Shown here piece after piece: positions 1-64,000 of a stretch of 64,000 nucleotides of DNA. The stretch is from Mucilaginibacter geliditolerans (lineage in GTDB: Bacteria; Bacteroidota; Bacteroidia; Sphingobacteriales; Sphingobacteriaceae). The notes under the pieces were generated by a model. The model was not told the DNA's origin. It saw nothing but the letters and a program-made list of their open reading frames with translations, and ran no database searches. Position 1 is the stretch's first letter. Each line of letters begins with the position of its first letter. Made by a program: the position numbers and the translations under genes. The DNA lies in the NCBI RefSeq assembly GCF_014200495.1, contig NZ_JACHBY010000005.1:62001-126000 (forward strand), written 5' to 3'.

Positions 1-11
1 TAATGGGCGAT

Positions 12-33
12 AATACCGTGTTTTAACGGTATT
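12..33 (+). terminator. Probable intrinsic terminator
   Basis: An 8-bp stem (AATACCGT / ACGGTATT) with a 6-nt loop is followed by a T-rich run. It probably ends a plus-strand gene lying left of the window. The rest of 1-120 holds only AT-rich leader sequence for the next gene. Confidence 0.5.
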
Positions 34-120
34 TATTTTCAATAATAAATGTCTAACTTCAATAATATAAGCCTATAAAAATAAGTCTGGTTCATCACGA
101 TTTCAAAAATCTTACGGATC

Positions 121-792
121 ATGAAAAAGCAACCAAATAATGATGAGCAGGATATGGTGATATCCTACCTAACCATCAGGAAAGCTGTTGGCGTATTAGG
201 AATTGCCCTGCCTGTTGTTTTACTCCTGGGTACATACCTCATCAGTCATTGCGCCTGCATAAGGGGAGCTATAAGCGACTACTATTATAGTATTATGGGT
301 AGTTATTTTACGGGCACATTGTGCGCTGTTGCCCTGTTCCTTTTCAGCTACAAGGGTTATGATAGCGCCGATCAGATATCTACCAATATAGCAGGCGTTT
401 TTGCGCTGGGCGTAGTTTTCTTTCCCTCAAATATGGGTAAAAACTGTACCGAATGTAATTTACTATTCCTGCCTGATAATTGTTTAAGAAACGTTGTTCA
501 TTATGGTTCTGCAGCGGGATTCTTTTTTACGCTGGCTTATGTGTCAATAGTACTGTTCACCAAAACAAATAAGGATAAACCCACACCTCAAAAGTGCAAC
601 AGGAATATCATCTATAAAATATGTGGGTATGTGATAGTTGTATCCATGGTTTTGATAGGAATTTTTAAGATCACCGGTATTGAGAAAGAATTAAACGCTT
701 ACCGGCCTACGTTTTGGCTGGAGTCGCTGGCGCTTTGGGCATTTGGTTTTTCGTGGTTAATAAAGGGCAAAACAATATTGCAGGACGAATAA
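121..792 (+). CDS. Six-helix integral membrane protein (DUF998-like)
   Basis: The 223-aa protein has about six hydrophobic helices, near residues 24-42, 62-77, 90-103, 128-146, 167-184 and 197-213. An acidic/aromatic SDYYY segment precedes helix 2, and a Cys-containing loop (NCTEC) lies between helices 3 and 4. The overall pattern resembles DUF998-type membrane proteins of unknown function; that is a resemblance and not a proven assignment. The start is the first ATG, encoding a short polar N-terminus. It is followed 43 bp later by the tRNA-synthetase-like gene on the same strand, so co-transcription is possible. No catalytic motif is visible and no function is proposed. Confidence 0.75.
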   Translation: MKKQPNNDEQDMVISYLTIRKAVGVLGIALPVVLLLGTYLISHCACIRGAISDYYYSIMGSYFTGTLCAVALFLFSYKGYDSADQISTNIAGVFALGVVFFPSNMGKNCTECNLLFLPDNCLRNVVHYGSAAGFFFTLAYVSIVLFTKTNKDKPTPQKCNRNIIYKICGYVIVVSMVLIGIFKITGIEKELNAYRPTFWLESLALWAFGFSWLIKGKTILQDE

Positions 793-835
793 TTACCTGC
801 CGAAATTGTAAATTTGCTAAAGCCCGATTAATAAA

Positions 836-1729
836 GTGCCAGATAACGTTCACCAATATACTCAAACCCGTATAGCGCCAACCCCCAGTGGTTTTTTGCA
901 TCTGGGTAATGTACTGTCGTTTTCCATCACCGCGGCACTGGCCCAAAAGCATGGCGCTAAAATATTGCTGCGCATAGATGATATTGACCGCGCCCGGGTT
1001 ACACGGCAATATTTACAGGATATTTTTGACACCCTCAATTTTTTAGAGATCCCATGGGATGATGGTCCGCGGGGTGTTGAGGGGTTTGAAAAAAATTACT
1101 CGCAATTACAGCGTATGCCCATTTATATGGAAGCATTAGAACAACTGAGTAGTAAAGGACAAGTTTTTGCCTGCACCTGCTCGCGTAAGCAGATAAGTAA
1201 TGTCGATGGGTCATATGATGAATCTCTTTGTACCTGTTTTGATCAGCAGATACCCTTATCAACTGAAAATGCAAACTGGCGGCTGATCACCAATAATGAA
1301 GAACTGGTTATTAAAGATTATTCAGGAAAGGGTATCTGCACCACTTTGCCTATCGAAATGCATAATTTTATAGTGAAAAAGAAGGATGGTTCGCCGGCTT
1401 ATCAGCTTACGTCGGTAATGGATGATCTTTTATATGGTGTTGATCTGATTGTCAGGGGGGAAGACCTGTGGCCATCAACACTGGCGCAGCACCAATTGGC
1501 ATCGGCACTGGGGGAGCACGATTTTAAGGATATCACATTTTATCACCACGCTTTAATGATGGAAACATCCGGCAAAAAAATGTCAAAATCTGCAGGGTCA
1601 ACATCCATAAAATATCTGCGCGAAAATGATAAAAGCGCTGCTGATGTGTATGCGATGATTGCTGGTATGCTGGGTAGCAAAGAAAACATAAGCAACTGGC
1701 AGCAGCTGGCTGAAATAGTTGTTTTATAA
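836..1729 (+). CDS. Truncated glutamyl-tRNA synthetase paralogue (GluQ-like)
   Basis: This is a class I aminoacyl-tRNA synthetase catalytic core of 297 aa. The HIGH-type motif is HLGN at residues 22-25 and the KMSKS motif is intact at about 248-252. A Cys cluster (CTC ... CTC, about residues 110-135) sits where GluQ-type enzymes bind zinc. Full glutamyl-tRNA synthetases have about 470-500 aa with an anticodon-binding domain, which is absent here. The length therefore fits glutamyl-Q tRNA(Asp) synthetase, which glutamylates queuosine at the wobble base. Translation appears to start at GTG; no upstream ATG in frame fits. Queuosine genes are not nearby, so the substrate is inferred from family only. 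Confidence 0.8.
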   Translation: MPDNVHQYTQTRIAPTPSGFLHLGNVLSFSITAALAQKHGAKILLRIDDIDRARVTRQYLQDIFDTLNFLEIPWDDGPRGVEGFEKNYSQLQRMPIYMEALEQLSSKGQVFACTCSRKQISNVDGSYDESLCTCFDQQIPLSTENANWRLITNNEELVIKDYSGKGICTTLPIEMHNFIVKKKDGSPAYQLTSVMDDLLYGVDLIVRGEDLWPSTLAQHQLASALGEHDFKDITFYHHALMMETSGKKMSKSAGSTSIKYLRENDKSAADVYAMIAGMLGSKENISNWQQLAEIVVL

Positions 1730-1747
1730 GCCCAATCTTCCACCACG

Positions 1748-2520
1748 TTATTGCGAACGAAGACAACCCCCGGCTGTGCAGAGCGAGTATGTATAGTTCT
1801 TTACTTATCGCATGGTATCGCTTGTCGCTAAGACGTCACTTTTTGTCTTGATACCACAGGTGTTCGGAAGATTGCATTTTTGTTTTTAATTCCCTCCCCA
1901 CGGGAGGGGTGCGTTTGGATGTGAAGTGGCAGGGAGGGGTTTATACGCCAAATAAGCTGTTAAACCCCACCCTTCCCCGCCCCAAGGCGGGAATCGCACA
2001 AGGCCAATGCTTCCTTTTTCCATCTTCCGAACACCTGTGGTCTTGATACAAAAAGTAACCAAAAAAATCAAGTCAGTAGATTAGGCTTCTTTGCCGCACA
2101 GGCCACTTCCCTGCAAATCAGGCAAAACCAGGGCTGCTATATTTTTACCCTGCTGTCGCTACGCAATTGGCCTTTGCACTTCTGTAAAAATCTGCTATGC
2201 CCTGCCATTGCGCACAAGGCCACCATCGTTTTGCCTGGTTTCACCCGAAGCTGTTCTACTGACAGAGCTACATAATTTATTAAACTGAGGAAACTTTAAA
2301 TGAACCGTGATAAAAAGCGGGTAAAGGCCCGACAAAAAGCGCGGGCCTGGGTGTTTTGCCTGTGGGTGGAAGGATCTTTTTGTCTTGATTTTTTGCTACC
2401 TTTTGTATCAAGACAAAAGTAGTAGCCTCCGCGGCAATGAGCGGCTTCGCGCGATATTAAAACGATATGCATATTCGCTCTGTATAGCTTAGAGATTGCT
2501 TCGTTTCTTACAGCAATAAT
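1748..2520 (+). mobile_element. Dispersed MITE-like repeat, copy D (interrupted)
   Basis: The copy lies between the synthetase paralogue and the PAS kinase. It shares a core (2086-2263) and a second block (about 2313-2394, containing a GCGGG/CCCG hairpin) with copies at about 36562-37196 and 60178-60640; the copy at 48681-49386 shares the core only. The ends are inverted: the right flank around 2385-2445 (TATCAAGACAAAAG, then CCTCCGCGG) reads on the opposite strand like the left flank of copy C. Its left end is split by the 185-bp element at 1855-2039. There is no credible coding sequence. The outer limits are approximate. Confidence 0.75.
1855..2039. mobile_element. 185-bp nested element with 18-bp TIRs and 10-bp target duplication
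   Basis: It begins CACAGGTGTTCGGAAGAT and ends with its exact reverse complement. It is flanked on both sides by the direct repeat GTCTTGATAC (1845-1854 and 2040-2049), a sequence that occurs once at the matching position in the sibling repeats. The interior holds G/C-rich hairpins (CCTCCCC/GGGAGGGG and CCCGCCCCAAGGCGGG) and no open reading frame of note. This is the footprint of a non-autonomous transposable element. Confidence 0.85.
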
Positions 2521-2530
2521 GCTTCTTATA

Positions 2531-5065
2531 CTACAACGGCAAACTAAAATAAAAAGTCGATCCCTTGCCCGATTCACTTTCTACCCATATCTCACCATCG
2601 TGCCGGTGAATGATCTCGGAGCTTAAATACAGGCCGATGCCAAAGCCCGAAATGTGACGGGTATGAGCAGTTTCTACACGGTAATAGCGGTCGAAAAGTT
2701 TATTAATATCCTGTGGTTTTATGCCCATGCCCTCATCTTTCACACTCACCTGTACATTATTGTCAATTACCACGCATTGCACCTCAATATATTTGCCTTT
2801 GGGCGAATATTTAACGGCATTGGTAAGCAGATTGGAAATAACAGAACCTATTTTATCACGGTCGGCATATACCTCAATATGATCGTAAGGGGCCAGGCTG
2901 ATGGTGTGGCTTGACACTGTAAGCTTCACTTCATCCATCATCTCGGTTAACAGTTGCACGATGTCGAAATGCTCTTTTGCAACATGGATCTTACCGGATT
3001 CCAGCCTTGAAATATTCAGGAAGCCGTTGATCATGGTGCCCATTTTTTTCACCTGTATATTGGCTTTATCCAGTGCGCCGGCAATAAAGCTATCCTCACT
3101 GTTTTTAAGCTTCATGTTAAGTACCTGCACAATGGCCGTAAGCGAGGTAAGCGGCGTTTTTAGCTCGTGGCTAACCATACCTATAAAATCGCTCTTGCGC
3201 TGCTCGTCCTGTTTTTGTTCGGTAATATCCATTACCACGCCAGAAAAGGTGGTAAACTCATTTTCGTGGTCCCTGGAAAGTTTGCCTAATGAACGAAGCC
3301 ATATCAGTTGACCGTCATTAAACCGCCGCATGGTGTAGGTGAAATCATAATTGCCACCATTGAAAATGGCATCGTCGATCTGTTCTAAAATCTTATCCCT
3401 GAAATCTTCGGTTACCTGGCCAATCGCCTCATCAAAGGTCATTTCCTTATCCACATCATAACCAAATAATTCTCTGAGGCGTGGCGTAGTTTTTAGCTCC
3501 CTGGTGTCGGCATTTATATACCAGGTTCCTATATTGGCGGCCTCTAAAGCAAAACGCAGCATTTCTTCTGCCTGCTCTACCTTTTTGCGGGCGTTAACCT
3601 GCTCCGTAACTTCAATGGACACAACCATTACAGCTGTAGTTATACCATCGTCGTTTTTTATAGGCTGATAAATAAAGTTAAAGTAACCGTTTATCAGCTG
3701 CCCCTTATGGTTAATAACAGCGGGGGTTTCATTGCCATAATAATTTTCGCCGGTAGTGAATACATCGTCAAGCAATTTAAAAAATGACTGCCCTTTTAAT
3801 TCAGGAACGGCTTCTTCAAAAGGTTTGCCAATAATGCTTGCATCCTTACCCAGCATAAACTGCATTTTGTCATTGGCCGCTTCAAATACCAGTTCACGCC
3901 CGCGAAGCAGGCAAATAGCAACCGGCGCCTGCTGTACCAGGCTACGAAAACGGGATTCACTTTTCTCTATCTCTACAACTAATTGCTGAAGGTGCCATTG
4001 CGTTTCTGTTAATTCTTCATTAGTGGCGGCCAATTCCTCATTAGCGGCAACCAACTCCTCATTAATAGCCTGAAACTCTGTTGCGCTTTCTTCAATTCTT
4101 TTACGGGTGGTCACTTGTGTTGTAACTTCGGTACCAATGGTAATTATGCCGTTTATAACGCCTTCGGCATCGTATAGCGGTTCATAAACAAAATCAATAT
4201 AAGCGGTTGTCATTTTCCTGTTCCTGAACAGTTGAACAGGTAGTTCTTTAGCGGAGAAAACTTCACCGGTATTAAAAACATTATCAAGCAGTTGTTTTAT
4301 CCCCTGATCAAGCAGTTCGGGCATGGTTTGCAGTATGGGTTTGTTCAATACCTCGGGTAGTCTTCGGCCCCAAAGTTCAAGTGCGCGGGCATTGGCAATC
4401 TCCACCACGTAATCGGGGCCCCGGAAAATGGCGATGGCAACCGGTGCCTGTAAAATAATAAGACGCAGGTTGTTATCATTCTCCTGTAACTTTTTTTGAA
4501 TAAGCCTGTCGGCCTCCCGCGCTACTTTTAAATGGCGGTTTGTTTCTTCGAGCTGCTTATTTGCTACTATTTTTGCAGTGGTTTCGGTACAGGTTACAAA
4601 TACACCAGCTGTGTCCCCTGATTCATCAGCTACCGGACTGTAGCTAAATGTCCAGTAAACATCTTCTATTTTGCCGTTACGGTATATCGGGATCAATTGG
4701 TCCTCACTCCAGGTTGCCTCGCCTCCTGCAAGCACCTGGTTTATAAGTGGTTTAATCGTGTTCCATATCTCAGGCCAGGCCAAATGGGCAGGCATGCCTA
4801 ATATAGACGGATGTTTGCCATGTTGCCCCAAACTCGGGCGGTAAGCATCGTTATAAAAACAAACAAGCTCAGGGCCCCACCATAAAAACATAGGGAACTT
4901 TGAGTTTAAAATAATACTGAGTGTTGTTCGTAAGCTTTGTGGCCAGGCATCAGGAGTACCCAAAGCAGTAACCGACCAATCGGTGGTTCGCATTAACTCA
5001 CCCATTTCGCCGCCGCCTTTCAGAAACGGATAGTCCTTATTTTTTGGTTGATCTGCTTGCTGCAT
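2531..5065 (-). CDS. Multi-PAS cytoplasmic sensor histidine kinase
   Basis: The 844-aa protein has no membrane helix. Four PAS-like domains cover about residues 30-165, 190-320, 365-495 and 500-615. A Glu/Asn-rich coiled coil lies around 325-365. The HisKA dimerisation/phosphoacceptor domain carries SHELKTPL with His633, and an HATPase_c domain covers about 735-844 (SNLLTNAVKYSP N-box and GIGLYL G-box). The first PAS begins with the TALGTPDAWPQSLRT segment common in Bacteroidota multi-PAS kinases. No response regulator adjoins it, so it is an orphan kinase. The signal is unknown. It is divergent from the M16 protease genes across a 194-bp gap. Confidence 0.9.
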   Translation of the reverse strand: MQQADQPKNKDYPFLKGGGEMGELMRTTDWSVTALGTPDAWPQSLRTTLSIILNSKFPMFLWWGPELVCFYNDAYRPSLGQHGKHPSILGMPAHLAWPEIWNTIKPLINQVLAGGEATWSEDQLIPIYRNGKIEDVYWTFSYSPVADESGDTAGVFVTCTETTAKIVANKQLEETNRHLKVAREADRLIQKKLQENDNNLRLIILQAPVAIAIFRGPDYVVEIANARALELWGRRLPEVLNKPILQTMPELLDQGIKQLLDNVFNTGEVFSAKELPVQLFRNRKMTTAYIDFVYEPLYDAEGVINGIITIGTEVTTQVTTRKRIEESATEFQAINEELVAANEELAATNEELTETQWHLQQLVVEIEKSESRFRSLVQQAPVAICLLRGRELVFEAANDKMQFMLGKDASIIGKPFEEAVPELKGQSFFKLLDDVFTTGENYYGNETPAVINHKGQLINGYFNFIYQPIKNDDGITTAVMVVSIEVTEQVNARKKVEQAEEMLRFALEAANIGTWYINADTRELKTTPRLRELFGYDVDKEMTFDEAIGQVTEDFRDKILEQIDDAIFNGGNYDFTYTMRRFNDGQLIWLRSLGKLSRDHENEFTTFSGVVMDITEQKQDEQRKSDFIGMVSHELKTPLTSLTAIVQVLNMKLKNSEDSFIAGALDKANIQVKKMGTMINGFLNISRLESGKIHVAKEHFDIVQLLTEMMDEVKLTVSSHTISLAPYDHIEVYADRDKIGSVISNLLTNAVKYSPKGKYIEVQCVVIDNNVQVSVKDEGMGIKPQDINKLFDRYYRVETAHTRHISGFGIGLYLSSEIIHRHDGEIWVESESGKGSTFYFSLPL

Positions 5066-5259
5066 GGAAAAGTAAAGCTATGATAAACATAGGCAGAATA
5101 AAAATAATGATTTACAGAGAAAACACGGATTTGCATAACTAATAAATTAATTTGATTGTTTTAACAGGGAAACAGTTTTTTATAATTGCGGATGCTTTCA
5201 AATTATAGCACAGTCAGGTTAATTTATTTTGCTAATTTGATCGCATCAAACATTTACCC

Positions 5260-6627
5260 ATGATAAAAAGGAGCTGCCTGCTTATTTTACTTATTTTTCC
5301 CCTGTTGCTGCAGGCACAAAGTAAACTTCCCGATAATATGTTCTACCGCACGCTGCCTAACGGGCTTGCCGTGCTGGTGATTGAGGATAACAGCGTGCCG
5401 CTGGCCACTATAATGATAACCTGTAAAAATGGCGCTTATACCGAAGCCCCGGAGTTTAATGGACTGAGCCATTTATATGAACACATGTTTTTTAAGGCGA
5501 ATAAAAACTATAAAACGGTTGACGATTTTTTGCAAAGGATGAGCGAGCTGGGCATAAGATCAAACGGTTCCACATCGTTTGAAAATGTGAACTATTACTT
5601 TACCCTGCCCGATTATAATTTAAAGGATGGACTGGATTTTATGAACTCGGCTATCCGCTACCCCAAATTTGATAAGAAGGAAATGGCACATGAAAATGAA
5701 GTGGTTGATGCCGAGTTTCAACGGAATGAATCAAACCCAGGCTATGCCCTCTCCAATGCTATGGATCACCATATGTGGGGCGATTTGTTCAGCCGTAAAA
5801 ACCCGATTGGTGATCACCAGGTAATACGTTCGGCCACGCCGGCCATGATGGATTCTATCAAGAACAAATACTATTTTCCCAATAATTGCCTGCTGACCGT
5901 TGCCGGTAATGTTGAACATGATGATGTGTTTAAACAAGTAGAACGCATATATGGCAGCTGGAAACCATCGGGCTTCGATCCGTTCCAAAAATGGCCGATA
6001 CCGGAGTTTAAACCGCTGCAAAAAACAGATTATTTTATCGTGGAATCGCAGCTATCGCGCGTACCCTTGCTCATGCTGGAATGGCAGGGGCCTGATACCC
6101 GTAACGATGTGCATTCAACCTATGCCGCAGATGTGTTTTCTTACATCGTAAATCAAAATTCATCAAAATTAAAAAAGGCGCTCGTGCAATCGGGGCTGGC
6201 CTTGCAGTGTAATATTGGCTATTTAACCATGAACCACGTGGGGCCAATCAGCATAATGTGTGTGCCAAACCCTATGCGGGTTAAGGAATGTATAACGGAG
6301 CTGAAAAAGCAAATTGACATGATGGACAGCGATGATTACGTAACCGATGAACAGATTGAAACAGCCAAACGAAAACTGGAAGTGACCCAGATAAAGGAAA
6401 AGGAAGTTACTTCTGATTTCACAGAAGTAATGTCGTTCTGGTGGGCATCATCATCTATTGATTATTATACGGGTTACCAGGATAACCTGAAGAAAATCAC
6501 CCGTGCCGATCTGCAAGCTTATGTGCGCAGGTATATCAAAAATAAGCCATATTGTGCAGGTTTGCTTATCAGTCCGGAGTTAAAAGAAAAAGTGCACCCT
6601 GAGGAGTTTTTTACAGCATCAAACTAA
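5260..6627 (+). CDS. Secreted M16 zinc metallopeptidase, catalytic subunit
   Basis: The 455-aa protein has a signal peptide (about residues 1-20, ending LLQAQ). The inverted zinc motif HLYEH (H71, E74, H75) and the downstream acidic stretch NEVVDAEFQRNE supply the metal ligands of insulinase/pitrilysin-family peptidases. The length fits a half-size (beta-type) M16 protein with one active and one inactive domain. The next gene, 8 bp downstream, encodes a second M16 protein without the zinc motif, so the two probably form a heterodimer in the periplasm. The peptide substrate cannot be read from sequence. Confidence 0.92.
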   Translation: MIKRSCLLILLIFPLLLQAQSKLPDNMFYRTLPNGLAVLVIEDNSVPLATIMITCKNGAYTEAPEFNGLSHLYEHMFFKANKNYKTVDDFLQRMSELGIRSNGSTSFENVNYYFTLPDYNLKDGLDFMNSAIRYPKFDKKEMAHENEVVDAEFQRNESNPGYALSNAMDHHMWGDLFSRKNPIGDHQVIRSATPAMMDSIKNKYYFPNNCLLTVAGNVEHDDVFKQVERIYGSWKPSGFDPFQKWPIPEFKPLQKTDYFIVESQLSRVPLLMLEWQGPDTRNDVHSTYAADVFSYIVNQNSSKLKKALVQSGLALQCNIGYLTMNHVGPISIMCVPNPMRVKECITELKKQIDMMDSDDYVTDEQIETAKRKLEVTQIKEKEVTSDFTEVMSFWWASSSIDYYTGYQDNLKKITRADLQAYVRRYIKNKPYCAGLLISPELKEKVHPEEFFTASN

Positions 6628-6635
6628 ATATCAGC

Positions 6636-7943
6636 ATGAAAAAAATATTTCTAGTAGTAATAAGTATGCTATGTCTGTTGATGCCGGGGGCATTTGCGCA
6701 ATCGGCTACCACCTCGTTTGATGTGGATGGCATAAAGGTGATATTTAAGCCAACTGTAAAAGAGATCATCAATGTACGTGTGTTTTTCAGGGGAGGTGTA
6801 AGTAATTATAAACCGGAGCAGGCCGGCATTGAAAACTTCACACTTGCTGCGATTACACAATGCGGCACCCAAAAATACAATGGCAATGCATTCAGGAACA
6901 TGGCCGATACCTACAGCATAGATATTGGTTCGGCAAGTTTATATGATTATGGTAATGTGGATATGGAATGTATCTCCAAATACTTTGACCAAGCCTGGGA
7001 CCTGCTTGCTGATGCCATAGTTAACCCCACTTTTGATAATAATGAGATAGAATTGTTGCGGAATAAATTAATTTCAAGGGTACGGCAGGAAGAATCGGAC
7101 CCCGACAACCGTGCCGAGCAACTATTGATGCAAAATGCTTTTGAGGGCACGCCCTATGCCACCGACCCTAATGGTGACGAGCCTAAACTATCTAAATTTA
7201 CTGCCGATGACCTTAAAGCTTATTATAAAAGCATCCTTAACAAAAATCAGTTGTTTATAGTGGTGGCAGGTAAAATAAGTAAGGATGAGCTGGTGGCAAA
7301 AATACATGCCTCATTTGCTGCGCTGCCTGCAAAACCATATACCCGGGTTGATTACAAAGAACCTATTTGGAACGATAATAAGCTTGTTGTTGAAAGCCGC
7401 AACCTATCAACCAATTATATTAATGCTATTATGAATGCCCCGCCTGTTTACAGTGCTGATTATGTGCCTTTCAGGCTTGGTATTTCCATACTGGCCGGGG
7501 CTTTGTTCAGTGATCTGCGTACCAAGCTCAACCTTTCATATGATCCCGGGGCTGTTAGCGAGATGCGGCAGATGCCATTTGCACGTATGTATGTAAGCAC
7601 TACCCAGCCAAAAGCGGCCGTAGAGGAAATGACCCGCATGCTTAACCTGGTAAGGGTTTATGGTGCATCAAAAGACGGACTAAAGCATTTAAAAAGCGGA
7701 TACATTGTTAGCAATTACCTTAAACAGCAAAGCACAGCAGCAATTACCGGAACCCTAGGTATGGCTGAGGTATTAGGCGATTGGCAAATGGACGAAAAAC
7801 TGCCCGAGCTGATCAATAGCGTAACTGTTGACCAGATAGATATAGCGCTGAACCAATATATAGTTGGCCTGCGCTGGGCTTATTTAGGTGATGCCGACCA
7901 GGCTAAGGACGCGGCGGAGGCTTTTAAACAAAAGGTAAGGTAA
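6636..7943 (+). CDS. Secreted M16 family protein lacking the zinc motif
   Basis: The 435-aa protein has a signal peptide (about residues 1-21, ending GAFAQ). It keeps the M16 fold signatures: FFRGGVSNYKPEQAGIENF in the position of the active-site helix, then NPTFDNNEIELLRNKL and a YDPGAVSEMR-type C-terminal segment. HxxEH is replaced by an IENFT-type sequence, so it should not hydrolyse peptides itself. It follows the catalytic partner by 8 bp and probably supplies the other half of the substrate chamber, as alpha-type subunits do. The pair looks like a two-gene operon facing a convergent chrA. Confidence 0.9.
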   Translation: MKKIFLVVISMLCLLMPGAFAQSATTSFDVDGIKVIFKPTVKEIINVRVFFRGGVSNYKPEQAGIENFTLAAITQCGTQKYNGNAFRNMADTYSIDIGSASLYDYGNVDMECISKYFDQAWDLLADAIVNPTFDNNEIELLRNKLISRVRQEESDPDNRAEQLLMQNAFEGTPYATDPNGDEPKLSKFTADDLKAYYKSILNKNQLFIVVAGKISKDELVAKIHASFAALPAKPYTRVDYKEPIWNDNKLVVESRNLSTNYINAIMNAPPVYSADYVPFRLGISILAGALFSDLRTKLNLSYDPGAVSEMRQMPFARMYVSTTQPKAAVEEMTRMLNLVRVYGASKDGLKHLKSGYIVSNYLKQQSTAAITGTLGMAEVLGDWQMDEKLPELINSVTVDQIDIALNQYIVGLRWAYLGDADQAKDAAEAFKQKVR

Positions 7944-7953
7944 CAGATCGCCT

Positions 7954-9282
7954 TTAGGCACTCACAAAATAGCGTGCCAGCCCAAATAAAAGGCTCAGTA
8001 AAATCAGGTAAACCACATTTACCCTGAATTTTATCATCAGCAATAAGGAAACACATATACAGCCGAGGGAAACGATGTTGAGGTTTTTTAACAATACACC
8101 GCCCGGGAATACTATGTCTTTACCCAAAAAGAAAGTAAGGTTAAGGATAACGCCCACCACCGCCGCTGTAACTAATGTTAAGATTGCGCTGATAAGGGCA
8201 TTGCCATGTGTTTTTTCGATAATAGGGCCGCCTGCAAAAATAAACAGGAAGCAGGGTAAAAAAGTGTAAAAGGTAGTGGCAATAAGCCCGATGCTCCCCA
8301 TCCACAACGAGGCATGAAAATGATTATAAGCAGCCATAAATCCTACAAAACCCACCACAATAATTAATGGGCCGGGTGTAGTTTCTGCAAGGGCAAAGCC
8401 ATCAACCATTTGCATTTTTGATAACCAATTTAGTTTGGTAACTGCAAATTGTGCCACGTACGGCAGTACGGTATACGAGCCGCCTATAGTAAAGAATGCG
8501 GTTTGTGTAAAAAACAGGATCAGGCCTTTCCAGAACAAATGATCATGTGAAAACAAATAAAACAGTAGGAAAGGAATAAGCCAGAAGATACAAAAAGTGG
8601 CCAATTGCTTTAAAAACTGTTTTATGCTGGAACCTGTACCCGGTACTGTTGAAACGCTATTGATATAGTAGTCCTGCTCATTATCATATTTATTGTCGTC
8701 CTGTTTGTTCGCAATGTTTAATAAAGATGGTTTAACATACCTGATAATTAATGCCAGTACTATTGTACCCGCAATAATGGCGGGCAAAGAGATATTGTAA
8801 AAAAAGATGCATACAAAGGCTATGGCAGCTATAATATAATGCAGCAAACTATGCAATGCCTTTTGCCCAACTTTAAACAACGCGATAATAATAATGGCGA
8901 TAACGGCTGGTTTTAACCCGTTAAACATGGTATATATCCAGGGCAGGTTGCCGTATGATACGTAGATAATGCTTAATGCAAGCAATATGAACATGGATGG
9001 CAGAACAAACAATATTCCGGCTATTAAGCCGCCTTTTTTGCCATGCAGTTGCCAGCCAATATAAATAGCTAATTGCTGCGCCTCGGGGCCGGGTAAAAGC
9101 ATGCATAGACTAAGCGCGTGGAAAAACCTGCTGTTGCTTATCCACTTCTTTTTGTCAACTAAAAAATCGTGCATTAAAGCGATGTGACCTGCTGTGCCGC
9201 CAAAACTTATCCAGCCCAGTTTAAACCAAAATTTTAGCGCATCTTTAAATAAGGGTTTTTGCGGCAGGCTTGTTTTCTCCAT
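7954..9282 (-). CDS. chrA: Chromate transporter family protein (ChrA), two CHR domains
   Basis: The 442-aa inner-membrane protein is made of two homologous CHR domains. The N-terminal one has KLGWISFGGTAGHIALMH and LCMLLPGPEAQQLA. The C-terminal one has FFTIGGSYTVLPYVAQ and ALAETTPGPLIIVVGFVG. Together they give the long bidomain form of about 400-450 aa. Family members export chromate, although many homologues are untested. A hydrophilic Asp/Asn-rich linker (about residues 195-215) separates the halves. It stands alone, convergent with the M16 pair (10-bp gap). No chrB-like regulator is present, so chromate as the natural substrate is inference. Confidence 0.88.
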   Translation of the reverse strand: MEKTSLPQKPLFKDALKFWFKLGWISFGGTAGHIALMHDFLVDKKKWISNSRFFHALSLCMLLPGPEAQQLAIYIGWQLHGKKGGLIAGILFVLPSMFILLALSIIYVSYGNLPWIYTMFNGLKPAVIAIIIIALFKVGQKALHSLLHYIIAAIAFVCIFFYNISLPAIIAGTIVLALIIRYVKPSLLNIANKQDDNKYDNEQDYYINSVSTVPGTGSSIKQFLKQLATFCIFWLIPFLLFYLFSHDHLFWKGLILFFTQTAFFTIGGSYTVLPYVAQFAVTKLNWLSKMQMVDGFALAETTPGPLIIVVGFVGFMAAYNHFHASLWMGSIGLIATTFYTFLPCFLFIFAGGPIIEKTHGNALISAILTLVTAAVVGVILNLTFFLGKDIVFPGGVLLKNLNIVSLGCICVSLLLMIKFRVNVVYLILLSLLFGLARYFVSA

Positions 9283-9392
9283 ATAAATCTCTTTCCCGTG
9301 CTATAGAAATCCCGTCTTCATTTTGGTTTTAAAGGCGCAAAAAAATCTCCATACATCCATTTGAATGTATTAGCAATTATACCAATAAACCG

Positions 9393-9581
9393 ATGTGGAA
9401 ATCAGGGAAGTCTATATCGCTTTCTTGTTTAAGTGTGCTTGTAATCAACGCTATAGCATTGATTATAATGCTATTAAAGATACGAAAACGGCAAGGTTTT
9501 AACAAATTTCAGGTTGAGAAAAATGGTAATTCAGGTGTTTTTTTTGTTGGAAATCTGCCTAAATATCCTTTACATCTGTAG
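9393..9581 (+). CDS. Possible small single-helix membrane protein (doubtful)
   Basis: The 62-codon ORF has one hydrophobic helix (about residues 8-28) followed by a basic stretch (KIRKRQ). It lies in the gap between chrA and batE, and its last 23 bases overlap the 3' end of batE on the other strand. There is no clear ribosome-binding site and the family is not recognised. It could be chance coding in AT-rich sequence. Confidence 0.22.
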   Translation: MWKSGKSISLSCLSVLVINAIALIIMLLKIRKRQGFNKFQVEKNGNSGVFFVGNLPKYPLHL

Positions 9582-10341
9582 CTGCTATCCAGCCGGCATT
9601 ACCGTTGGGTAGCTCAACCTCAATCCATTGGCCATTATCCTGCACTACGCTTACTTTGGTGCCCTCATGCACTACAAAAATTGGTTTTGAAGTAGGGTTT
9701 GGCGAGCCTGTAGCCGTTACTGAATTGCTGAATACTATCGCCTGGCGATGGTTATCGAAATAACTTACCTGCCTGTTGGCTATAAAGATGGCTATCACCC
9801 CTAAAACCAGCATACTGATACCTGTAAAGAATGATGCCTTTTTAAGCAGTATAATATGGGTAAACAGGTATAGCACCAGCACTAAAAAGCCAACAATAAA
9901 AAGTAAGACACTTGCTACGGATAAGGCACTCGCTGAATAATACAGGATGATGTTATGCCACCATTGGGTAGCAAAAAACTCAGGCTGCGGTTCAACCTTA
10001 TCGGTGGTTTTTGAGTTGGCGAAGTAGATGTTAAAATTGATGTCCTCATCGCCGGGAGAAAGCTTGTGCGCCTTTTCATAATACAGCAATGCCGAAGGGA
10101 TATCGCCTTGCTTAAAATAGGCGTTACCCAAATTAAAATACAGCACGGTTGATTGGTAGCCGCCATCAACTATTTGCTGGTAAGCTTTTATGGCTGCCGG
10201 GTATTGTGCCTTCGCATAGGCTGTGTTGCCTTTTTCAAAAAGCGCGGTGTTATCATCGGCCAATGAAAACAAGGGCAAGGCAAGCAGCAAAAGCAGGTAC
10301 AGGCCGCGCTTCACGGGGTTATATCTTGTCTTCAATTTCAT
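9559..10341 (-). CDS. batE: BatE: TPR and SH3-like protein of the Bat aerotolerance operon
   Basis: This protein of about 260 aa has a signal peptide (RGLYLLLLLALPLFSLA). Two or more tetratricopeptide repeats follow (NTAYAKAQYPAAIKAYQQ, LGNAYFKQGDIPSALLYYEKA). Then come two membrane helices and a C-terminal bacterial SH3 domain (HEGTKVSVVQDNGQWIEVELPNGNAGWI). It is the last gene of the moxR-bat operon and is probably exposed to the periplasm with BatA-D. The ATG at 10341 overlaps the batD end by 23 bp. A GTG at 10314, four bases after the batD stop, gives a tidier signal peptide and is an equally good start. The longer reading to 10401 has no support. Confidence 0.85.
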   Translation of the reverse strand: MKLKTRYNPVKRGLYLLLLLALPLFSLADDNTALFEKGNTAYAKAQYPAAIKAYQQIVDGGYQSTVLYFNLGNAYFKQGDIPSALLYYEKAHKLSPGDEDINFNIYFANSKTTDKVEPQPEFFATQWWHNIILYYSASALSVASVLLFIVGFLVLVLYLFTHIILLKKASFFTGISMLVLGVIAIFIANRQVSYFDNHRQAIVFSNSVTATGSPNPTSKPIFVVHEGTKVSVVQDNGQWIEVELPNGNAGWIAATDVKDI

Positions 10342-12145
10342 TGATAATGTTTTTTGCGTTTTCAAATACTTCCTGTTGTGCAATGCTCGTTGAGGGCGCA
10401 AAGCGGGCCATCTCGCACATATCCATGGTGTCTTCTAATTTCCTGATCAGTGTGCCATCCAGCGATTTCGCTTTCATCTTATCAGCAATGTTTTCCCTGT
10501 TCAGATCAGCTGCCGGGATGTTGAGCTTATCACTTAAATAACCAAACAGGCCTTTTGCAATTGCTTCATAAAATGCTTGTTTATTGCCTGTAGTTAATTC
10601 CTTTTGGGCGGCGGCTAAATGTTTGGCAGCAATTTTATTGGCCAGCCTGCTTTTTACCAGCACAGCATCGCTATTATATTGGGTGAGCCAGCTTCGGTAA
10701 AAGAATGCACCTGCAAAAAGGGTAGGGCCTAGCAAGAGCAACACATAAAATAATGGCGAATTATAAAAGCCATCGCCCTCTTTATATAAGCCCGGTGAGG
10801 ATACTTTAATATAACGGATATCATTACCCAGCATCTTAATATCCTGCTGATCTGCCGAGTTAAAGGCCGGCACATTTACTTGTACATCGCCTTTATTGAC
10901 CTTTATGCTGAAAGCCTTTGACGGCAAGGTTACATACCTTTTTGTAGCCGGGTTAAAGTACGAGAAATCAACAGAGTTAAGCGTATAATCGCCCTGGTGC
11001 CTTGGTATCAGCAGATAGCTGTATTTCCTGCTGCCCGAAACACCTGTAGCGTCAACCGTAATATGATCGTCTGTTTTTGGGTCGTATTTTTCAAAATCAA
11101 CCGGCGGGTTAAGTTTTGGCGCATTTATGAGGTTGAGGTTACCCTTTCCTGTGATCTCAAAAGTGTAGTTAAGTGTTTCGTTAGCTTTCAGCTCTCTTTT
11201 ATCTGCATCAGCATAAACAGCGAAATCGCCTACCGCGCCGCTGAAATTTGCGGGTTTACCAGCCTCAGGCAACGGGTTTACGTGTATAGTAAGCGGCGTG
11301 CTTTTAGCCTGGTACTTCACATTTTTAACATTGCCATACATGTCATCAAGCATATTGCGCGATGGCAGTTGTATCTGTGCTAAAAAGGTAATGGCAAATG
11401 GGTCAATGATCAGATCGCCGGCATGCTCAGGGAACAGTACAGTTTGTTTGATGACAACGGTATTATATTTAAGCCCCTTGTACATTTCTGTTTTCCACAC
11501 CGGGTGCTGCTGATCTTTATTTACCACGTCCTGGTTCCAGAAACCGTTCAGGTCAGGCGCTTTATCCGGCTGACTGGCCAATATGCCTACCCGGGTGTAT
11601 AATTTGTAATCAAGGGTAATTTGCTCGCCTACATAAACATTGCTTTTATCAACCTCAGCCCGTATAAATAACTGTTTGGATAGATCCTGTGTGGCAGGTT
11701 GCGCATCATCAGCCGGAGCAGATGCTGCAGGTTGTATGCCCTGTTGTTGCTGCGCTTGCTGCTGGGCCTGCGTAAACTGCCCCTTTACTTTTATTTTTAA
11801 GGAGTTTGTGGTTAAGGTATGCCCTGCGGATACTATTGCCGCAGCATCAATGGTGAGCGTTCCCTCTTTGGTGGCAGTTACAATATAACCATAGGTAGTA
11901 TTGTAGGTAGTAACGCCATTGATGGATGTCATACTGGTTGAGGGGTTAGGGCCCGACAATACCTGGAAACCACGAAAGTCGGGCGGTATAAAATGCTCGC
12001 CACCTCCATCTAATGAAAAGTCAACCTCGAATTGCTCCCCTACGGCTACCTCGCTCTTGCTTGCGATTGCTGTAAACTTGGGGTCGGCAAACAGCAATGT
12101 TGTCCATAACAGTAGGAAAGATAATATGTAGTATCCCTTTTTCAT
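10319..12145 (-). CDS. batD: BatD: oxygen-tolerance family protein
   Basis: The 608-aa protein has a signal peptide (about residues 1-20). A long beta-rich periplasmic part contains repeated immunoglobulin-like segments (VGEQFEVDFSLDGGG, VYVGEQITLDYKLYT, LKANETLNYTFEITGKGNL). A Gln/Ala-rich linker sits near residues 130-155. One membrane helix lies near residue 470 (FYVLLLLGPTLFAGAFFY), followed by a cytoplasmic helical tail. This is the BatD layout known from Bacteroides aerotolerance operons. It sits between batC and batE in the usual order. The biochemical role of BatD is unknown; it probably works with the VWA proteins BatA and BatB in an envelope complex. Confidence 0.92.
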   Translation of the reverse strand: MKKGYYILSFLLLWTTLLFADPKFTAIASKSEVAVGEQFEVDFSLDGGGEHFIPPDFRGFQVLSGPNPSTSMTSINGVTTYNTTYGYIVTATKEGTLTIDAAAIVSAGHTLTTNSLKIKVKGQFTQAQQQAQQQQGIQPAASAPADDAQPATQDLSKQLFIRAEVDKSNVYVGEQITLDYKLYTRVGILASQPDKAPDLNGFWNQDVVNKDQQHPVWKTEMYKGLKYNTVVIKQTVLFPEHAGDLIIDPFAITFLAQIQLPSRNMLDDMYGNVKNVKYQAKSTPLTIHVNPLPEAGKPANFSGAVGDFAVYADADKRELKANETLNYTFEITGKGNLNLINAPKLNPPVDFEKYDPKTDDHITVDATGVSGSRKYSYLLIPRHQGDYTLNSVDFSYFNPATKRYVTLPSKAFSIKVNKGDVQVNVPAFNSADQQDIKMLGNDIRYIKVSSPGLYKEGDGFYNSPLFYVLLLLGPTLFAGAFFYRSWLTQYNSDAVLVKSRLANKIAAKHLAAAQKELTTGNKQAFYEAIAKGLFGYLSDKLNIPAADLNRENIADKMKAKSLDGTLIRKLEDTMDMCEMARFAPSTSIAQQEVFENAKNIINEIEDKI

Positions 12146-12167
12146 TTATTGGTACAAAATAATAAGA

Positions 12168-12944
12168 TTACCAGTCTTTATCAATATGCGCTTTACCGCC
12201 TTTTAGTTTTTTATTTTTCAGTTTATCCTGCGTGCCTTGTTCCTGGTTATTCAAGGCATCCAGCATGCGTTGGGCATCATCTTTTGATACCTTATTGGGC
12301 TCCTGCTTGTTTTGCTGGTTCTGTTTGTCCTGCTGATCCTTATTCTGCTGGTTCTGATCTTTATTTTGGTTGTTCTTGTCCTGATTATTTTTGTCTTGAT
12401 TATTCTTATCCTGGTTCTTTTTGTCCTGGTTGTTCTTATCGTTTTTATTTTGATTCTTGTTATTCTGATTGTTTTGGTTATTCTGGTTGTTTTGATTGTT
12501 CTTGTTCTGCTGTTGCTGTTTTTTCAGCATTTCCTGCGCGTAAGCCAGGTTATAACGGGTTTCGTCGTCCTTCGGGTTGTTGAGCAATGCTTTTTTATAG
12601 GCATCGATACTCTCATCATATTTTTTGCCGGATAGCAGGGCGTTGCCGAGATTATGGTATGCGCCGGCTTTAACTAATGGGTTTGAATTTGTGGCGGCGA
12701 TGTTGTTAAAATTCTTTACCGCGTCGTCATACCTTTTTTGCTTGTACAAGGCATCGCCAAGGTTAAAATTGCCCTCCAGGCTCTGGTTCTTTTTTGCTAC
12801 CGATTTTCTATAATCTGCTTCGGCATCCTTGTATTTTTTCTGACTATACAATTCATTACCCTCGTGGATATATGTTTTCGCATCCTGCGCAAAAAGCGCC
12901 GAACCTGTAAATAACAATAATATGGCTATAATAAACTGCTTCAT
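12168..12944 (-). CDS. batC: BatC: TPR protein with an N/Q/K/D low-complexity tail
   Basis: The 258-aa protein has a signal peptide (about residues 1-19, ending ALFAQ). Three TPR units follow (about residues 22-130; GNELYSQKKYKDAEADYRK, LGDALYKQKRYDDAVKNF, LGNALLSGKKYDESIDAYKK). From about residue 139 to 222 the sequence is almost only N, Q, K and D. The start codon overlaps the batB stop (ATGA), pointing to translational coupling. TPRs suggest a scaffold for other Bat proteins. The low-complexity DNA at about 12285-12530 creates a long meaningless hydrophobic ORF on the other strand. Confidence 0.9.
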   Translation of the reverse strand: MKQFIIAILLLFTGSALFAQDAKTYIHEGNELYSQKKYKDAEADYRKSVAKKNQSLEGNFNLGDALYKQKRYDDAVKNFNNIAATNSNPLVKAGAYHNLGNALLSGKKYDESIDAYKKALLNNPKDDETRYNLAYAQEMLKKQQQQNKNNQNNQNNQNNQNNKNQNKNDKNNQDKKNQDKNNQDKNNQDKNNQNKDQNQQNKDQQDKQNQQNKQEPNKVSKDDAQRMLDALNNQEQGTQDKLKNKKLKGGKAHIDKDW

Positions 12945-13981
12945 GGTTTTTTCACTTCAAACAATTTCAACCTGCTTAACCTTAAACTTTTCCTGTTAGA
13001 AATAAAGAACTCCGCAACCAGCAACAGCAATGCAATCGCGAAGAAAAACTGGAAACGGTCCTCAAAATCCTTAAACTGTTTACTGTCGTAAGTTTTTTGC
13101 TGCATTTTACCTACCTGGTCCATCACTATGCCCAAACCGCTGTTGGCGCTTGTTGCCCTGATATAAATACCATGGCCTGCAGTAGCAATTTCCTTACACA
13201 TATCCTCGCTCAGCTTGCTTATAACGGTGTGGCCCGCACTGTCAGTATGGAAGCCGATTTGTTTTCCGTTATCATAGATAGGTACAGGCGCGCCTTGCGG
13301 CGATCCAAAGCCAACCACGTGTATAACTACAGCTTTATCGTGGGCGCTTTCTGCAGCTACAACGGCATCATCCTCATGGTTTTCACCGTCGGTCATGAGT
13401 ATCATGGCTTTGCTGGTGTTATCCTTAAAATCGTATGATTTCATGCCCATATCAATGGCCGCGCCAATGGCTGTACCCTGCACGGGCACTATATTGGTGT
13501 TGATGGTATTTAAGAATAATTTGGCAGCCGAGTAATCGGTAGTCATGGGTAGCTGTACATAAGCTTCACCCGCAAAAACGATAATACCTATGCGGTCGTC
13601 ATGTAAATTATCTATCAGCTGGGATAAAGCCCTTTTTGCGTTCTCCAAACGGTTTGGGGGGAAATCCTGCGCAAGCATACTGTTTGATACATCCAGCAGG
13701 ATCATAATATCGGCACCTTTGCTCTTTTTTTCCTCGGTACGTGTACCTATCTGCGGATCGGCGAGGCCGATGGTCAGCAAAGCATAAGCGACGATAAAGA
13801 AAATGAACTTTAACGTTGGCCTTGAGAAAGACACCTCGGGCATAATGCGCCCGATGATGGCTCTATCGCCAAAAGCAGCAAGCGCTTTCTTTTTCCACCT
13901 GCGCATCAGCATAAACAGCACCACGAAAACAGGTACCAGTAGCAGTGCCCATAAAAAATAAGTATGTGCGAAACGTAGCAT
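12941..13981 (-). CDS. batB: BatB: membrane-anchored von Willebrand factor A protein
   Basis: The 346-aa protein has N-terminal membrane helices (residues 8-25 and about 57-75). A VWA domain covers about residues 90-290 with the metal-ion-dependent adhesion site DVSNS, a downstream Thr (TDYSA region) and MTDGENHEDD. A C-terminal helix (FFFAIALLLLVAEFFIS) closes the domain, so it faces the periplasm between two anchors. Its start overlaps the batA stop by one base and its stop overlaps the batC start. BatA and BatB are paralogues that form membrane complexes in studied Bat systems. Confidence 0.92.
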   Translation of the reverse strand: MLRFAHTYFLWALLLVPVFVVLFMLMRRWKKKALAAFGDRAIIGRIMPEVSFSRPTLKFIFFIVAYALLTIGLADPQIGTRTEEKKSKGADIMILLDVSNSMLAQDFPPNRLENAKRALSQLIDNLHDDRIGIIVFAGEAYVQLPMTTDYSAAKLFLNTINTNIVPVQGTAIGAAIDMGMKSYDFKDNTSKAMILMTDGENHEDDAVVAAESAHDKAVVIHVVGFGSPQGAPVPIYDNGKQIGFHTDSAGHTVISKLSEDMCKEIATAGHGIYIRATSANSGLGIVMDQVGKMQQKTYDSKQFKDFEDRFQFFFAIALLLLVAEFFISNRKSLRLSRLKLFEVKKP

Positions 13982-14988
13982 CAGGTTAAAGCTCCTTTAA
14001 AAATTGTATTACTTAATAAAAACTCAAGCGATAACAGTATGAGCGCAATTATGGCAAAAGGTAAATAGCGTTCGGTCTTTTTATGGTATTGGGTAACCGC
14101 TATTTTAACTTTTTCCAGTTTATCTATCTGCTGATAGATCTGCGACAGCTCGGTATTGTTATGCGCCCTGAAATATTTGCCGCCGGTTATGCTGGCTATT
14201 TTTGTAAGCGTACCCTCATCCAAATCAACCGGGATGTTTTGGTAATGCGTATTGCCAAACTGATCTTTAAACGGATAGGGTGCAGAACCATTGGTACCCA
14301 CGCCAACCGTATATACTCTAACGCCAAACTGCTTGGCAATTTCGGCCCCGGTTATCGGCGGGATGGAGCCGGTATTATTCACACCATCGGTAAGTAATAT
14401 AATTACCTTGCTTTTTGCCTCGCTATCTTTTAGGCGACTAACCGCGGTAGCCAAACCCATACCTATTGCTGTACCATCGTCAATCATCCCGTTTTTAATA
14501 TCGCTGAATAAATTGATCAGTACATCATGATCAATGGTCAGCGGGCATTGCGTAAAGCTCTCGCCACTGAACACCACTAAGCCAATACGGTCATCCGGGC
14601 GGTTCTTGATAAAATCAATGGCGATATTTTTACCGGCTTCCAGGCGGTTAGGCTTAAAATCCTCGGAGAGCATACTGCCCGAAATATCGGTAGCGATCAT
14701 AATGTCGATACCTTCGGTAGTCTCATTATCCCAGCTTAAGGCGGTTTGTGGCCTTGCCAGCGCAAATATGATGGCTATAAATGCCAGCGAACGCAACACT
14801 ATTCCATAATGCCTGAAAATACGCATGGAGTTTTTAGGCGATACACCAAAGCTTTTAGTGGTTGACATGCCCAATGTGCCCTGTAACTGCTGGTTGCGCC
14901 ACCAATAATAGGCTATCATTAAAGGGATGATGAGCAGCAGCCAGAAAAAATCGGGGTATGCAAATTCTATTCCGCTAAACAAACTCAT
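13981..14988 (-). CDS. batA: BatA: membrane-anchored von Willebrand factor A protein
   Basis: The 335-aa protein has helices near residues 15-28 and 63-80. The VWA domain has a complete MIDAS: DISGS, TIDHD in the loop 2 position, and LTDGVNNTG. A C-terminal helix (FAIIALILLSLEFLLS) ends it. The closest neighbour in sequence is BatB, encoded next. The start codon overlaps the preceding gene by four bases. It is part of the tightly packed moxR-bat operon implicated in oxygen tolerance and envelope maintenance in Bacteroidetes and spirochetes. MoxR ATPases are thought to chaperone or load VWA proteins. Confidence 0.92.
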   Translation of the reverse strand: MSLFSGIEFAYPDFFWLLLIIPLMIAYYWWRNQQLQGTLGMSTTKSFGVSPKNSMRIFRHYGIVLRSLAFIAIIFALARPQTALSWDNETTEGIDIMIATDISGSMLSEDFKPNRLEAGKNIAIDFIKNRPDDRIGLVVFSGESFTQCPLTIDHDVLINLFSDIKNGMIDDGTAIGMGLATAVSRLKDSEAKSKVIILLTDGVNNTGSIPPITGAEIAKQFGVRVYTVGVGTNGSAPYPFKDQFGNTHYQNIPVDLDEGTLTKIASITGGKYFRAHNNTELSQIYQQIDKLEKVKIAVTQYHKKTERYLPFAIIALILLSLEFLLSNTIFKGALT

Positions 14989-15947
14989 TTCGGCAGATCC
15001 TCCTTCTTTTCAACAGGCTTAGGCTGTGGCTTTGTATGTACTATAAAGCCAATAGCATCTTCCATGCTTTTTTCATTCTCGGCGGCGATCGGCTGCTCTT
15101 TGGCGAATTTCACCAAGTCGGCAAGTGTTAATATTTGCTTTAATGTGGTCCTGCTGTCTTTCGGTATATCACGATTCTTCAGGCTGATGAAAATTTCATC
15201 AGTAGTTTGCTCGTGGGCTGTTATCTGGTACCGTTTTTCGAGGTACTCGCGCAGCACATCGGTTAGCTCGCTGTAATATTGTTTTACCTCGTTCTGCTGC
15301 CAAAGCTTTTTATCGCGCAGCGCCTGTAATTTATTCAGGATGAGGGTGTCCAGTGGCAGTATTGGCTCAGGTTTTACATAAACTTCGGCTTTAGGCTTGT
15401 TTTTGATGTAATAAATGATACCCAGCACCAATAAGATGATCGCCAGTATTATGGTTACCAAAAGCCAGTGCTGTTTCAGCCAATCCAAAAATGTCCACGA
15501 TACGGCAAATGGCTGCTTAATGTCATAGAATGCTTTAGTGGTATCAACTGGCACTGCTTTTATCTGCAAGGTTACTGTGCCCGTTTTAAAATCGCCTGAT
15601 GGGGTGTGGATGGTAAACTCGGGCAATGTATACACGCCGGTATCAAACGAAGTAACGGTATAGCTGTGAGTTATAGTTTCCAGGCTGGCGTTATCCTTGT
15701 CGACAACAGTATCAGTTTTTAAGGCCTTTACAATCTTTACTTTGCCAATGCTATCAACCAATGCCTGGAAAGAGGCATCGGTTTTAACCGGCATATGCGC
15801 GCTGATATGCAGCACGGTTTGATCGCCGATTGGCATGGTTGATTTATCCAGCCTTGCTTCGGGCTCGATGGTTTGCGCGCCGGCCTTTAAGCAGAAAAAT
15901 GCCAGTACTACAGTTAAAATTATAGTAAAATTGAAATATCGTTTCAT
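14985..15947 (-). CDS. Bat-operon single-pass membrane protein
   Basis: This protein of about 320 aa has a signal peptide (MKRYFNFTIILTVVLAFFCLK) and a beta-rich periplasmic domain with a YTVTSFDTGVYTLPEF segment. One membrane helix (LLVTIILAIILLVLGIIYYI) lies near residue 175. A cytoplasmic tail contains YYSELTDVLREYLEKRY and is predicted helical. The layout resembles BatD and DUF4381-type proteins found between DUF58 and BatA genes; the exact family is uncertain. The ATG at 15947 lies one base after the DUF58 stop and makes a good signal peptide, so it is preferred to the ATG at 15965. Confidence 0.82.
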   Translation of the reverse strand: MKRYFNFTIILTVVLAFFCLKAGAQTIEPEARLDKSTMPIGDQTVLHISAHMPVKTDASFQALVDSIGKVKIVKALKTDTVVDKDNASLETITHSYTVTSFDTGVYTLPEFTIHTPSGDFKTGTVTLQIKAVPVDTTKAFYDIKQPFAVSWTFLDWLKQHWLLVTIILAIILLVLGIIYYIKNKPKAEVYVKPEPILPLDTLILNKLQALRDKKLWQQNEVKQYYSELTDVLREYLEKRYQITAHEQTTDEIFISLKNRDIPKDSRTTLKQILTLADLVKFAKEQPIAAENEKSMEDAIGFIVHTKPQPKPVEKKEDLPK

Positions 15948-15948
15948 A

Positions 15949-16830
15949 TTACCGCCTGCTTTCACGTTTTTTAAATAGTGTCATAAGTGGTTTAACATAT
16001 GATTCATGGGTGCCGATGCTGGTATAATCAACCCCCGATTTTTTGAAGGTATTGTCCAGCTCAGCGTTTCTTTTTAGCGCAGCTGCCTTGTAAGCCGTAC
16101 GCACATCTTTATTGCCCGTATTTATCCATTGCAGCTCACCGGTTTCCTCATCGCGCATAGGGATGAGGCCCAGGTTAGGGAACTCTTGCTCATGCCTGTC
16201 GTATAACTTCAAGGCGATGATATCGTGCTTTTTGTTGGCGATCTTTAGCTCATCATCAAACTTCGGACTGATAAAATCAGAGATAACAAACGCTGTGCTC
16301 CGTTTTTTGATAGCGCCGGTAAAGTAGCGCAATGCCTCGGCTACGTTGGTGCCTCTGTTCTCCGGTTGAAAATCAATCAGCTCGCGGATGATCATGAGTA
16401 TATGGCTGCGGCCTTTTTTTGGCGGAATGAATTTTTCTATCTTATCGCTAAAAAAGATCACACCTACTTTATCGTTATTCTGTATGGCCGAAAATGCCAG
16501 TACGGCGCAAAGCTCGGTAGCCATATCCTGCTTTTGCTGAATGATGGTGCCAAAGTTCTCCGATCCGCTCACATCAATCAATACCATTACGGTAAGCTCG
16601 CGCTCTTCATCAAATACCTTAACATAAGGGTGGTTAAAGCGGGCGGTTACGTTCCAGTCGATAGTACGGATCTCATCACCGATCTGGTACTCGCGCACCT
16701 CACTAAAAGCCATACCACGCCCCTTGAAAGCCGAATGATACTCGCCCGAAAATAAGTGGTTGCTTAGTCCCCGTGTTTTTATCTCGATCTTCCTTACCTT
16801 TTTTAACAGATCCCTGGTATCCTTTGCCAT
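15949..16830 (-). CDS. DUF58 (VWA-like) protein
   Basis: The 293-aa cytoplasmic protein carries the DUF58 signature GRGMAFSEVREYQIGDEIRTIDWN-type segment near residues 37-60. A degenerate VWA fold follows (VMVLIDVSGSENFG, KVGVIFFSDKIEKFIPPKKG, AFVISDFISPKF). Proteins of this family are encoded next to MoxR ATPases and are considered their partners. Here it lies between moxR and the Bat membrane proteins with almost no gaps downstream. The 79-bp gap to moxR contains a short AT-rich repeat of the AAAGCTAAATGCT type. Function is inferred from context. Confidence 0.9.
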   Translation of the reverse strand: MAKDTRDLLKKVRKIEIKTRGLSNHLFSGEYHSAFKGRGMAFSEVREYQIGDEIRTIDWNVTARFNHPYVKVFDEERELTVMVLIDVSGSENFGTIIQQKQDMATELCAVLAFSAIQNNDKVGVIFFSDKIEKFIPPKKGRSHILMIIRELIDFQPENRGTNVAEALRYFTGAIKKRSTAFVISDFISPKFDDELKIANKKHDIIALKLYDRHEQEFPNLGLIPMRDEETGELQWINTGNKDVRTAYKAAALKRNAELDNTFKKSGVDYTSIGTHESYVKPLMTLFKKRESRR

Positions 16831-16909
16831 AGTTATAAGCTAAAAGCTAAATGCTAAATGCTCAAGGCAAAAAGCTTTTTTGTGGTTCGAAATTAAATTA
16901 ATGGTTCTA

Positions 16910-17965
16910 CTATGGAACTTCTACCGCGTTTAATATGCCGGTGATGATATCCTCTGAGGTGATATTCTCAGCCTCAGCCTCGTAGGTTAAGCCAACACGG
17001 TGCCTTAACACATCATGACTTATCGCCCTCACATCCTCAGGTATTACATAGCCGCGCCTTTTAATAAAGGCATAAGCCTTAGCAGCCAGCGCCAAATTTA
17101 TACTCGCCCTTGGCGAAGCACCAAAGCTGATGAGGTTTTTATATTTTGCCAGTTTGTACTGCTCAGGATAACGGGTAGCGAAAACTATATCAATAATATA
17201 TTGCTCGATCTTCTCGTCCATATACACCTCACGTACCACTTTACGCGCTTTTAATATCGCATCAGGGTGTACCACGGGGTTTATTTTAGGGAAACCTTGT
17301 GGTGATATACTTGCACGAACTATCTTTTTCTCATCCTCCTTGTTCGGGTAGCCAATAACTACCTTCAGCATAAAACGGTCAACCTGCGCCTCCGGCAGTG
17401 GATAAGTACCTTCCTGCTCAATAGGGTTTTGGGTTGCCAGTACCAGGAATGGTTCAGGCAGTTTAAAGGTAGTATCGCCTATGGTAACCTGGCGCTCCTG
17501 CATGGCCTCTAATAAGGCACTTTGTACTTTGGCAGGTGCACGGTTAATTTCATCGGCCAAAATAAAGTTTGAGAACAACGGGCCCTTGCGTACCACAAAC
17601 TCTTCCTTCTTTTGGTTATATATCATTGTTCCCAGCAAATCGGCAGGGAGCAGGTCGGGTGTGAACTGTATGCGGCTAAAACCGGCATCAATAGCTTTTG
17701 AAAGTGAGTTGATGGCCAGGGTTTTTGCCAATCCCGGAACACCTTCCAGCAGGATGTGCCCATCAGCCAGTAAGCCGATCAGCAAACGTTCAACCATATT
17801 TTTCTGGCCAACGATCACTTTATCTAATTCCATTTTTAACAGGTCGATAAAAGCGCTCTCCTTTTGGATCATCTCATTTATAGCGCGGATATCTGTTCCG
17901 TATGATGAATTTCCCGGCAATGTGTCGGGCGTAACAGGCTGTGTGCCACTATTTATTTCTTCCAT
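16910..17965 (-). CDS. MoxR-family AAA+ ATPase
   Basis: The 351-aa protein has Walker A GVPGLAKT, Walker B ILADEINRAP, sensor-1 LATQNPIEQEG and the MoxR-specific PLPEAQVDRFMLKV segment. The C-terminal lid domain ends the chain. It is the first gene of the eight-gene operon down to batE. MoxR ATPases act as chaperone-like partners of VWA proteins, and the operon supplies three (DUF58, BatA, BatB). The 258-bp gap to the divergent SDR gene should hold the operon promoter; I could not pick a clear promoter there. Confidence 0.93.
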   Translation of the reverse strand: MEEINSGTQPVTPDTLPGNSSYGTDIRAINEMIQKESAFIDLLKMELDKVIVGQKNMVERLLIGLLADGHILLEGVPGLAKTLAINSLSKAIDAGFSRIQFTPDLLPADLLGTMIYNQKKEEFVVRKGPLFSNFILADEINRAPAKVQSALLEAMQERQVTIGDTTFKLPEPFLVLATQNPIEQEGTYPLPEAQVDRFMLKVVIGYPNKEDEKKIVRASISPQGFPKINPVVHPDAILKARKVVREVYMDEKIEQYIIDIVFATRYPEQYKLAKYKNLISFGASPRASINLALAAKAYAFIKRRGYVIPEDVRAISHDVLRHRVGLTYEAEAENITSEDIITGILNAVEVP

Positions 17966-18223
17966 GCGTATACTTTTTTTGAGGGGCGAAATTTAAAAAG
18001 ACAAAGCTCTTTCCGCAACCTTAAACGTTAAGTTTTTTGTTAAATTTTGTTAAATACGTTTTGAACCTAAAATTTCCGGAAGCTACCATTTTTATGGGGT
18101 AAAATGGGTAGAGTTTGTGTAATGATTTTATGGCAGAATACGCCCGCAAGGAAATTTCTTTGTTAAGAATTATGTTGTTGCCGTAAATTAGTATGTTTAT
18201 ACAAAAATTATCAAACCATTAAA

Positions 18224-19033
18224 ATGAAGAAAGTAATTCTGGTTACGGGAGCCTCATCAGGTTTAGGTTTAGCTACGGCAAAAGCGCTGCAGGCCGAGGG
18301 CCATACAGTTTACGGAACCTCCCGCGACGCGAAAAAAATTAAAGACGTACCATTTAATCCCCTTACTATGGATGTTACCGATGATGCATCGGTACAAGCA
18401 GCCATTGATACCATTATTAAAGCTGAGGGCAAGATTGATGTACTGGTTAACAATGCGGGTAACGGCATAACCGGTCCGCTTTATGCTATGCCGGTTGATA
18501 TCGCTAAAAAACAATTTGAGGTTAACTTTTTTGGCGTAGTGCGTGTAAGCAGCGCGGTATTGCCGGGAATGATTGAAAAGAAACAAGGATTAGTTATAAA
18601 TATTGGCTCATTGGCTGGTTTATTTGGTTTGCCTTACCAGGGATTATATAGCGCATCAAAATTCGCTATTGAAGGTTACTCTGAAAGCCTGCGTATGGAA
18701 TTACGAAACACAGGCGTAAAGGTAGTAGTGGTAAACCCTGGTGATTTCAAAACTGATTTCACCGCAAGCAGGGAAAAAGTACCGTTCCCGCTTAAAAATG
18801 AGCAACTGAATAAAGAATATGATGCAGCCGTTGCCGCTATGGAAAAAGACGAAAGTATTGGCGCTGATCCATCAAAACTGGCAGTAGAAATTGTTAAGAT
18901 AGTAGGGAAAAGTAATCCAAAACACAATTATCTGGTTGGAGCCTTTACCCAAACCATTGCAACAACGCTTAAATCAGTATTGCCAGGTGGTTTATTTGTT
19001 AAATTGATGAATGACCATTACGGTATAAAATAG
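18224..19033 (+). CDS. Classical short-chain dehydrogenase/reductase
   Basis: The 269-aa protein has a Rossmann fold with the nucleotide motif TGASSGLG (residues 8-15), LVNNAGNGITG, INIGSLAGLFG carrying the catalytic Ser, and YSASK with the catalytic Tyr and Lys. VVNPGDFKTDF follows. The Arg/Lys pattern after strand 2 (YGTSRDAKKI) suggests NADP(H) preference. The length and the Ser-Tyr-Lys active site are typical. The substrate cannot be deduced. It is monocistronic, divergent from moxR and followed by a palindromic repeat cluster that may end transcription. Confidence 0.9.
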   Translation: MKKVILVTGASSGLGLATAKALQAEGHTVYGTSRDAKKIKDVPFNPLTMDVTDDASVQAAIDTIIKAEGKIDVLVNNAGNGITGPLYAMPVDIAKKQFEVNFFGVVRVSSAVLPGMIEKKQGLVINIGSLAGLFGLPYQGLYSASKFAIEGYSESLRMELRNTGVKVVVVNPGDFKTDFTASREKVPFPLKNEQLNKEYDAAVAAMEKDESIGADPSKLAVEIVKIVGKSNPKHNYLVGAFTQTIATTLKSVLPGGLFVKLMNDHYGIK

Positions 19034-19059
19034 ATAGTTAGACAGTTGCAAACTGTCAT

Positions 19060-19162
19060 CATCTGCTAGGCTTCAGTTATAAACTGAAGCCAGTAAAAAA
19101 CAGTACTGTTTTCAGTTTATAACTGAAACTCCGGGTCAGGGCAGTTTGTAACTGCCCTTTCT
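19060..19162. repeat. Cluster of CAGTT..AACTG short palindromes
   Basis: GCTTCAGTTATAAACTGAAGC (written here as GCTTCAGTTA plus TAAACTGAAGC), a TTTCAGTTTATAACTGAAA-type copy and GGGCAGTTTGTAACTGCCC follow each other after the SDR gene. Each can form a hairpin. The same unit recurs at about 40483-40500 and 41247-41295, always just after a gene. They probably act as transcription ends. Confidence 0.6.
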
Positions 19163-19209
19163 TATACCCGTAAATTCTGCTTTATTGTGAACTTTTTTGT
19201 ACTAAACAT

Positions 19210-19956
19210 ATGTACTTCATCCTTTCAAAAGTTTTACTTTTCCTGCTTTTTCCTTTGTTATGGGTTTTTGCACTGATTATTACCGGGCTCGTAACCAAAA
19301 ACAGGAAACGCAAAAAGCGATTGTTTATAGCATCGGTTGTGTTACTTCTACTGCTGTCGAATTCCTTTTTATTTAATGAGTTTGCAAAATGGTGGGGTTA
19401 TCAGCCTTATTCCGATAGCAAAAAGATCTATAGTTGCGCCATTGTTTTAGGAGGCTTTTCATCGGCAGATAAAAATGGTAACGGGTATTTTAATGAAAGT
19501 GCCGACAGGTTTATACAGGGGGTAAGGCTGCTGGAAACAGGTAAAGTAAAACGAATATTGATAACTGGTGGTAATGGTAATCTGATACCTGGTAATTACA
19601 GGGAAGGTACCTGGACAAAAACACAATTGAAAGACCTCAATATTCCGGATAGCAGCATATTGATAGAAAGTAATTCGCGGAACACTATTGAGAATGCGGA
19701 TTTCTCAAAAAGAATACTTCAGGAAAATCATGTACAGCCACCATGTTTACTGGTTACTTCTGATTTTCATATGAGACGTTCTATGATGATCTTTAAAAAG
19801 CACGGATTAAACGTAGTGGCCTATCCATGCAATTATATGGCAGGGCGTGGTAATGTTAGTATAACCAGCTTCATTATCCCTGATGCTGATGCCTTAGCCG
19901 GATGGAGCGTGTATTTGAAAGAAGTGGTGGGTTATGTAGTTGATTATTGGAAATAA
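19210..19956 (+). CDS. YdcF/DUF218-family membrane protein
   Basis: The 248-aa protein has two N-terminal helices (about residues 5-27 and 38-56). A DUF218 domain follows with AIVLGG near residue 78, a RFIQGVRLLETGKVKRILITGG core, the SRNTIENADFSKRIL segment and LLVTSDFHMRRSMMIFKKHG. These are the conserved blocks of the SanA/YdcF/ElyC family, which is linked to envelope or lipid-carrier metabolism in other bacteria. The specific reaction is unknown. It is monocistronic and its end is followed by a convergent repeat-rich gap before kup. Confidence 0.85.
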   Translation: MYFILSKVLLFLLFPLLWVFALIITGLVTKNRKRKKRLFIASVVLLLLLSNSFLFNEFAKWWGYQPYSDSKKIYSCAIVLGGFSSADKNGNGYFNESADRFIQGVRLLETGKVKRILITGGNGNLIPGNYREGTWTKTQLKDLNIPDSSILIESNSRNTIENADFSKRILQENHVQPPCLLVTSDFHMRRSMMIFKKHGLNVVAYPCNYMAGRGNVSITSFIIPDADALAGWSVYLKEVVGYVVDYWK

Positions 19957-19957
19957 A

Positions 19958-20099
19958 GGAACCAGGATTAAACGAATTTTTAGTGATTTACATGATGTTT
20001 ATTTCTGGTAAATCTTTTAATCTGTTTAATCCTGGTTCAAAGATTTACAGAATAGCAAGTATCCTGTAAATCCCCTAAATCCGTTTAATCCTGGTTCAT
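19958..20099. repeat. Convergent-gap repeats (TTTAATCCTGGTTC units)
   Basis: One inverted copy (GAACCAGGATTAAACG, near 19958) and two direct copies of CCGTTTAATCCTGGTTCA-like sequence (near 20019 and 20079) fill the gap between the convergent YdcF-like gene and kup. The inverted pair can form a long hairpin, suiting a bidirectional terminator. Confidence 0.6.
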
Positions 20100-20100
20100 A

Positions 20101-22101
20101 TTAATGCACCGGTTCCAGCGTTACCGGGTCAACCCTTTTTAACAGGATGTTTCCTAACGGTTTTACCACTAACGGGATCTTCTCAACATAGGTTTCGCTG
20201 GTATCTAAACCGAACGCTTTTGCTTCGCTTTGTGCCAGTTTTTTAATGCTGAAATAACTGTTCAATATAAACGATTCAGATATGCTGAACAGGTTGTTGT
20301 ACGACAGGAATTTCTCCAGTATCACAAAACGGAAATCAGAAACTACCTTAAATTGTTTAAGCGATTCGTACTTGCTGGTAATATCAAGCTCACCGCGGGC
20401 AACCATATCTTCAACTACCTTTCTGAACAGCACGTTAACGCGTGGCTGTATACGGAAACCAAGACGGAAATCAACCCTGATGATCTTGCCGTGTTCTACC
20501 TGGTCAACACTGTACTCCATGGTATAAGGTTCGTCAGTAGTATCAATGTGGATGAACCAATAGGTATCGGCACGTTTTGGGCTCCGGCTCATGATAGAGT
20601 AGATCACCTTTTCCTCAATCTGCCTGCTGTTGTTTGCTTTGGTTAAGTAAATGAGCTGACTTGAATACTTAGGAATAGTTAAATCTGCGCTTAAGGCGTT
20701 CAGCATCGGGATCTGATCTTTAAGATCGATAAAATGCAGGAAACGGTTATTGATCTTACGTGCCCTGAACCAAACATACATGGTAAATATCAATCCTATC
20801 TCAAAGAAGACAAAGAATATACGTTTCAATAATTTAGCCGCGTTGGTTATAAAGAAACTAAACTCTACACATAAAAATACGCACAGTATAATGGTTACCA
20901 GCCATATTGGCCAGTGTTTTACATAGCGCATAAAGTAATACATTAAAATGGTGGTCATGAGCATGGCTATAGTGATGGAAAACCCATAAGCGGCTGTCAT
21001 ATGCTCTGACGTTTGGAAGTACAAGGTTACGGCCACACAACCAAAACATAATAACCAGTTAATGCTGGGTATATAAATCTGCCCGCGAACGTTCGATGGG
21101 TATTTTATGGTGATACGCGGCCAGAAGTTCATACTCACAGCCTCGCTAATTAGTGTAAAAGATCCGCTGATGAGTGCCTGGCTGGCAATAATGGTGGCCA
21201 GGGTAGCTAAAGCAACGCATGGTATCATTAATAAATGCGGGTTGGGTACTATCTGGTAAAATGGGTTAATGCCCGAGTAGTTTGTATTGGCTGGTTGTGT
21301 TAAAACCCAGGCCGCCTGGCCCATGTAATTTAATAACAAGGTAACTTTTACAAATATCCAGCTCATCTGGATGTTTTTGCGGCCGCAATGCCCAAGATCT
21401 GAATATAAAGCCTCCGCACCGGTGGTACACAAGAATACCGCGCCTAAAAGCCAAAAGCCATGCGGATGTTCAATCAGTAATTTTGCACCATAATAGGGGC
21501 TTAGCGCCTTTAAAATGGTAAGGTTATGGGCCAATTGTAAGGAGCCTAAAAGGCCTATCATAAAAAACCACATCAGCATAACCGGGCCAAAGGCCGAGCC
21601 TACTACCTTTGTGCCAAATTGCTGGAAGAAGAACAGCAATAATATAATACCAATAACAATACCTATAATGAGGGTACTGCCCGGTACAAATTTGGAGGCT
21701 AATGACGGTACATTGCTTAAACCCTCAATTGCCGAGGTAACGGATATTGGGGGAGTGATGATACCATCGGCCAGTAACGTGCCTGCGCCAATTATTGCGG
21801 GTATAGCCAGCCATTTGCCATAACGCCTAACCAGGGCATACAGCGAAAATATACCACCCTCACCTTTGTTATCGGCTTGTAAGGTAATGAAGATATATTT
21901 AAAGGTGGTTTGCAGGGTTAGTGTCCAGAATATACAGGAAATACAGCCTAATACAAAGGCCTCGTTAATTGTGCTGTCCTTCGCGCCCTCCGTTAACAGG
22001 GTTTGGAAAACATACAGGGGGGACGTTCCTATATCGCCGAATATGATGCCTAGGGTGATCAGCAATCCGGCCGCCGTGACTTTCTTAAGATGGGGGTTCA
22101 T
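20101..22101 (-). CDS. kup: KUP-type potassium uptake permease
   Basis: The 666-aa protein has about twelve membrane helices in the first 450 residues and a long cytoplasmic C-terminal domain. The family signature GIIFGDIGTSPLYVFQT is at the N-terminus, and NKGEGGIFSLYALVRRYGKW, GADGIITPP-type and TGAEALYSDLGHCG blocks follow. KUP proteins are probably proton-coupled K+ importers. It lies 70 bp downstream of the Kdp-linked histidine kinase on the same strand, so a constitutive-type K+ permease may be co-expressed with the inducible Kdp pump. Confidence 0.95.
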   Translation of the reverse strand: MNPHLKKVTAAGLLITLGIIFGDIGTSPLYVFQTLLTEGAKDSTINEAFVLGCISCIFWTLTLQTTFKYIFITLQADNKGEGGIFSLYALVRRYGKWLAIPAIIGAGTLLADGIITPPISVTSAIEGLSNVPSLASKFVPGSTLIIGIVIGIILLLFFFQQFGTKVVGSAFGPVMLMWFFMIGLLGSLQLAHNLTILKALSPYYGAKLLIEHPHGFWLLGAVFLCTTGAEALYSDLGHCGRKNIQMSWIFVKVTLLLNYMGQAAWVLTQPANTNYSGINPFYQIVPNPHLLMIPCVALATLATIIASQALISGSFTLISEAVSMNFWPRITIKYPSNVRGQIYIPSINWLLCFGCVAVTLYFQTSEHMTAAYGFSITIAMLMTTILMYYFMRYVKHWPIWLVTIILCVFLCVEFSFFITNAAKLLKRIFFVFFEIGLIFTMYVWFRARKINNRFLHFIDLKDQIPMLNALSADLTIPKYSSQLIYLTKANNSRQIEEKVIYSIMSRSPKRADTYWFIHIDTTDEPYTMEYSVDQVEHGKIIRVDFRLGFRIQPRVNVLFRKVVEDMVARGELDITSKYESLKQFKVVSDFRFVILEKFLSYNNLFSISESFILNSYFSIKKLAQSEAKAFGLDTSETYVEKIPLVVKPLGNILLKRVDPVTLEPVH

Positions 22102-22171
22102 TTTTTTACTTTTTGTTTGTTTGAATTGTACTTACTTTTTGTTGATGTTGCTTTTTGTTTTATGCTTTTTA

Positions 22172-23887
22172 TTATGTGTTGTTAATATTAAGGCTGAAGT
22201 GAAAGCGGCTTCCTTCGCCGGCCTCACTTTCAACGCCTATGGTACCACCTTGCGCCTCAATAAAATCTTTGGCTATAGCTAAACCTAAACCAGTGCCGGT
22301 TTTGTCGGCCGCGGCACCGGGGATCCTGAAATAGCGTTCAAAAATTCTGGCAAGGTATTTTTCGTCAATACCCTGACCTGAGTCTTTCACTGAAAATTCT
22401 ATAATGTTGTTCTTGCTCTTTTTAACGTCGAGATTAATGGTGGACTTTGTAGGGCTATATTTTACTGCGTTTGATAACAGGTTGATCAGCACCCATGTGG
22501 TTTTATCCAGATCGGCCATCACATTTGGCAGGGTATCAGGGCAGTCAATGGCTATGGTAAGTTCTTTTTGGTCGGCGAGCGACTTGATGGCCTGCACAGC
22601 GTAGCTTACAATGTTTTTTGGATGGGTGCTGCCAAAATTCAGGTTAATCTTGCCTGTTTCAACCTGCGCGGCATCCAGCAGTTCGGCTGTTATGTGCAGC
22701 AGGCGGTGCGTATCATCATCAATGTTTTTTAATAATTGTTTTTGCTCACTGTTAATCTCGCCCACGCGCGCATCCTCCAATAATTTAAGGCTCATTTTGA
22801 TGGATGAAAGCGGGGTCTTAAGCTCGTGCGAAATAGTGGCTATGAACGTTGTTTTTGCATCGTTAAGCTGTTGAAAATCAGTTATGTTTTTAAGGATAAT
22901 GACCTTGCCTATAACTTTATAGTCATTGGTTACTTCCAGCACTTCCTTTTCAAAATAACTTTCGCGGTTATCAGCAAATATTTTCATCTTATGCTGATCT
23001 ACAAATAACATATTACGTAGCAGATCATTTTCCATTGCTATGTTTGGCGCATATTGCGCCGTGAGCTTATCTTCAGGCAAACCAATTAGGGTACAGGCCA
23101 CTTTGTTGGCAAAGATAATAAACATCTTATCATCAATGCCGATAATAGCATCATGCATTGAATTGATGATGGTTTCTATCCTTCTTTTCTCGAAAAGGAT
23201 ACTGGCCAGGTTGCTGCTTTCATACTCATTAAGCTTGCCGGCCATCTGGTTAAAGGCATCGGCCAGGTCACCAAATTCATCCTTGACAGGGAAAATAAGC
23301 CGTTTGCTGTAGTTTTTGTTGGCAATTTCTTTTATACCCTGTATCAGCTCTTTTACAGGATTGGCTATGTAGCCGGGGAAATTCCATACAAAGCTAAAGG
23401 CAATTAAAAAACAAAGCGAGCCTATCAGCGATACCAGGATGATGCCCCTATCCGCAGTATCCTGTGCAACCGCATTGCGGCGTTCAATACCGGCCATGTT
23501 TAATTGCATAATGTTGTACAGCACATTACGCATCTTGATGTTTAGCCCATTAATAGCCTGTTGATTGTTTAGCGAGAGCTTGTATTGTTCAAAATTACCG
23601 CGCAGCGAATCAGCCAGTTGCCCTTCACCGGGTTCGGTAATGTTTTGCTCTTCCTTGCTAACGTTTGCTTCAATGGTTTGCAATTTGGTAGCTGTACTTA
23701 CCGAAGTTGGATAATCAAGCGCCTGTTGAATGTTTTTAGCATAGATAAGTGACCGGTAGTTATCTTTCAGGATAGCCTTTGAATCGTTGGAGAGGCGGGT
23801 TAAATAATAATCAGCCATCCCCGAACTAATGAGCGCCATCAGAAAAAGAAATCCAATGCCTGCGCGGAGTTTATTTTTTATGTTCAT
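22172..23887 (-). CDS. Membrane histidine kinase of the Kdp locus (4HB sensor, HAMP, PAS)
   Basis: The 571-aa protein has two membrane helices (about residues 8-27 and 150-172) bracketing a helical periplasmic segment of about 120 residues that resembles the four-helix-bundle domain of chemoreceptors. A HAMP domain (about 172-228), a PAS domain (about 240-340), HisKA with SHELKTPLSS (His354) and HATPase_c (SNAVKYSP, GTGLGLAIAKDF) follow. Its ATG overlaps the stop of the KdpD-like gene (ATGA). It therefore probably supplies the kinase half of a split KdpD sensor. The four transmembrane helices of classical KdpD are absent. Confidence 0.9.
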   Translation of the reverse strand: MNIKNKLRAGIGFLFLMALISSGMADYYLTRLSNDSKAILKDNYRSLIYAKNIQQALDYPTSVSTATKLQTIEANVSKEEQNITEPGEGQLADSLRGNFEQYKLSLNNQQAINGLNIKMRNVLYNIMQLNMAGIERRNAVAQDTADRGIILVSLIGSLCFLIAFSFVWNFPGYIANPVKELIQGIKEIANKNYSKRLIFPVKDEFGDLADAFNQMAGKLNEYESSNLASILFEKRRIETIINSMHDAIIGIDDKMFIIFANKVACTLIGLPEDKLTAQYAPNIAMENDLLRNMLFVDQHKMKIFADNRESYFEKEVLEVTNDYKVIGKVIILKNITDFQQLNDAKTTFIATISHELKTPLSSIKMSLKLLEDARVGEINSEQKQLLKNIDDDTHRLLHITAELLDAAQVETGKINLNFGSTHPKNIVSYAVQAIKSLADQKELTIAIDCPDTLPNVMADLDKTTWVLINLLSNAVKYSPTKSTINLDVKKSKNNIIEFSVKDSGQGIDEKYLARIFERYFRIPGAAADKTGTGLGLAIAKDFIEAQGGTIGVESEAGEGSRFHFSLNINNT

Positions 23888-25011
23888 GATAGTATTACCA
23901 GGTCGATATTTGTTTTCGACATTTTGTTTAGTAGTTGTGTAAATACAGCGGTACGCATTACCAGCTGGTAGAATTTAAAGCGGGGCTTGCCAATACATAT
24001 GGTGGTGATATCATATTTTTCGGCGGTTTCCCATATGGTTTTTGCTATTTCATCGCTTTTTACCTTGATAACTTCGCCGCCTAACTGGGTGGCCAGCTTC
24101 ATATTATTAATGAGGTGGCGTTGCGATGCCAGGTTGATCTTGTCGCTGCTTTCGTTAGAGCGTTGAACGTACAATATGTACCATTTTGAGCGGTAATAAG
24201 ATGCCAGCCGGGCAGTTTTACGAATAATTATTTTAGCCGATTCTTCGTTAGTGCTGATGCAGCCCAGGAAAAGTTCAGGGCGCAGCTTTATAGTTTTAGG
24301 CACCTCGATATCAATTTTACGCTCCACCTGGTGCGCCACTTCACGCAGGGCCAGTTCACGTAGCTGCAATATTTTTTCCGACTGGAAGAAGTTATTCAGC
24401 GCCAGCGGCACTTTTTTCTCGTCGTATATCTTACCGTCTTTTAAGCGGGTTATCAGCTCATCGGCAGTAAGGTCAATGTTTACTACCTCATCAGCCATTT
24501 GCAAAACCTTATCAGGGATGCGCTCATTAATGGCGGTGCCGGTAATTTCCTCTACCTCTTCATTAAGGCTTTCAATATGCTGAATATTAACCGCGCTGAT
24601 CACATTGATGCCCGCGTTTAAAATGGTCATCACATCCTGCCAGCGTTTTTCGTTCTGACTGCCCTCAATATTGGTATGGGCCAATTCATCAACCACAACA
24701 ACCTCAGGGCGCAGGTTCAGGATGGCGCTGAGGTCCATCTCATCCAGTTCCTTGCCCTTGTAAAACAGTTTGCGGCGGGGGATAATGCTCAGTCCCTCCA
24801 GCTGTGCCTCTGTTTCCTTGCGCTTATGGGTTTCAATATACCCAATTTTTACATCAATACCACTACGCATTAGTGCCTGTGCCTCCTGCAGCATACGGTA
24901 GCTTTTACCTACACCGGCACTCATACCAATATAGATCTTGAATTTGCCCCTGCGTGATTTTTTGATCAGCTCCAGGAAATGTTTAACCGATTGCTCTTTT
25001 TCTGGTATCAT
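23884..25011 (-). CDS. kdpD: Stand-alone KdpD N-terminal sensor half (KdpD and USP domains)
   Basis: The 375-aa soluble protein equals the cytoplasmic N-terminal part of KdpD. The KdpD domain covers about residues 20-230 with Walker A-like GMSAGVGKSY and Walker B VVVVDELAHTN. A universal-stress-protein-like domain covers about 245-375 (ILYVQRSNESSD, TICIGKPRFKFYQLVMRTA). Classical KdpD of about 900 aa continues into four membrane helices and a kinase; here the ORF stops and a separate kinase gene begins four bases earlier. The product probably senses or transmits K+/turgor state to that kinase. Confidence 0.9.
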   Translation of the reverse strand: MIPEKEQSVKHFLELIKKSRRGKFKIYIGMSAGVGKSYRMLQEAQALMRSGIDVKIGYIETHKRKETEAQLEGLSIIPRRKLFYKGKELDEMDLSAILNLRPEVVVVDELAHTNIEGSQNEKRWQDVMTILNAGINVISAVNIQHIESLNEEVEEITGTAINERIPDKVLQMADEVVNIDLTADELITRLKDGKIYDEKKVPLALNNFFQSEKILQLRELALREVAHQVERKIDIEVPKTIKLRPELFLGCISTNEESAKIIIRKTARLASYYRSKWYILYVQRSNESSDKINLASQRHLINNMKLATQLGGEVIKVKSDEIAKTIWETAEKYDITTICIGKPRFKFYQLVMRTAVFTQLLNKMSKTNIDLVILS

Positions 25012-25092
25012 ATCTTTTTAAACGACATATCCGGCTGCCGTCTTTTTAAGGACAACAGCCGGAATATTATATTTTTTCTTTAAAGTTCCTTA

Positions 25093-25178
25093 TGTCATTT
25101 CGAACGTTAGTGAGAAATCTTCTTCAGGCGTTAAGTCTGCGCTAAGAAGATTTCTCCTCGTTCCTCGTCGAAATGACA
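25093..25178. repeat. REP-like inverted repeat (GTCATTTCGA family)
   Basis: The outer arms TGTCATTTCGA / TCGAAATGACA and inner arms GAGAAATCTTCTT / AAGAAGATTTCTC make one long hairpin between kdpC and the KdpD-like gene. The same family occurs at 55861-55953. Within an operon it could weaken or stabilise the downstream message. Confidence 0.75.
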
Positions 25179-25194
25179 ATGAGGCTTTTTCCTT

Positions 25195-25758
25195 CTATTT
25201 CAACTCGTCCAATGCTACATTCATTTTTAATACGTTAACTTTTGGCGGCCCGAACAAGCCCAATAATGGCTGTTCAGTATTTGCTGCGATTATCGCGTTA
25301 ACCTTATCGATAGAAATATTCCTGATTTTGGCTATACGCGCAGCTTGAATTTGTGCCCCGGCTGGTGAAAGGTCGGGGTCTAAGCCACTACCTGATGATG
25401 TAACCAGTTCAGCAGGTATCTGCGCGCGGGTTACACCCGGGTTGTGCTTTAAAAATGTATCAATGCGGGCATTCACATCCTTTAAATAATCAGGATTTGT
25501 GGGGCCCTTATTTGATCCTACGCCACCATCAGCCTGGTAATTAGCGGCAGACGGGCGTGAATAAAAGTATTTATCCTTAGTGAATTTTTGGCCGATGTTG
25601 GCATAACCAACCACACGGCCTTTGTACATAACAGTTACACCATCACCGTTACCGGGAGCAAATTTGCCTATGCCGGCAATGGCTAAAGGATATATCCCTG
25701 ATAACAATACTATCAGTATAACTGATATTTTGAGGGATTGTAATAGATACGTTTTCAT
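25195..25758 (-). CDS. kdpC: KdpC subunit of the K+-transporting ATPase
   Basis: The 187-aa protein has one N-terminal membrane helix (about residues 9-31). Family blocks are VIGYAN-like VVGYANIGQKFTKDKYFYSRPSA, then the TSSGSGLDPDLSPAGA motif and the RIAKIRNIS segment. KdpC is an accessory subunit that increases ATP affinity of KdpB. It starts 20 bp after kdpB in the usual A-B-C order. Length is normal for the family (about 190 aa). Confidence 0.96.
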   Translation of the reverse strand: MKTYLLQSLKISVILIVLLSGIYPLAIAGIGKFAPGNGDGVTVMYKGRVVGYANIGQKFTKDKYFYSRPSAANYQADGGVGSNKGPTNPDYLKDVNARIDTFLKHNPGVTRAQIPAELVTSSGSGLDPDLSPAGAQIQAARIAKIRNISIDKVNAIIAANTEQPLLGLFGPPKVNVLKMNVALDELK

Positions 25759-25778
25759 TTTATTTGAGGTTAATATTA

Positions 25779-27809
25779 TTATATAAATAGTGATACGGCA
25801 AGATCAATCAATTTGATGCCTACGAAAGGGATAAGTACACCACCTAAACCATAGATCAACAAATTCCTGCGTAATAATGCGCTGGCACCAATCGGTTTGT
25901 ATTCTACACCGCGTAAAGCTAGCGGGATAAGCATCGGTATAATTATCGCGTTAAAAATAACGGCTGATAATATAGCTGATTCCGGGCTGTGCAGGTCCAT
26001 GATATTTAATGCCCTAAGTGCAGGTATTGATACCATAAACAATGCCGGAACGATAGCGAAGTACTTAGCCACATCATTAGCTATAGAGAATGTGGTTAAA
26101 GTACCACGTGTCATCAATAATTGCTTACCAATTTCCACAATCTCAATTAGCTTGGTAGGGTCATTATCCAGGTCGACCATGTTACCGGCTTCCTTGGCAG
26201 CTTGTGTACCGCTGTTCATGGCCACGCCAACATCGGCCTGGGCAAGTGCAGGTGCATCGTTTGTACCGTCGCCCATCATAGCTACCAGTTTGCCCTGTTG
26301 TTGCTCGGCTTTGATGTAGTTCATTTTATCCTCGGGCTTAGCTTCGGCTATGTAGTCATCCACCCCAGCTTTTTCAGCTATAAATTTAGCGGTTAAAGGA
26401 TTATCACCTGTAACCATTACTGTTTTTACACCCATGCGGCGCAGGCGTTCAAAACGTTCGGCTATACCAGGTTTAATGATATCCTGTAACTCAATTACAC
26501 CCAGGATCTGCTCGTTTTGTGATACTACCAGTGGTGTGCCTCCGTTTGACGCGATGTTTTTTACGTTCACCTCAACATCAGCAGGGAACTCATTACCGGC
26601 TTTCAAAGCCATGTTACGGATGGAATCAAACGCGCCCTTACGTATACGTAAGCCATCAGGTGTATCTAAACCGCTTGAGCGGGTTTCGGCAGTAAATTTG
26701 ATGAACACTGAATCAGCCGGAGCTTTTACAGATACCTTGATTTTACCTTCTTCGGCCAGTTCAACAATTGATTTACCTTCAGGGGTTTCATCAGCCAGTG
26801 AGCTTAATACGCAGGCGGTAATGAAATCCTTTTCGTTAATACCGGCGGTTGGGTAAAAGTTGGTAGCCTTACGGTTACCTATGGTAATGGTACCTGTTTT
26901 ATCCAGTAATAAAACGTCAAGGTCACCGGCAGTTTCAACTGCTTTACCTGATTTGGTGATCACGTTTGCACGTAATGCCCTGTCCATACCGGCGATACCG
27001 ATGGCCGACAAAAGGCCACCGATAGTCGTCGGAATCAAACAAACAAAAAGTGAGATAAAGGCTGCTATGGTTATAGGGGTGTTAGCATAGTCGCCAAATG
27101 GTTTTAAGGTAACGCAAACAATCACAAATATTAAGGTGAAGCCTGCAAGCAATATGGTTAAAGCAATCTCGTTTGGTGTTTTCTGGCGTGATGCACCTTC
27201 AACCAAGGCAATCATCTTATCCAAAAAGCTTTCGCCGGGTTGGGTAGTAACCTGTACTTTAATACGGTCGGATAATACTTTGGTACCACCGGTAACGGAT
27301 GATTTATCACCACCCGATTCACGGATAACCGGAGCAGATTCACCTGTGATGGCTGACTCATCAATGGTAGCAATACCCTCGATTATCTCGCCATCGGTAG
27401 GAATGGTATCATTGGTTTCGCAAATGAATACATCGCCTTTTTTCAGTTGTGACGACATCACCTGTTGTTCCTTGCCATCAACCAGTAAACGGGCGGGCGT
27501 TTCTGAACGTGTTTTGCGTAAGCTTTCGGCTTGTGCCTTACCACGTGCTTCGGCAATAGCTTCAGCAAAGTTGGCGAACAATACAGTTAAAAATAGTACG
27601 AAGAATATAGTGAAGTTATAGCCCCAGCTTCCTTGCCCGGTATTGGTGATGGAAAAGATGGTTACTATAAGCATTACAACGGTACCGATCTCCACGGTGA
27701 ACATCACCGGGTTGCGTACCAATATGCGGGGATCAAGTTTGATGAAAGACTGCACAAATGCATCCTTCATTTGATCGGCCTGGAATAACGTGTTTTTATC
27801 AGATTTCAT
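25779..27809 (-). CDS. kdpB: KdpB: P-type ATPase catalytic subunit
   Basis: The 676-aa protein has the phosphorylation motif DKTGTIT with the acceptor Asp303. It also has the TGES actuator motif (AITGESAPV), the hinge [23 protein letters not shown] and about seven membrane helices. It hydrolyses ATP to drive high-affinity K+ import through KdpA. The gene lies 22 bp downstream of kdpA. Length and motifs are complete. Confidence 0.97.
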
Positions 27810-27831
27810 GATTGAATTCTATATAATTTTA

Positions 27832-29547
27832 TTATTTGATTGAGAAATGTTCGGCTATAGGGCCAAGGGCCAGCGCAGGGAAGAAAGACAGTGCCGCAAT
27901 AATAAATATCACCGCGAATATCATCACCCCAAAGGTGGCTGTATCTGTTTTTAATGTACCTGCCGACTCCGGTACTGTTTTTTTACTGGCAAGTATACCT
28001 GCTATAGCTATCGGGCCAATGATTGGTAAAAACCTGCCTACAAATATTACCAGGCCTGTACTAACGTTCCAGAAAATGTTGTTGGCTGTTAAACCTCCGT
28101 AACCTGAACCATTGTTGGCCGCGCTTGATGCGTATTGATACAGCATTTCGGTAAAACCGTGGAAGCTAGGGTTATTTAACCATGCTGATGGTTTTGTGCC
28201 CCAGTTTGCATTAGGGAAATGTACCAGCACGTATGATGCTAAAGATGTACCTACCAGTATGATGAATGGGTGCAATAAAGCTATCAGCGATGCGATCTTC
28301 ATTTCGCGGGCTTCAATTTTATGGCCCATGAACTCTGGTGTACGTCCTACCATCAAACCGGAGATGAATACCGCTATGATGATGAAGATGTAAAAGTTAA
28401 GGAAACCTACGCCTATACCACCGTAGAAGGCGTTGATCATCATATCAAACATCTGCGCTAAGCCTGATACCGGCATCATGCTATCATGCATGGCGTTTAC
28501 CGACCCGTTTGAGGTTACTGTAGTAGTGATACCCCAGTAAGCTGATGCTGCAGGCCCGAAACGAACTTCCTTGCCTTCCATTGAACCGCCGGGCTGACTA
28601 ATGCCCATATGCGCGATATTAGGGTTGCCGCCCACCTCAGCACTTACTGACGGGAACAGCATAATGAGGAAACCTATCGTCATTACTCCGAAAATTACCC
28701 AGGCCAGTTTCTTTTTATTGAGATAGAAACCCAATGCAAATACCAGGGCTATAGGGATGAGTATGATGGTGATGTTCTCAACAATGTTGGTTAAGTAGTT
28801 AGGGTTTTCAAAAGGGTGTGCTGAGTTTACGCCAAACCAGCCGCCACCGTTGGTGCCTACCTGTTTAATAGCTATCATGGCTGCAGCAGGGCCGCGTGAT
28901 ACATGTACGGTATCGCCCTGTAAACCTATAACAGTGTCTTTACCTTTGTAACTGGTTGGTGTACCGTTAAAGGCTAATATAATGGCAACTACAAAACTTA
29001 TTGGCAATAACACCCTGGTGATTGATTTCAGGAAGAAATCCCAGTAGTTACCCAGTTTCTCGGTAGTCTTATCCTTCATGGCTTTAAATACAACCAGCAT
29101 AGCTGCAAAGCCAGTAGCGGCACTCACAAAGTGCAGGAACATGAATACGAAGTGCTGTGTAAAGTAAGTAGCACCCGATTCGCCTGAGTAATCCTGTAGG
29201 TTAGTGTTGGTTAAAAAGCTAAGAGCTGTATTAAATGCCAGATCCGGGGTTTGGTTAGGGTTGGCATCCGGGTTAAGCGGTAAATGACCCTGGAACAACA
29301 GGCAAAAGAAAGCATAAAATAACCATAGTAAGTTAATAGTTAGCAATGCTTTTAAATGCTGTTTCCAGTTCATTTCGCGGTGGGTATCGATGCCACTGAA
29401 TTTAAAGATGAACCTTTCAAGCGGTGCCATAAAGTCCATCCATGTTTTTTCACCTTTAAATACTTTGGCTATGTATTTTCCCAGTGGGATGGCCAGGGCT
29501 ATGGTAGCCAGGTACATGAAAATTATACCTATATATTCTGTGTTCAT
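27832..29547 (-). CDS. kdpA: KdpA: K+-translocating subunit
   Basis: The 571-aa membrane protein has ten or so helices and the four P-loop-like filter regions of the KtrB/TrkH superfamily. Examples are NTALSFLTNTNLQDYSGES, VGTNGGGWFGVNSAHPFENP and NNGSGYGGL. It forms the selective channel of the Kdp pump. It starts 10 bp after the small kdpF gene. Length fits the family (about 560 aa). Confidence 0.97.
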   Translation of the reverse strand: MNTEYIGIIFMYLATIALAIPLGKYIAKVFKGEKTWMDFMAPLERFIFKFSGIDTHREMNWKQHLKALLTINLLWLFYAFFCLLFQGHLPLNPDANPNQTPDLAFNTALSFLTNTNLQDYSGESGATYFTQHFVFMFLHFVSAATGFAAMLVVFKAMKDKTTEKLGNYWDFFLKSITRVLLPISFVVAIILAFNGTPTSYKGKDTVIGLQGDTVHVSRGPAAAMIAIKQVGTNGGGWFGVNSAHPFENPNYLTNIVENITIILIPIALVFALGFYLNKKKLAWVIFGVMTIGFLIMLFPSVSAEVGGNPNIAHMGISQPGGSMEGKEVRFGPAASAYWGITTTVTSNGSVNAMHDSMMPVSGLAQMFDMMINAFYGGIGVGFLNFYIFIIIAVFISGLMVGRTPEFMGHKIEAREMKIASLIALLHPFIILVGTSLASYVLVHFPNANWGTKPSAWLNNPSFHGFTEMLYQYASSAANNGSGYGGLTANNIFWNVSTGLVIFVGRFLPIIGPIAIAGILASKKTVPESAGTLKTDTATFGVMIFAVIFIIAALSFFPALALGPIAEHFSIK

Positions 29548-29557
29548 GGTTTAATAA

Positions 29558-29635
29558 TTAGAATTTTTCGGGTTTAAGAAGCACATAAACCATATAGAAG
29601 AATACGGCGATGGCTACGATGAATAATGCGATCAT
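29558..29635 (-). CDS. kdpF: KdpF: small stabilising subunit
   Basis: A 25-aa ORF on the minus strand (MIALFIVAIAVFFYMVYVLL, then KPEKF) forms a single hydrophobic helix. It lies directly before kdpA, where KdpF is encoded in other bacteria. KdpF stabilises the KdpABC complex in the membrane. The size, the hydrophobic profile and the KP end match the family. Confidence 0.85.
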   Translation of the reverse strand: MIALFIVAIAVFFYMVYVLLKPEKF

Positions 29636-29644
29636 GATGATTAT

Positions 29645-29737
29645 TTAAATTTTTTCGAAGTAATTAACACATTTGAAAAACAGCCAAAATACGACTGCGA
29701 AAATGATGAGGTAAACGATGGTGAGTATGGTATCCAT
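29645..29737 (-). CDS. 30-aa single-helix membrane peptide upstream of kdpF
   Basis: The ORF reads MDTILTIVYLIIFAVVFWLF and ends FKCVNYFEKI. It has one membrane helix and a short basic/acidic tail. It stops 9 bp before the kdpF start on the same strand and begins about 35 bp after a palindrome in the probable promoter, making it the first gene of the operon. It resembles KdpF in size and shape but not clearly in sequence. It could be a second small Kdp subunit or a leader peptide. Confidence 0.55.
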   Translation of the reverse strand: MDTILTIVYLIIFAVVFWLFFKCVNYFEKI

Positions 29738-29773
29738 AACATTGTCTGATTTGCGATGGGGTATACCAAGGGG

Positions 29774-29791
29774 ATGCCAATAATTTGGCAT
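29774..29791. promoter_or_regulatory. Palindrome ATGCCAA-N4-TTGGCAT before the kdp genes
   Basis: This perfect 7-bp-arm inverted repeat lies 37 bp upstream of the first small kdp ORF. It is a candidate operator. On the minus strand the TTGGCAT arm continues CCCCTTGG, which resembles a sigma-54 -24/-12 promoter but with spacing one base short, so I do not call it a promoter. Confidence 0.4.
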
Positions 29792-29922
29792 GATTATGAA
29801 TTGCTTGTAAATCAATATATTAAATTGATTTTGGATAATCTTAGTGTAAGTTTTACACTGGTCGTGCTATCATTTTGATAGGGTGGATTATCATTATGAT
29901 CGGTAGGGATATATTAACGCTA

Positions 29923-30017
29923 GGGTCATGCTGAACTTGTTTCAGCACCTCACAGGACAAGCGGCCTGCATGAAGTAGACTTAGCGTGTGAGATCCCGAA
30001 ACAAGTTCGGGATGACG
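29923..30017. repeat. REP-like inverted repeat (GAACTTGTTTC family)
   Basis: The left arm GTCATGCTGAACTTGTTTCA and the right arm GAAACAAGTTCGGGATGAC pair with a few mismatches. The arms extend inward through CTCAC/GTGAG. It lies in the 406-bp gap between the NtrC-type regulator and the kdp genes. Confidence 0.7.
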
Positions 30018-30035
30018 GTTGAAAAAATTATGTTT

Positions 30036-30118
30036 CATTGCGAGGAGGAACGACGAAGCAACCTCGTCGCGTTTAATAGGCAAGCGACGCGGTTGCCACG
30101 CTATCGCTCGCAATGACA
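30036..30118. repeat. REP-like inverted repeat (CATTGCGAG family)
   Basis: The left end TTGCGAGGAGGAACGACGAA and the right end CGCTATCGCTCGCAATGACA form the ends of a long imperfect hairpin, with inner arms AGCAACCTCGTCGC / GCGACGCGGTTGC. It sits next to the previous REP, downstream of the regulator gene. Confidence 0.7.
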
Positions 30119-30143
30119 TAGTTTTAAATCTGTGATGTAGAAT

Positions 30144-31490
30144 TTACTCCAGTCCGTATTCCTTCAGCTTCCTATATAAAGTTGCAATCCCAATATTCAA
30201 CAGCCTTGCAGCTTCGGCGCGGTTGCTTTGGGTGTGATTGAGTACGCGCTGGATATGCAGTTTTTCAACTGATGAAAGATCAAATGCTGATAAATTGCCA
30301 TTGGATTTGGCTGGAGAAGAGTCGAACTCATATGGCAGGAGCGAGGCATCCAGTTCATGGGTATCGCACAGGATAACCGCGCGCTCTATAATATTTTTCA
30401 GTTCGCGCACGTTGCCGGGCCAGTTGTAAGCCTCCAGCTTTTGTAGAAAGTCGTTGGTGAAACCTGTGATCTGCTTGTTTACTTTGGCAGCGAAATACTG
30501 TACAAAGCTCTTAGCTATCGGGGCGATATCCTGTTTTCGGTCGCGGATGGCAGGCAGCATGATCTGGAAAACAGAGAGGCGGTAAAACAGATCGGAGCGG
30601 AAATGCTCTTTCGCTACCTCATCCTGTAAATTGCGATTGGTTGCGGCCAGTATACGTACGTTTACTTTGGTGGTTTTTGTATCGCCCAGCTTAATGAATT
30701 GTTGAGATTCCAGCACCCGGAGTAGTTTGGCTTGCAGGTCATGGTCCAGTTCACCCAGCTCATCTAAAAATATAGTGCCGCCGTTGGCTTCTTCAAATAA
30801 GCCTTTTTTATCTTTAACAGCCCCGGTAAATGCCCCGGCTTTATGGCCGAAAAGTTCACTCTCCAATAACTCCTTGCTAAATGCGCTGCAATTGATAGCA
30901 ACGAATGGTTTATTGCTGCGCGGACTAGCCTGGTGAATAGCCTCAGCAAAAACTTCCTTGCCGGTACCGGTTTCGCCCAATATCATTACGGTAGTATCGG
31001 TAGTGGCAACACGCTGTGCCAGTTTAATGGCCGCGGTAATAGCCGGTGATGTGCCAATAATACGGTCGAAACCAAATTTATTATTTAGTTTGCTTTCCAG
31101 TTCGAGTACACGGCGCTGTAATACGGCCTTGTCCATCGCCTTGTTTACCAGCGGGATTATTTTTTCATTATCATCGCCTTTGGTAATATAATCAAATGCG
31201 CCATTTTTGATAGCGGTAACGCCATCGTTAATAGTGCCATAGGCTGTTAGTACGATAATTTCTATTGCGGGATAGGATGCTTTTATGGTTTTTGTAAGTT
31301 CAATGCCATTAGCATCGGGTAGTTTTACATCACTGATGACCACATCAACTACCTCATGCTCCAGTTTGCGCAGGCCATCTTTGGCATTTGCGGCTTCCAG
31401 TACCTCAAAATCTTCCAGCTGTAAAATACGGGCCAGCAGCTTACGTAGGCGCTCCTCATCATCAATAACCAGTAATTTACCTTTCGACAT
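30144..31490 (-). CDS. NtrC-family sigma-54-dependent response regulator
   Basis: The 448-aa protein has a receiver domain (residues 1-120; acidic pair D10-D11, phosphoacceptor D54). The AAA+ sigma-54 interaction domain has Walker A GETGTGKE, an intact GAFTGA loop, Walker B GGTIFLDE and the R-finger region. A Fis-type HTH at the C-terminus ([20 protein letters not shown]) completes it. It must activate sigma-54 promoters. It lies immediately upstream of kdp on the same strand, and the only nearby kinase is that of the Kdp locus. It therefore probably takes the place of the OmpR-type KdpE. That pairing is inference. Confidence 0.92.
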
Positions 31491-31563
31491 GGTACAGATC
31501 TTTCTGCAAATGTGAGAATTTAATCGGGGATTGGAAATAAAGCAGGATGCTTTATCTATTTTG

Positions 31564-31592
31564 GGTCTAAGTTCGCTTCGGTAAACTTAGAC
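31564..31592 (-). terminator. Hairpin between the ATP-grasp and NtrC-type genes
   Basis: GGTCTAAGTT and AACTTAGACC form a 10-bp perfect stem around a 9-nt loop (31564-31592), 46 bp after the ATP-grasp stop codon. It is a likely transcription end, but only a weak T-run follows on either strand. Confidence 0.45.
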
Positions 31593-31637
31593 CAGTCGGA
31601 GTCAGAAATGGTAGATTGTCAATCTTTAATACATAAA

Positions 31638-32504
31638 CTATTTTATTAATTGAAGCAGCCCCTGATAATAATTATCAAAGCCATGTTCATGGCAGTTTAA
31701 AAACAAATATGGCTCAATAAGCTCAAGCTCCATTAAAACAAAAGTTCCATTTGATATTATTCCATCGACCCTGGCGTATAAGGTACCTTTACCATACTTT
31801 TCAACGTATTCGCTCGCTGCTTGTTGATGAGCAATATCTGTGTTTGTTTTTTGAACGGTACCGCCATATTCATTTTGAACTCTAAAGTCCCCAGTTTTAG
31901 GAATTTTCAAAGTACTATGACTAAAATTGCCGTTAAAGAACATAAAAGACAATTCACCCTGTAAAATTTCTTCCATGAAGGGTTGAACCAAAAAACATTC
32001 ATTAGCTAAAAGGTCATTAATTTCATTCTGTATTGATGAAACATTATCAAATGTAAGTAATATGGTATTTTTAGCACTTGCACTTATGCATGGCTTAATG
32101 ATCAGTTTTTTGTATAAGGATTTATTAAGTAATTCTGCCAGGTCTGCTGCAGTTCCTTTCTCCAGAAATACAGATTCAATCACAGGCAGGCCATCGTCTG
32201 CAATTTGCTGTAAATAATGCTTATCACTATTCCATAGTATTGTTTTGAACGGATTTAATATCTTGATTCCAGCTTTATCCAAATCACTTATCCACATTAT
32301 AAATGAATCAAAATTATCATGGTAATCCCAAGGTGATTTCAATATGACAACATCAAATTGTTTCCAATCAATTTGCAAATCGTTCCATGCTGCTCTCTTA
32401 ACAATCAAACCCTTGTTTTCAAGGAATTTAGACAGCTGAAAATCTTCTTCTAAATGCGATTGGGTTAATTTTTTATTTTGGTAACTGACTAAGGCGATAT
32501 TCAT
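31638..32504 (-). CDS. ATP-grasp superfamily ligase
   Basis: This protein of about 288 aa begins MNIALVSYQNKKLTQ. The ATP-grasp pattern includes KKLIIKPCISASAKNT (ATP-binding Lys), the LVQPFMEEILQGELSFMFF segment, and the metal-binding end YARVDGIISNGTFVLMELELIEP. This layout matches stand-alone ATP-grasp proteins related to glutathione synthetase/RimK. The ligase couples a carboxylate to an amine through an acyl phosphate; the substrates are unknown. Upstream in-frame ATGs (32510, 32549) exist; 32504 is chosen because family members start right before the first strand. It is monocistronic and more AT-rich than its neighbours, which could point to transfer. Confidence 0.8.
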   Translation of the reverse strand: MNIALVSYQNKKLTQSHLEEDFQLSKFLENKGLIVKRAAWNDLQIDWKQFDVVILKSPWDYHDNFDSFIMWISDLDKAGIKILNPFKTILWNSDKHYLQQIADDGLPVIESVFLEKGTAADLAELLNKSLYKKLIIKPCISASAKNTILLTFDNVSSIQNEINDLLANECFLVQPFMEEILQGELSFMFFNGNFSHSTLKIPKTGDFRVQNEYGGTVQKTNTDIAHQQAASEYVEKYGKGTLYARVDGIISNGTFVLMELELIEPYLFLNCHEHGFDNYYQGLLQLIK

Positions 32505-32624
32505 TTTCATTATGGAATAAGGGGTAGCGAAAAACCTCTCATTGTTCAATCTGCAAGCGATTATCTGTAGCTCGTATAATAGATGCTTCGTTCCTCAGCA
32601 TGACAATATGGATTAGAAAGGAGA

Positions 32625-32651
32625 CTTACGAAGTTTTCAAAACTTCGTAAG
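32625..32651 (-). terminator. Hairpin after the GMC-oxidoreductase cassette
   Basis: CTTACGAAGTTTT and AAAACTTCGTAAG form a perfect 13-bp stem with a 1-nt centre, about 50 bp downstream of the small-subunit stop codon. It is a plausible transcription terminator for the three-gene cassette. Confidence 0.55.
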
Positions 32652-32702
32652 GCTGGAATATGCTAAAGCAAACTGCTAACTAACTACTGCCAACTGAAAA
32701 AA

Positions 32703-33344
32703 CTATCCCCAAACCGTATCAAAACCATGCGATTTTAGCACATCGGCGGGTACGCCTTCCCATTTGTTGGGGGCGTTGCCTACATAACCTATGTCTTTCA
32801 TGCCCATTTGTGAGCTGAAAAAGCCTGTAGCGGTCAAATCGCGCATGCGGTTAAAGAAGCTTACGCCCTGTGCCATATCTGGTGTGGCTTTTTTGGGGTA
32901 GGCTATCAGGGTAACTATATCTAGTTGTTGTTGTGCTGATGCTTCTCTGAAAGTATTGTTATACCTGTTTAAACATTGCAGATCGAGCCAGCGAAGGCCA
33001 CCGCGCAGCGGGGTTTGGTGCTCGGGCATATCCTTTACAATAAATTCAATAAAATCAGGAACCTTGGCATCAGATGCACTGCCTGATTTATCGTCTTTCG
33101 GGATGATGATATCAACCAAAACAGTAATGGTTTTCATCTCATGCTCGTTAAAGAACTTTTCGGCGTTTAGCTTTTTCTCGCGTTCAAGTTCATATGGTGT
33201 ACGGGCAGGATCGACGGCTGCGGTTTCTTGTGGGGTGGTTACTTCACCTTGTTTTTTAGTATCCGTTTTACACGAAGCATCAAGCAACAAGCCTGTTGCA
33301 AGGGTACCTATACCAATAGTTCTTAGGGATTCACGTCTGTTCAT
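32703..33344 (-). CDS. Gluconate 2-dehydrogenase subunit 3-like protein
   Basis: The 213-aa protein has an N-terminal export signal (RRESLRTIGIGTLATGLLL then a Cys, lipobox-like DASC). The twin-Arg start resembles a Tat signal. The body carries the subunit-3 pattern: EMKTITVLVDIIIPKDDKSGSA, GLRWLDLQCLNRYNNTF and MRDLTATGFFSSQMGMKDIGY. Such subunits carry the FAD-containing GMC subunit across the membrane as a passenger. It starts 4 bp after the GMC gene. It is the partner of the oxidoreductase and has no catalytic residues of its own. Confidence 0.9.
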   Translation of the reverse strand: MNRRESLRTIGIGTLATGLLLDASCKTDTKKQGEVTTPQETAAVDPARTPYELEREKKLNAEKFFNEHEMKTITVLVDIIIPKDDKSGSASDAKVPDFIEFIVKDMPEHQTPLRGGLRWLDLQCLNRYNNTFREASAQQQLDIVTLIAYPKKATPDMAQGVSFFNRMRDLTATGFFSSQMGMKDIGYVGNAPNKWEGVPADVLKSHGFDTVWG

Positions 33345-33348
33345 GATG

Positions 33349-35085
33349 CTAAACGTTTAATTTTTTTCTTTGAGACAAAATATATTCCGCGGTGCGCATA
33401 GATAGCGCAAGGATGGTCCATGTAGCATTTTTATCGCCCTGTTGTACAAATGGGGCAGCATCAACCACAAACAAGTTATTGCAGTCATGCGCCTGGCAGT
33501 ATTTATTTAATGCTGATTTTTTAGGATCATCGCCCATGCGTACGGTACCCACTTCGTGTATAATCACACCCGGAGCCTCAAGCCCGTAGCTGGTGTCCTT
33601 ACCCGCAGGTGCATCGGCAATAGCGCCCATGTGGTGCATAATTTCCTGGAAGGTATCCTGCATGTGCTTGGCCTGTTTAATTTCCTCGGGAGCCCATTTG
33701 TAATGGAAACGCAATACCGGGATGCCAAACTTATCAACCACTTCAGGGTCTATCTCGCAATAGTTATCCTCGCGTGCTAAGGCAGTACCGCGACCGGCCA
33801 TGCCTATGTTAACGCCATAAAAACGGCGGTAGTCGTCTTTTAATCCGGCGCCAAAACCTCCGGCTTCTTTCATTTTGCCATCACGGCCCGGTACCGTACC
33901 ATTCATGTTTTGGATGCCGCCACCAAAGCCATAGCCGGGCATATGCAGGCCGCCGCCATATTCAATATGATATCCACGCGGGAAATCCAGTTTCTTATTA
34001 TCAAGCCACCAAGGCGAATAGATGTGAACGCTGCCCACACCATCCTCGTTATAGCGCTTGCGATCCATTAGTTGCGGCAACCAGCCGCTGGCGCCTGAGC
34101 CGGTAGAGTCATGCAGGTATTTACCCACTATACCGCTGCTGTTTGCTAAACCACCGGGATGTGCCGCTGATTTGGAGTTAAGCAACAAACGGGCAGATTC
34201 ACAGGCGCTGGCACCAAGAATAACTATCTTGCCGCTTACCTGGTACTCCTGCATGTCATCCTTGCTGATATAGGATACGCCGGTAGCTGCACCTTCTTTA
34301 TTGGTTAATACTTCACGCACCATGGCGTTGGAGATCACCGTTAAATTGCCTGTTTTCATGGCCGGGATAACCAGGCATGATGATGACGAGAAATCGCCAT
34401 AAATTTTACAGCTGCGGTTACATTGCCCACAAAAGAAGCATGCGCCACGGTCTTTATTACCCGGCAAGGCTTCAGTTAAAACCGACCCACGACCCGCAAT
34501 TACAGTAACACCGGCCTTTTTTGCGCCCGCTTTAATATATAGTTCATTTAACCGCGGTTTTGGTGGGGGTAAAAATATACCGTCCGGTTCGTTTTCCAAA
34601 CCCTCAACTGTGCCGAATACGCCTATCAACCGGTCAACCTTATCATAAAAAGGCTTCATGTCATCATAGGTGATGGGCCATTTTTCAGTCAGCCCGTCTT
34701 TAGGCTGAAAATCATGCGGGCCCATACGCAATGAGATACGCCCCCAGTGATTGGTGCGGCCGCCCAGCATACGCGAGCGGAACCATTGAAAGTCTGTATT
34801 ATCCTTTGTGGTATAGGGCTCGCCCTCCAAACTCCATCCGCCGAAGGCTGCATCAAAATCACCAAAATTACGGGAGTCGGTGCTTGCACCGCGTCGTGGT
34901 GATTCCCATGAGAACTTTAACTGCGCCGAGTTTTTCTGCGGATCGAAAAACGGGCCCGCCTCCAGCATTAATACCTTTAAACCTGCATGGGCCAAAACAT
35001 AACCGGCCATGCCGCCGCCTGCACCCGAACCTACAATTACCGCATCGTAGGTGGTTGATGATTTCTTGATTTGCAAATCGCTCAT
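33349..35085 (-). CDS. GMC-family FAD sugar dehydrogenase with a candidate 3Fe-4S motif
   Basis: The 578-aa protein has an FAD-binding GSGAGGGMAGYVLAHAG motif (about residues 18-34) and no signal peptide of its own. At C216-x5-C222-x3-C226 (plus C219) it shows the cysteine spacing of the 3Fe-4S cluster of bacterial FAD-dependent glucose dehydrogenases. The C-terminal GMC segment contains HEVGTVRMGDDPKKS and NKYCQAHDCNNLFVVDAAPF, then NATWTILALSMRTAEYI. The subunit-3 gene follows and a DUF1080 gene precedes. This suggests a membrane-linked periplasmic sugar or glycoside dehydrogenase; the electron-accepting cytochrome is not in the window. Confidence 0.9.
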   Translation of the reverse strand: MSDLQIKKSSTTYDAVIVGSGAGGGMAGYVLAHAGLKVLMLEAGPFFDPQKNSAQLKFSWESPRRGASTDSRNFGDFDAAFGGWSLEGEPYTTKDNTDFQWFRSRMLGGRTNHWGRISLRMGPHDFQPKDGLTEKWPITYDDMKPFYDKVDRLIGVFGTVEGLENEPDGIFLPPPKPRLNELYIKAGAKKAGVTVIAGRGSVLTEALPGNKDRGACFFCGQCNRSCKIYGDFSSSSCLVIPAMKTGNLTVISNAMVREVLTNKEGAATGVSYISKDDMQEYQVSGKIVILGASACESARLLLNSKSAAHPGGLANSSGIVGKYLHDSTGSGASGWLPQLMDRKRYNEDGVGSVHIYSPWWLDNKKLDFPRGYHIEYGGGLHMPGYGFGGGIQNMNGTVPGRDGKMKEAGGFGAGLKDDYRRFYGVNIGMAGRGTALAREDNYCEIDPEVVDKFGIPVLRFHYKWAPEEIKQAKHMQDTFQEIMHHMGAIADAPAGKDTSYGLEAPGVIIHEVGTVRMGDDPKKSALNKYCQAHDCNNLFVVDAAPFVQQGDKNATWTILALSMRTAEYILSQRKKLNV

Positions 35086-35194
35086 ACGTATATGTATGTA
35101 CTTAAATTACTTTAAATAAGATGGAAAATGGAATAAATGGATTGATGCTAAATATATTGAAGGAAATTGTTATTCCTGCAAATAATAGTAAAAA

Positions 35195-35893
35195 TTACAA
35201 TTGTTTTATCCTGATGTTACGGAAAGCTACTGCCGCGCCATGTGCCTGTAATGAGATATGACCTGTTGCATAAGTGGCAAACGCTTTCCAGGTTTTAAAC
35301 TTGCTTTGCTGGATCAGTTCATCCCACTCTTTGCTGCCGATTTGTATATCGATAGTTTGTTGTCCGTTCATCCAAAAGGTAAGGTGATTGTTTAGTTTAC
35401 GGATGATGATAGAGTTCCATTCGCCTGCAGGCTTTGCAGGTTTTGCAGGGGCCTTCAAATCATATAGTGAACCGGCCAGGTGGTTTGCCTTTTTATTATC
35501 TTCAGCACCTTTGTCATCCAGTACCTGCATTTCAATACCGGTTAAAAAGGTGTATGCAAATTGCGGATCTTCGTGAATGTCAAAAATAACGCCGCTGTTA
35601 CCGCCAACAGGTATTTTCCAGTCGAGTTTTAATTCAAAATTTGTGTATTCCTTATCGGTTAGCAAATCACCCTGGCCTTTAGCCGTGGTATCTAATTGTA
35701 AAGTGCCACTATTAACGTGCCATGCCCCGGCATCCTTGCCTAGGTAGGTGTGCCAGCCATCAGTGGTTTTGCCATCAAAAAGCAGGGTATAACCGTCTTT
35801 TTTTTCGGAGGCAGATAAAGCGTTTTTTGTTTGCGCTAAAAGCGGAGAAGATAGTGCGGCCATTGCTGCAGTAATCAGGAAGATTTTTTTCAT
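35195..35893 (-). CDS. Secreted DUF1080 protein (3-keto-glycoside hydrolase/lyase-like)
   Basis: The 232-aa protein has a signal peptide (about residues 1-20, ending SPLLAQ). A concanavalin-like beta-sandwich of the DUF1080 family follows: GYTLLFDGKTTDGWHTYLG, LLTDKEYTNFELKLDWKIP, GNSGVIFDIHEDPQ, AYTFLTGIEMQVLDD and NSIIIRKLNNHLTFWMNG. Some DUF1080 proteins cleave 3-keto-glycosides made by sugar 3-dehydrogenases. It precedes the GMC/subunit-3 pair by 109 bp on the same strand, which supports that role here. No direct proof is visible. Confidence 0.88.
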   Translation of the reverse strand: MKKIFLITAAMAALSSPLLAQTKNALSASEKKDGYTLLFDGKTTDGWHTYLGKDAGAWHVNSGTLQLDTTAKGQGDLLTDKEYTNFELKLDWKIPVGGNSGVIFDIHEDPQFAYTFLTGIEMQVLDDKGAEDNKKANHLAGSLYDLKAPAKPAKPAGEWNSIIIRKLNNHLTFWMNGQQTIDIQIGSKEWDELIQQSKFKTWKAFATYATGHISLQAHGAAVAFRNIRIKQL

Positions 35894-36064
35894 TAGTTAA
35901 ATGTTTAGAACAATATAATTGGGAGTATAAATGTATTGCTTTTTTATGTTTGCACATAGTTATAAAAAATCTTGCAAAAACGATTAACCTATTTGTATTA
36001 ATCTTATTACTATTTTAATAAACATCTGTTATTGTATTTTTTTCATTTTGCTTTATTGATTTTG

Positions 36065-36072
36065 TATATTTG
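36065..36072 (+). promoter_or_regulatory. Bacteroidota -7 element (TATATTTG)
   Basis: TATATTTG matches TAnnTTTG 38 bp upstream of the CBS gene start. A well-spaced -33 TTG is not obvious (TTTG at 36047 leaves only 14 bp). Confidence 0.4.
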
Positions 36073-36109
36073 GTATAACCACTATTAACCAAATGATTGC
36101 CTGTAGATT

Positions 36110-36538
36110 ATGAAAAAAGTTTCGGATATCCTTAACCGTAAAGGTGGCAGTGTTGTCACAATTAGTGCAGATACCACTGTTTTAGATGCGTTGAAGCTGA
36201 TGGCCGATAGAAATATAGGCTCAGTAGTTATAATGGAAGATGGCGAATACCTGGGCCTGCTTACTGAAAGGGACTATGCCCGCAAGGTGATACTGCATGG
36301 CAAATCATCACATGAAACCCCGGTACGCGAGATTATGAGTACAGGCCTGCCACGCATCGTACCTGAAAGCTCGATAGAAACCTGTATGCATATTATGAGT
36401 GAAACCAATATCCGCTATTTGCCGGTATTTGTTTCGGATCAGCTATCGGGTATTATTTCTATCAATGACCTGGTTACAGAAACCATCTTATCGCATCTGG
36501 AAACGATTGAACATTTGAAGAGTTATATACAATCGTAG
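36110..36538 (+). CDS. Two-CBS-domain protein
   Basis: The 142-aa soluble protein consists only of a CBS pair (about residues 5-60 and 72-130), with the repeated DALKLMADRNIGSVVIMEDGEYLGLLTERDYARK-type and MHIMSETNIRYLPVF / GIISINDLV segments. Such modules bind adenine nucleotides and usually regulate a partner. No partner gene adjoins. It is monocistronic with a -7 element upstream. Repeat copy A follows. Confidence 0.9.
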   Translation: MKKVSDILNRKGGSVVTISADTTVLDALKLMADRNIGSVVIMEDGEYLGLLTERDYARKVILHGKSSHETPVREIMSTGLPRIVPESSIETCMHIMSETNIRYLPVFVSDQLSGIISINDLVTETILSHLETIEHLKSYIQS

Positions 36539-36561
36539 ACGAAAAGGGGCTATTTCACCAC

Positions 36562-37196
36562 GCGTCATTGCGAGGTACGAAGCAATCCCAAACTATGCAA
36601 GTCTATTCTAACTTGTCATTGCGAGCGATAGCGCGGCAATCTCGTAGCTATACAGAGGGAATTGCTTTTTTGTTATGTCGCATGGTATCGCTCATGGCCA
36701 CTAAGGCCTATTTCTTTTGTCTTGATACAAAAGAAACAAAAAATCAAGTCAGTCGAAATGCTTCTTTGCGCACAAGGCCATTACCCTGCAAACCAGTCAA
36801 AACCTGGGCTGCTATATTTTTACCCTGCTGTCGCTACACACTAGGCCTTCGCTTCTGTAAAAATCTGCTATGCCCTGCCACGCTCAAGGCCACCATTGTT
36901 TTGCCTGTTTTCATCCGAAGCTGTTCTACTGACGGGAAAGGAGCCTCACCCAACCCTCTCAAAAGGGGAGGGCCTTAAATAACCCGAAATCAAAAGCGGG
37001 CAAATGCCCGACAAAAAGCGCGGGCCTGGGTGTTTTGCCGGTGGGTGGAAGGATCTTTTTGTCTTGATCTTTTGGTTACTTTTGGATCAAGCCAAAAGTA
37101 ACTAAGGCTCCGCGCCTATGAGCGGCTTCGCGCGATATTCACGCAAGCATATTCGCTCTGCATAGTTTGGGATTGCTTCGTACCTCGCAATGACGC
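36562..37196 (+). mobile_element. Dispersed MITE-like repeat, copy A (635 bp, perfect 38-bp TIRs)
   Basis: The ends 36562-36599 and 37159-37196 are exact reverse complements over 38 bp. They start GCGTCATTGCGAGGTACGAA, the widespread REP-type motif. The interior holds the family core (36771-36933), a CCCTCTC..GGGGAGGG hairpin insertion (about 36950-36975), the GCGGGCAAATGCCCG hairpin block and a fold-back of TTTTGTCTTGAT / ATCAAG-type arms. Apparent ORFs are shifted by indels compared with other copies, so it does not look coding. Confidence 0.8.
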
Positions 37197-37256
37197 TTGG
37201 TGAGAATCTTAGTAAATAAACCCTCCAATCACATTCATGTAAATTATTTACCCTTA

Positions 37257-37287
37257 TTTGGATTTAATTTAAATAAGCGTACATTTG
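37257..37287 (+). promoter_or_regulatory. feoAB promoter: TTTG-N19-TACATTTG
   Basis: TTTG at 37257-37260 and TACATTTG at 37280-37287, 19 bp apart, match the Bacteroidota -33/-7 consensus. They lie 22 bp before the feoA ATG. The spacer contains the palindrome ATTTAATTTAAAT, a possible site for an iron regulator. Confidence 0.65.
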
Positions 37288-37308
37288 CTTAGGTATTAGA
37301 TAATAAAC

Positions 37309-37524
37309 ATGAGGCTGTCACAACTTGAAGTAGGCGAAAAAGGGATCGTAAAGGAGTTTACAGATCTGGAAATGTCGGTAAAGCTAATGGAAATGGGTTG
37401 TTTACCCGGCGAAGAGATAAAAGTTGAACGCATTGCCCCGCTTGGCGATCCAATTGCTATTAAAGTTTCAGGTTATCAGTTAAGCTTGCGCAAACGCGAA
37501 GCATATACCATTGTTTTGCAGTAG
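37309..37524 (+). CDS. feoA: FeoA: ferrous iron transport accessory protein
   Basis: The 71-aa SH3-like protein contains GEKGIVKEF, LMEMGCLPGEEIKVERIAPLGDP and YQLSLRKREA, which are the FeoA blocks. It probably interacts with FeoB to support Fe(II) uptake at the inner membrane. It is followed 12 bp later by feoB, and a well-formed promoter precedes it. Confidence 0.95.
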   Translation: MRLSQLEVGEKGIVKEFTDLEMSVKLMEMGCLPGEEIKVERIAPLGDPIAIKVSGYQLSLRKREAYTIVLQ

Positions 37525-37536
37525 TTTTTTTAGCAA

Positions 37537-39651
37537 TTGAAAGCTGATATAAGAGTTGCGCTTGTAGGAAATCCCAATACCGGTAAATCAACGCTCTTTA
37601 ATGTTCTTACCGGTTTAAATCAGAAAATAGGAAATTTTCCCGGAGTTACCGTTGATAAAAAGGTAGGCTACTGCACCTTGCCCGATGGCCGCCGCGCCGA
37701 AATTATTGATCTTCCCGGCACATACAGCATCTATCCAAAAAGTCAGGACGAATCTATCGTTTTTTCTGTTTTGGCTGATAGGTCGAATCCGCACAGCCCC
37801 GACCTGGTGGTTGTTATCCTCGATGCATCAAACCTAAAAAGAAATTTACTGCTTTATTCACAGGTAGCCGACCTGAAAATACCCGTTGTTGTTGCTCTCA
37901 ACATGATGGATCTGGCAAAAAAGGCCGACATAAATATTGATGTCAACCTGTTTGCCAAAAAATTAGGCGTTCCTGTAGTACCAATTTCAGCCAGAAAAGT
38001 TGATGGCATTGAGGGCCTCAAAAATGCTATATCATACGCCAATAAATTTGCTTTACAGGAAGACAGCATTGATGTTGCCTCTATTGCCCCCGAACTGGTT
38101 GAAAGCATTGGCAGGGAATTAAATATTGACAACCCATACCTTGCGCTGCAGCTGGCTCATCAGCATGAAACCTTAACATTTTTAACACCGGCGCAAAGCA
38201 ACCGGGTTGAAGAACTTGAAAAGGAGTTTTCCTTCAACTCGCAAAAGGCACAGGGTGCCGAAACCATTGCCCGTTACAGTTTTATTAATGACCTGCTTTA
38301 TGATACGGTTACAAAACCCGTTACTGCTCATGAAGAAACCGTCAGTAATAAAATTGACAAGATATTAACGCATAAGGTATTTGGCTTCATCATATTTTTC
38401 GCGGTATTGATGTTTATGTTCCAGGCGATATTCTCCTGGTCGTCATACCCGATGTCATTAATTGCCGATGCCTTTGTGTGGATCCAGGATTCGTTGCACC
38501 ATATTCTGCCTGCCGGACCGCTCACCAGCTTACTGGTTGATGGTGTGATAGCCGGACTAAGCGGTGTAATGGTATTCATTCCGCAAATCGCTATCCTGTT
38601 CGCGTTCATTTCTATATTGGAAGATACCGGCTATATGTCGCGCGTTACGTTTATGATGGATAAGCTGATGCGTAAAGTGGGACTGAACGGAAAATCAGTT
38701 GTACCGCTAATCGGTGGTTTCGCCTGTGCTGTGCCGTCTATCATGAGTACCCGCACTATCGAGAACTGGAAGGACAGGATGATCACCATAATGGTTACCC
38801 CGCTCGTAACCTGTTCGGCGCGCTTACCTGTTTATACTTTACTTATAGCGCTGGTTGTGCCTAACCGGAATGTTTGGTGGTTATTTAACCTGCAAGGTTT
38901 GGCTTTAACGGGCATGTATGTTTTCAGCCTGATATCGGCCATTGTGGTAGCATGGGTATTTAAATTTATATTAAAAGCCAAGGAGCGCGGCTATTTCATA
39001 ATGGAACTGCCGGTTTACCGTATGCCGAGGTGGAACAATGTGCTTTACTCCATGTATGAACGCTCCAAAGCATTCGTTTTTCAGGCCGGCAAGGTAATCA
39101 TAGCCGTATCAGTTATACTATGGGTGATGGCTTCTTATGGCCCAGGCGACCGATTTGCAAAGATAGATCAGCATTACAGTCAGCCGCAATACACGCAGCA
39201 CATGACTGCTGATAGCTTGGGCAGAACCATCGCGTCAGCAAAATTAGAAAACTCTTACGCCGGTGTATTAGGCCATTCTATTGAACCGGTTATTCGTCCG
39301 TTAGGGTTCGACTGGAAAATAGGCATTGCCCTCATCACCTCATTTGCCGCACGCGAAGTTTTTGTAGGTACGATGGCCACCATATACAGCGTAAATGGCA
39401 GCGCCGAAAAGATGGAATCGGTATATGAAAAAATGCATCAGGCCAAAAACCCTGATACCGGGCAGCCGGTGTTTACGTTGGCTGTAGCCTTCTCGCTCAT
39501 GATGTTCTACGCCTTTGCCATGCAATGTGCCAGTACGGTAGCAGTAGTATACCGCGAAACCAAAAACTGGCGTTGGCCGGCTTATCAGTTTGCTTATATG
39601 ACGGTGCTGGCTTACCTGGCCAGCTTTATCGCTTATCATGTATTGAAGTAA
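37537..39651 (+). CDS. feoB: FeoB: ferrous iron transporter
   Basis: The 704-aa protein has an N-terminal GTPase (G1 GNPNTGKST near residues 11-19, G3 DLPGTYS, G4 NMMD, G5 SARKVDG) and a helical spacer. About eight membrane helices include the two Gate blocks (VPLIGGFACAVPSIMSTRTI, then ITSFAAREVFVGTMATIY). It imports Fe(II). Translation starts at TTG: no in-frame ATG lies before the G1 motif, and TTG gives the usual short leader KADIRVALVGN. It forms an operon with feoA. Confidence 0.96.
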   Translation: MKADIRVALVGNPNTGKSTLFNVLTGLNQKIGNFPGVTVDKKVGYCTLPDGRRAEIIDLPGTYSIYPKSQDESIVFSVLADRSNPHSPDLVVVILDASNLKRNLLLYSQVADLKIPVVVALNMMDLAKKADINIDVNLFAKKLGVPVVPISARKVDGIEGLKNAISYANKFALQEDSIDVASIAPELVESIGRELNIDNPYLALQLAHQHETLTFLTPAQSNRVEELEKEFSFNSQKAQGAETIARYSFINDLLYDTVTKPVTAHEETVSNKIDKILTHKVFGFIIFFAVLMFMFQAIFSWSSYPMSLIADAFVWIQDSLHHILPAGPLTSLLVDGVIAGLSGVMVFIPQIAILFAFISILEDTGYMSRVTFMMDKLMRKVGLNGKSVVPLIGGFACAVPSIMSTRTIENWKDRMITIMVTPLVTCSARLPVYTLLIALVVPNRNVWWLFNLQGLALTGMYVFSLISAIVVAWVFKFILKAKERGYFIMELPVYRMPRWNNVLYSMYERSKAFVFQAGKVIIAVSVILWVMASYGPGDRFAKIDQHYSQPQYTQHMTADSLGRTIASAKLENSYAGVLGHSIEPVIRPLGFDWKIGIALITSFAAREVFVGTMATIYSVNGSAEKMESVYEKMHQAKNPDTGQPVFTLAVAFSLMMFYAFAMQCASTVAVVYRETKNWRWPAYQFAYMTVLAYLASFIAYHVLK

Positions 39652-39840
39652 GAGGCCGAAAGCTTAAAGGCGAAAGGTAAAAGGTTTTTAATCCCTGAAG
39701 CAAAGCTGAAAGCAAGAAGCCGAAAGTCTAAAGCTTTTCTTTATCGTTAGCTTGTAAAATCTTACATAAGCACGTTCTCCTTTCCGCTTTAGCCTTTTAC
39801 CTTTCAGCTCAAAAGGCTATATTTGTATTAGAGGTAGAAA
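39652..39840. repeat. Inverted AAAGGTAAAAGG-type repeats
   Basis: CGAAAGGTAAAAGG (near 39671) and its complement CCTTTTACCTTTC (near 39795) bracket the gap between feoB and the SprT-like gene. Purine-rich AAAGCTTAAAGG-type units repeat in between. It resembles other gene-end inverted repeats in this window and may be a terminator region. Confidence 0.45.
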
Positions 39841-40452
39841 TTGGATAAAGTAAAAGTTTTAGAAAAGTATCTTCCACCTGATGCCGCTCCCCTGATCGGC
39901 CGCTGGATTGATTACTTTAAATGTGAGTTTAAAATTTCACGCAACCGCAACACCAAATTTGGTGATTATCGCGCGCCGCATGGCGGCAAGGGGCATCGCA
40001 TCTCCGTTAATTTCGATTTAAATCCGTACGCATTTCTGGTAACCACCGTACACGAGTTTGCACACCTGCATACCTGGAACGAGCATAAACACAAAGCCAA
40101 GCCGCACGGCACCGAATGGAAAAATAACTTCAAAAAAATGATGCAGCCTTTTTTTGAGAAGGAGGTTTTTCCACCAGATATTAAGCACAGCATCGTCAAT
40201 TATTTAAATAACCCCGCAGCATCCAGCTGTTCCGATCTGTCGCTATACCGGGCATTGCGCCAATATGATGCGCCGAAGGAAGATGTTTATACGGTGGAAA
40301 AATTGCCGCTTAAAGCGCTGTTCAAATTAAAAGATGGCCGAATTTTCCGCAAGGATGAAAAACTGCGGAAGCGCTATAAATGTACGGAGGTAAAAAGTAA
40401 GCGGATCTATTTGTTTAGTCCCGTTGCTGAGGTGGAATTGATTGAGGAGTAA
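39841..40452 (+). CDS. SprT-like zinc metalloprotease-domain protein
   Basis: The 203-aa protein has the zinc motif HEFAH (H71, E72, H75), the flanking RISVNFDLNPYAFLVTTV segment, and KPHGTEWKNNFKKMM, which supplies the third ligand region in SprT-like domains. The C-terminal part lacks the Cys zinc ribbon of full Spartan-type proteins. The start codon is TTG (no ATG in frame before the domain). SprT-like proteins degrade or bind DNA-linked or other substrates; its role is unknown. Confidence 0.85.
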   Translation: MDKVKVLEKYLPPDAAPLIGRWIDYFKCEFKISRNRNTKFGDYRAPHGGKGHRISVNFDLNPYAFLVTTVHEFAHLHTWNEHKHKAKPHGTEWKNNFKKMMQPFFEKEVFPPDIKHSIVNYLNNPAASSCSDLSLYRALRQYDAPKEDVYTVEKLPLKALFKLKDGRIFRKDEKLRKRYKCTEVKSKRIYLFSPVAEVELIEE

Positions 40453-40651
40453 GAATTTGCAAACTTTCTTTGATCGGTAGGCTTCAGTTATAAACTGAAG
40501 CGTAATGTATAATTTTCATTACATTATAAATTAACATTCTCATTATCAAAATATTGTAAAGTAACGTTGTTTGTAAGCGAAATGTTGCTAAACTTTTCAC
40601 ATTTCTGCAATATCTTACCTATAAATATTATTCAACTTAATACTTATCACC

Positions 40652-41227
40652 ATGAAAAAGCTACTCGTACTGGCACTTATTATTTTCGCTAAAAGCGCCT
40701 TCGCACAAAAAGATACTGTCGGTTTAAATGTTCCATTTGTTAATAATACCGTTGTTTATGAAAGAGTGTTCAATGTGCCAGGCGCTTCTAAAAATCTGCT
40801 CTATAGCAATGCCGGGCTTTGGTTTGCTGAAACCCATCCTTACGTGCAAGATACTCAACTGGAATTAGTAGACCCGGTTTTATCGCGGGTTGTAGGCAGA
40901 ATAAAATCTTATACTGTTGTTGTAACCGATAAAGTTCTTTGGCAAACCTACTACGGTAACATCACCTATAATTTTACGCTGCAGGTAGATTGTAAAGACG
41001 ATAAATACAGGATACGTATTTATAACATACAGGATATACTCGGTAACGATTATACACCGGTAGACAACCTGATGTTCGCGCTCATCAGCTCAAAGTCGTA
41101 TACTTTAGCTAATGCCGCTGTTTTGAAAGTGCCGGATTTGAAGCAACGCTTCCAGGCGCTAAATACAATTGTAAACAACGTCATGGCCGATCTCACTAAA
41201 AATATGTTAGTAGATAACAGTTTTTAA
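40652..41227 (+). CDS. Exported DUF4468-like protein
   Basis: The 191-aa protein has a signal peptide (residues 1-18, ending KSAFAQ). The body reads like the TBP-like DUF4468 domain: VVYERVFNVPGASKNLLYSN, ALWFAETHP-type, and ITYNFTLQVDCKDDKYRIRIYNIQ. It is found in exported Bacteroidota proteins with no known function. It is monocistronic. It ends in the short CAGTTTGTAACTG palindromes at 41247-41295. Confidence 0.75.
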   Translation: MKKLLVLALIIFAKSAFAQKDTVGLNVPFVNNTVVYERVFNVPGASKNLLYSNAGLWFAETHPYVQDTQLELVDPVLSRVVGRIKSYTVVVTDKVLWQTYYGNITYNFTLQVDCKDDKYRIRIYNIQDILGNDYTPVDNLMFALISSKSYTLANAAVLKVPDLKQRFQALNTIVNNVMADLTKNMLVDNSF

Positions 41228-41246
41228 AATGGCAGCACCACACTGG

Positions 41247-41297
41247 TTTCAGTTTGTAACTGAAACCCCGGATGATGACAGTTTGTAACTGTCATCA
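41247..41297. repeat. CAGTTTGTAACTG palindrome pair
   Basis: TTTCAGTTTGTAACTGAAA and GATGACAGTTTGTAACTGTC with following ATC lie in the convergent gap. They belong to the same family as 19060-19162 and probably terminate both genes. Confidence 0.6.
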
Positions 41298-42767
41298 TTA
41301 AACCCAATCACTCACAATTTTAGCCGATAACAAACAAAGCGGAATCCCACCACCCGGATGCACACTCCCCCCGCAAAAATACAACCCATCAATTTTCGAT
41401 GACTTATTTGCATGCCTCAAAAATGCTGCAAATTGACTGTTTGAACTTGTGCCATAAATAGAACCCTGGTAAGATGAAGTTCTACGCTCAATTCCTCGCG
41501 GATCAAGTACACTTTCGCTGATGATAAACTGACTGATATCCTCACCCAAATTCTTACTGAGTTTGGCTATGATATTTTTACGGGCATCAGCTATTAATTG
41601 ATCCCAATCCTGTCCGGTATTTGCAGGCCCATTGATCATTACAAACCAATTTTCGCATCCCACAGGTGCGTCAGTTGGTTGATATTTTGAGCTGATGTTC
41701 AAGTACACCGTTGGATCGTAATAAATATCCTTTTGCTGCCAGATATGATCAAACTCCACCTTATAATCCGCGCTGAAGAATATATTATGCAGACCAAGTT
41801 GCGGGAACTGTTTATTTATCCCCCAGTAAAAAATCAATGCCGAACTGCTGCGCTCCTGTTGCAGTATTTTTTGAGGATGAAGTTTGGGGTGATCTTTCAG
41901 CAACTTATGATAAGTGAACAACACGTCCATATTGGAGACTATGATATCAGCCTCATACAATCCACCTTTTACCTTTATTCCCTTCACCTTTTGCCTATTC
42001 AAAATAACTTCATCAACCGGGGAATTATAATGAAATTTCACTCCCAATGATTCTGCAAGCTCAACCAAACTGGTAACGATGCTGTACATGCCACCCTCTG
42101 GGAAATAAGCGCCGAAATGCTGCTCTATATGTGGAATCACATTCAGCGTGGCAGGCGCTGAATAGGGATTTGAGCCATTGTAGGTGGCATACCTGTCGAA
42201 GAATTGTACCACACGTTCGTCCTTAAAAAAACTGGTGTTTGCCTTATGCATGGTACGCATGGCATCAATCTGAGGCAGTCTGAATATGGATTTGATCGCG
42301 CCCCAGTTTAAATAAGTTTTAAGCTGATGCAATGATCGCTCTAAAAAAACATGATTGGTGATGTTATATATTCTGCGGCTGTTTTCCGCATGCTTTTTAA
42401 TGGCGGCTTCAGGTTCGCTGGTTATTTTGGATACTTCCGCAACAAATTTACCTTCATCAGCATAAGCCTTTATATGGCTGCCATCTTCATAAAAATAATT
42501 GCAAACTACATCCAACTTTTGGTAATTAAAATAGTCGGATGGCTCTTTCCCTGCCAGTTTAAACAGGTCATCAATATATTTCGGCATAGTAAGCAGGCTC
42601 GGTCCGGCATCAAACCTGAAACCGTCTTTTTCAAACTCCGATAGTTTACCGCCCGGGTAACTATTCGCCTCAAAAATCTCTACCTCATAGCCTTTTACCT
42701 TTAACCGGATAGCTGTTGCTATCCCGGCTATCCCGGTACCTATAATAAGCGTTTTCTTTTTTGGCAT
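41298..42767 (-). CDS. CrtI/CrtD-type carotenoid desaturase
   Basis: This protein of about 489 aa has an N-terminal FAD motif IGTGIAGIATAIRLKVKGYEVEIFE (residues about 7-31), followed by PGGKLSEFEKDGFRFDAGPS typical of phytoene desaturase-like enzymes. The C-terminal FAD segment is GLYFCGGSVHPGGGIPLCLLSAKIV. It dehydrogenates carotenoid precursors; phytoene desaturase or a hydroxy-carotenoid desaturase both fit. No phytoene synthase or other crt gene is adjacent. The ATG at 42767 gives MPKKKTLIIGTG and is preferred over 42794. Confidence 0.88.
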   Translation of the reverse strand: MPKKKTLIIGTGIAGIATAIRLKVKGYEVEIFEANSYPGGKLSEFEKDGFRFDAGPSLLTMPKYIDDLFKLAGKEPSDYFNYQKLDVVCNYFYEDGSHIKAYADEGKFVAEVSKITSEPEAAIKKHAENSRRIYNITNHVFLERSLHQLKTYLNWGAIKSIFRLPQIDAMRTMHKANTSFFKDERVVQFFDRYATYNGSNPYSAPATLNVIPHIEQHFGAYFPEGGMYSIVTSLVELAESLGVKFHYNSPVDEVILNRQKVKGIKVKGGLYEADIIVSNMDVLFTYHKLLKDHPKLHPQKILQQERSSSALIFYWGINKQFPQLGLHNIFFSADYKVEFDHIWQQKDIYYDPTVYLNISSKYQPTDAPVGCENWFVMINGPANTGQDWDQLIADARKNIIAKLSKNLGEDISQFIISESVLDPRGIERRTSSYQGSIYGTSSNSQFAAFLRHANKSSKIDGLYFCGGSVHPGGGIPLCLLSAKIVSDWV

Positions 42768-42792
42768 CGGGTAAAGATAATCGCTATTCAAC

Positions 42793-42825
42793 AAAAAAGC
42801 AGAACTGTTTGGGTTCTGCTTTTTT
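42793..42825 (-). terminator. Strong intrinsic terminator
   Basis: AAAAAAGCAGAAC and GTTCTGCTTTTTT form a 13-bp perfect stem with A-run and T-run ends, so it works in both directions. It most probably ends the DJ-1/PfpI message on the minus strand. Confidence 0.85.
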
Positions 42826-42830
42826 ATAAT

Positions 42831-42906
42831 GTCATTCTGAGCGATAGCGAAGAACCTTTGTGCTGACTATACGCCGGATAGGTTCTTCGCTATCGCTCGG
42901 AATGAC
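42831..42906. repeat. REP-like inverted repeat (GTCATTCTGAGCGATAGCGA)
   Basis: Arms of 27 bp (GTCATTCTGAGCGATAGCGA continuing AGAACCT, and its complement with one mismatch) form a long hairpin downstream of the DJ-1/PfpI gene, adjacent to the terminator. Confidence 0.75.
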
Positions 42907-42952
42907 AAAGTGTTTTTAAAGTCCTCTCCTTTGGAGAGGATTTAGGTGAGGT

Positions 42953-43507
42953 CTACGCGTGATGATGCACGCCCTCAGCAATTTCCTCTATCATCTTTTT
43001 ATTAAACGCCGACAGGTCATCCGGCCTCCTGCTGGTCACTAAACCATGATCAACTACTACCTGTTCATCAACCCATTTAGCCCCAGCGTTTTTAAGATCG
43101 GTTTGTAATGATGGGTACGAGGTGAGTTTTCGCCCTTTCAGCATGCCGGTTTCTATCAGCAATTGCGGGCCATGACAAATAGCTGCTACAGGCTTCCCTT
43201 CATCCAAAAAAGCAGATGCAAAGGCAACAGCTGCTTTGTTTTGTCTTAATTTATCAGGATTCAATACACCGCCGGGTAATACCAAAGCGTCATAATCATC
43301 CGGACTAACGCTGTCCAGTTCCTTATCAACATCTACCTCAATACCCCAGTTGGTTTTGTCCCATGCTTTTATCCTGCCGCTTTTAGGTGAGATGATATGT
43401 ACGGTTGCACCTGCCGTTTTCAGTGCTTCCAACGGACTGGTTAGCTCCACTTGTTCAAATCCTTCTTCAGTAAGGATAGCTACTTTTTTATTACTTAAGG
43501 TTGCCAT
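42953..43507 (-). CDS. DJ-1/PfpI family protein (type 1 glutamine amidotransferase-like)
   Basis: The 184-aa protein has the nucleophile elbow AICHGPQ with Cys111, a Glu at the start of the fold (LTEEGFEQVEL) and the YDALVLPGGVLNPDKLR segment. Proteins of this YhbO/PfpI branch act as stress-induced deglycase-like or peptidase-like enzymes; the precise activity is debated. A HHHA C-terminal tail is natural, short and not conserved in the family. It is monocistronic, ended by the hairpin at 42793. Confidence 0.9.
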   Translation of the reverse strand: MATLSNKKVAILTEEGFEQVELTSPLEALKTAGATVHIISPKSGRIKAWDKTNWGIEVDVDKELDSVSPDDYDALVLPGGVLNPDKLRQNKAAVAFASAFLDEGKPVAAICHGPQLLIETGMLKGRKLTSYPSLQTDLKNAGAKWVDEQVVVDHGLVTSRRPDDLSAFNKKMIEEIAEGVHHHA

Positions 43508-43613
43508 AGTTATAGTATTTAATTTACAGTTACAAAATTTAACTATATATAATTACAGGCAGAGGGGTGTATGGTTTTTAATTTTTAAAAGTTTTTGTTT
43601 TTATATTTGACGC

Positions 43614-43826
43614 ATGGCCCGCAAACTCATCATCGCTTATTTTGTATACACCGTACTGATATTTTTATCAAACACCTACATTTTTAAAGAGGCCTATGCT
43701 GATGCTATTATTAAAGCGGTGCTTTCGGGCGTAGTATTTACTGCGGTATATGCCTTCATCATTATCAGGAATGAGAAAAGGCAGAATGAGGAGAAAGCTG
43801 CCGAAACACCTAAGAAAAAAGGATAA
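43614..43826 (+). CDS. Small two-helix membrane protein
   Basis: The 70-aa protein has two hydrophobic helices (about residues 5-22 and 33-50) and a charged C-terminal tail (RNEKRQNEEKAAETPKKKG). The family is not recognised. It is divergent from the DJ-1 gene, with a terminator-like hairpin 25 bp after its stop codon. The hydrophobic/charged layout and a sensible start support it as real. Confidence 0.6.
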   Translation: MARKLIIAYFVYTVLIFLSNTYIFKEAYADAIIKAVLSGVVFTAVYAFIIIRNEKRQNEEKAAETPKKKG

Positions 43827-43850
43827 GATTCAGAATTCCTATCCATAAAA

Positions 43851-43878
43851 ATAGGGATAATCTCCCGATCATCCCTAT
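43851..43878. terminator. Bidirectional hairpin between convergent genes
   Basis: ATAGGGAT and ATCCCTAT pair around a 12-nt loop, with a T-rich stretch following on the plus strand. It lies between the small membrane-protein gene and asd, which are convergent. Confidence 0.6.
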
Positions 43879-43926
43879 TCAATAATTTTTATAAAGCCCT
43901 CTCCTCTGGAGAGGGTTGGGTGAGGT

Positions 43927-44934
43927 TTATGCTTCTACCGTTTGACCAATCAAATGATTTGCAGCTAAATACTCAGCAATCTGCACGGCATTAGTAGCGG
44001 CACCTTTACGCAGGTTATCGGCTACTATCCAGCAATTTAAAGTATTAGCCTGGCTCTCGTCACGGCGGATACGGCCTACAAATACTTCGTCCTTATCATG
44101 TGCGTCAAGCGGCATTGGATATTTAAGGTTAGCAACATCATCAGTTACGATAATGCCTGGCGCTTTTTCTAAGATCGCTCTTACTTCAGCCAGATCAAAA
44201 TCCTCAGCAAATTCAATATTTACCGATTCAGAGTGACCACCCATAACCGGGATACGTACGGTTGTTGCTGTAACTTTAATGCTATCGTCGCCCATTATTT
44301 TCTGGGTTTCTTTAATCATCTTCATTTCCTCTTTGGTGTAACCGTTATCGGTAAATACATCAATATGAGGCAAAACGTTTAGATCAATCTGGTACGGATA
44401 TGCCTTAGGGCCATCAATACCTTTACGTTCGTTAAATAACTGTTCAACAGCCTTAACGCCTGTACCGGTTACTGACTGGTAGGTTGATACCACTACCCTT
44501 TTAATTTTATACCGATCGTGCAGTGGTTTTAAGGCCACTACCATTTGTATAGTTGAGCAATTTGGGTTAGCTATAATTTTATCTTCAGCGGTTAATACAT
44601 TGGCATTAACTTCAGGTACCACCAGTTTCTTGGTTGGATCCATGCGCCATGCTGATGAATTATCAACTACTGTAGTGCCTGCTGCCGCGAAAAGCGGAGC
44701 CTGCTCCAATGAAGTGCTGCCACCCGCTGAAAATAAGGCCAGATCGGGCTTCATCTTAATCGCATCCTCTACAGAAACTACCTTGTACTGCTTACCCTTA
44801 AAAGTGATCTCTTTACCAACACTCTTAGCTGAAGCTACCGGAATTAATTCTGTTACGGGGAAGTTGCGTTCTTCAAGAACCTGCAACATTTTGGTGCCCA
44901 CTAAGCCTGTGGCACCTACTACTGCGATTTTCAT
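43927..44934 (-). CDS. asd: Aspartate-semialdehyde dehydrogenase
   Basis: The 335-aa protein has an NADP-binding VGATGLVGTKMLQVLEERNFP motif at the N-terminus. The active-site Cys126 lies in NPNCSTIQ, and GGHSESVNIEF carries the conserved His. VVSTYQSVTGTGVKAV joins the halves. It reduces aspartyl-4-phosphate to aspartate semialdehyde for lysine/diaminopimelate, threonine and methionine synthesis. It is monocistronic. The short element CCCTCTCC..GGAGAGGGTTGGGTGAGG (43893-43926) lies against its stop codon. Confidence 0.96.
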   Translation of the reverse strand: MKIAVVGATGLVGTKMLQVLEERNFPVTELIPVASAKSVGKEITFKGKQYKVVSVEDAIKMKPDLALFSAGGSTSLEQAPLFAAAGTTVVDNSSAWRMDPTKKLVVPEVNANVLTAEDKIIANPNCSTIQMVVALKPLHDRYKIKRVVVSTYQSVTGTGVKAVEQLFNERKGIDGPKAYPYQIDLNVLPHIDVFTDNGYTKEEMKMIKETQKIMGDDSIKVTATTVRIPVMGGHSESVNIEFAEDFDLAEVRAILEKAPGIIVTDDVANLKYPMPLDAHDKDEVFVGRIRRDESQANTLNCWIVADNLRKGAATNAVQIAEYLAANHLIGQTVEA

Positions 44935-45315
44935 TGTTTTAAATTGTTTTTTTAACTGTAATGAAGCTTCCTTGCGGAGGTTTCATTTTTTTAAATTGTT
45001 ATGTATAAATAAACTAAACCACAAATATGCGATTTTTTTTAATTTTTTAAGCCCATTATTTCTATCAATCCGGTATACAAACATTCTCCTCCTTTAAATA
45101 ACATTTCATTTTGGTTAATGCCTGACGGTCAGTATTTAATCACGAATATCATTCTATAGGGTATTATTGTTTAAATGCATGCCTATTAAAATAAATATTT
45201 TATATTGGCATAACCATTTATTAAACTTAACAATTACTAACACAATTAATGAATGTAATGAACATCGTTATCAGTGTTATAACCAGTTAGCTTTATATTT
45301 TAAAATAATTATTAC
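44935..45315. other. Divergent AT-rich intergenic region with CTGACGGTCAG palindrome
   Basis: The region carries the asd promoter and that of the small gene at 45316. A short palindrome CTGACGGTCAG lies at 45124-45134. A 62-codon ORF (45167-45355) is AT-driven and overlaps the next gene, so it is not called. Nothing else is apparent. Confidence 0.35.
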
Positions 45316-45513
45316 ATGGCGTATTTGTTACTCTTATTGCCTCTTTTTTTATTAATATTATCCTATAAAAAGAGGCTGCAATTCAATAAGTTAAAAGGCA
45401 CAGGGCGTGTGCCTGATATTATGAGTGCAAAACGGCAGATGACACTGTTTACAGTATTGGCTGTACTATTTCTCATTTGCATAGTCTTTTTTATAGCACA
45501 GTTGGAATTTTGA
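45316..45513 (+). CDS. Small two-helix membrane protein
   Basis: The 65-aa protein has helix 1 at residues 2-16, a basic loop (KKRLQFNKLKGTGRVPD) and helix 2 at about residues 43-62. The family is not recognised. Bacteroidota genomes often carry such short two-helix proteins next to metabolic genes. It lies 75 bp upstream of the TDH-like gene but has its own gap and a -7 element between. Confidence 0.55.
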   Translation: MAYLLLLLPLFLLILSYKKRLQFNKLKGTGRVPDIMSAKRQMTLFTVLAVLFLICIVFFIAQLEF

Positions 45514-45560
45514 ATCAAACGTTTGTGCGGTAAAACATTAATTGATTTCGCTCAAATTTC

Positions 45561-45568
45561 TACCTTTG
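45561..45568 (+). promoter_or_regulatory. Bacteroidota -7 element (TACCTTTG)
   Basis: TACCTTTG matches TAnnTTTG 21 bp upstream of the TDH-like start. A TTG at 45542-45544 with a 16-bp spacer is the best -33 candidate. Confidence 0.5.
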
Positions 45569-45588
45569 CAGCTTAACTGCACCTCCGC

Positions 45589-46539
45589 ATGAGCGAAAAG
45601 ATATTAGTAATTGGCGCCAACGGCCAAATTGGGACAGAACTGGTAAGTTCTCTGCGTAATATTCATGGATCAGAACAGGTAATAGCCTCTGATATTAATG
45701 AACCTGCCAAAGCTATCAAAGATACCGGGCCCTTTGAATTTGTAAACGTACTTGATAAGGAGAATCTGCACCAGATATTTACAAAACATCAACCTACTCA
45801 AATCTATTTACTCGCCGCTATACTATCTGCCGTAGGCGAACAAAAACCTAAATTAGCCTGGGACTTAAACATGATAGGCCTGATACAAGTGCTTGACCTG
45901 TCTGTTGAATTTAAGGTTTCAAAGGTTTTTTGGCCAAGCTCTATTGCTGTGTTCGGGCCGCATTCACCGGCTTATAATACACCGCAATATTGTGTGATGG
46001 ACCCTAATACCGTTTACGGCTTTAGCAAACTGGCAGGTGAACGCTGGTGCGAATATTATTTTAACAAACATGGGCTTGATGTACGCAGCATTCGATATCC
46101 CGGCCTGATAGGCTGGCGGGCAGCACCGGGCGGCGGCACAACTGATTACTCGGTACATATATTTCACGAGGCATTAAAAAATGGAAAGTATGAAAGCTTT
46201 CTTTCTGCGGATACTGCCCTGCCCATGATGTATATGGATGATGCCATACGTGCAACATTAACACTAATGGATGCACCTGCGGAGAAGTTGAGTATACGAT
46301 CGTCATATAACCTGGCGGGTGTAAGCTTTACCCCGGCACAACTGGCCGATGAGATAAAGAAAATATTGCCTGAGTTTGAGATAAGCTATGCTGATAATGA
46401 CCCGCGACAACCCATTGCCGATAGCTGGCCAAAATCAATTGATGACAGTTACGCGCAAAAAGACTGGGGGTGGAATATAGAATTTGACCTTGCTGCAATA
46501 ACGAATGATATGCTTACCAACCTTAAAAAGACCATTTAA
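45589..46539 (+). CDS. SDR-type L-threonine 3-dehydrogenase-like epimerase-family protein
   Basis: The 316-aa extended SDR has an NAD motif IGANGQIGTEL (about residues 7-17). The catalytic Ser/Thr lies in FWPSSIAVFG, and YGFSKLAGE provides Tyr and Lys. The segments RYPGLIGWRAAPGGGTTDYSV and LPMMYMDDAIRATLTLMDA are typical of the short-chain (UDP-galactose epimerase-like) threonine dehydrogenases of Bacteroidota. It would oxidise L-threonine to 2-amino-3-ketobutyrate with NAD+. A kbl gene (ligase partner) is not nearby. Confidence 0.85.
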   Translation: MSEKILVIGANGQIGTELVSSLRNIHGSEQVIASDINEPAKAIKDTGPFEFVNVLDKENLHQIFTKHQPTQIYLLAAILSAVGEQKPKLAWDLNMIGLIQVLDLSVEFKVSKVFWPSSIAVFGPHSPAYNTPQYCVMDPNTVYGFSKLAGERWCEYYFNKHGLDVRSIRYPGLIGWRAAPGGGTTDYSVHIFHEALKNGKYESFLSADTALPMMYMDDAIRATLTLMDAPAEKLSIRSSYNLAGVSFTPAQLADEIKKILPEFEISYADNDPRQPIADSWPKSIDDSYAQKDWGWNIEFDLAAITNDMLTNLKKTI

Positions 46540-46666
46540 GCTGAAAGGCAAAAGCAAAAAGGCAATAATATTACTACAACTCTGAAACAAACCTTATATT
46601 TAACGGCTCGTTAACAATGGTTTTTTGACCATGACTACGAACCATTAAAACCATGAACTAAAAGAT

Positions 46667-47392
46667 ATGGGAAGAGCATTTGAGTTCCGTAAAGAAAGAA
46701 AATTTAAGCGTTGGGCCAAAATGGCCGTGCAGTTTACCCGTTTAGGTAAGGAAATAGTAATGGCCGTTAAAGCAGGCGGTGGTGATATTAATACCAACTC
46801 GCGCCTCAGAACTGCTGTACAGAACTCCAAGGCAGTAAATATGCCGAAGGACCGTGTTGAAGCTGCTATAAAAAGAGCAACCAGCAGGGATGAAAAAGAT
46901 TATGAAGAACTGGTATACGAAGGTTATGCGCCTTACGGCGTTGCCGTACTGGTTGAAACAGCTACCGACAACATTAACCGTACAGTAGCTAACGTGCGCA
47001 GCTATTTTACTAAATATGGTGGTTCATTAGGTAAAACCGGGTCGCTTGATTTTATTTTTACCCGTAAATCTGTTTTTACATTTGAGCCCGGCAATCGCGA
47101 CCTGGAAGAACTGGAGTTTGAACTGATTGATGCCGGCCTGGAAGATCTTTTTGTGGAATCTGATGAGGAAGGCAATGATATTGCCGTAATACATACCGCT
47201 TTTGAAGATTTCGGTAAAATGCAAAAGATGCTGGAAGAGATTGGCATTGAGGTAAAATCGGCCAAACTGGAGCGTGTACCGCAATCATTTCATGAAGTAA
47301 CAGAAGAACAGGTTACCGATATCATGAAACTGATTGACCGTTTGGAAGAGGACGACGACGTACAGGCGGTTTACCATAATATGGCGGAGTAA
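46667..47392 (+). CDS. YebC/PmpR/TACO1 family protein
   Basis: The 241-aa protein has the family start MGRAFEFRKERKFKRWAKMA and the RLRTAVQNSKAVNMPKDRVEAAIKRA helix bundle. The YEGYAPYGVAVLVETATDNINRT segment and the usual C-terminal domain follow. It is a DNA- or ribosome-associated protein: members act as transcription regulators, or in translation of proline-rich stretches. A terminal inverted repeat follows. Length is normal. Confidence 0.93.
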   Translation: MGRAFEFRKERKFKRWAKMAVQFTRLGKEIVMAVKAGGGDINTNSRLRTAVQNSKAVNMPKDRVEAAIKRATSRDEKDYEELVYEGYAPYGVAVLVETATDNINRTVANVRSYFTKYGGSLGKTGSLDFIFTRKSVFTFEPGNRDLEELEFELIDAGLEDLFVESDEEGNDIAVIHTAFEDFGKMQKMLEEIGIEVKSAKLERVPQSFHEVTEEQVTDIMKLIDRLEEDDDVQAVYHNMAE

Positions 47393-47395
47393 GTA

Positions 47396-47476
47396 ATTTG
47401 AAGATGTGCTGATTTGAAATTTGAGCATTCAAGCTATCTTCAAATCAGTACATCCTCAAATCTTCAAATCAAATTT
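47396..47476. repeat. Gene-end inverted repeat (TTTGAAGAT type)
   Basis: TTTGAAGATGTGCTGATTTGAA and, further on, TTCAAATCAGTACATCCTCAAA (each longer than shown, with mismatches) pair across the gap after yebC. A related pair lies at about 47690-47777. They probably act as a terminator and 3' stabilising structure. Confidence 0.45.
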
Positions 47477-47692
47477 ATGGCACAATTCACATCGCGTAAG
47501 CAGGAAAAAAAAGTTAAGGTAACATTTGCTAACGGCTTACTTTTTGTTGAAAAGGCTGATGGTAAGCAACAGGTATTCCCGCTGGAATGGTTTCCGAAAT
47601 TACTAAACGCTACCGAAGAAGAACTGGAAGACTGGGAACAAACCGGCAGTGGTATACGTTTTAATAAGCTGGATACTGACATTCCGATTTGA
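47477..47692 (+). CDS. DUF2442 protein
   Basis: The 71-aa protein starts at the ATG after the inverted repeat (MAQFTSRKQEKKVKVTFANG). It contains the DUF2442 pattern: DGKQQVFPLEWFPKLLNATEEELEDWEQTGSG, then IRFNKLDTDIPI. Such proteins often occur with toxin-antitoxin-like DUF4160 genes, but no such partner is here. The in-frame upstream ATG (47414) lies inside the repeat and is rejected. Confidence 0.75.
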   Translation: MAQFTSRKQEKKVKVTFANGLLFVEKADGKQQVFPLEWFPKLLNATEEELEDWEQTGSGIRFNKLDTDIPI

Positions 47693-47778
47693 GGATGTGT
47701 TAATTTGAAGATTTGAAAATGAAAAACTCATTGATCTTCAGATTTTTCAAATCACCAAATCACCAAATTTTCAAATTA

Positions 47779-48651
47779 ATGTTGTTCGAGGAGTTTTTTA
47801 AGAAGAAAAGAGTTGACATGGATGCCCTGCAAAAGGGTAGGCCTGCGCTATTTTCTGAATTTAAAACCCACTACGAGCAAATGGGCGAAAAAAGCTTTGA
47901 TCACACCAAAAAATACTGGTTCAATAAATTAAGGCACGATTATCCTTTAGCTGTTGAGGCAAAAACTGAGAAAGTAAAGATAGATAACCCCTTAGCAGAG
48001 CAAACAGTTACTGAAAGTTTGGTTGAAAATGCTTCAGCAGCGCCTAAATTAGGTTTTGTTCCGAAGTTCAAAGCTACATCGGCTCCAAAACCTGCAGGTG
48101 AAACTCCTGAAGAAAATAAAGCTACAGAAGCATCTGGAACTACACCTGCACCTAAATTAGGCTTTACGCCCAAATTTAAAGCGGCAAGTATTCCCAAACC
48201 TGCGGAAACTGAACCAACAGAAGAAAACAAGACTACTGCAGAACCTGCACCGGCTCCGAAATTAGGTTTTACACCGAAGTTTAGAGCAGCCAGCATGCCA
48301 AAACCTGCTGCCCCCCCTGAAGAAGCTAAAAGCGAAGAAACACCAGCAACCCCTGTGCCAAAATTAGGTTTCACCCCTAAGTTTAAGGCTGCTAATATGC
48401 CTAAACCTGCTGAAACTAATCTGGCTGAAGAAAATAAAAAAGAGGAAACACCCGAAACGCCTCCTGCAGCTAAATTAGGTTTTAAACCCAAATTTAAAGC
48501 GGCTAACATGCCCAAGTCTGCTGATACTCCTGAACCAGCACCATCAGAAAAACCCAGAGAAACACCGGCTCCTGCTGAAGAACATGCCCCAAAGCCCGCT
48601 TATAAGCCGCGCTTTAATATGAAGAATTTGCCGAAAAAAGAGGAAGAGTAA
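47779..48651 (+). CDS. Proline/lysine-rich protein with PKLGFxPKFKA repeats
   Basis: This protein of about 290 aa has an N-terminal domain of about 60 aa (MLFEEFFKKKRVDMDALQKG...) with no known match that I recognise. Five repeats of about 38-42 residues follow, each PKLGFxPKFKAAxxPKPA plus a Glu/Thr-rich linker, and then a degenerate sixth (PAYKPRFNMKNLPKK). No signal peptide or membrane helix is present. The start at 47779 is preferred because the upstream in-frame ATG lies in an inverted repeat. Function is unknown; the repeats look disordered, with alternating acidic linkers and basic motifs suited to binding many partners. Confidence 0.75.
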   Translation: MLFEEFFKKKRVDMDALQKGRPALFSEFKTHYEQMGEKSFDHTKKYWFNKLRHDYPLAVEAKTEKVKIDNPLAEQTVTESLVENASAAPKLGFVPKFKATSAPKPAGETPEENKATEASGTTPAPKLGFTPKFKAASIPKPAETEPTEENKTTAEPAPAPKLGFTPKFRAASMPKPAAPPEEAKSEETPATPVPKLGFTPKFKAANMPKPAETNLAEENKKEETPETPPAAKLGFKPKFKAANMPKSADTPEPAPSEKPRETPAPAEEHAPKPAYKPRFNMKNLPKKEEE

Positions 48652-48680
48652 AATTCAGACTATAATAGTTAATTCTCTAA

Positions 48681-49386
48681 GCGTCATTGCGAGGAACGAA
48701 GCAATCCCCGACTATGCAGATCTGATTTGCAAGACGGTTTATCTTTCGCCTGCAGCCGCTCATTGCCGCGGAGGCTACTACTTTTGTCTTGATACAAAAG
48801 GTAGCAAAAAATCAAGTCATTAGAAATGCTTCTTTGCCGCACAAGGCCATTGCCCTGCAAATCAGGCAAAACCTGGGCTGCTATATTTTTACCCTGCTGT
48901 CGCTACGCACTTAGCCTCTGCGCTTCTGTAAAAATCTGCTATGCCCTGCCATCCTCTAGGCCACCATCGTTTTGCCTAATTTCATCCGAAGCTGTTCTAC
49001 TGACGGGAAGAAAAAAAGAAAAAGCATGGGCCCTGACAACAAGGGCGGGCCAGCGTAGGCGGGAATGCCGGTTTAGCTTTTTGTTTGATGTGAGGTACGA
49101 ATGTACCGAACAGCGAAAAAAGCGTAAAGAACCGGCAGGGAGCGGGGAAGCATCCTTGTTGTCTTGATTATTCATCTATTATTTGTTCTTCATTGGTATT
49201 CATGAGCTCCCTACGGTCGGTTTTTTTAGTTACTTTTTGTATCAAGACAAAACGGCGGAGCCCTCTTGAGCGCCTTAAAAAAACAAACAACTTGCGAAAA
49301 AAGTGACGTCTTAGCGACAAGCGATACCATATGATAGGTATTCGATCTGCATAGTAGGGGATTGCCTAATGCCTTACAGCATTGAC
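48681..49386 (+). mobile_element. Dispersed MITE-like repeat, copy C (706 bp, divergent right part)
   Basis: It shares the core (48829-49004) and the left fold-back arm (48757-48816, GCCGCTCATTGCCGCGGAGG then TACTACTTTTGTCTTGATAC) with the other copies. The left arm is the exact complement of the right arm of copy D. The outer left end GCGTCATTGCGAGGAACGAA pairs imperfectly with the right end. The second conserved block of copies A, B and D is replaced by unrelated G-rich sequence (about 49010-49230). Confidence 0.75.
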
Positions 49387-49498
49387 TGGGGGGCTATTAT
49401 TGACTACTATTCCTATCCCATAAAAAAACACTAAATTTATTGTAAGGAATCTGCCGTACCATCGTCTAAAAATAAAATTCACATTTAAATTAGATATA

Positions 49499-50263
49499 AT
49501 GAGTTCTGTAAGATATATGGCTTTAGGGTGGCTTGTAGTTACCATAATAGCAGTTACCACGGTTGTATGCAAAGCGCATACAAAAAAGAATACAGGTGAT
49601 GGCAAAGGCTTTGCCGTAGTTGAATTATTTACTTCTGAAGGCTGCTCAAGCTGTCCGCCTGCTGATGCGGTTGTGGCAAAGATCCAAAAGGAAAGTACTG
49701 ATAAACCTATTTACATATTGGCTTTTCACGTTGATTACTGGAATCGGCTGGGCTGGAAAGATGTGTTCAGTAGTGCCGATTACTCGCACAGACAAAATCA
49801 ATATGCCAGTTGGTTAAAACTTAGCGAGGTTTACACCCCGCAGATAATAGTTAATGGTAAAACAGAATTTGTTGGATCGGAAGAAGGTACCTTACGCAAT
49901 GCTATAAAAGCCGGTTTGCAAAAAGATGCAGCAGCTGAGGTTATGTTGAGCGATATTAAAGTTGATGGAAACAAAGCAAGCCTCAATTATCAAACCAAAG
50001 GAAACATCGCTAATGCCGCTTTATTAGTTGCTGTGGTTCAAAAATCGGCTCAAACTAAAGTTGAGCGTGGCGAAAATGCCGGGCATACTTTATCACATGT
50101 GCAAATTGTACGTTCACTGCAGAGTCTCAGCTTAAAAGGCAGTAACGGCAGCGAAAGTATTACCTTGCCAAAAGGCTTTGAGGCAAAGGGATCTGAACTG
50201 ATCGCCTTTTTGCAAAATACTTCAACCGGGGCAATCATCGGCGCTACAAAAGCATCGTTTTAA
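49499..50263 (+). CDS. DUF1223 thioredoxin-fold protein
   Basis: The 254-aa protein has an N-terminal signal or anchor helix (about residues 5-22). A thioredoxin-like domain follows with VVELFTSEGCSSCPPADAVV (CSSC-type pair), AFHVDYWNRLGWKD and YTPQIIVNG. These are the DUF1223 hallmarks. A beta-rich C-terminal part follows. It could act in redox in the periplasm. It is 35 bp upstream of a cytochrome b gene and may share its operon with the molybdoenzyme pair. Confidence 0.88.
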   Translation: MSSVRYMALGWLVVTIIAVTTVVCKAHTKKNTGDGKGFAVVELFTSEGCSSCPPADAVVAKIQKESTDKPIYILAFHVDYWNRLGWKDVFSSADYSHRQNQYASWLKLSEVYTPQIIVNGKTEFVGSEEGTLRNAIKAGLQKDAAAEVMLSDIKVDGNKASLNYQTKGNIANAALLVAVVQKSAQTKVERGENAGHTLSHVQIVRSLQSLSLKGSNGSESITLPKGFEAKGSELIAFLQNTSTGAIIGATKASF

Positions 50264-50298
50264 TGAACCTCTGTAGCTAATTTCACGTACTTACTATT

Positions 50299-51021
50299 AT
50301 GAAAGTAATTAAAGAGAAACATTCATTAGCCATGCGATGGTGCCATTGGGTAAATTTCCCCATACTCACTATCATGATATGGAGTGGGATGTTCATCTAT
50401 TGGGCCAATGATGAGTATAGTATCACCCTCTTCGGCCATACGTTCGTACGCTTTTTTCCCGATTGGTATTATAACCTGCTGCATATCCCCAGTCGCTTAG
50501 CGGAGGGTATGGCATTTCATTTTCTGTTCATGTGGTTCTTTACCTTAAATGGGATATTTTATATCCTCTACACCCTGATCTCGGGCGAATGGCGGGAGCT
50601 CGTTCCGCAAAAAAAGTCATTTAAGGAAGCGTTTTTAGTGCTGCTGCATGACCTGCATATCCGCAAAATGGCGCCGCCACAAAACAAATATAACGCCGCC
50701 CAACGCATCGCCTATACCGCCATTATTGTTATGGGCATCGGCTCTGTTATTACCGGGTTAGCCATTTACAAGCCCGTACAATTCTATTACTTAGCATGGA
50801 TATGCGGTGGCTATCATTTTGCCAGGATCATACATTTTGCCCTCACATTGGGCTATGTGTTTTTCTTTGTGATACATATTGTACAGGTAATATTAGCCGG
50901 GTGGAATAATTTCAGATCAGTGATCTCTGGTTTCGAGGTGGTAAACGAACAACCTAAAATGATAACTCAACCCGTGGTTGAAATAAAAGACGAAGATGAA
51001 AAAGCTGGTCCAAAAGAATAA
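50299..51021 (+). CDS. Cytochrome b561/b6-like membrane subunit
   Basis: The 240-aa protein has four to five membrane helices. Haem-ligand His residues are in RWCHWVNF (helix 1), FHFLFMWFFTLNG and GGYHFARIIHFALT / FFVIHIVQVILAGW. This layout matches the di-haem cytochrome b subunits of Ni/Fe-hydrogenases and formate or thiosulfate reductases. It passes electrons between the quinone pool and a periplasmic enzyme. Its 3' end overlaps the next gene (molybdopterin enzyme) by 26 bp, so the two act together. Confidence 0.9.
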   Translation: MKVIKEKHSLAMRWCHWVNFPILTIMIWSGMFIYWANDEYSITLFGHTFVRFFPDWYYNLLHIPSRLAEGMAFHFLFMWFFTLNGIFYILYTLISGEWRELVPQKKSFKEAFLVLLHDLHIRKMAPPQNKYNAAQRIAYTAIIVMGIGSVITGLAIYKPVQFYYLAWICGGYHFARIIHFALTLGYVFFFVIHIVQVILAGWNNFRSVISGFEVVNEQPKMITQPVVEIKDEDEKAGPKE

Positions 51022-51787
51022 AAAGCTGAAGAAAGAGCTCACCATTGATCAAAAGATCAACAGGCGCAACTTTATTTCCTTTACCACATTCGCGGTATTG
51101 GGCGGGGCAGCTTTTGGCGGATGGCGATGGCTATATAACTCCCCGCTGGAAACGCCGGGCATAACTGCCGGAACAAGGGCTCCGTTACGCAGGGCACTGA
51201 ATAAAACAGAACTTGCTTTCAGGCGGGTGTTTAGCAACAATAACCTGGTTGAAACCTATCCAAAATCAATGGCAGCCAAAAATGTGCGCCATAATACGGA
51301 TATAGGCTCCGACAGCAAGATGGATATGGATGCCTGGCGTTTAAATGTAAACAAAAGCACCGGCGAAAAACTGCAATTCACCATCGATCAGATAAAATCA
51401 CTGCCCAAAACCGAGCTGGTTTTTAGCTTTAAATGTGTGGAGGGCTGGGACCAGATACAGTATTGGGGCGGTGTAAAGTTTATTGATTTCATCAATCATT
51501 TCGGCCTGCAGGATCAAACCCAGCTTGGCTATGTAGGCATGGAAACGCCCGATAAGGGTTATTATGTTGGTCTTGATATGCCCAGCGCCATACACCCCCA
51601 AACCCTGTTAGCTTATGAACTGAATGCCGAACCCATACCCTTTAAACACGGGCAACCGCTAAGGCTCATCATCCCGGTTAAATACGGTATAAAAAATCTA
51701 AAGCGTATTGGCACAATCACCTTCAGCAATCAGCGCCCCCGCGATTACTGGGCCGAGGAAGGTTATGATTATTATTCGGGACTGTGA
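50996..51787 (+). CDS. Molybdopterin oxidoreductase, sulfite-oxidase/MsrP-like
   Basis: The 263-aa protein has an N-terminal export signal (RRNFISFTTFAVLGGAAFGG; twin-Arg). The sulfite oxidase-type Mo-cofactor domain follows with the Mo-ligand Cys147 in FSFKCVEGWD. The PSAIHPQTLLAYELNAEPIPFKHGQPLRLIIP and KNLKRIGTITFS segments continue it. The Tat-like signal fits periplasmic export with cofactor. The cytochrome b upstream is the likely redox partner, similar to MsrPQ-type pairs. The substrate is unknown. Confidence 0.9.
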   Translation: MKKLVQKNKKLKKELTIDQKINRRNFISFTTFAVLGGAAFGGWRWLYNSPLETPGITAGTRAPLRRALNKTELAFRRVFSNNNLVETYPKSMAAKNVRHNTDIGSDSKMDMDAWRLNVNKSTGEKLQFTIDQIKSLPKTELVFSFKCVEGWDQIQYWGGVKFIDFINHFGLQDQTQLGYVGMETPDKGYYVGLDMPSAIHPQTLLAYELNAEPIPFKHGQPLRLIIPVKYGIKNLKRIGTITFSNQRPRDYWAEEGYDYYSGL

Positions 51788-51830
51788 TTTTAGTTTAAAG
51801 TTTAAGGTAGAAAGTTTAAAGGGTTTGACC

Positions 51831-52214
51831 TTATACCAGGATCAGATTATCAATCTCTTTAAAATGCTTATCGGTTGTAAAAAGTGGTAAGTCAAATTGA
51901 GTTGCAATGGCAGCAATCCAAATGTCATTCTCAGGTATAGGCTTGCCCTTATCTTTTAAAACGGCTTTAATGCTTCCATATAGATCTCCTGTCGCAGCAT
52001 CCACAGTCAGTACTTTACAATTTTCAAGAAATTGAGCTACCTGATCGAGATGTTTTTTAATATTTGATTAACGATAAGCACCATAATATAGTTCACCTAT
52101 AGCAATGGCAGGGATATATACTTCAGAAAATGAATCAAGCTGTTAGGCTATTTTAATGTCTTTGAAAGCATGAATAATAATACTGGTATCTAGCAAACAC
52201 TTATTTCCAGTCAT
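51831..52214 (-). pseudogene. VapC-type PIN toxin with two in-frame stop codons
   Basis: Reading 128 codons without any shift gives MTGNKCLLDTSIIIHAFKDI at the start. The PIN acidic residues follow: Asp9 in LLDTS, Glu41 in IGELYYGA, Asp in ENDIWIAA and TTDKHF near the end. TAA stops interrupt it at codon 24 (52143-52145) and codon 49 (52068-52070). Its ATG overlaps the 3' end of the 75-aa gene upstream, the usual vapBC overlap. The toxin should therefore not be made at full length. Confidence 0.85.
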
Positions 52215-52428
52215 CTTCATTTATTTGTTCGCAACCCTCTTGTATATTGAGTTCAAGCTCATCCACTTCCTCTGTTGAAAGTGCACCTACAAGTGTTTTA
52301 AAGCTTTTATGATGTGGTTGTGAAGGGGTAACTTTAGACAATATTGATTCCAGTTCAGCCAATACAGCGTCACTTTCAACTTTTAAAAGTTCTTCTATTA
52401 AGTGCAATTTTTTAGCTTCTGCGTACAT
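52201..52428 (-). CDS. VapB-type antitoxin-like protein
   Basis: The 75-aa protein has the start MYAEAKKLHLIEELLKVESD, then AVLAELESILSKV, which resembles the helical DUF2281/VapB-type N-terminal region. An acidic C-terminal tail (EEVDELELNIQEGCEQINED) follows, of the kind that would bind a PIN toxin. The reading frame is intact while its toxin partner is broken. It may still bind its own operator or neutralise a related toxin elsewhere. Confidence 0.75.
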   Translation of the reverse strand: MYAEAKKLHLIEELLKVESDAVLAELESILSKVTPSQPHHKSFKTLVGALSTEEVDELELNIQEGCEQINEDDWK

Positions 52429-52547
52429 GTCACATTCCCTTTTTTCAAAAATACAAAATTACTTGTAAATATATTGCATCGATATATTGCTTTAAGCAAC
52501 CATTCCATCATCCAATTTTCATCTAATATTTTGCATATTGCAGGTAA

Positions 52548-53891
52548 ATGCCTGCTGAAAGATTCCCGCTCAGAAAACAGATAGCTTATGCCTGCGGTAT
52601 GATAGGGTGGAGTATGATGACCAATATTATCATCGTGATGCTGCCTTACTTTTACCTGCCACCAAACAATGCCGGTTTAAAGCCGCTCATCCCGCAGTTA
52701 ATGCTTTTCGGGGTGCTGAATATCATGTCAGTAATTGCAGCCTCAGGCAGGTTTGTTGATGCTATTTTTGATCCTTTCATCGCTTCACTAAGCGACAAGA
52801 GCACTAACCCCAATGGCAGGCGCATCCCCTTCATGAAATGGGCTATATTACCCGCCGTGGTGTTTTGCTGTTTAACATTTTGTCCGCTTACCAAAACTGA
52901 AAGCACTCATAATGCCATATGGCTTACGTTTACGCTCATTTGCTTTTTTATGAGTGTAACCAGCTATATAATCCCATACAATGCCTTATTACCCGAGGTG
53001 ACCGAAACCGCTGCCGAAAAAGTAAAGCTATCATCCTTTCAGCAGGTGGGTTTTGTTTTGGGGATGGTAATTGCAGGATTGGTGAATAATTATGCCGATT
53101 TAGTGCAGCATTTTCTTCACGTACAAAGCAGGGATTCAGCCGTACAATATACCATATGGGGTCTGTGTACTTTCGCCGGATTGGTAATGCTGGTGCCGGT
53201 GTTTTTTATTGATGAAAAGAAATACTCCGCAGGCAAACCCTCACACCTACCCTTGTTGCCGGCAGTGCGTGCTACATTCAGCAATCGAAATTTTAAGTAT
53301 TACCTCATATCCGATTTTTCGTTCTATATGGCACTCAGTATCATATCAAGCGGATTGCTGTTTTTTGTGACAGTACTGCTTGGCTTGCCTGAATCAGAAG
53401 GCGGGCCATTATTGGGTGTAATGGTTATTATATCGCTCATGTTTTATCCGCTCATCAATTACCTGTCGAAAAAGATCGGCAAAAAACCTATTGTGCTGTT
53501 CTCATTTGGCCTATTGAGCCTGGTATTTGTGGCCATCTATTTTCTGGGTAAATTCCCCATATCATCACATGCGCAGATCTATTTCTTGCTGATCGGCGCG
53601 AGTTTCCCATTGGCAGCGCTAGGTATATTACCCAACGCCATACTCGCCGAAATAGCCCAGGATGACGCTAAACGAACCAAAGAAAACCGGGAGGGAATGT
53701 TCTTCGCCGTAAAATACCTGTTTGTAAAACTGGGGCAAACATTAGGCATAGCCCTATTTGCATTACTAACCGTTTACGGTAAAGACCCCGGCAACGATTA
53801 CGGCCTGCGCCTTAACGGTATCTGTGGCTTTGCACTCTGCCTGCTGGCGGTGATCTTCTTTACCAGGTTCAGGGAGAGAAGAAGGGCGTAA
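52548..53891 (+). CDS. GPH-family MFS sugar:cation symporter
   Basis: The 447-aa protein has twelve membrane helices. Family blocks are FPLRKQIAYACGMIGWSMM, FVDAIFDPFIASLSDKSTNPNGRRIPFMKW and SYIIPYNALLPEVTETAAEKVKLSSFQQ. Late segments are NAILAEIAQDDAKRTKENREGMFFAVKY and FVKLGQTLG. This is the glycoside-pentoside-hexuronide:cation symporter (MelB-like) layout. The sugar is unknown. It is monocistronic and convergent with the esterase; an inverted repeat (53906-53973) ends both. Confidence 0.9.
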   Translation: MPAERFPLRKQIAYACGMIGWSMMTNIIIVMLPYFYLPPNNAGLKPLIPQLMLFGVLNIMSVIAASGRFVDAIFDPFIASLSDKSTNPNGRRIPFMKWAILPAVVFCCLTFCPLTKTESTHNAIWLTFTLICFFMSVTSYIIPYNALLPEVTETAAEKVKLSSFQQVGFVLGMVIAGLVNNYADLVQHFLHVQSRDSAVQYTIWGLCTFAGLVMLVPVFFIDEKKYSAGKPSHLPLLPAVRATFSNRNFKYYLISDFSFYMALSIISSGLLFFVTVLLGLPESEGGPLLGVMVIISLMFYPLINYLSKKIGKKPIVLFSFGLLSLVFVAIYFLGKFPISSHAQIYFLLIGASFPLAALGILPNAILAEIAQDDAKRTKENREGMFFAVKYLFVKLGQTLGIALFALLTVYGKDPGNDYGLRLNGICGFALCLLAVIFFTRFRERRRA

Positions 53892-53905
53892 ATTTGCAGT
53901 TCCCG

Positions 53906-53973
53906 GTTTGCAGTTTTCAGTGGGCAGTTCGCATTCTCTTAGTGTTGCAAACTGCCCACTGAAAACTGCAAAC
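53906..53973. terminator. 24-bp-arm inverted repeat between convergent genes
   Basis: GTTTGCAGTTTTCAGTGGGC plus AGTT (53906-53929) and its exact complement (53950-53973) flank a 20-nt loop. The right arm overlaps the stop codon of the esterase gene by one base. It probably terminates both convergent genes. Confidence 0.6.
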
Positions 53974-55109
53974 TATTTAATGGTTGTATTTAAAAATTGT
54001 AATACCGCGTAAGTTGATAATTGGCCGCCCGGGCCGTTCAATGTAAAATCAAAGCCATGTGTGGCCCAGGGGAGTTTAAGCCAATAGTGTTTTATGCCAT
54101 TCTGTTGTAACTTTTCGTTTAATCTGCGGCTATGTTCATAAGCTACCAGCACATCATTTTCACCATGCATGATAAGTGTTGGCGGCGATTGTTTGTCAAC
54201 AAACTCAATGGGTGAACAGGCTACATATTTCTGCGGAACCTGTTCATAAGTACCGCCAATATAATTTACCATTACTTTGCGTGAATCCATCACCAGCGGG
54301 TTTGACGGGATGGAGTAACCCCAAACCATATCGGCAGGGCCGTAGAAATCAATTACACCTTTTATACTTTTTTCATGCAAAGTATATGCAGCCAGCAATG
54401 CTATCTGCGCCCCGGCTGAGCGGCCCAGTAACACAAGTTTGCTGGTATCAATATGCAGTTCAGCTGCATGCTGTTTCAAATATTTAATGGCGTTTGCCAC
54501 ATCCTCAACAGGTGCGGGCGTTTGCCATTTTGGTGCCATGCGGTAATTGATGGCGGCTACGTTATAACCATTCCAGGCTAAAAAACTATTCAGCTCCGGC
54601 AATTGCTTGCTATCGCCACTGCTCCATGAACCGCCGTGAATTACAATAACACAAGGCCTGTTGGGAGTTCCGTTTGGGTAATAATCCAGTGTCAGCGAGG
54701 TGTCCTGGTAAGTAACATATTTTAAGCTGCGGATTGCAATGGCATCATGCGATTCAATTTGTTTGGAGAGGTTTAACAGGTTCCAGAAATCAAATGGCTG
54801 CAAGGGATTGACTGTTGTCATCGATCCTAATGATTGCTCCATGTCAGCTTTTAAATTCCTGGAGATCATATACGCCCGCACAATTGGCGAAAGAAACAGT
54901 ATAACACTAACAAACCCGATTACGGTACCAGCAAATTTATATTTGTGTACCCATTGCCCGCTGCCTATCAGCAGTAAGGTTATAAATGCAAAAACCAATG
55001 GGAACTCTGTTACACCAATAGCCAGCAGCCAGAAATAATAAGCCGGGGCCCTGAAAATAGCCAGTAACGAAATAAGAAAGAAAATTACAATGAATACTAA
55101 GCGGATCAT
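53973..55109 (-). CDS. Membrane-anchored alpha/beta hydrolase (HSL/esterase-like)
   Basis: The 378-aa protein has three N-terminal helices (about residues 3-20, 29-48, 58-78), unusual for this hydrolase family. The hydrolase domain follows: HGGSW oxyanion motif, the nucleophile elbow GRSAGAQIA, the acid region DFYGPADMV and MHGENDVLVAYEHS, and the catalytic His in WATHGFDF. It probably cleaves esters at the membrane; the substrate is unknown. It is monocistronic. Confidence 0.88.
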   Translation of the reverse strand: MIRLVFIVIFFLISLLAIFRAPAYYFWLLAIGVTEFPLVFAFITLLLIGSGQWVHKYKFAGTVIGFVSVILFLSPIVRAYMISRNLKADMEQSLGSMTTVNPLQPFDFWNLLNLSKQIESHDAIAIRSLKYVTYQDTSLTLDYYPNGTPNRPCVIVIHGGSWSSGDSKQLPELNSFLAWNGYNVAAINYRMAPKWQTPAPVEDVANAIKYLKQHAAELHIDTSKLVLLGRSAGAQIALLAAYTLHEKSIKGVIDFYGPADMVWGYSIPSNPLVMDSRKVMVNYIGGTYEQVPQKYVACSPIEFVDKQSPPTLIMHGENDVLVAYEHSRRLNEKLQQNGIKHYWLKLPWATHGFDFTLNGPGGQLSTYAVLQFLNTTIK

Positions 55110-55242
55110 GCCTGGGTTTTATGAAATAAATAATGACTTACCTCATCCATTCCCTTGGTTCTGGCTGTAAATCGGCTCAAATAACGGCATAATTTACGCT
55201 TTGCGGGCATCAATATTTAAAGTGATGCCGGGAATATGACCA

Positions 55243-55791
55243 TTATTGTTTGGCATTGGCTGCTTTAACAAATTGCAACGCATCATCGGCATGTTCCTTG
55301 CCCTCAAGCATGGCTTCATGGGTGTAAACTATTTTGCCATGCAGGTCTATCACAAAAGTTTCGCGGCCGCTGAAGAACATTTTACCTTTTACACCAAATA
55401 GGTTATACACCTTGTTATCCGGATCGCTTAATAAAGTAAAAGGTAATTTATAGTGCTGCTGAAACTCTTTGTGACTGGCAACGGTACCGCCATTTACACC
55501 AATAACCATTGCACCGGCTTTGGTAAACTGATCAAAACTATCGCGGAAAGCACAGGCCTCTTTGGTACAAACCATACTTTCATCCTTGGGGTAAAAATAA
55601 ATCACCAGCACTTTTTTGCCGATATAATCATTCACATTAAATGATTTACCATCCTGATCGTTCAAGGTAAATGCAGGAACATGGTCGCCCACATCCAGCT
55701 TTTTATTGCTTTGCGCATGTGTGCAGCTGCAAAAAAGCACTAGTATGCAAGCCAAGGCAATGAAAGGGTTTTTAAGGTTGATAGTTTTCAT
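55243..55791 (-). CDS. Lipoprotein peroxiredoxin (Bcp/PrxQ-like)
   Basis: The 182-aa protein has a lipoprotein signal peptide (ALACILVLFCSC; Cys near residue 23). The AhpC/TSA fold follows. The peroxidatic Cys75 is in SMVCTKEACAF and the resolving Cys80 lies five residues on, the PrxQ/Bcp arrangement. GDHVPAFTLNDQDGKSFNV precedes. It reduces peroxides, probably in the periplasm or outer membrane, using a thioredoxin-like donor. It is monocistronic. Confidence 0.9.
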   Translation of the reverse strand: MKTINLKNPFIALACILVLFCSCTHAQSNKKLDVGDHVPAFTLNDQDGKSFNVNDYIGKKVLVIYFYPKDESMVCTKEACAFRDSFDQFTKAGAMVIGVNGGTVASHKEFQQHYKLPFTLLSDPDNKVYNLFGVKGKMFFSGRETFVIDLHGKIVYTHEAMLEGKEHADDALQFVKAANAKQ

Positions 55792-55860
55792 ATATGCATA
55801 TACGATAAATTTATCCTGTAGGTGATTGATTTGTTAAAATATTTATTGTGAATGTCTCTA

Positions 55861-55953
55861 CTGTCATTTCGAACGATAGAGAGAAATCTTCTTCGATTTG
55901 CAAAACGGCTATGCAGGTTGTAGAAGATTTCTCTCTATCGTTCGAAATGACAG
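55861..55953. repeat. REP-like inverted repeat with 32-bp perfect arms
   Basis: CTGTCATTTCGAACGATAGA continuing GAGAAATCTTCT (55861-55892) and its exact complement (55922-55953) surround a 29-nt loop. It lies between the NIPSNAP gene and the peroxiredoxin gene on the minus strand. The family is that of 25093-25178. Confidence 0.8.
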
Positions 55954-55964
55954 TGGGGGTAAAA

Positions 55965-56756
55965 CTATATCTGCGAGTAACTCGCAGGCGCCAGCATAGT
56001 TGAGGTAATATGCGATACAATCTCATTGGGATACTCAGCTGATGTACTTATCCTTTTCCAGTCCGGGTCATTGCCAAAGGCTTTCCATAAACGACCATGC
56101 GCATCCATATCATCAAAGGTGATCATATAAATCAAATTAGGGCGAAAAGTCCCTATTAATGTTTCACTGTAGAAAACTGGTTTAAAACCAAGTCGTTTAA
56201 ATATGCCTATTTCACCTGCTTCATTAAACATCTCTATTTTCTTTTTGCCCGATGCCTCGGTAGGGCTTTCATAGCGGCGCAATTCAAATATCCGTTTTTG
56301 CTGGCCGGGTGTCTCCAGTTTAGGCATATCTTTAAATGCCTGCAACAACGAACTTTCAATCCGGTCATAAGCCGGGGCGTTTAACGGTGCATTCAGGTAG
56401 GCCGATGCTTGCTGCAGATACGTACTATCGGTCATTAGCTTATCCTGCATTTTAAAAAAATCATCAATAGTGTTGTAAGGTATCAGCACAAATATCCGGG
56501 ATTGTCCATCAGGCTTAAGTTCGGTAAATACGCCTATAGTTTTACTACCTAAGCGATTCAATGCCGGGATGGCGGCGTTTTGCAGATAATCTTCCACCAG
56601 CTTTTGCTGCGTATCATTTTTAAGGGTATAAACCCGCAGCTCATATAACTGTTGATCTGATTTTTTGCTGTTGGTTTCTGCCATGCTGAGTTTTGTTGAT
56701 ACAACTCCGGCCATGCCTGTTAAAATTGATGTCTTTACAAATGAACGCCTTTTCAT
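55965..56756 (-). CDS. Exported NIPSNAP-family protein
   Basis: The 263-aa protein has a Tat-like signal (MKRRSFVKTSILTGMAGVVS). Two NIPSNAP (dimeric alpha+beta barrel) units follow. The first begins QQLYELRVYTLKNDTQQKLVEDYLQ and the second IFELRRYESPTEASGKKKIEMFN. GRLWKAFGNDPDWKRIS is the closing segment. This family has no settled biochemical function in bacteria. The start is set by the twin-Arg signal. Confidence 0.88.
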   Translation of the reverse strand: MKRRSFVKTSILTGMAGVVSTKLSMAETNSKKSDQQLYELRVYTLKNDTQQKLVEDYLQNAAIPALNRLGSKTIGVFTELKPDGQSRIFVLIPYNTIDDFFKMQDKLMTDSTYLQQASAYLNAPLNAPAYDRIESSLLQAFKDMPKLETPGQQKRIFELRRYESPTEASGKKKIEMFNEAGEIGIFKRLGFKPVFYSETLIGTFRPNLIYMITFDDMDAHGRLWKAFGNDPDWKRISTSAEYPNEIVSHITSTMLAPASYSQI

Positions 56757-56800
56757 AATTGGGATAATTGGTTTTACTAAAGTAAGTATCTTATAGTTAG

Positions 56801-56907
56801 TATCAAGTAGCTAGTATCAGGTATCAAGACAAAAGAACAACGTTGGAATGGTTATTTGTCAGCTCAAAATCAAAAAATACTTGATACCTGATACTAGCTA
56901 CTTGATA
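56801..56907. repeat. 28-bp perfect inverted repeat of TATCAAG units
   Basis: TATCAAGTAGCTAGTATCAG plus GTATCAAG (56801-56828) and its exact complement (56880-56907) bracket a 51-bp loop in the gap before the first DinB gene. The arms are built of near-repeats TATCAAG / TAGTATCAG. It may act as a transcription barrier, or it may be a remnant of a mobile element. Confidence 0.6.
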
Positions 56908-56940
56908 CCAAAAAAAATACTTGCTACTAAAAAAAGCTAC

Positions 56941-56956
56941 TGACATACTGCTGTCA
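56941..56956. promoter_or_regulatory. Palindrome TGACATACTGCTGTCA upstream of DinB gene 1
   Basis: TGACA-N6-TGTCA lies 46 bp before the ATG. The same sequence stands at the same distance from DinB gene 2. It is followed by the shared segment CCATGGTTTATTTGTATTGT that should contain the promoter. It is a strong candidate repressor site. Confidence 0.6.
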
Positions 56957-57002
56957 CTGCCCCATGGTTTATTTGTATTGTAAAAATTAAACAATTAAAA
57001 TT

Positions 57003-57518
57003 ATGGAAATCATCGATCTGTTTTTAAAAGAAACTGAGCAGGAAGCTCAAAATACCCGCAAAATGTTTGAACGCGTGCCAAATGATAAACTCGACTGGCA
57101 ACCACACCCAAAAAGCATGACCATTCGACAACTGGCAACACATATTGCTGAGTTACCATCATGGATAGGCATTGCGATAACCACTGATGAACTGGATTTT
57201 GCAAAGAAGCCTTATCAGCCGGTTAACATTAATAACACTGACGAGCTTTCGGAATATTTTGAAAAGAACTACGAAGAAGGCAAAGCCTATTTAGAATCAA
57301 CAAATGAAGATGTTTTAAACCAAAGCTGGATTATGCGCAACGGCGACTATATTATCAGCACGCGCTCAAAGGCCGATGTGATAAGGGTTTCAATAAGCCA
57401 AACCATTCATCACAGGGCACAACTGGGGGTATATTTAAGGTTATTGAATATACCTATCCCCGGTAGCTATGGCCCAAGCGCAGATGAGCTGGAATTGCAA
57501 AGGGAGATGCAGGATTAA
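57003..57518 (+). CDS. DinB-fold protein 1
   Basis: The 171-aa four-helix-bundle protein has one metal-ligand His in RQLATHIAELPSW and another in QTIHHRAQLG, as in DinB/YfiT-like enzymes. Some family members are metal-dependent thiol transferases; the substrate here is unknown. It starts MEIIDLFLKETEQEAQNTRK. A close paralogue follows, with 80 bp between. The start is fixed by the conserved spacing from the upstream palindrome. Confidence 0.88.
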   Translation: MEIIDLFLKETEQEAQNTRKMFERVPNDKLDWQPHPKSMTIRQLATHIAELPSWIGIAITTDELDFAKKPYQPVNINNTDELSEYFEKNYEEGKAYLESTNEDVLNQSWIMRNGDYIISTRSKADVIRVSISQTIHHRAQLGVYLRLLNIPIPGSYGPSADELELQREMQD

Positions 57519-57537
57519 ATATAATACTGATCCCTGC

Positions 57538-57553
57538 TGACATACTGCTGTCA
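57538..57553. promoter_or_regulatory. Palindrome TGACATACTGCTGTCA upstream of DinB gene 2
   Basis: It is identical to the site at 56941-56956, and 45 bp before the second DinB start. The duplication therefore covered both the coding region and its control region. Confidence 0.6.
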
Positions 57554-57598
57554 CCGGCCATGGTTTATTTGTATTGTAAAACTTAACAATCTACACTT

Positions 57599-58114
57599 AT
57601 GGAGATCATTGAAATGTTTTTAGAAGAATTTGACCGGGAAGCCGCGATAATTCGCAAAATGCTTAAGCGTATACCAAATGATAAATATGATTGGAAACCA
57701 CGCCCAAAAAGCATGAGCATCCGTTGTATTGCAACCCATATTGCTGAGCTGCCAGGTTGGGTAACCATGGGCCTTACTACCGGCGGCCTCGATTTTGCCA
57801 ATAATTTATTCGAGTCTGCTGCAATGACCAACACCACTGAATTGCTGGCTTATTTTGAAAAGAATTTTGCCGATGGCAGAAAGCTTTTGGCTGCCGCTAG
57901 TGAAGATGTGCTGCACCAGAAATGGACTTTAAGCAATGGCGATGCGATATTCATGACGAATACTAAAGCCGATGTAATAAGGGTTTCTATCTGCCAGATC
58001 ACTCAACACAGGGTGCAGTTGGGCATGCTCTTACAATCATTGAATATAACTATGCCTGGTAGTTATGCGCCGGGAGCTAACGAAATGGAATTTGAATTGC
58101 AGGAGCAGGAATAA
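57599..58114 (+). CDS. DinB-fold protein 2 (paralogue)
   Basis: The 171-aa protein is similar to the preceding gene along its whole length (MEIIEMFLEEFDREAAIIRK, RCIATHIAELPGW, QITQHRVQLG). The first His of the HH pair in paralogue 1 is Gln here (TQHR). It has its own copy of the upstream palindrome and promoter-like segment, so it is probably expressed separately but under the same regulator. Divergence of the metal site region suggests a change in substrate or loss of activity. Confidence 0.88.
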   Translation: MEIIEMFLEEFDREAAIIRKMLKRIPNDKYDWKPRPKSMSIRCIATHIAELPGWVTMGLTTGGLDFANNLFESAAMTNTTELLAYFEKNFADGRKLLAAASEDVLHQKWTLSNGDAIFMTNTKADVIRVSICQITQHRVQLGMLLQSLNITMPGSYAPGANEMEFELQEQE

Positions 58115-58226
58115 TTTTTTGAACAAACTTTTGTCATTTTGAACCATTAGTGTTAGTTACAGTCCGGGCAGCCGAGCAAAAATTGACGCAACTTTGGGTG
58201 CCTAAAAAGAATCAACGATTTATGAC

Positions 58227-58688
58227 TTAGTGCGATGCCAGAAAGAATTTCATCTCTTCTGGCATCGGATAAGTTTTACATTGTCTTCTCATTAAAATAA
58301 TTTCACCTAAATGGAAAGACAAGTGGTTAGACATATCTTGTATTTTTTTTAATTTAAATTCAATATCAGTCTGTTCCAATGATAAAGTAGATAGTATTGT
58401 TTTTATTGTATGTAATTGGGTATTGAAAGTTGAAACAGCCTTATCTATATTATGTTGATCCGTTGGCATTTCGGCTTCAATCCAGGTTTCTATCTCCGGT
58501 ATCAGTTTTTTCGACTCATTACCTGTTATCAATAATAATTGATTTTCTTGCCAGATAATTAGATGGTTTAAAATTTGCCATAATGTTTTTGGCGTTTCCG
58601 GAACTTTCTGAGTAACAATACTAAATGTCAAATTCTCAAATACTCTAAAAGTATCAAATGCTTCAGAAAAAAGAGTTTCAAATTGCAT
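58227..58688 (-). CDS. DinB-fold protein 3 (divergent)
   Basis: This protein of about 153 aa starts at the ATG giving MQFETLFSEAFDTFRVFENL. The His pattern of the DinB bundle is visible at WQILNHLIIWQENQLL and NHLSFHLGEIILMRRQ. It is AT-rich compared with the tandem pair and on the other strand. The upstream in-frame start (58772) adds an unrelated hydrophobic stretch and is rejected. It is not a recent copy of the pair. Confidence 0.75.
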   Translation of the reverse strand: MQFETLFSEAFDTFRVFENLTFSIVTQKVPETPKTLWQILNHLIIWQENQLLLITGNESKKLIPEIETWIEAEMPTDQHNIDKAVSTFNTQLHTIKTILSTLSLEQTDIEFKLKKIQDMSNHLSFHLGEIILMRRQCKTYPMPEEMKFFLASH

Positions 58689-58856
58689 GGCTAATAAATA
58701 AGGTTCACTAAATATAGGATGTATTATTAAGAAGTAATACACCTTATAAGGATAACTGCATAGAAACTGCAATAGCTCAATAAACTGTATAAAAACCCTG
58801 CACCCTTAACCTAACGGCACACGGAGCACTCCCTCCGGTCGAAATGACATTTTATT

Positions 58857-60080
58857 TTACGATTGTTTCCTCGGACCGCCTTTATGTCTGTTTTTTCCAC
58901 CACCGCCACCACCGCCTCGTGGTTTATGCGGAGCTTGCTTGATCAGCGTAGGATCGCCCAGCACTTCGGGTAATGGTATACGGCGGATCTGTTTATCGAT
59001 CATATCCTCAATATTCTTCAGCTTGCGCTGATCACGATCGTTTACAAAGGTGATAGCAGTGCCCGTAGTTTCGGCGCGTGCGGTACGGCCTATTCGGTGG
59101 ATATAATCTTCCGGGTCGGATGGCGCATCATAGTTGATTACCAGGTCGATACCTTCCACATCAATCCCCCTTGAAAGGGCATCGGTGCCAATAATAACCG
59201 GCAATAGCTTATTCTTGAATTTCAGGAGGATCTCCTCACGTTCGTTCTGCTCCAGATCGGAGTGGAAAGCATTTACTTTGATATGTACAGCCTTTAACTG
59301 CTTATAAACCTCTTTTACCTTGTCTTTGGTTGATGCAAATATGATAGCGCTCACATAACCGCCTTCCTTTAAAAGTAATTGTATCAAAGGCGTTTTCTGG
59401 TGATCGTTCACCAGATATACCTGTTGATCAATACCTACTGCTGGTTGCGATATCGCGATGTTTATTTGCTGCGGATTATGTAATACCGTCTTTGCCATAT
59501 TGCGGATCCGCCCCGGCATGGTAGCCGAAAACAACAAAGTTTGCCTGTGTTTGGGCAGATAACTCACAATACGCATAATGTCGTCAGAGAAACCCATATC
59601 CAGCATGCGATCGGCTTCATCCAGTATCAAATATTTAATATGGTTAAGCTTCAATACGCCCGATGTAAGGTGGGCAATCAGTCTGCCCGGCGTAGCTATA
59701 ATAATGTTTACATTATTCTGTATACCGCGGCGCTGCTGTTCATAAACTATACCATCGCCACCGCCAAAAACGGCGATAGAGCTGATGCCGGTAAAGTAGG
59801 CAAGCCCTTCAACCTGCTGATCAATTTGCTGGGCAAGTTCGCGGGTTGGGGTTAATATGAGGGTGCTGGTTTTTTCTTCGTGATTATTGCTGATCATGTT
59901 CAAAACAGGCAATAAAAATGCTCCTGTTTTGCCGGTGCCTGTTTGCGCGCAGGCTATAAGGTCGTCGCCTTTTAAAATAGCCGGGATGGCCATTTCCTGT
60001 ATAGGAGTAGGGGTGGTGTACCCCATGCTTAGAACGCCTTCTAATAAATGTTCGTTAAAATTGAAATCCTGAAATGTCAC
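58857..60080 (-). CDS. RhlE-type DEAD-box RNA helicase
   Basis: The 407-aa protein has Q motif (TPTPIQEMAIP), motif I AQTGTGKT, Ia PTRELAQQ, II DEAD (LILDEADRMLDMGF), III SAT, IV-V SRGIDVEGIDLVINYDAP and VI HRIGRTAR. A short Gly/Lys-rich tail (RGGGGGGGKNRHKGG) may bind RNA. Such helicases remodel ribosomal or messenger RNA and are often cold-linked in bacteria. It is monocistronic. Repeat copy B begins about 100 bp upstream of its start. Confidence 0.93.
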   Translation of the reverse strand: MTFQDFNFNEHLLEGVLSMGYTTPTPIQEMAIPAILKGDDLIACAQTGTGKTGAFLLPVLNMISNNHEEKTSTLILTPTRELAQQIDQQVEGLAYFTGISSIAVFGGGDGIVYEQQRRGIQNNVNIIIATPGRLIAHLTSGVLKLNHIKYLILDEADRMLDMGFSDDIMRIVSYLPKHRQTLLFSATMPGRIRNMAKTVLHNPQQINIAISQPAVGIDQQVYLVNDHQKTPLIQLLLKEGGYVSAIIFASTKDKVKEVYKQLKAVHIKVNAFHSDLEQNEREEILLKFKNKLLPVIIGTDALSRGIDVEGIDLVINYDAPSDPEDYIHRIGRTARAETTGTAITFVNDRDQRKLKNIEDMIDKQIRRIPLPEVLGDPTLIKQAPHKPRGGGGGGGKNRHKGGPRKQS

Positions 60081-60177
60081 TGTCTTTTTAAGGTGAGGTA
60101 GGCAAGATAGGAAAAATTGTTGGGTTGATGGTAATGTGTGACGGTTAAGTTTGTTTATGAGGCAGTTGATGAATGTT

Positions 60178-60640
60178 GAGTCGCATGGTATCGCTCATAG
60201 CCGCTAAGGCCTATTTCTTTTGTCTTGATACAAAAGAAACAAAAAATTAAGTCAGCAGAAATGCTTCTTTGCCGCACGAGGCGGTTGCGCTGCAAATCAG
60301 GCAAAACCAGGGCTGCTATATTTTTACCCTGCTGTCGCTACGCTCATGGCCTTTGCGCTTCTGTAAAAATCTGCTATGCCCTGCCACGCACAAGACCACC
60401 ATCGTTTTGCCTGATTTCGCCCGAAGCTGTTCTACTGACGGGAGCTACATAATTTCTTAAGATGATGAGGCTTTTAAATGAACCGTAATTAAAAGCGGGT
60501 AAATGCCCGACAAAAAGCGCGGGCCTGGGTGTTTTGCCTGTGGGTGGAAGGATCTTTTTGTCTTGACTTTGTTCTTTTGTGTCAAGACAAAAGAACTAGC
60601 CTCCGCGGCAATGAGCGGCTATCACATGATAGGTCAACAA
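60178..60640 (+). mobile_element. Dispersed MITE-like repeat, copy B
   Basis: It shares the core (60264-60439) and the hairpin block (GCGGGTAAATGCCCG, about 60493-60560) with copies A and D. The inner fold-back arms are left TTTTGTCTTGATACAAAAGA and right TGTGTCAAGACAAAAGAACT. Its outer REP-type ends have decayed: the left now begins GTCGCATGGTATCGCTC. The rest of the 675-bp gap to the lipoprotein gene (60641-60755) holds no recognisable feature. Confidence 0.75.
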
Positions 60641-60755
60641 GTGGACAAGCAGTCTTGTACAGTTAGGGATTATTAATGTTGTGTTTGTTTTTTAAGGAAT
60701 TAATGAGCCCCCTCCATTCGGTTGTCATCGTACAGCAATGACGTTGAGGATTACA

Positions 60756-60860
60756 TCACTTCCCAAACGTTGGGCAACCACAACCTTTAAATATACCGCA
60801 TGATGACAGGCCTATTAAAAGCACGATGAGTAGTAAAAATATGATCTTATTTTTTGACAT
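60756..60860 (-). CDS. 34-aa lipoprotein overlapping vanZ-like gene
   Basis: The ORF reads MSKNKIIFLLLIVLLIGLSS, then CGIFKGCGCPTFGK. A lipoprotein signal with lipobox LSSC is followed by a 14-residue mature part with a CxCP element. It overlaps the 3' end of the VanZ-like gene by 14 bp in another frame, which suggests translational coupling. Similar tiny Cys-rich lipoproteins are often missed by gene callers. Function unknown. Confidence 0.6.
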   Translation of the reverse strand: MSKNKIIFLLLIVLLIGLSSCGIFKGCGCPTFGK

Positions 60861-61245
60861 GATTATTAATAGCTGCTGCTGTAACTAAAACACTATACAT
60901 CCCCATTAAAACACCAACGGTATCGGCAAAAAGGTCGTCCCAACTACCATCACGCCAGGTAAATATATATGCTTGTAATAACTCAATACCACCACCAAAA
61001 AGTATGGCGACTATTACAATCAGTAATGCGTATTTAAACGGTAAAAAGGGATAATTATGTTGCCTTATAATAGCATTGCTAAAAAAGACAACAAAAACAA
61101 AGAAAAAACCGCAATGCACCAGTTTGTCAAACCCAGGGAAGAAGAGGGATGATTCCGAGACCTTCCCCATTTTTATGGAGCACATTAATAAAACAAATAA
61201 GGCCCACAAAATAGTGAGCCCGTAATATCTGAAAATGCGGTTCAT
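60847..61245 (-). CDS. VanZ-like membrane protein
   Basis: The 132-aa protein has four membrane helices (about residues 8-25, 40-60, 70-88, 108-126). The VanZ-like pattern includes DKLVHCGFFFVFVVFFS and GGGIELLQAYIFTWRDGSWDDLFADTVGVLMG. The family's role outside teicoplanin resistance is unknown. The ATG comes right after the gcvH stop with no gap, so the genes are co-translated. Confidence 0.9.
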   Translation of the reverse strand: MNRIFRYYGLTILWALFVLLMCSIKMGKVSESSLFFPGFDKLVHCGFFFVFVVFFSNAIIRQHNYPFLPFKYALLIVIVAILFGGGIELLQAYIFTWRDGSWDDLFADTVGVLMGMYSVLVTAAAINNHVKK

Positions 61246-61626
61246 TTATTCGCCTATGATTGCTTTGTATTCATCGGCAGATAAAAGAGCATCAACATCG
61301 GCAACATTTTGCAGGCTGATCTTCACCATCCAGCCATCACCATAAGGATCGCTGTTTACCAGCTCTGGCTGACTGTCGAGCTTAGGGTTGATCTCGCTGA
61401 TAGTGCCGGTTATAGGCATAAACAGGTCTGATACTGTTTTCACAGCTTCAACTGTACCAAAAACTTCTTCCTGGGCAACCTCTTTTCCTAATGACGGGAT
61501 ATCAACATAAACAATATCGCCCAGTTCGCGCTGTGCAAATTCGGTTATGCCTATGTAGGCGTCGTTACCTTCAACTTTTATCCACTCGTGGTCTTTTGTG
61601 TATTTTAATGCAGCTGGGAAATCCAT
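61246..61626 (-). CDS. gcvH: Glycine cleavage system H protein
   Basis: The 126-aa protein has the lipoyl attachment Lys63 in [11 protein letters not shown], flanked by the standard [11 protein letters not shown] start and [13 protein letters not shown] end. It carries the aminomethyl group between P, T and L proteins in glycine cleavage; in many bacteria it also matters for lipoate transfer. The other gcv genes are not in the window. It leads a gcvH-vanZ-lipoprotein operon. Confidence 0.97.
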
Positions 61627-61760
61627 ATCGTTTATTTTATGCGGTCAAAAATAATAAAACTTAATTGAACAGAATAATTTAAGCTATATTATGGCTCAAT
61701 TAATTAATAAAAACCTAATACTAGCTGAGCTGTTAATTATTAATCAATATTAGTCTAAAA

Positions 61761-62372
61761 ATGAAAGGTTTACGGACAATAATACTTGTTTTATTTACTG
61801 CTTGCGCATTGCAGGCTTGTAAACATGTTGCAAAAAATTATAATTCAGCAAATGCGGATAGTGCTACTGTAGAGGAGGATACTTCGGATGATGATGCATC
61901 TGCAGATACTTCCACCACATTAAACCTGGGGGTTGATAAGGAAGATTCCCAATTTGCTGTCGAAGCCATTAACGGCGGTATGACCGAAGTTGCCCTGGGT
62001 AAGTTGGCCATACAAAGGGGCAAAAGCAAAAAGGTAAAGAATTTTGGAACGATGATGGTGAAAGACCACAGCAAAGCCAATGATAAGCTGATGGCTCTGA
62101 TCAAGGCGAAAAAAATAGATTTACCCATGACCCCCGATCCAGCGCAGCAGAGAATGATTCAGGATCTGTCGCAAAAATCAGGGAGTGATTTTGATAAGGC
62201 TTATATTAAAGCCATGATTGATGATCACAAGGAAGATGTGAAAATATTTACAGAGGAAAGCAAAAAACTGCAGGACCCCGACCTGAAAGCATTTGCCATT
62301 AAAACATTGCCCGTTTTACAAAAACATCTGGATGACATAAACGCCATACATGACAGTATGGGCGATAATTAA
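61761..62372 (+). CDS. DUF4142 lipoprotein
   Basis: The 203-aa protein has a lipoprotein signal (ILVLFTACALQAC; Cys about residue 20) and an acidic Asp/Ser/Thr-rich linker. A helical DUF4142 (ferritin-like) domain covers about residues 60-195: FAVEAINGGMTEVALGKLAIQRG, MMVKDHSKANDKLMAL, FDKAYIKAMIDDHKEDVKIF. Function is unknown; the His pattern (KDH, DDHKED) matches the family. It is divergent from gcvH. The gap holds no clear promoter. Confidence 0.88.
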   Translation: MKGLRTIILVLFTACALQACKHVAKNYNSANADSATVEEDTSDDDASADTSTTLNLGVDKEDSQFAVEAINGGMTEVALGKLAIQRGKSKKVKNFGTMMVKDHSKANDKLMALIKAKKIDLPMTPDPAQQRMIQDLSQKSGSDFDKAYIKAMIDDHKEDVKIFTEESKKLQDPDLKAFAIKTLPVLQKHLDDINAIHDSMGDN

Positions 62373-62408
62373 TAAGTACATTAGTGGTTATTTAAGCTAA
62401 AAGGTGCC

Positions 62409-62416
62409 TATTTTTG
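62409..62416 (+). promoter_or_regulatory. Bacteroidota -7 element (TATTTTTG)
   Basis: TATTTTTG matches TAnnTTTG 37 bp before the Gfo/Idh/MocA start. No convincing -33 box is seen. Confidence 0.4.
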
Positions 62417-62452
62417 CAGCTTTATTAAGCATCCATCTAAAAAGAAAACATA

Positions 62453-63469
62453 ATGTCAAAACCTATAGTAACGGGTATACTGGCCTACGGCATGTCGGGC
62501 CGTGTGTTTCATGCGCCGTTTGTGGCTACTAATCCCGCTTTTAAGTTTAAAGCTGTAGTTGAGCGGCATGAAAAGAAAGCTGTGCAGCGCTACCCGGATG
62601 TTATCAGTTACAATTCTATTGATGACCTGATAAACGATGATGAAATTGAACTGGTAATAGTAAATACACCCAACTATATGCACTTTGATAATGCTAAACA
62701 GGCACTATTGGTCGGCAAGCATGTACTGATAGAAAAGCCCGCTGCTGCAACAAGTGCCGAGGTGAAAGAGGTATTTGATTTGGGCCGGAAAGTTGACCGC
62801 CACGTAATGATCTATCATAACCGCAGGTGGGACAGCGGCTTTGTATCAGTAAGGGAAGTAATTGAAAGTGGCAGACTGGGTGAGCTAATTGAAGTGCAAT
62901 TCAGGATGGACAGGTATAAAGCAGCTATTGGCCCTAAGCAATTTAAGGAGAAGAAAGATATGCCGGCTAATGGTATTGTATATGATCTTGGTTCGCATTT
63001 GGTTGATAATGTGATCAGTTTGTTTGGTAAGCCGTTATCGTTTGATAAAGTAACGGCTACGCACCGCGAAGGATCAGAGGTTGCGGATTATTGCAGTTTC
63101 AGGATCTCGTACCCCAATCAGCTGAATGTATATTTATCAGCAAGTTTATTGAGTTTGGAACCGCTTGCCGGTTTTGTGGTGGTAGGTGCTTTGGGCACTT
63201 ATATTAAAAACCGGAGCGATGTGCAGGAAGATCAACTGGTTGCAGGTATGCTGCCAACCGACCCCGGTTATGGCGTTGAGCCGGAGGGCAGTGAAGGTAA
63301 GCTGGTAACCATTGGGGTAGATAATGAGAAGATTGTAGAGTGGATGCCATCGCACAAAGGTGATTATACCCTTTTATTTAACGATGTGTGTCATACAATC
63401 CGCAATAATGCGTTATTCCCGGTAACGGAGGAGCAGGTTGCCTGGCAATTGGAGTTGCTTGAAAAATAA
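62453..63469 (+). CDS. Gfo/Idh/MocA-family oxidoreductase
   Basis: The 338-aa protein has a Rossmann-like N-terminal domain (ILAYGMSGRVFHAPFV; the variant glycine loop of this branch), followed by EKPAAATSAEVKEVFDLGRK with the conserved EKP. The C-terminal half holds the substrate domain (IYHNRRWDSGFVSVREVIESGRLGE, YDLGSHLVDNVISLFGKP, where the Asp/His pair acts). It oxidises or reduces a sugar or cyclitol with NAD(P). The YGMSGRVFHAPFV start is typical of the YdgJ-like subgroup. The substrate is unknown. Confidence 0.92.
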   Translation: MSKPIVTGILAYGMSGRVFHAPFVATNPAFKFKAVVERHEKKAVQRYPDVISYNSIDDLINDDEIELVIVNTPNYMHFDNAKQALLVGKHVLIEKPAAATSAEVKEVFDLGRKVDRHVMIYHNRRWDSGFVSVREVIESGRLGELIEVQFRMDRYKAAIGPKQFKEKKDMPANGIVYDLGSHLVDNVISLFGKPLSFDKVTATHREGSEVADYCSFRISYPNQLNVYLSASLLSLEPLAGFVVVGALGTYIKNRSDVQEDQLVAGMLPTDPGYGVEPEGSEGKLVTIGVDNEKIVEWMPSHKGDYTLLFNDVCHTIRNNALFPVTEEQVAWQLELLEK

Positions 63470-63526
63470 AAATATCGTAACTATGCTTGTTATATCATTA
63501 AACAGATAATGCATTACCTCAACACA

Positions 63527-64000
63527 ATGAAAAAAATACTCCTTTTTTTAAGTTTAATTATAGCTGTTGGCTGCACCCAGGCACAAACAACACAAGCCCC
63601 TGCCAAGCCCAGTATTGATAATATACCAAACTTCAAGCTTTTAAGCCAGGATAGTGTTTACATCACGAATGCCAACCTGAAAAAAGGTAAAGGCGTAGTG
63701 ATTATCTATTTTTCGCCGGATTGCAGCCACTGCCAGCACATGATGACGGAGTTGAAACCCGACATGAAGAAATTCTCGAACGTAAATGTAGTAATGGCTA
63801 CATTCATCCAAACCAATATGCTTAAAATGCTGCGCGATTTCCGCAAGGATTATAAGCTGGATGAATATCCAAATTTCCTAACAGGTACGGAGTTTCCTAA
63901 CTATATCCTGCAACGCTATTACCAGGTAGCAACCACGCCATATATCGCGATATATGACCGCAAAGGCAAACTGGTAAAAGCCTATGACAAGGCTCCTAAA
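63527..64000 (+). CDS. Exported thioredoxin-like protein (3' end outside window)
   Basis: At least 158 aa; the frame is open to the window end. The start MKKILLFLSLIIAVGCTQAQ is a lipoprotein-like signal (AVGC). A thioredoxin-fold domain with the CSHC redox motif (YFSPDCSHCQHMMTE) follows, as in TlpA/ResA-like proteins. The chain then continues YQVATTPYIAIYDRKGKLVK, with the cis-Pro. It probably acts in redox folding or cytochrome maturation in the periplasm. An in-frame ATG at 63509 is possible but gives a poorer signal. Confidence 0.85.
   Translation, partial: MKKILLFLSLIIAVGCTQAQTTQAPAKPSIDNIPNFKLLSQDSVYITNANLKKGKGVVIIYFSPDCSHCQHMMTELKPDMKKFSNVNVVMATFIQTNMLKMLRDFRKDYKLDEYPNFLTGTEFPNYILQRYYQVATTPYIAIYDRKGKLVKAYDKAPK

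Follow-up and report, generated by a model that had tools for sequence, protein, structure and literature searches.

Pseudoknotted leaders and exchangeable folded cargos in a family of non-coding fold-back elements of Mucilaginibacter geliditolerans

The window analysed here is a 64,000-nt stretch of contig NZ_JACHBY010000005.1 from the genome of Mucilaginibacter geliditolerans (hereafter G000; 26 contigs, 6.5 Mb); G026 and G029 denote relatives of this host, and L-numbers denote single loci. A first-pass annotation, made from the letters of the window alone, had described four fold-back copies (D, A, C and B in order of position), and families of direct and inverted repeats were recovered at all four places. 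As had been proposed, the cores of the four copies share one orientation, the covariance model putting each of them on the plus strand. A common core likewise exists, but its length by the covariance model is 193–199 bp and not 163–178 bp. The left arm of copy C is indeed an exact complement of the right arm of copy D, over 49 nt (48754–48802 versus 2398–2446). The location given for copy A (36562–37196) was correct, but its complementary tips extend further on both sides (Table 1). Within each copy, the left arm complements the right arm, as claimed; the arms are, however, inverted copies of a structured leader rather than ordinary terminal repeats.

Because the right arm, read on the minus strand, is the same leader leading into other cargos, we describe the fold-back element as two leader-plus-cargo units arranged tail to tail, in which the left cargo is core0 (the core of the first-pass annotation) and the right cargo is either core1 or core2. 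The coordinates of these parts are collected in Table 1. A scan of the window allowing one mismatch placed REP palindromes at both ends of copy A and at the left end only of copy C, and returned none for copies B and D.

Table 1. Positions of the fold-back elements, leaders and cargos in the window (position 1 is the first base of the window).
Feature	Position	Strand	Basis and remarks
Copy D, left leader	1838–2072	+	Split by nested element 1855–2039; pseudoknot partner 2067–2072
Copy D, left cargo core0	2068–2266	+	Covariance model
Copy D, right cargo core1	2331–2384	-	Read from sequence
Copy D, right leader	2384–2419	-	Pseudoknot partner 2384–2389, hairpin 2400–2419, loop 2407–2412
Copy A, whole fold-back, between two CGTC-type REP ends	36563–37195	.	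Repeat search and REP scan; complementary tips 36555–37203
Copy A, left leader	36711–36748	+	Hairpin 36711–36736, loop CTTGAT 36721–36726, pseudoknot partner ATCAAG 36743–36748; coordinates read from sequence
Copy A, left cargo core0	36744–36936	+	Covariance model
Copy A, right cargo core1	37010–37062	-	Closed by GACAAAAAG/CTTTTTGTC; coordinates read from sequence
Copy A, right leader, inverted	37063–37102	-	Pseudoknot partner 37063–37068, hairpin 37075–37102, loop 37086–37091; coordinates read from sequence
Copy C, whole element	48683–49386	.	Left REP at 48683; right limit taken from the first-pass annotation
Copy C, left leader	48781–48816	+	Loop 48788–48793, pseudoknot partner 48811–48816; coordinates read from sequence
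Copy C, left cargo core0	48812–49007	+	Covariance model
Copy C, right cargo core2	49035–49163	-	Closed by GACAACAAGG/CCTTGTTGTC; coordinates read from sequence
Copy C, right leader	49163–49252	-	Extra sequence 49169–49222 interrupts the leader
Copy B, left leader	60214–60251	+	Loop 60224–60229, pseudoknot partner ATTAAG 60246–60251, one G.T pair; coordinates read from sequence
Copy B, left cargo core0	60247–60442	+	Covariance model
Copy B, right cargo core1	60509–60562	-	Coordinates read from sequence
Copy B, right leader	60562–60596	-	Pseudoknot partner 60562–60567, hairpin 60571–60596, loop 60581–60586; coordinates read from sequence

The left arm of copy D is interrupted by an unrelated nested element of 185 bp (1845–2049 with its flanks), a MITE with near-perfect inverted ends that lies inside the loop of the left leader. 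The sequence GTCTTGATAC is present on both flanks of this element as a perfect 10-bp duplication. A second copy, with a different 10-bp duplication, was found at L185, and 3/3 distinct flanks (copy D merged with an identical flank) display a perfect 10-bp duplication, representing two different targets. An apparent fourth cargo type proved to be this nested MITE and was rejected. Other small palindromes of the window, one at 55860–55954 and one ending at 42906 (GTCATTTCGAACGATAG..., GTCATTCCGAGCGATAG...), lie outside the family.

To the left of a typical core, a short G+C hairpin is followed by a hairpin such as GTTACTTTTGT-CTTGAT-ACAAAAGTAAC, a short A-rich linker and then ATCAAG, where the first helix of the core starts; the six-base loop of the leader is complementary to the linker just before the cargo. 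Since MAFFT alignment of the leader misplaced the loops, a motif-based count of loops and linkers was used instead, covering 124 entries, of which 44 were of another type or undetected. The sixth base of the loop–linker pairing is Watson–Crick in 37/37 cases from other species (T-A 25, C-G 6, A-T 6) and fits in 40/43 cases from G000, where each of the four window copies enters the count twice and the exceptions are one T-G and two C-A. Six or more complementary bases are found in 31/64 distinct loop/linker pairs, compared with 12 % when the partners are swapped, and some units possess quite different loops with matching linkers (e.g. L160, with 8 bases). The loop–linker rule is not universal: 40/59 hairpins have five or more complementary bases, and 8/67 leader entries have no hairpin.

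Core1 is closed by its first strand in Table 1 with the partner ~46 nt further on, and core2 in the same manner with the partner ~120 nt further on. With duplicates removed, a closing helix accompanies the strict leaders of G000 in 20/21 cases for core0, 18/18 for core1, 6/6 for core2 and 1/4 for other cargos; the corresponding values for G026 are 27/28, 16/17, 13/13 and 0/1. By comparison, 98.6 kb of RNase P loci, used as a control, contained one strict leader, which had no closing helix, and the strict leader detector returned none in a letter-shuffled window.

Covariance folding of the core revealed a conserved secondary structure with compensatory change, by which both the core0 fold and the loop–linker pair are kept. 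In 45 aligned cores, 25/50 proposed pairs change on both sides. The core0 covariation score is 0.160, compared with 0.072 ± 0.004 for shuffled data (0/500 reach the observed score), and it falls to 0.039–0.052 when partners are slid; these controls are imperfect, the structure being derived from the same alignment and many rows coming from one genome. The proposal that the reading frame is not conserved between copies, and that nucleic acid and not protein is what is conserved, is upheld by this compensatory change together with the core lengths, which fall on all three residues modulo 3 (27/25/23 in 75 rows). Stop-free frames are numerous in the cores (124, against a mean of 41 in letter shuffles; 75 rows, six frames). 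As those on the plus strand are evenly spread over the three frames (39, 36 and 30), we ascribe them to composition and structure and not to one protein. Protein coding of the core was rejected, given the lengths on all residues modulo 3 and stop-free frames that are not confined to one frame.

Rfam 15 returned no family at gathering score in the window and, in twelve loci of other genera, none for the leader units (one cobalamin riboswitch lies elsewhere in L411). Permissive Rfam scans gave weak matches only, far under the cut-off and mostly to miRNA models. The leader-plus-cargo units are reminiscent of the structured bacterial RNA families of Rfam 15 in their covarying multi-helix fold with a pseudoknot, but unlike them in that none of these families reaches its gathering score on the units. 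No published family could be named in the first-pass annotation, and we found none for core or leader in Rfam or in the open-licence literature searched; in particular, no described RNA or mobile-element family was found to account for the leader.

The family is large and intergenic, and its units are multi-copy and genus-wide. When 150 of the 2109 candidates in the 6.5 Mb of G000 were scored with covariance model R1, at least 62 core0 matches were obtained, including at least 59 that span the full core with scores of ≥147 bits; the counts are lower bounds for this reason. Under stricter filters, with which weak matches are lost, core0 was detected in 123/149 genomes of the genus (26 had no match), in 42/201 genomes of the order (41 from the genus itself, plus one weak sister-genus match) and in 6/395 genomes of the phylum, all six of the same genus, with 0/389 non-genus genomes positive. 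The core pattern run over named genomes yielded 41 loci, of which 38 are titled Mucilaginibacter and three are 'Bacteroidetes bacterium' MAGs. No core0 match was obtained in plasmid and phage collections, and two exact core patterns gave 0 matches in IMG/VR; the leader pattern nevertheless found core0-like units there. Three or four core0 units in the same orientation occur within a few kilobases at L061, L062, L063 and L169, all from relatives, with a spacing of ~400–580 bp in 3/4 of these loci.

The first-pass annotation had left the choice between a MITE family and a structured RNA. The latter suggestion stands as far as the conserved fold is concerned, but the fold may act either as RNA or as single-stranded DNA, and on either strand. 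In one rival explanation, the units would be transcribed as structured non-coding RNAs that serve the cell, with the leader as a shared domain for processing or binding and the cargo as the working part; the covarying complex fold and pseudoknot are consistent with this. The minus strand looks more RNA-like: in core0, G.T pairs account for 4.6 % and A.C pairs for 1.6 % on the minus strand, compared with 1.3 % and 3.4 % on the plus strand, and the unpaired plus-strand letters are C/T-rich and therefore purine-rich on the minus strand. We do not count this lean as proof because the unpaired core0 columns carry the same directional bias as the wobble pairs, and the wobble excess is far under that of an RNase P control comprising 27 rows from the same genus, in which G.T and A.C stand at 8.4 % and 0.8 % on the true strand and at 4.4 % each on the wrong strand. 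The same lean, in small numbers, is seen in the leader stems of 21 non-genus units (6 A.C and 0 G.T cells).

Folding was similarly two-sided. For copy B, the complete core gives better folds than its shuffles when either strand is folded as RNA (z -3.6 and -3.0), but also when it is folded as DNA (z -3.57). A 150-nt piece of copy A, cut short of the 3′ halves of its outer helices, did not outperform shuffles on the plus or the minus strand. Against RNA genes, too, are the absence of a clear link between core0 orientation and that of tandem neighbours (the same in 14 cases and opposite in 20, by a crude ORF caller), the flipping of contents at shared sites described below, the genus genomes without a match and a promoter that is not demonstrated. 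On balance, RNA genes with a cellular function appear unlikely to us.

Many G000 copies adjoin CGTC-type REP palindromes. In the flanks searched near 57 G000 loci, REP ends were present on both sides at 14, on one side at 25 and on neither at 18, whereas rows from relatives (some of them duplicated) had REP ends on neither side in 50/71 cases and on both sides in 0/71. Since the REP ends are mostly absent in relatives, we regard the REPs as a local frame and not as part of the unit. The REP-end motif has 203 matches in G000, compared with 0 for the reversed control, and among the places listed it often occurs as inverted pairs of 80–110 bp. The distance between the chosen REP ends is 435–951 bp (17 loci), and a 5-bp stem, ATTGC/GCAAT, appears in 2/3 consensus strings folded as DNA.

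Di Nocera et al. 2013 (PMC3733652) describe CGTC REPs with dimers, spacers mostly of 20–100 bp and no dedicated transposase, and leave their mobilisation open. The REP ends reported here resemble the dimers of that account in their CGTC head, AT-starting stem, arrangement as inverted pairs and location mostly between tandem or convergent genes. They differ in stem length (8–9 bp there), in the far greater distance between ends, which here enclose two leader-plus-cargo units, and in the lack of any REP end from most rows of relatives. The family also recalls the REPIN/RAYT system (PMC6006769) in being palindromic, non-autonomous and multi-copy and in that G000 also has Y1-transposase genes. It is unlike REPIN/RAYT in that no Y1 gene is flanked on both sides by ends and in that the defining fold is the pseudoknot leader and not the REP. 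The REP motif was found on both sides within ~1.5 kb at 0/7 Y1-transposase genes of G000, one of the seven having a REP pair on one side only, ~0.6 kb past the gene. Y1 transposases were rejected as a partner on this ground.

As judged by a crude ORF caller, 55 classified G000 loci lie in 34 tandem, 18 convergent and 3 divergent gaps; window gaps of ≥200 bp, for comparison, comprise 8 tandem, 1 convergent and 4 divergent. The position of 52/55 loci in tandem or convergent gaps would suit passive extragenic palindromes, that is, BIME/REP-like DNA at gene ends serving as terminators, mRNA stabilisers or protein-binding DNA and changed by recombination or slippage only. The REP ends, and the deletion to one solo hairpin at the L023 site (see below), are in keeping with this explanation, which leaves unexplained, however, both the covarying six-base loop–linker pairing and the occurrence of the same leader before unrelated cargos and in other families. 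We view passive palindromes as quite improbable.

MITEs have terminal inverted repeats and target duplications. A classical MITE family, dependent for its movement on another element's DDE or Y1 transposase, would account for the high copy number and for ends common to many of the 80–110 bp inverted pairs, and the units are similar to MITEs such as the nested 185-bp element in being short, non-coding and dispersed. Their arms are, however, oppositely placed structured leaders and not terminal inverted repeats; REP-type ends are absent from both sides in 50/71 rows from relatives; and no target duplication was found for the family among the sites examined, in contrast to the nested MITE with its perfect 10-bp duplications. 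The MITE suggestion of the first-pass annotation is not supported, and we consider it very improbable.

Comparison of the 57 G000 loci with G026, in which 15/57 were not resolved, gave a picture of persistent sites. At 28 sites, the two genomes have common flanks and a core in both (two judged by one flank only); these sites were found through G026 loci fetched for carrying the core and are therefore biased and uninformative on the frequency of sharing. Searching by flank alone at 14 further sites revealed nine with a core in G026, four without and one found on one side only. Of the 37 sites occupied by a core in G000 and G026 alike, 11 have it in opposite orientation. At 6/37, the two cores of the shared site are nearest relatives when set against the G026 cores compared (45 in the first set, 54 in the second), and all six are in the same orientation; 0/11 inverted sites have a nearest-relative core, the best rank being 2. 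Simple in-place inversion by the arms was rejected on these data: as no inverted site retains its own core lineage, replacement fits rather than simple flipping. Between these two related species, then, the sites persist, but what they contain is mostly replaced and often inverted. The first-pass annotation had taken a single conserved position for each copy in all relatives as an argument against mobility; on this point the outcome was mixed, many sites being common to the close relative but holding contents that are mostly exchanged and often inverted.

No clean empty site was seen among those examined in relatives. In G026, the L025 site holds a remnant, the L023 site one solo REP hairpin, the product expected of a deletion between short repeats, the L020 and L080 sites other sequence and the L021 site a gene. 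In G029, site C has a ~90-bp REP palindrome in place of the element. When contig C151 of G029 is compared with contig C3 of G000, the left flank of one G000 site is joined to the right flank of another, a junction that recombination between elements of opposed orientation would produce.

The leader is more widely distributed than core0. Its exact pattern occurs in 31/395 Bacteroidota genomes, four of them from the home genus, and in 17/170 genera, with 0 for the reversed control. At the loci read outside the genus, 19/22 distinct matches have the hairpin and 9/19 the closing helix, compared with 4.5 % when the downstream sequence is shuffled; the leader-plus-cargo rule is therefore weaker there. 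Several wider cargos have a common apical stretch like ACTCGCTTCGCTCAGACAG. At L407 (contig C4 of G376), four leaders lie within 9.5 kb; the first 24 cargo bases behind them are the same but continue into two different interiors, which suggests that cargo may be exchanged outside the genus too.

A 40-base leader query matched Parabacteroides distasonis plasmids (three records, E 2e-7), an Aureibacter tunicatorum plasmid (E 0.003) and a plasmid of Ilyobacter polytropus, a member of Fusobacteriota (L412; best E 0.1, with 13 places at a loose limit); other matches look like chance. Further weak matches of this query were obtained in plasmids and phages. The Ilyobacter stretch contains two facing leaders with different matching loops (CTTGAT/ATCAAG and CTTGAA/TTCAAG). 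In the P. distasonis plasmid L414, the leader (3001–3040) immediately follows an HU-family gene and is itself followed by genes for a smalltalk protein and an amidase; in two other plasmids matching L414, the DNA match starts ~30 bases before the leader. Among 57 distinct leader-pattern matches scored in IMG/VR, 46 had no hairpin and were taken as chance (80/87 stretches listed).

We propose, with a probability of roughly 0.45, that the family consists of non-autonomous non-coding units with a constant leader and an exchangeable cargo, which spread through recognition of the leader fold and subsequently recombine between sites. A unit comprises a short G+C hairpin, a hairpin of ~7–12 bp whose six-base loop pairs with the downstream linker, and a cargo domain closed by a helix starting right after the linker; the cargo types core0, core1 and core2 differ, and the leader is constant. 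A single-stranded form, either RNA or DNA exposed in replication, may fold, and a putative trans-acting enzyme may read the leader fold and copy or insert the units. The nearly symmetric arms (leader and, in the host species, CGTC-REPs) could then allow homologous recombination to swap and flip cargo between sites, and recombination between elements might at times rearrange the chromosome. Were the leader read by an enzyme and the units recombined in this way, their spread would be selfish or neutral, and the fold would be selected through that recognition.

Weighing against this proposal, no enzyme was linked to the units, and the family yielded neither a clean empty site nor a target duplication. 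Ordinary recombination, without transposition, is enough to account for conserved sites whose contents are exchanged, and core0 cargo is confined to one genus, bar the weak sister-genus case. A broader version of the proposal, which we put forward tentatively and consider somewhat doubtful, is that a hitherto unnamed class of structure-recognised mobile units extends across Bacteroidota and to a megaplasmid of Fusobacteriota, the pseudoknot leader being a passport, read on single-stranded RNA or DNA by a putative enzyme, with which any folded cargo behind it would move and be exchanged between fixed genomic slots.

For genome annotators, stretches of these repeats that are free of stops in several frames are a possible source of spurious hypothetical proteins. 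More generally, what appeared to be a MITE family becomes a modular system of a constant folded leader and an exchangeable folded cargo that is present far outside the genus and, if an enzyme reads the leader, it would provide a new handle on the spread of extragenic palindromes.
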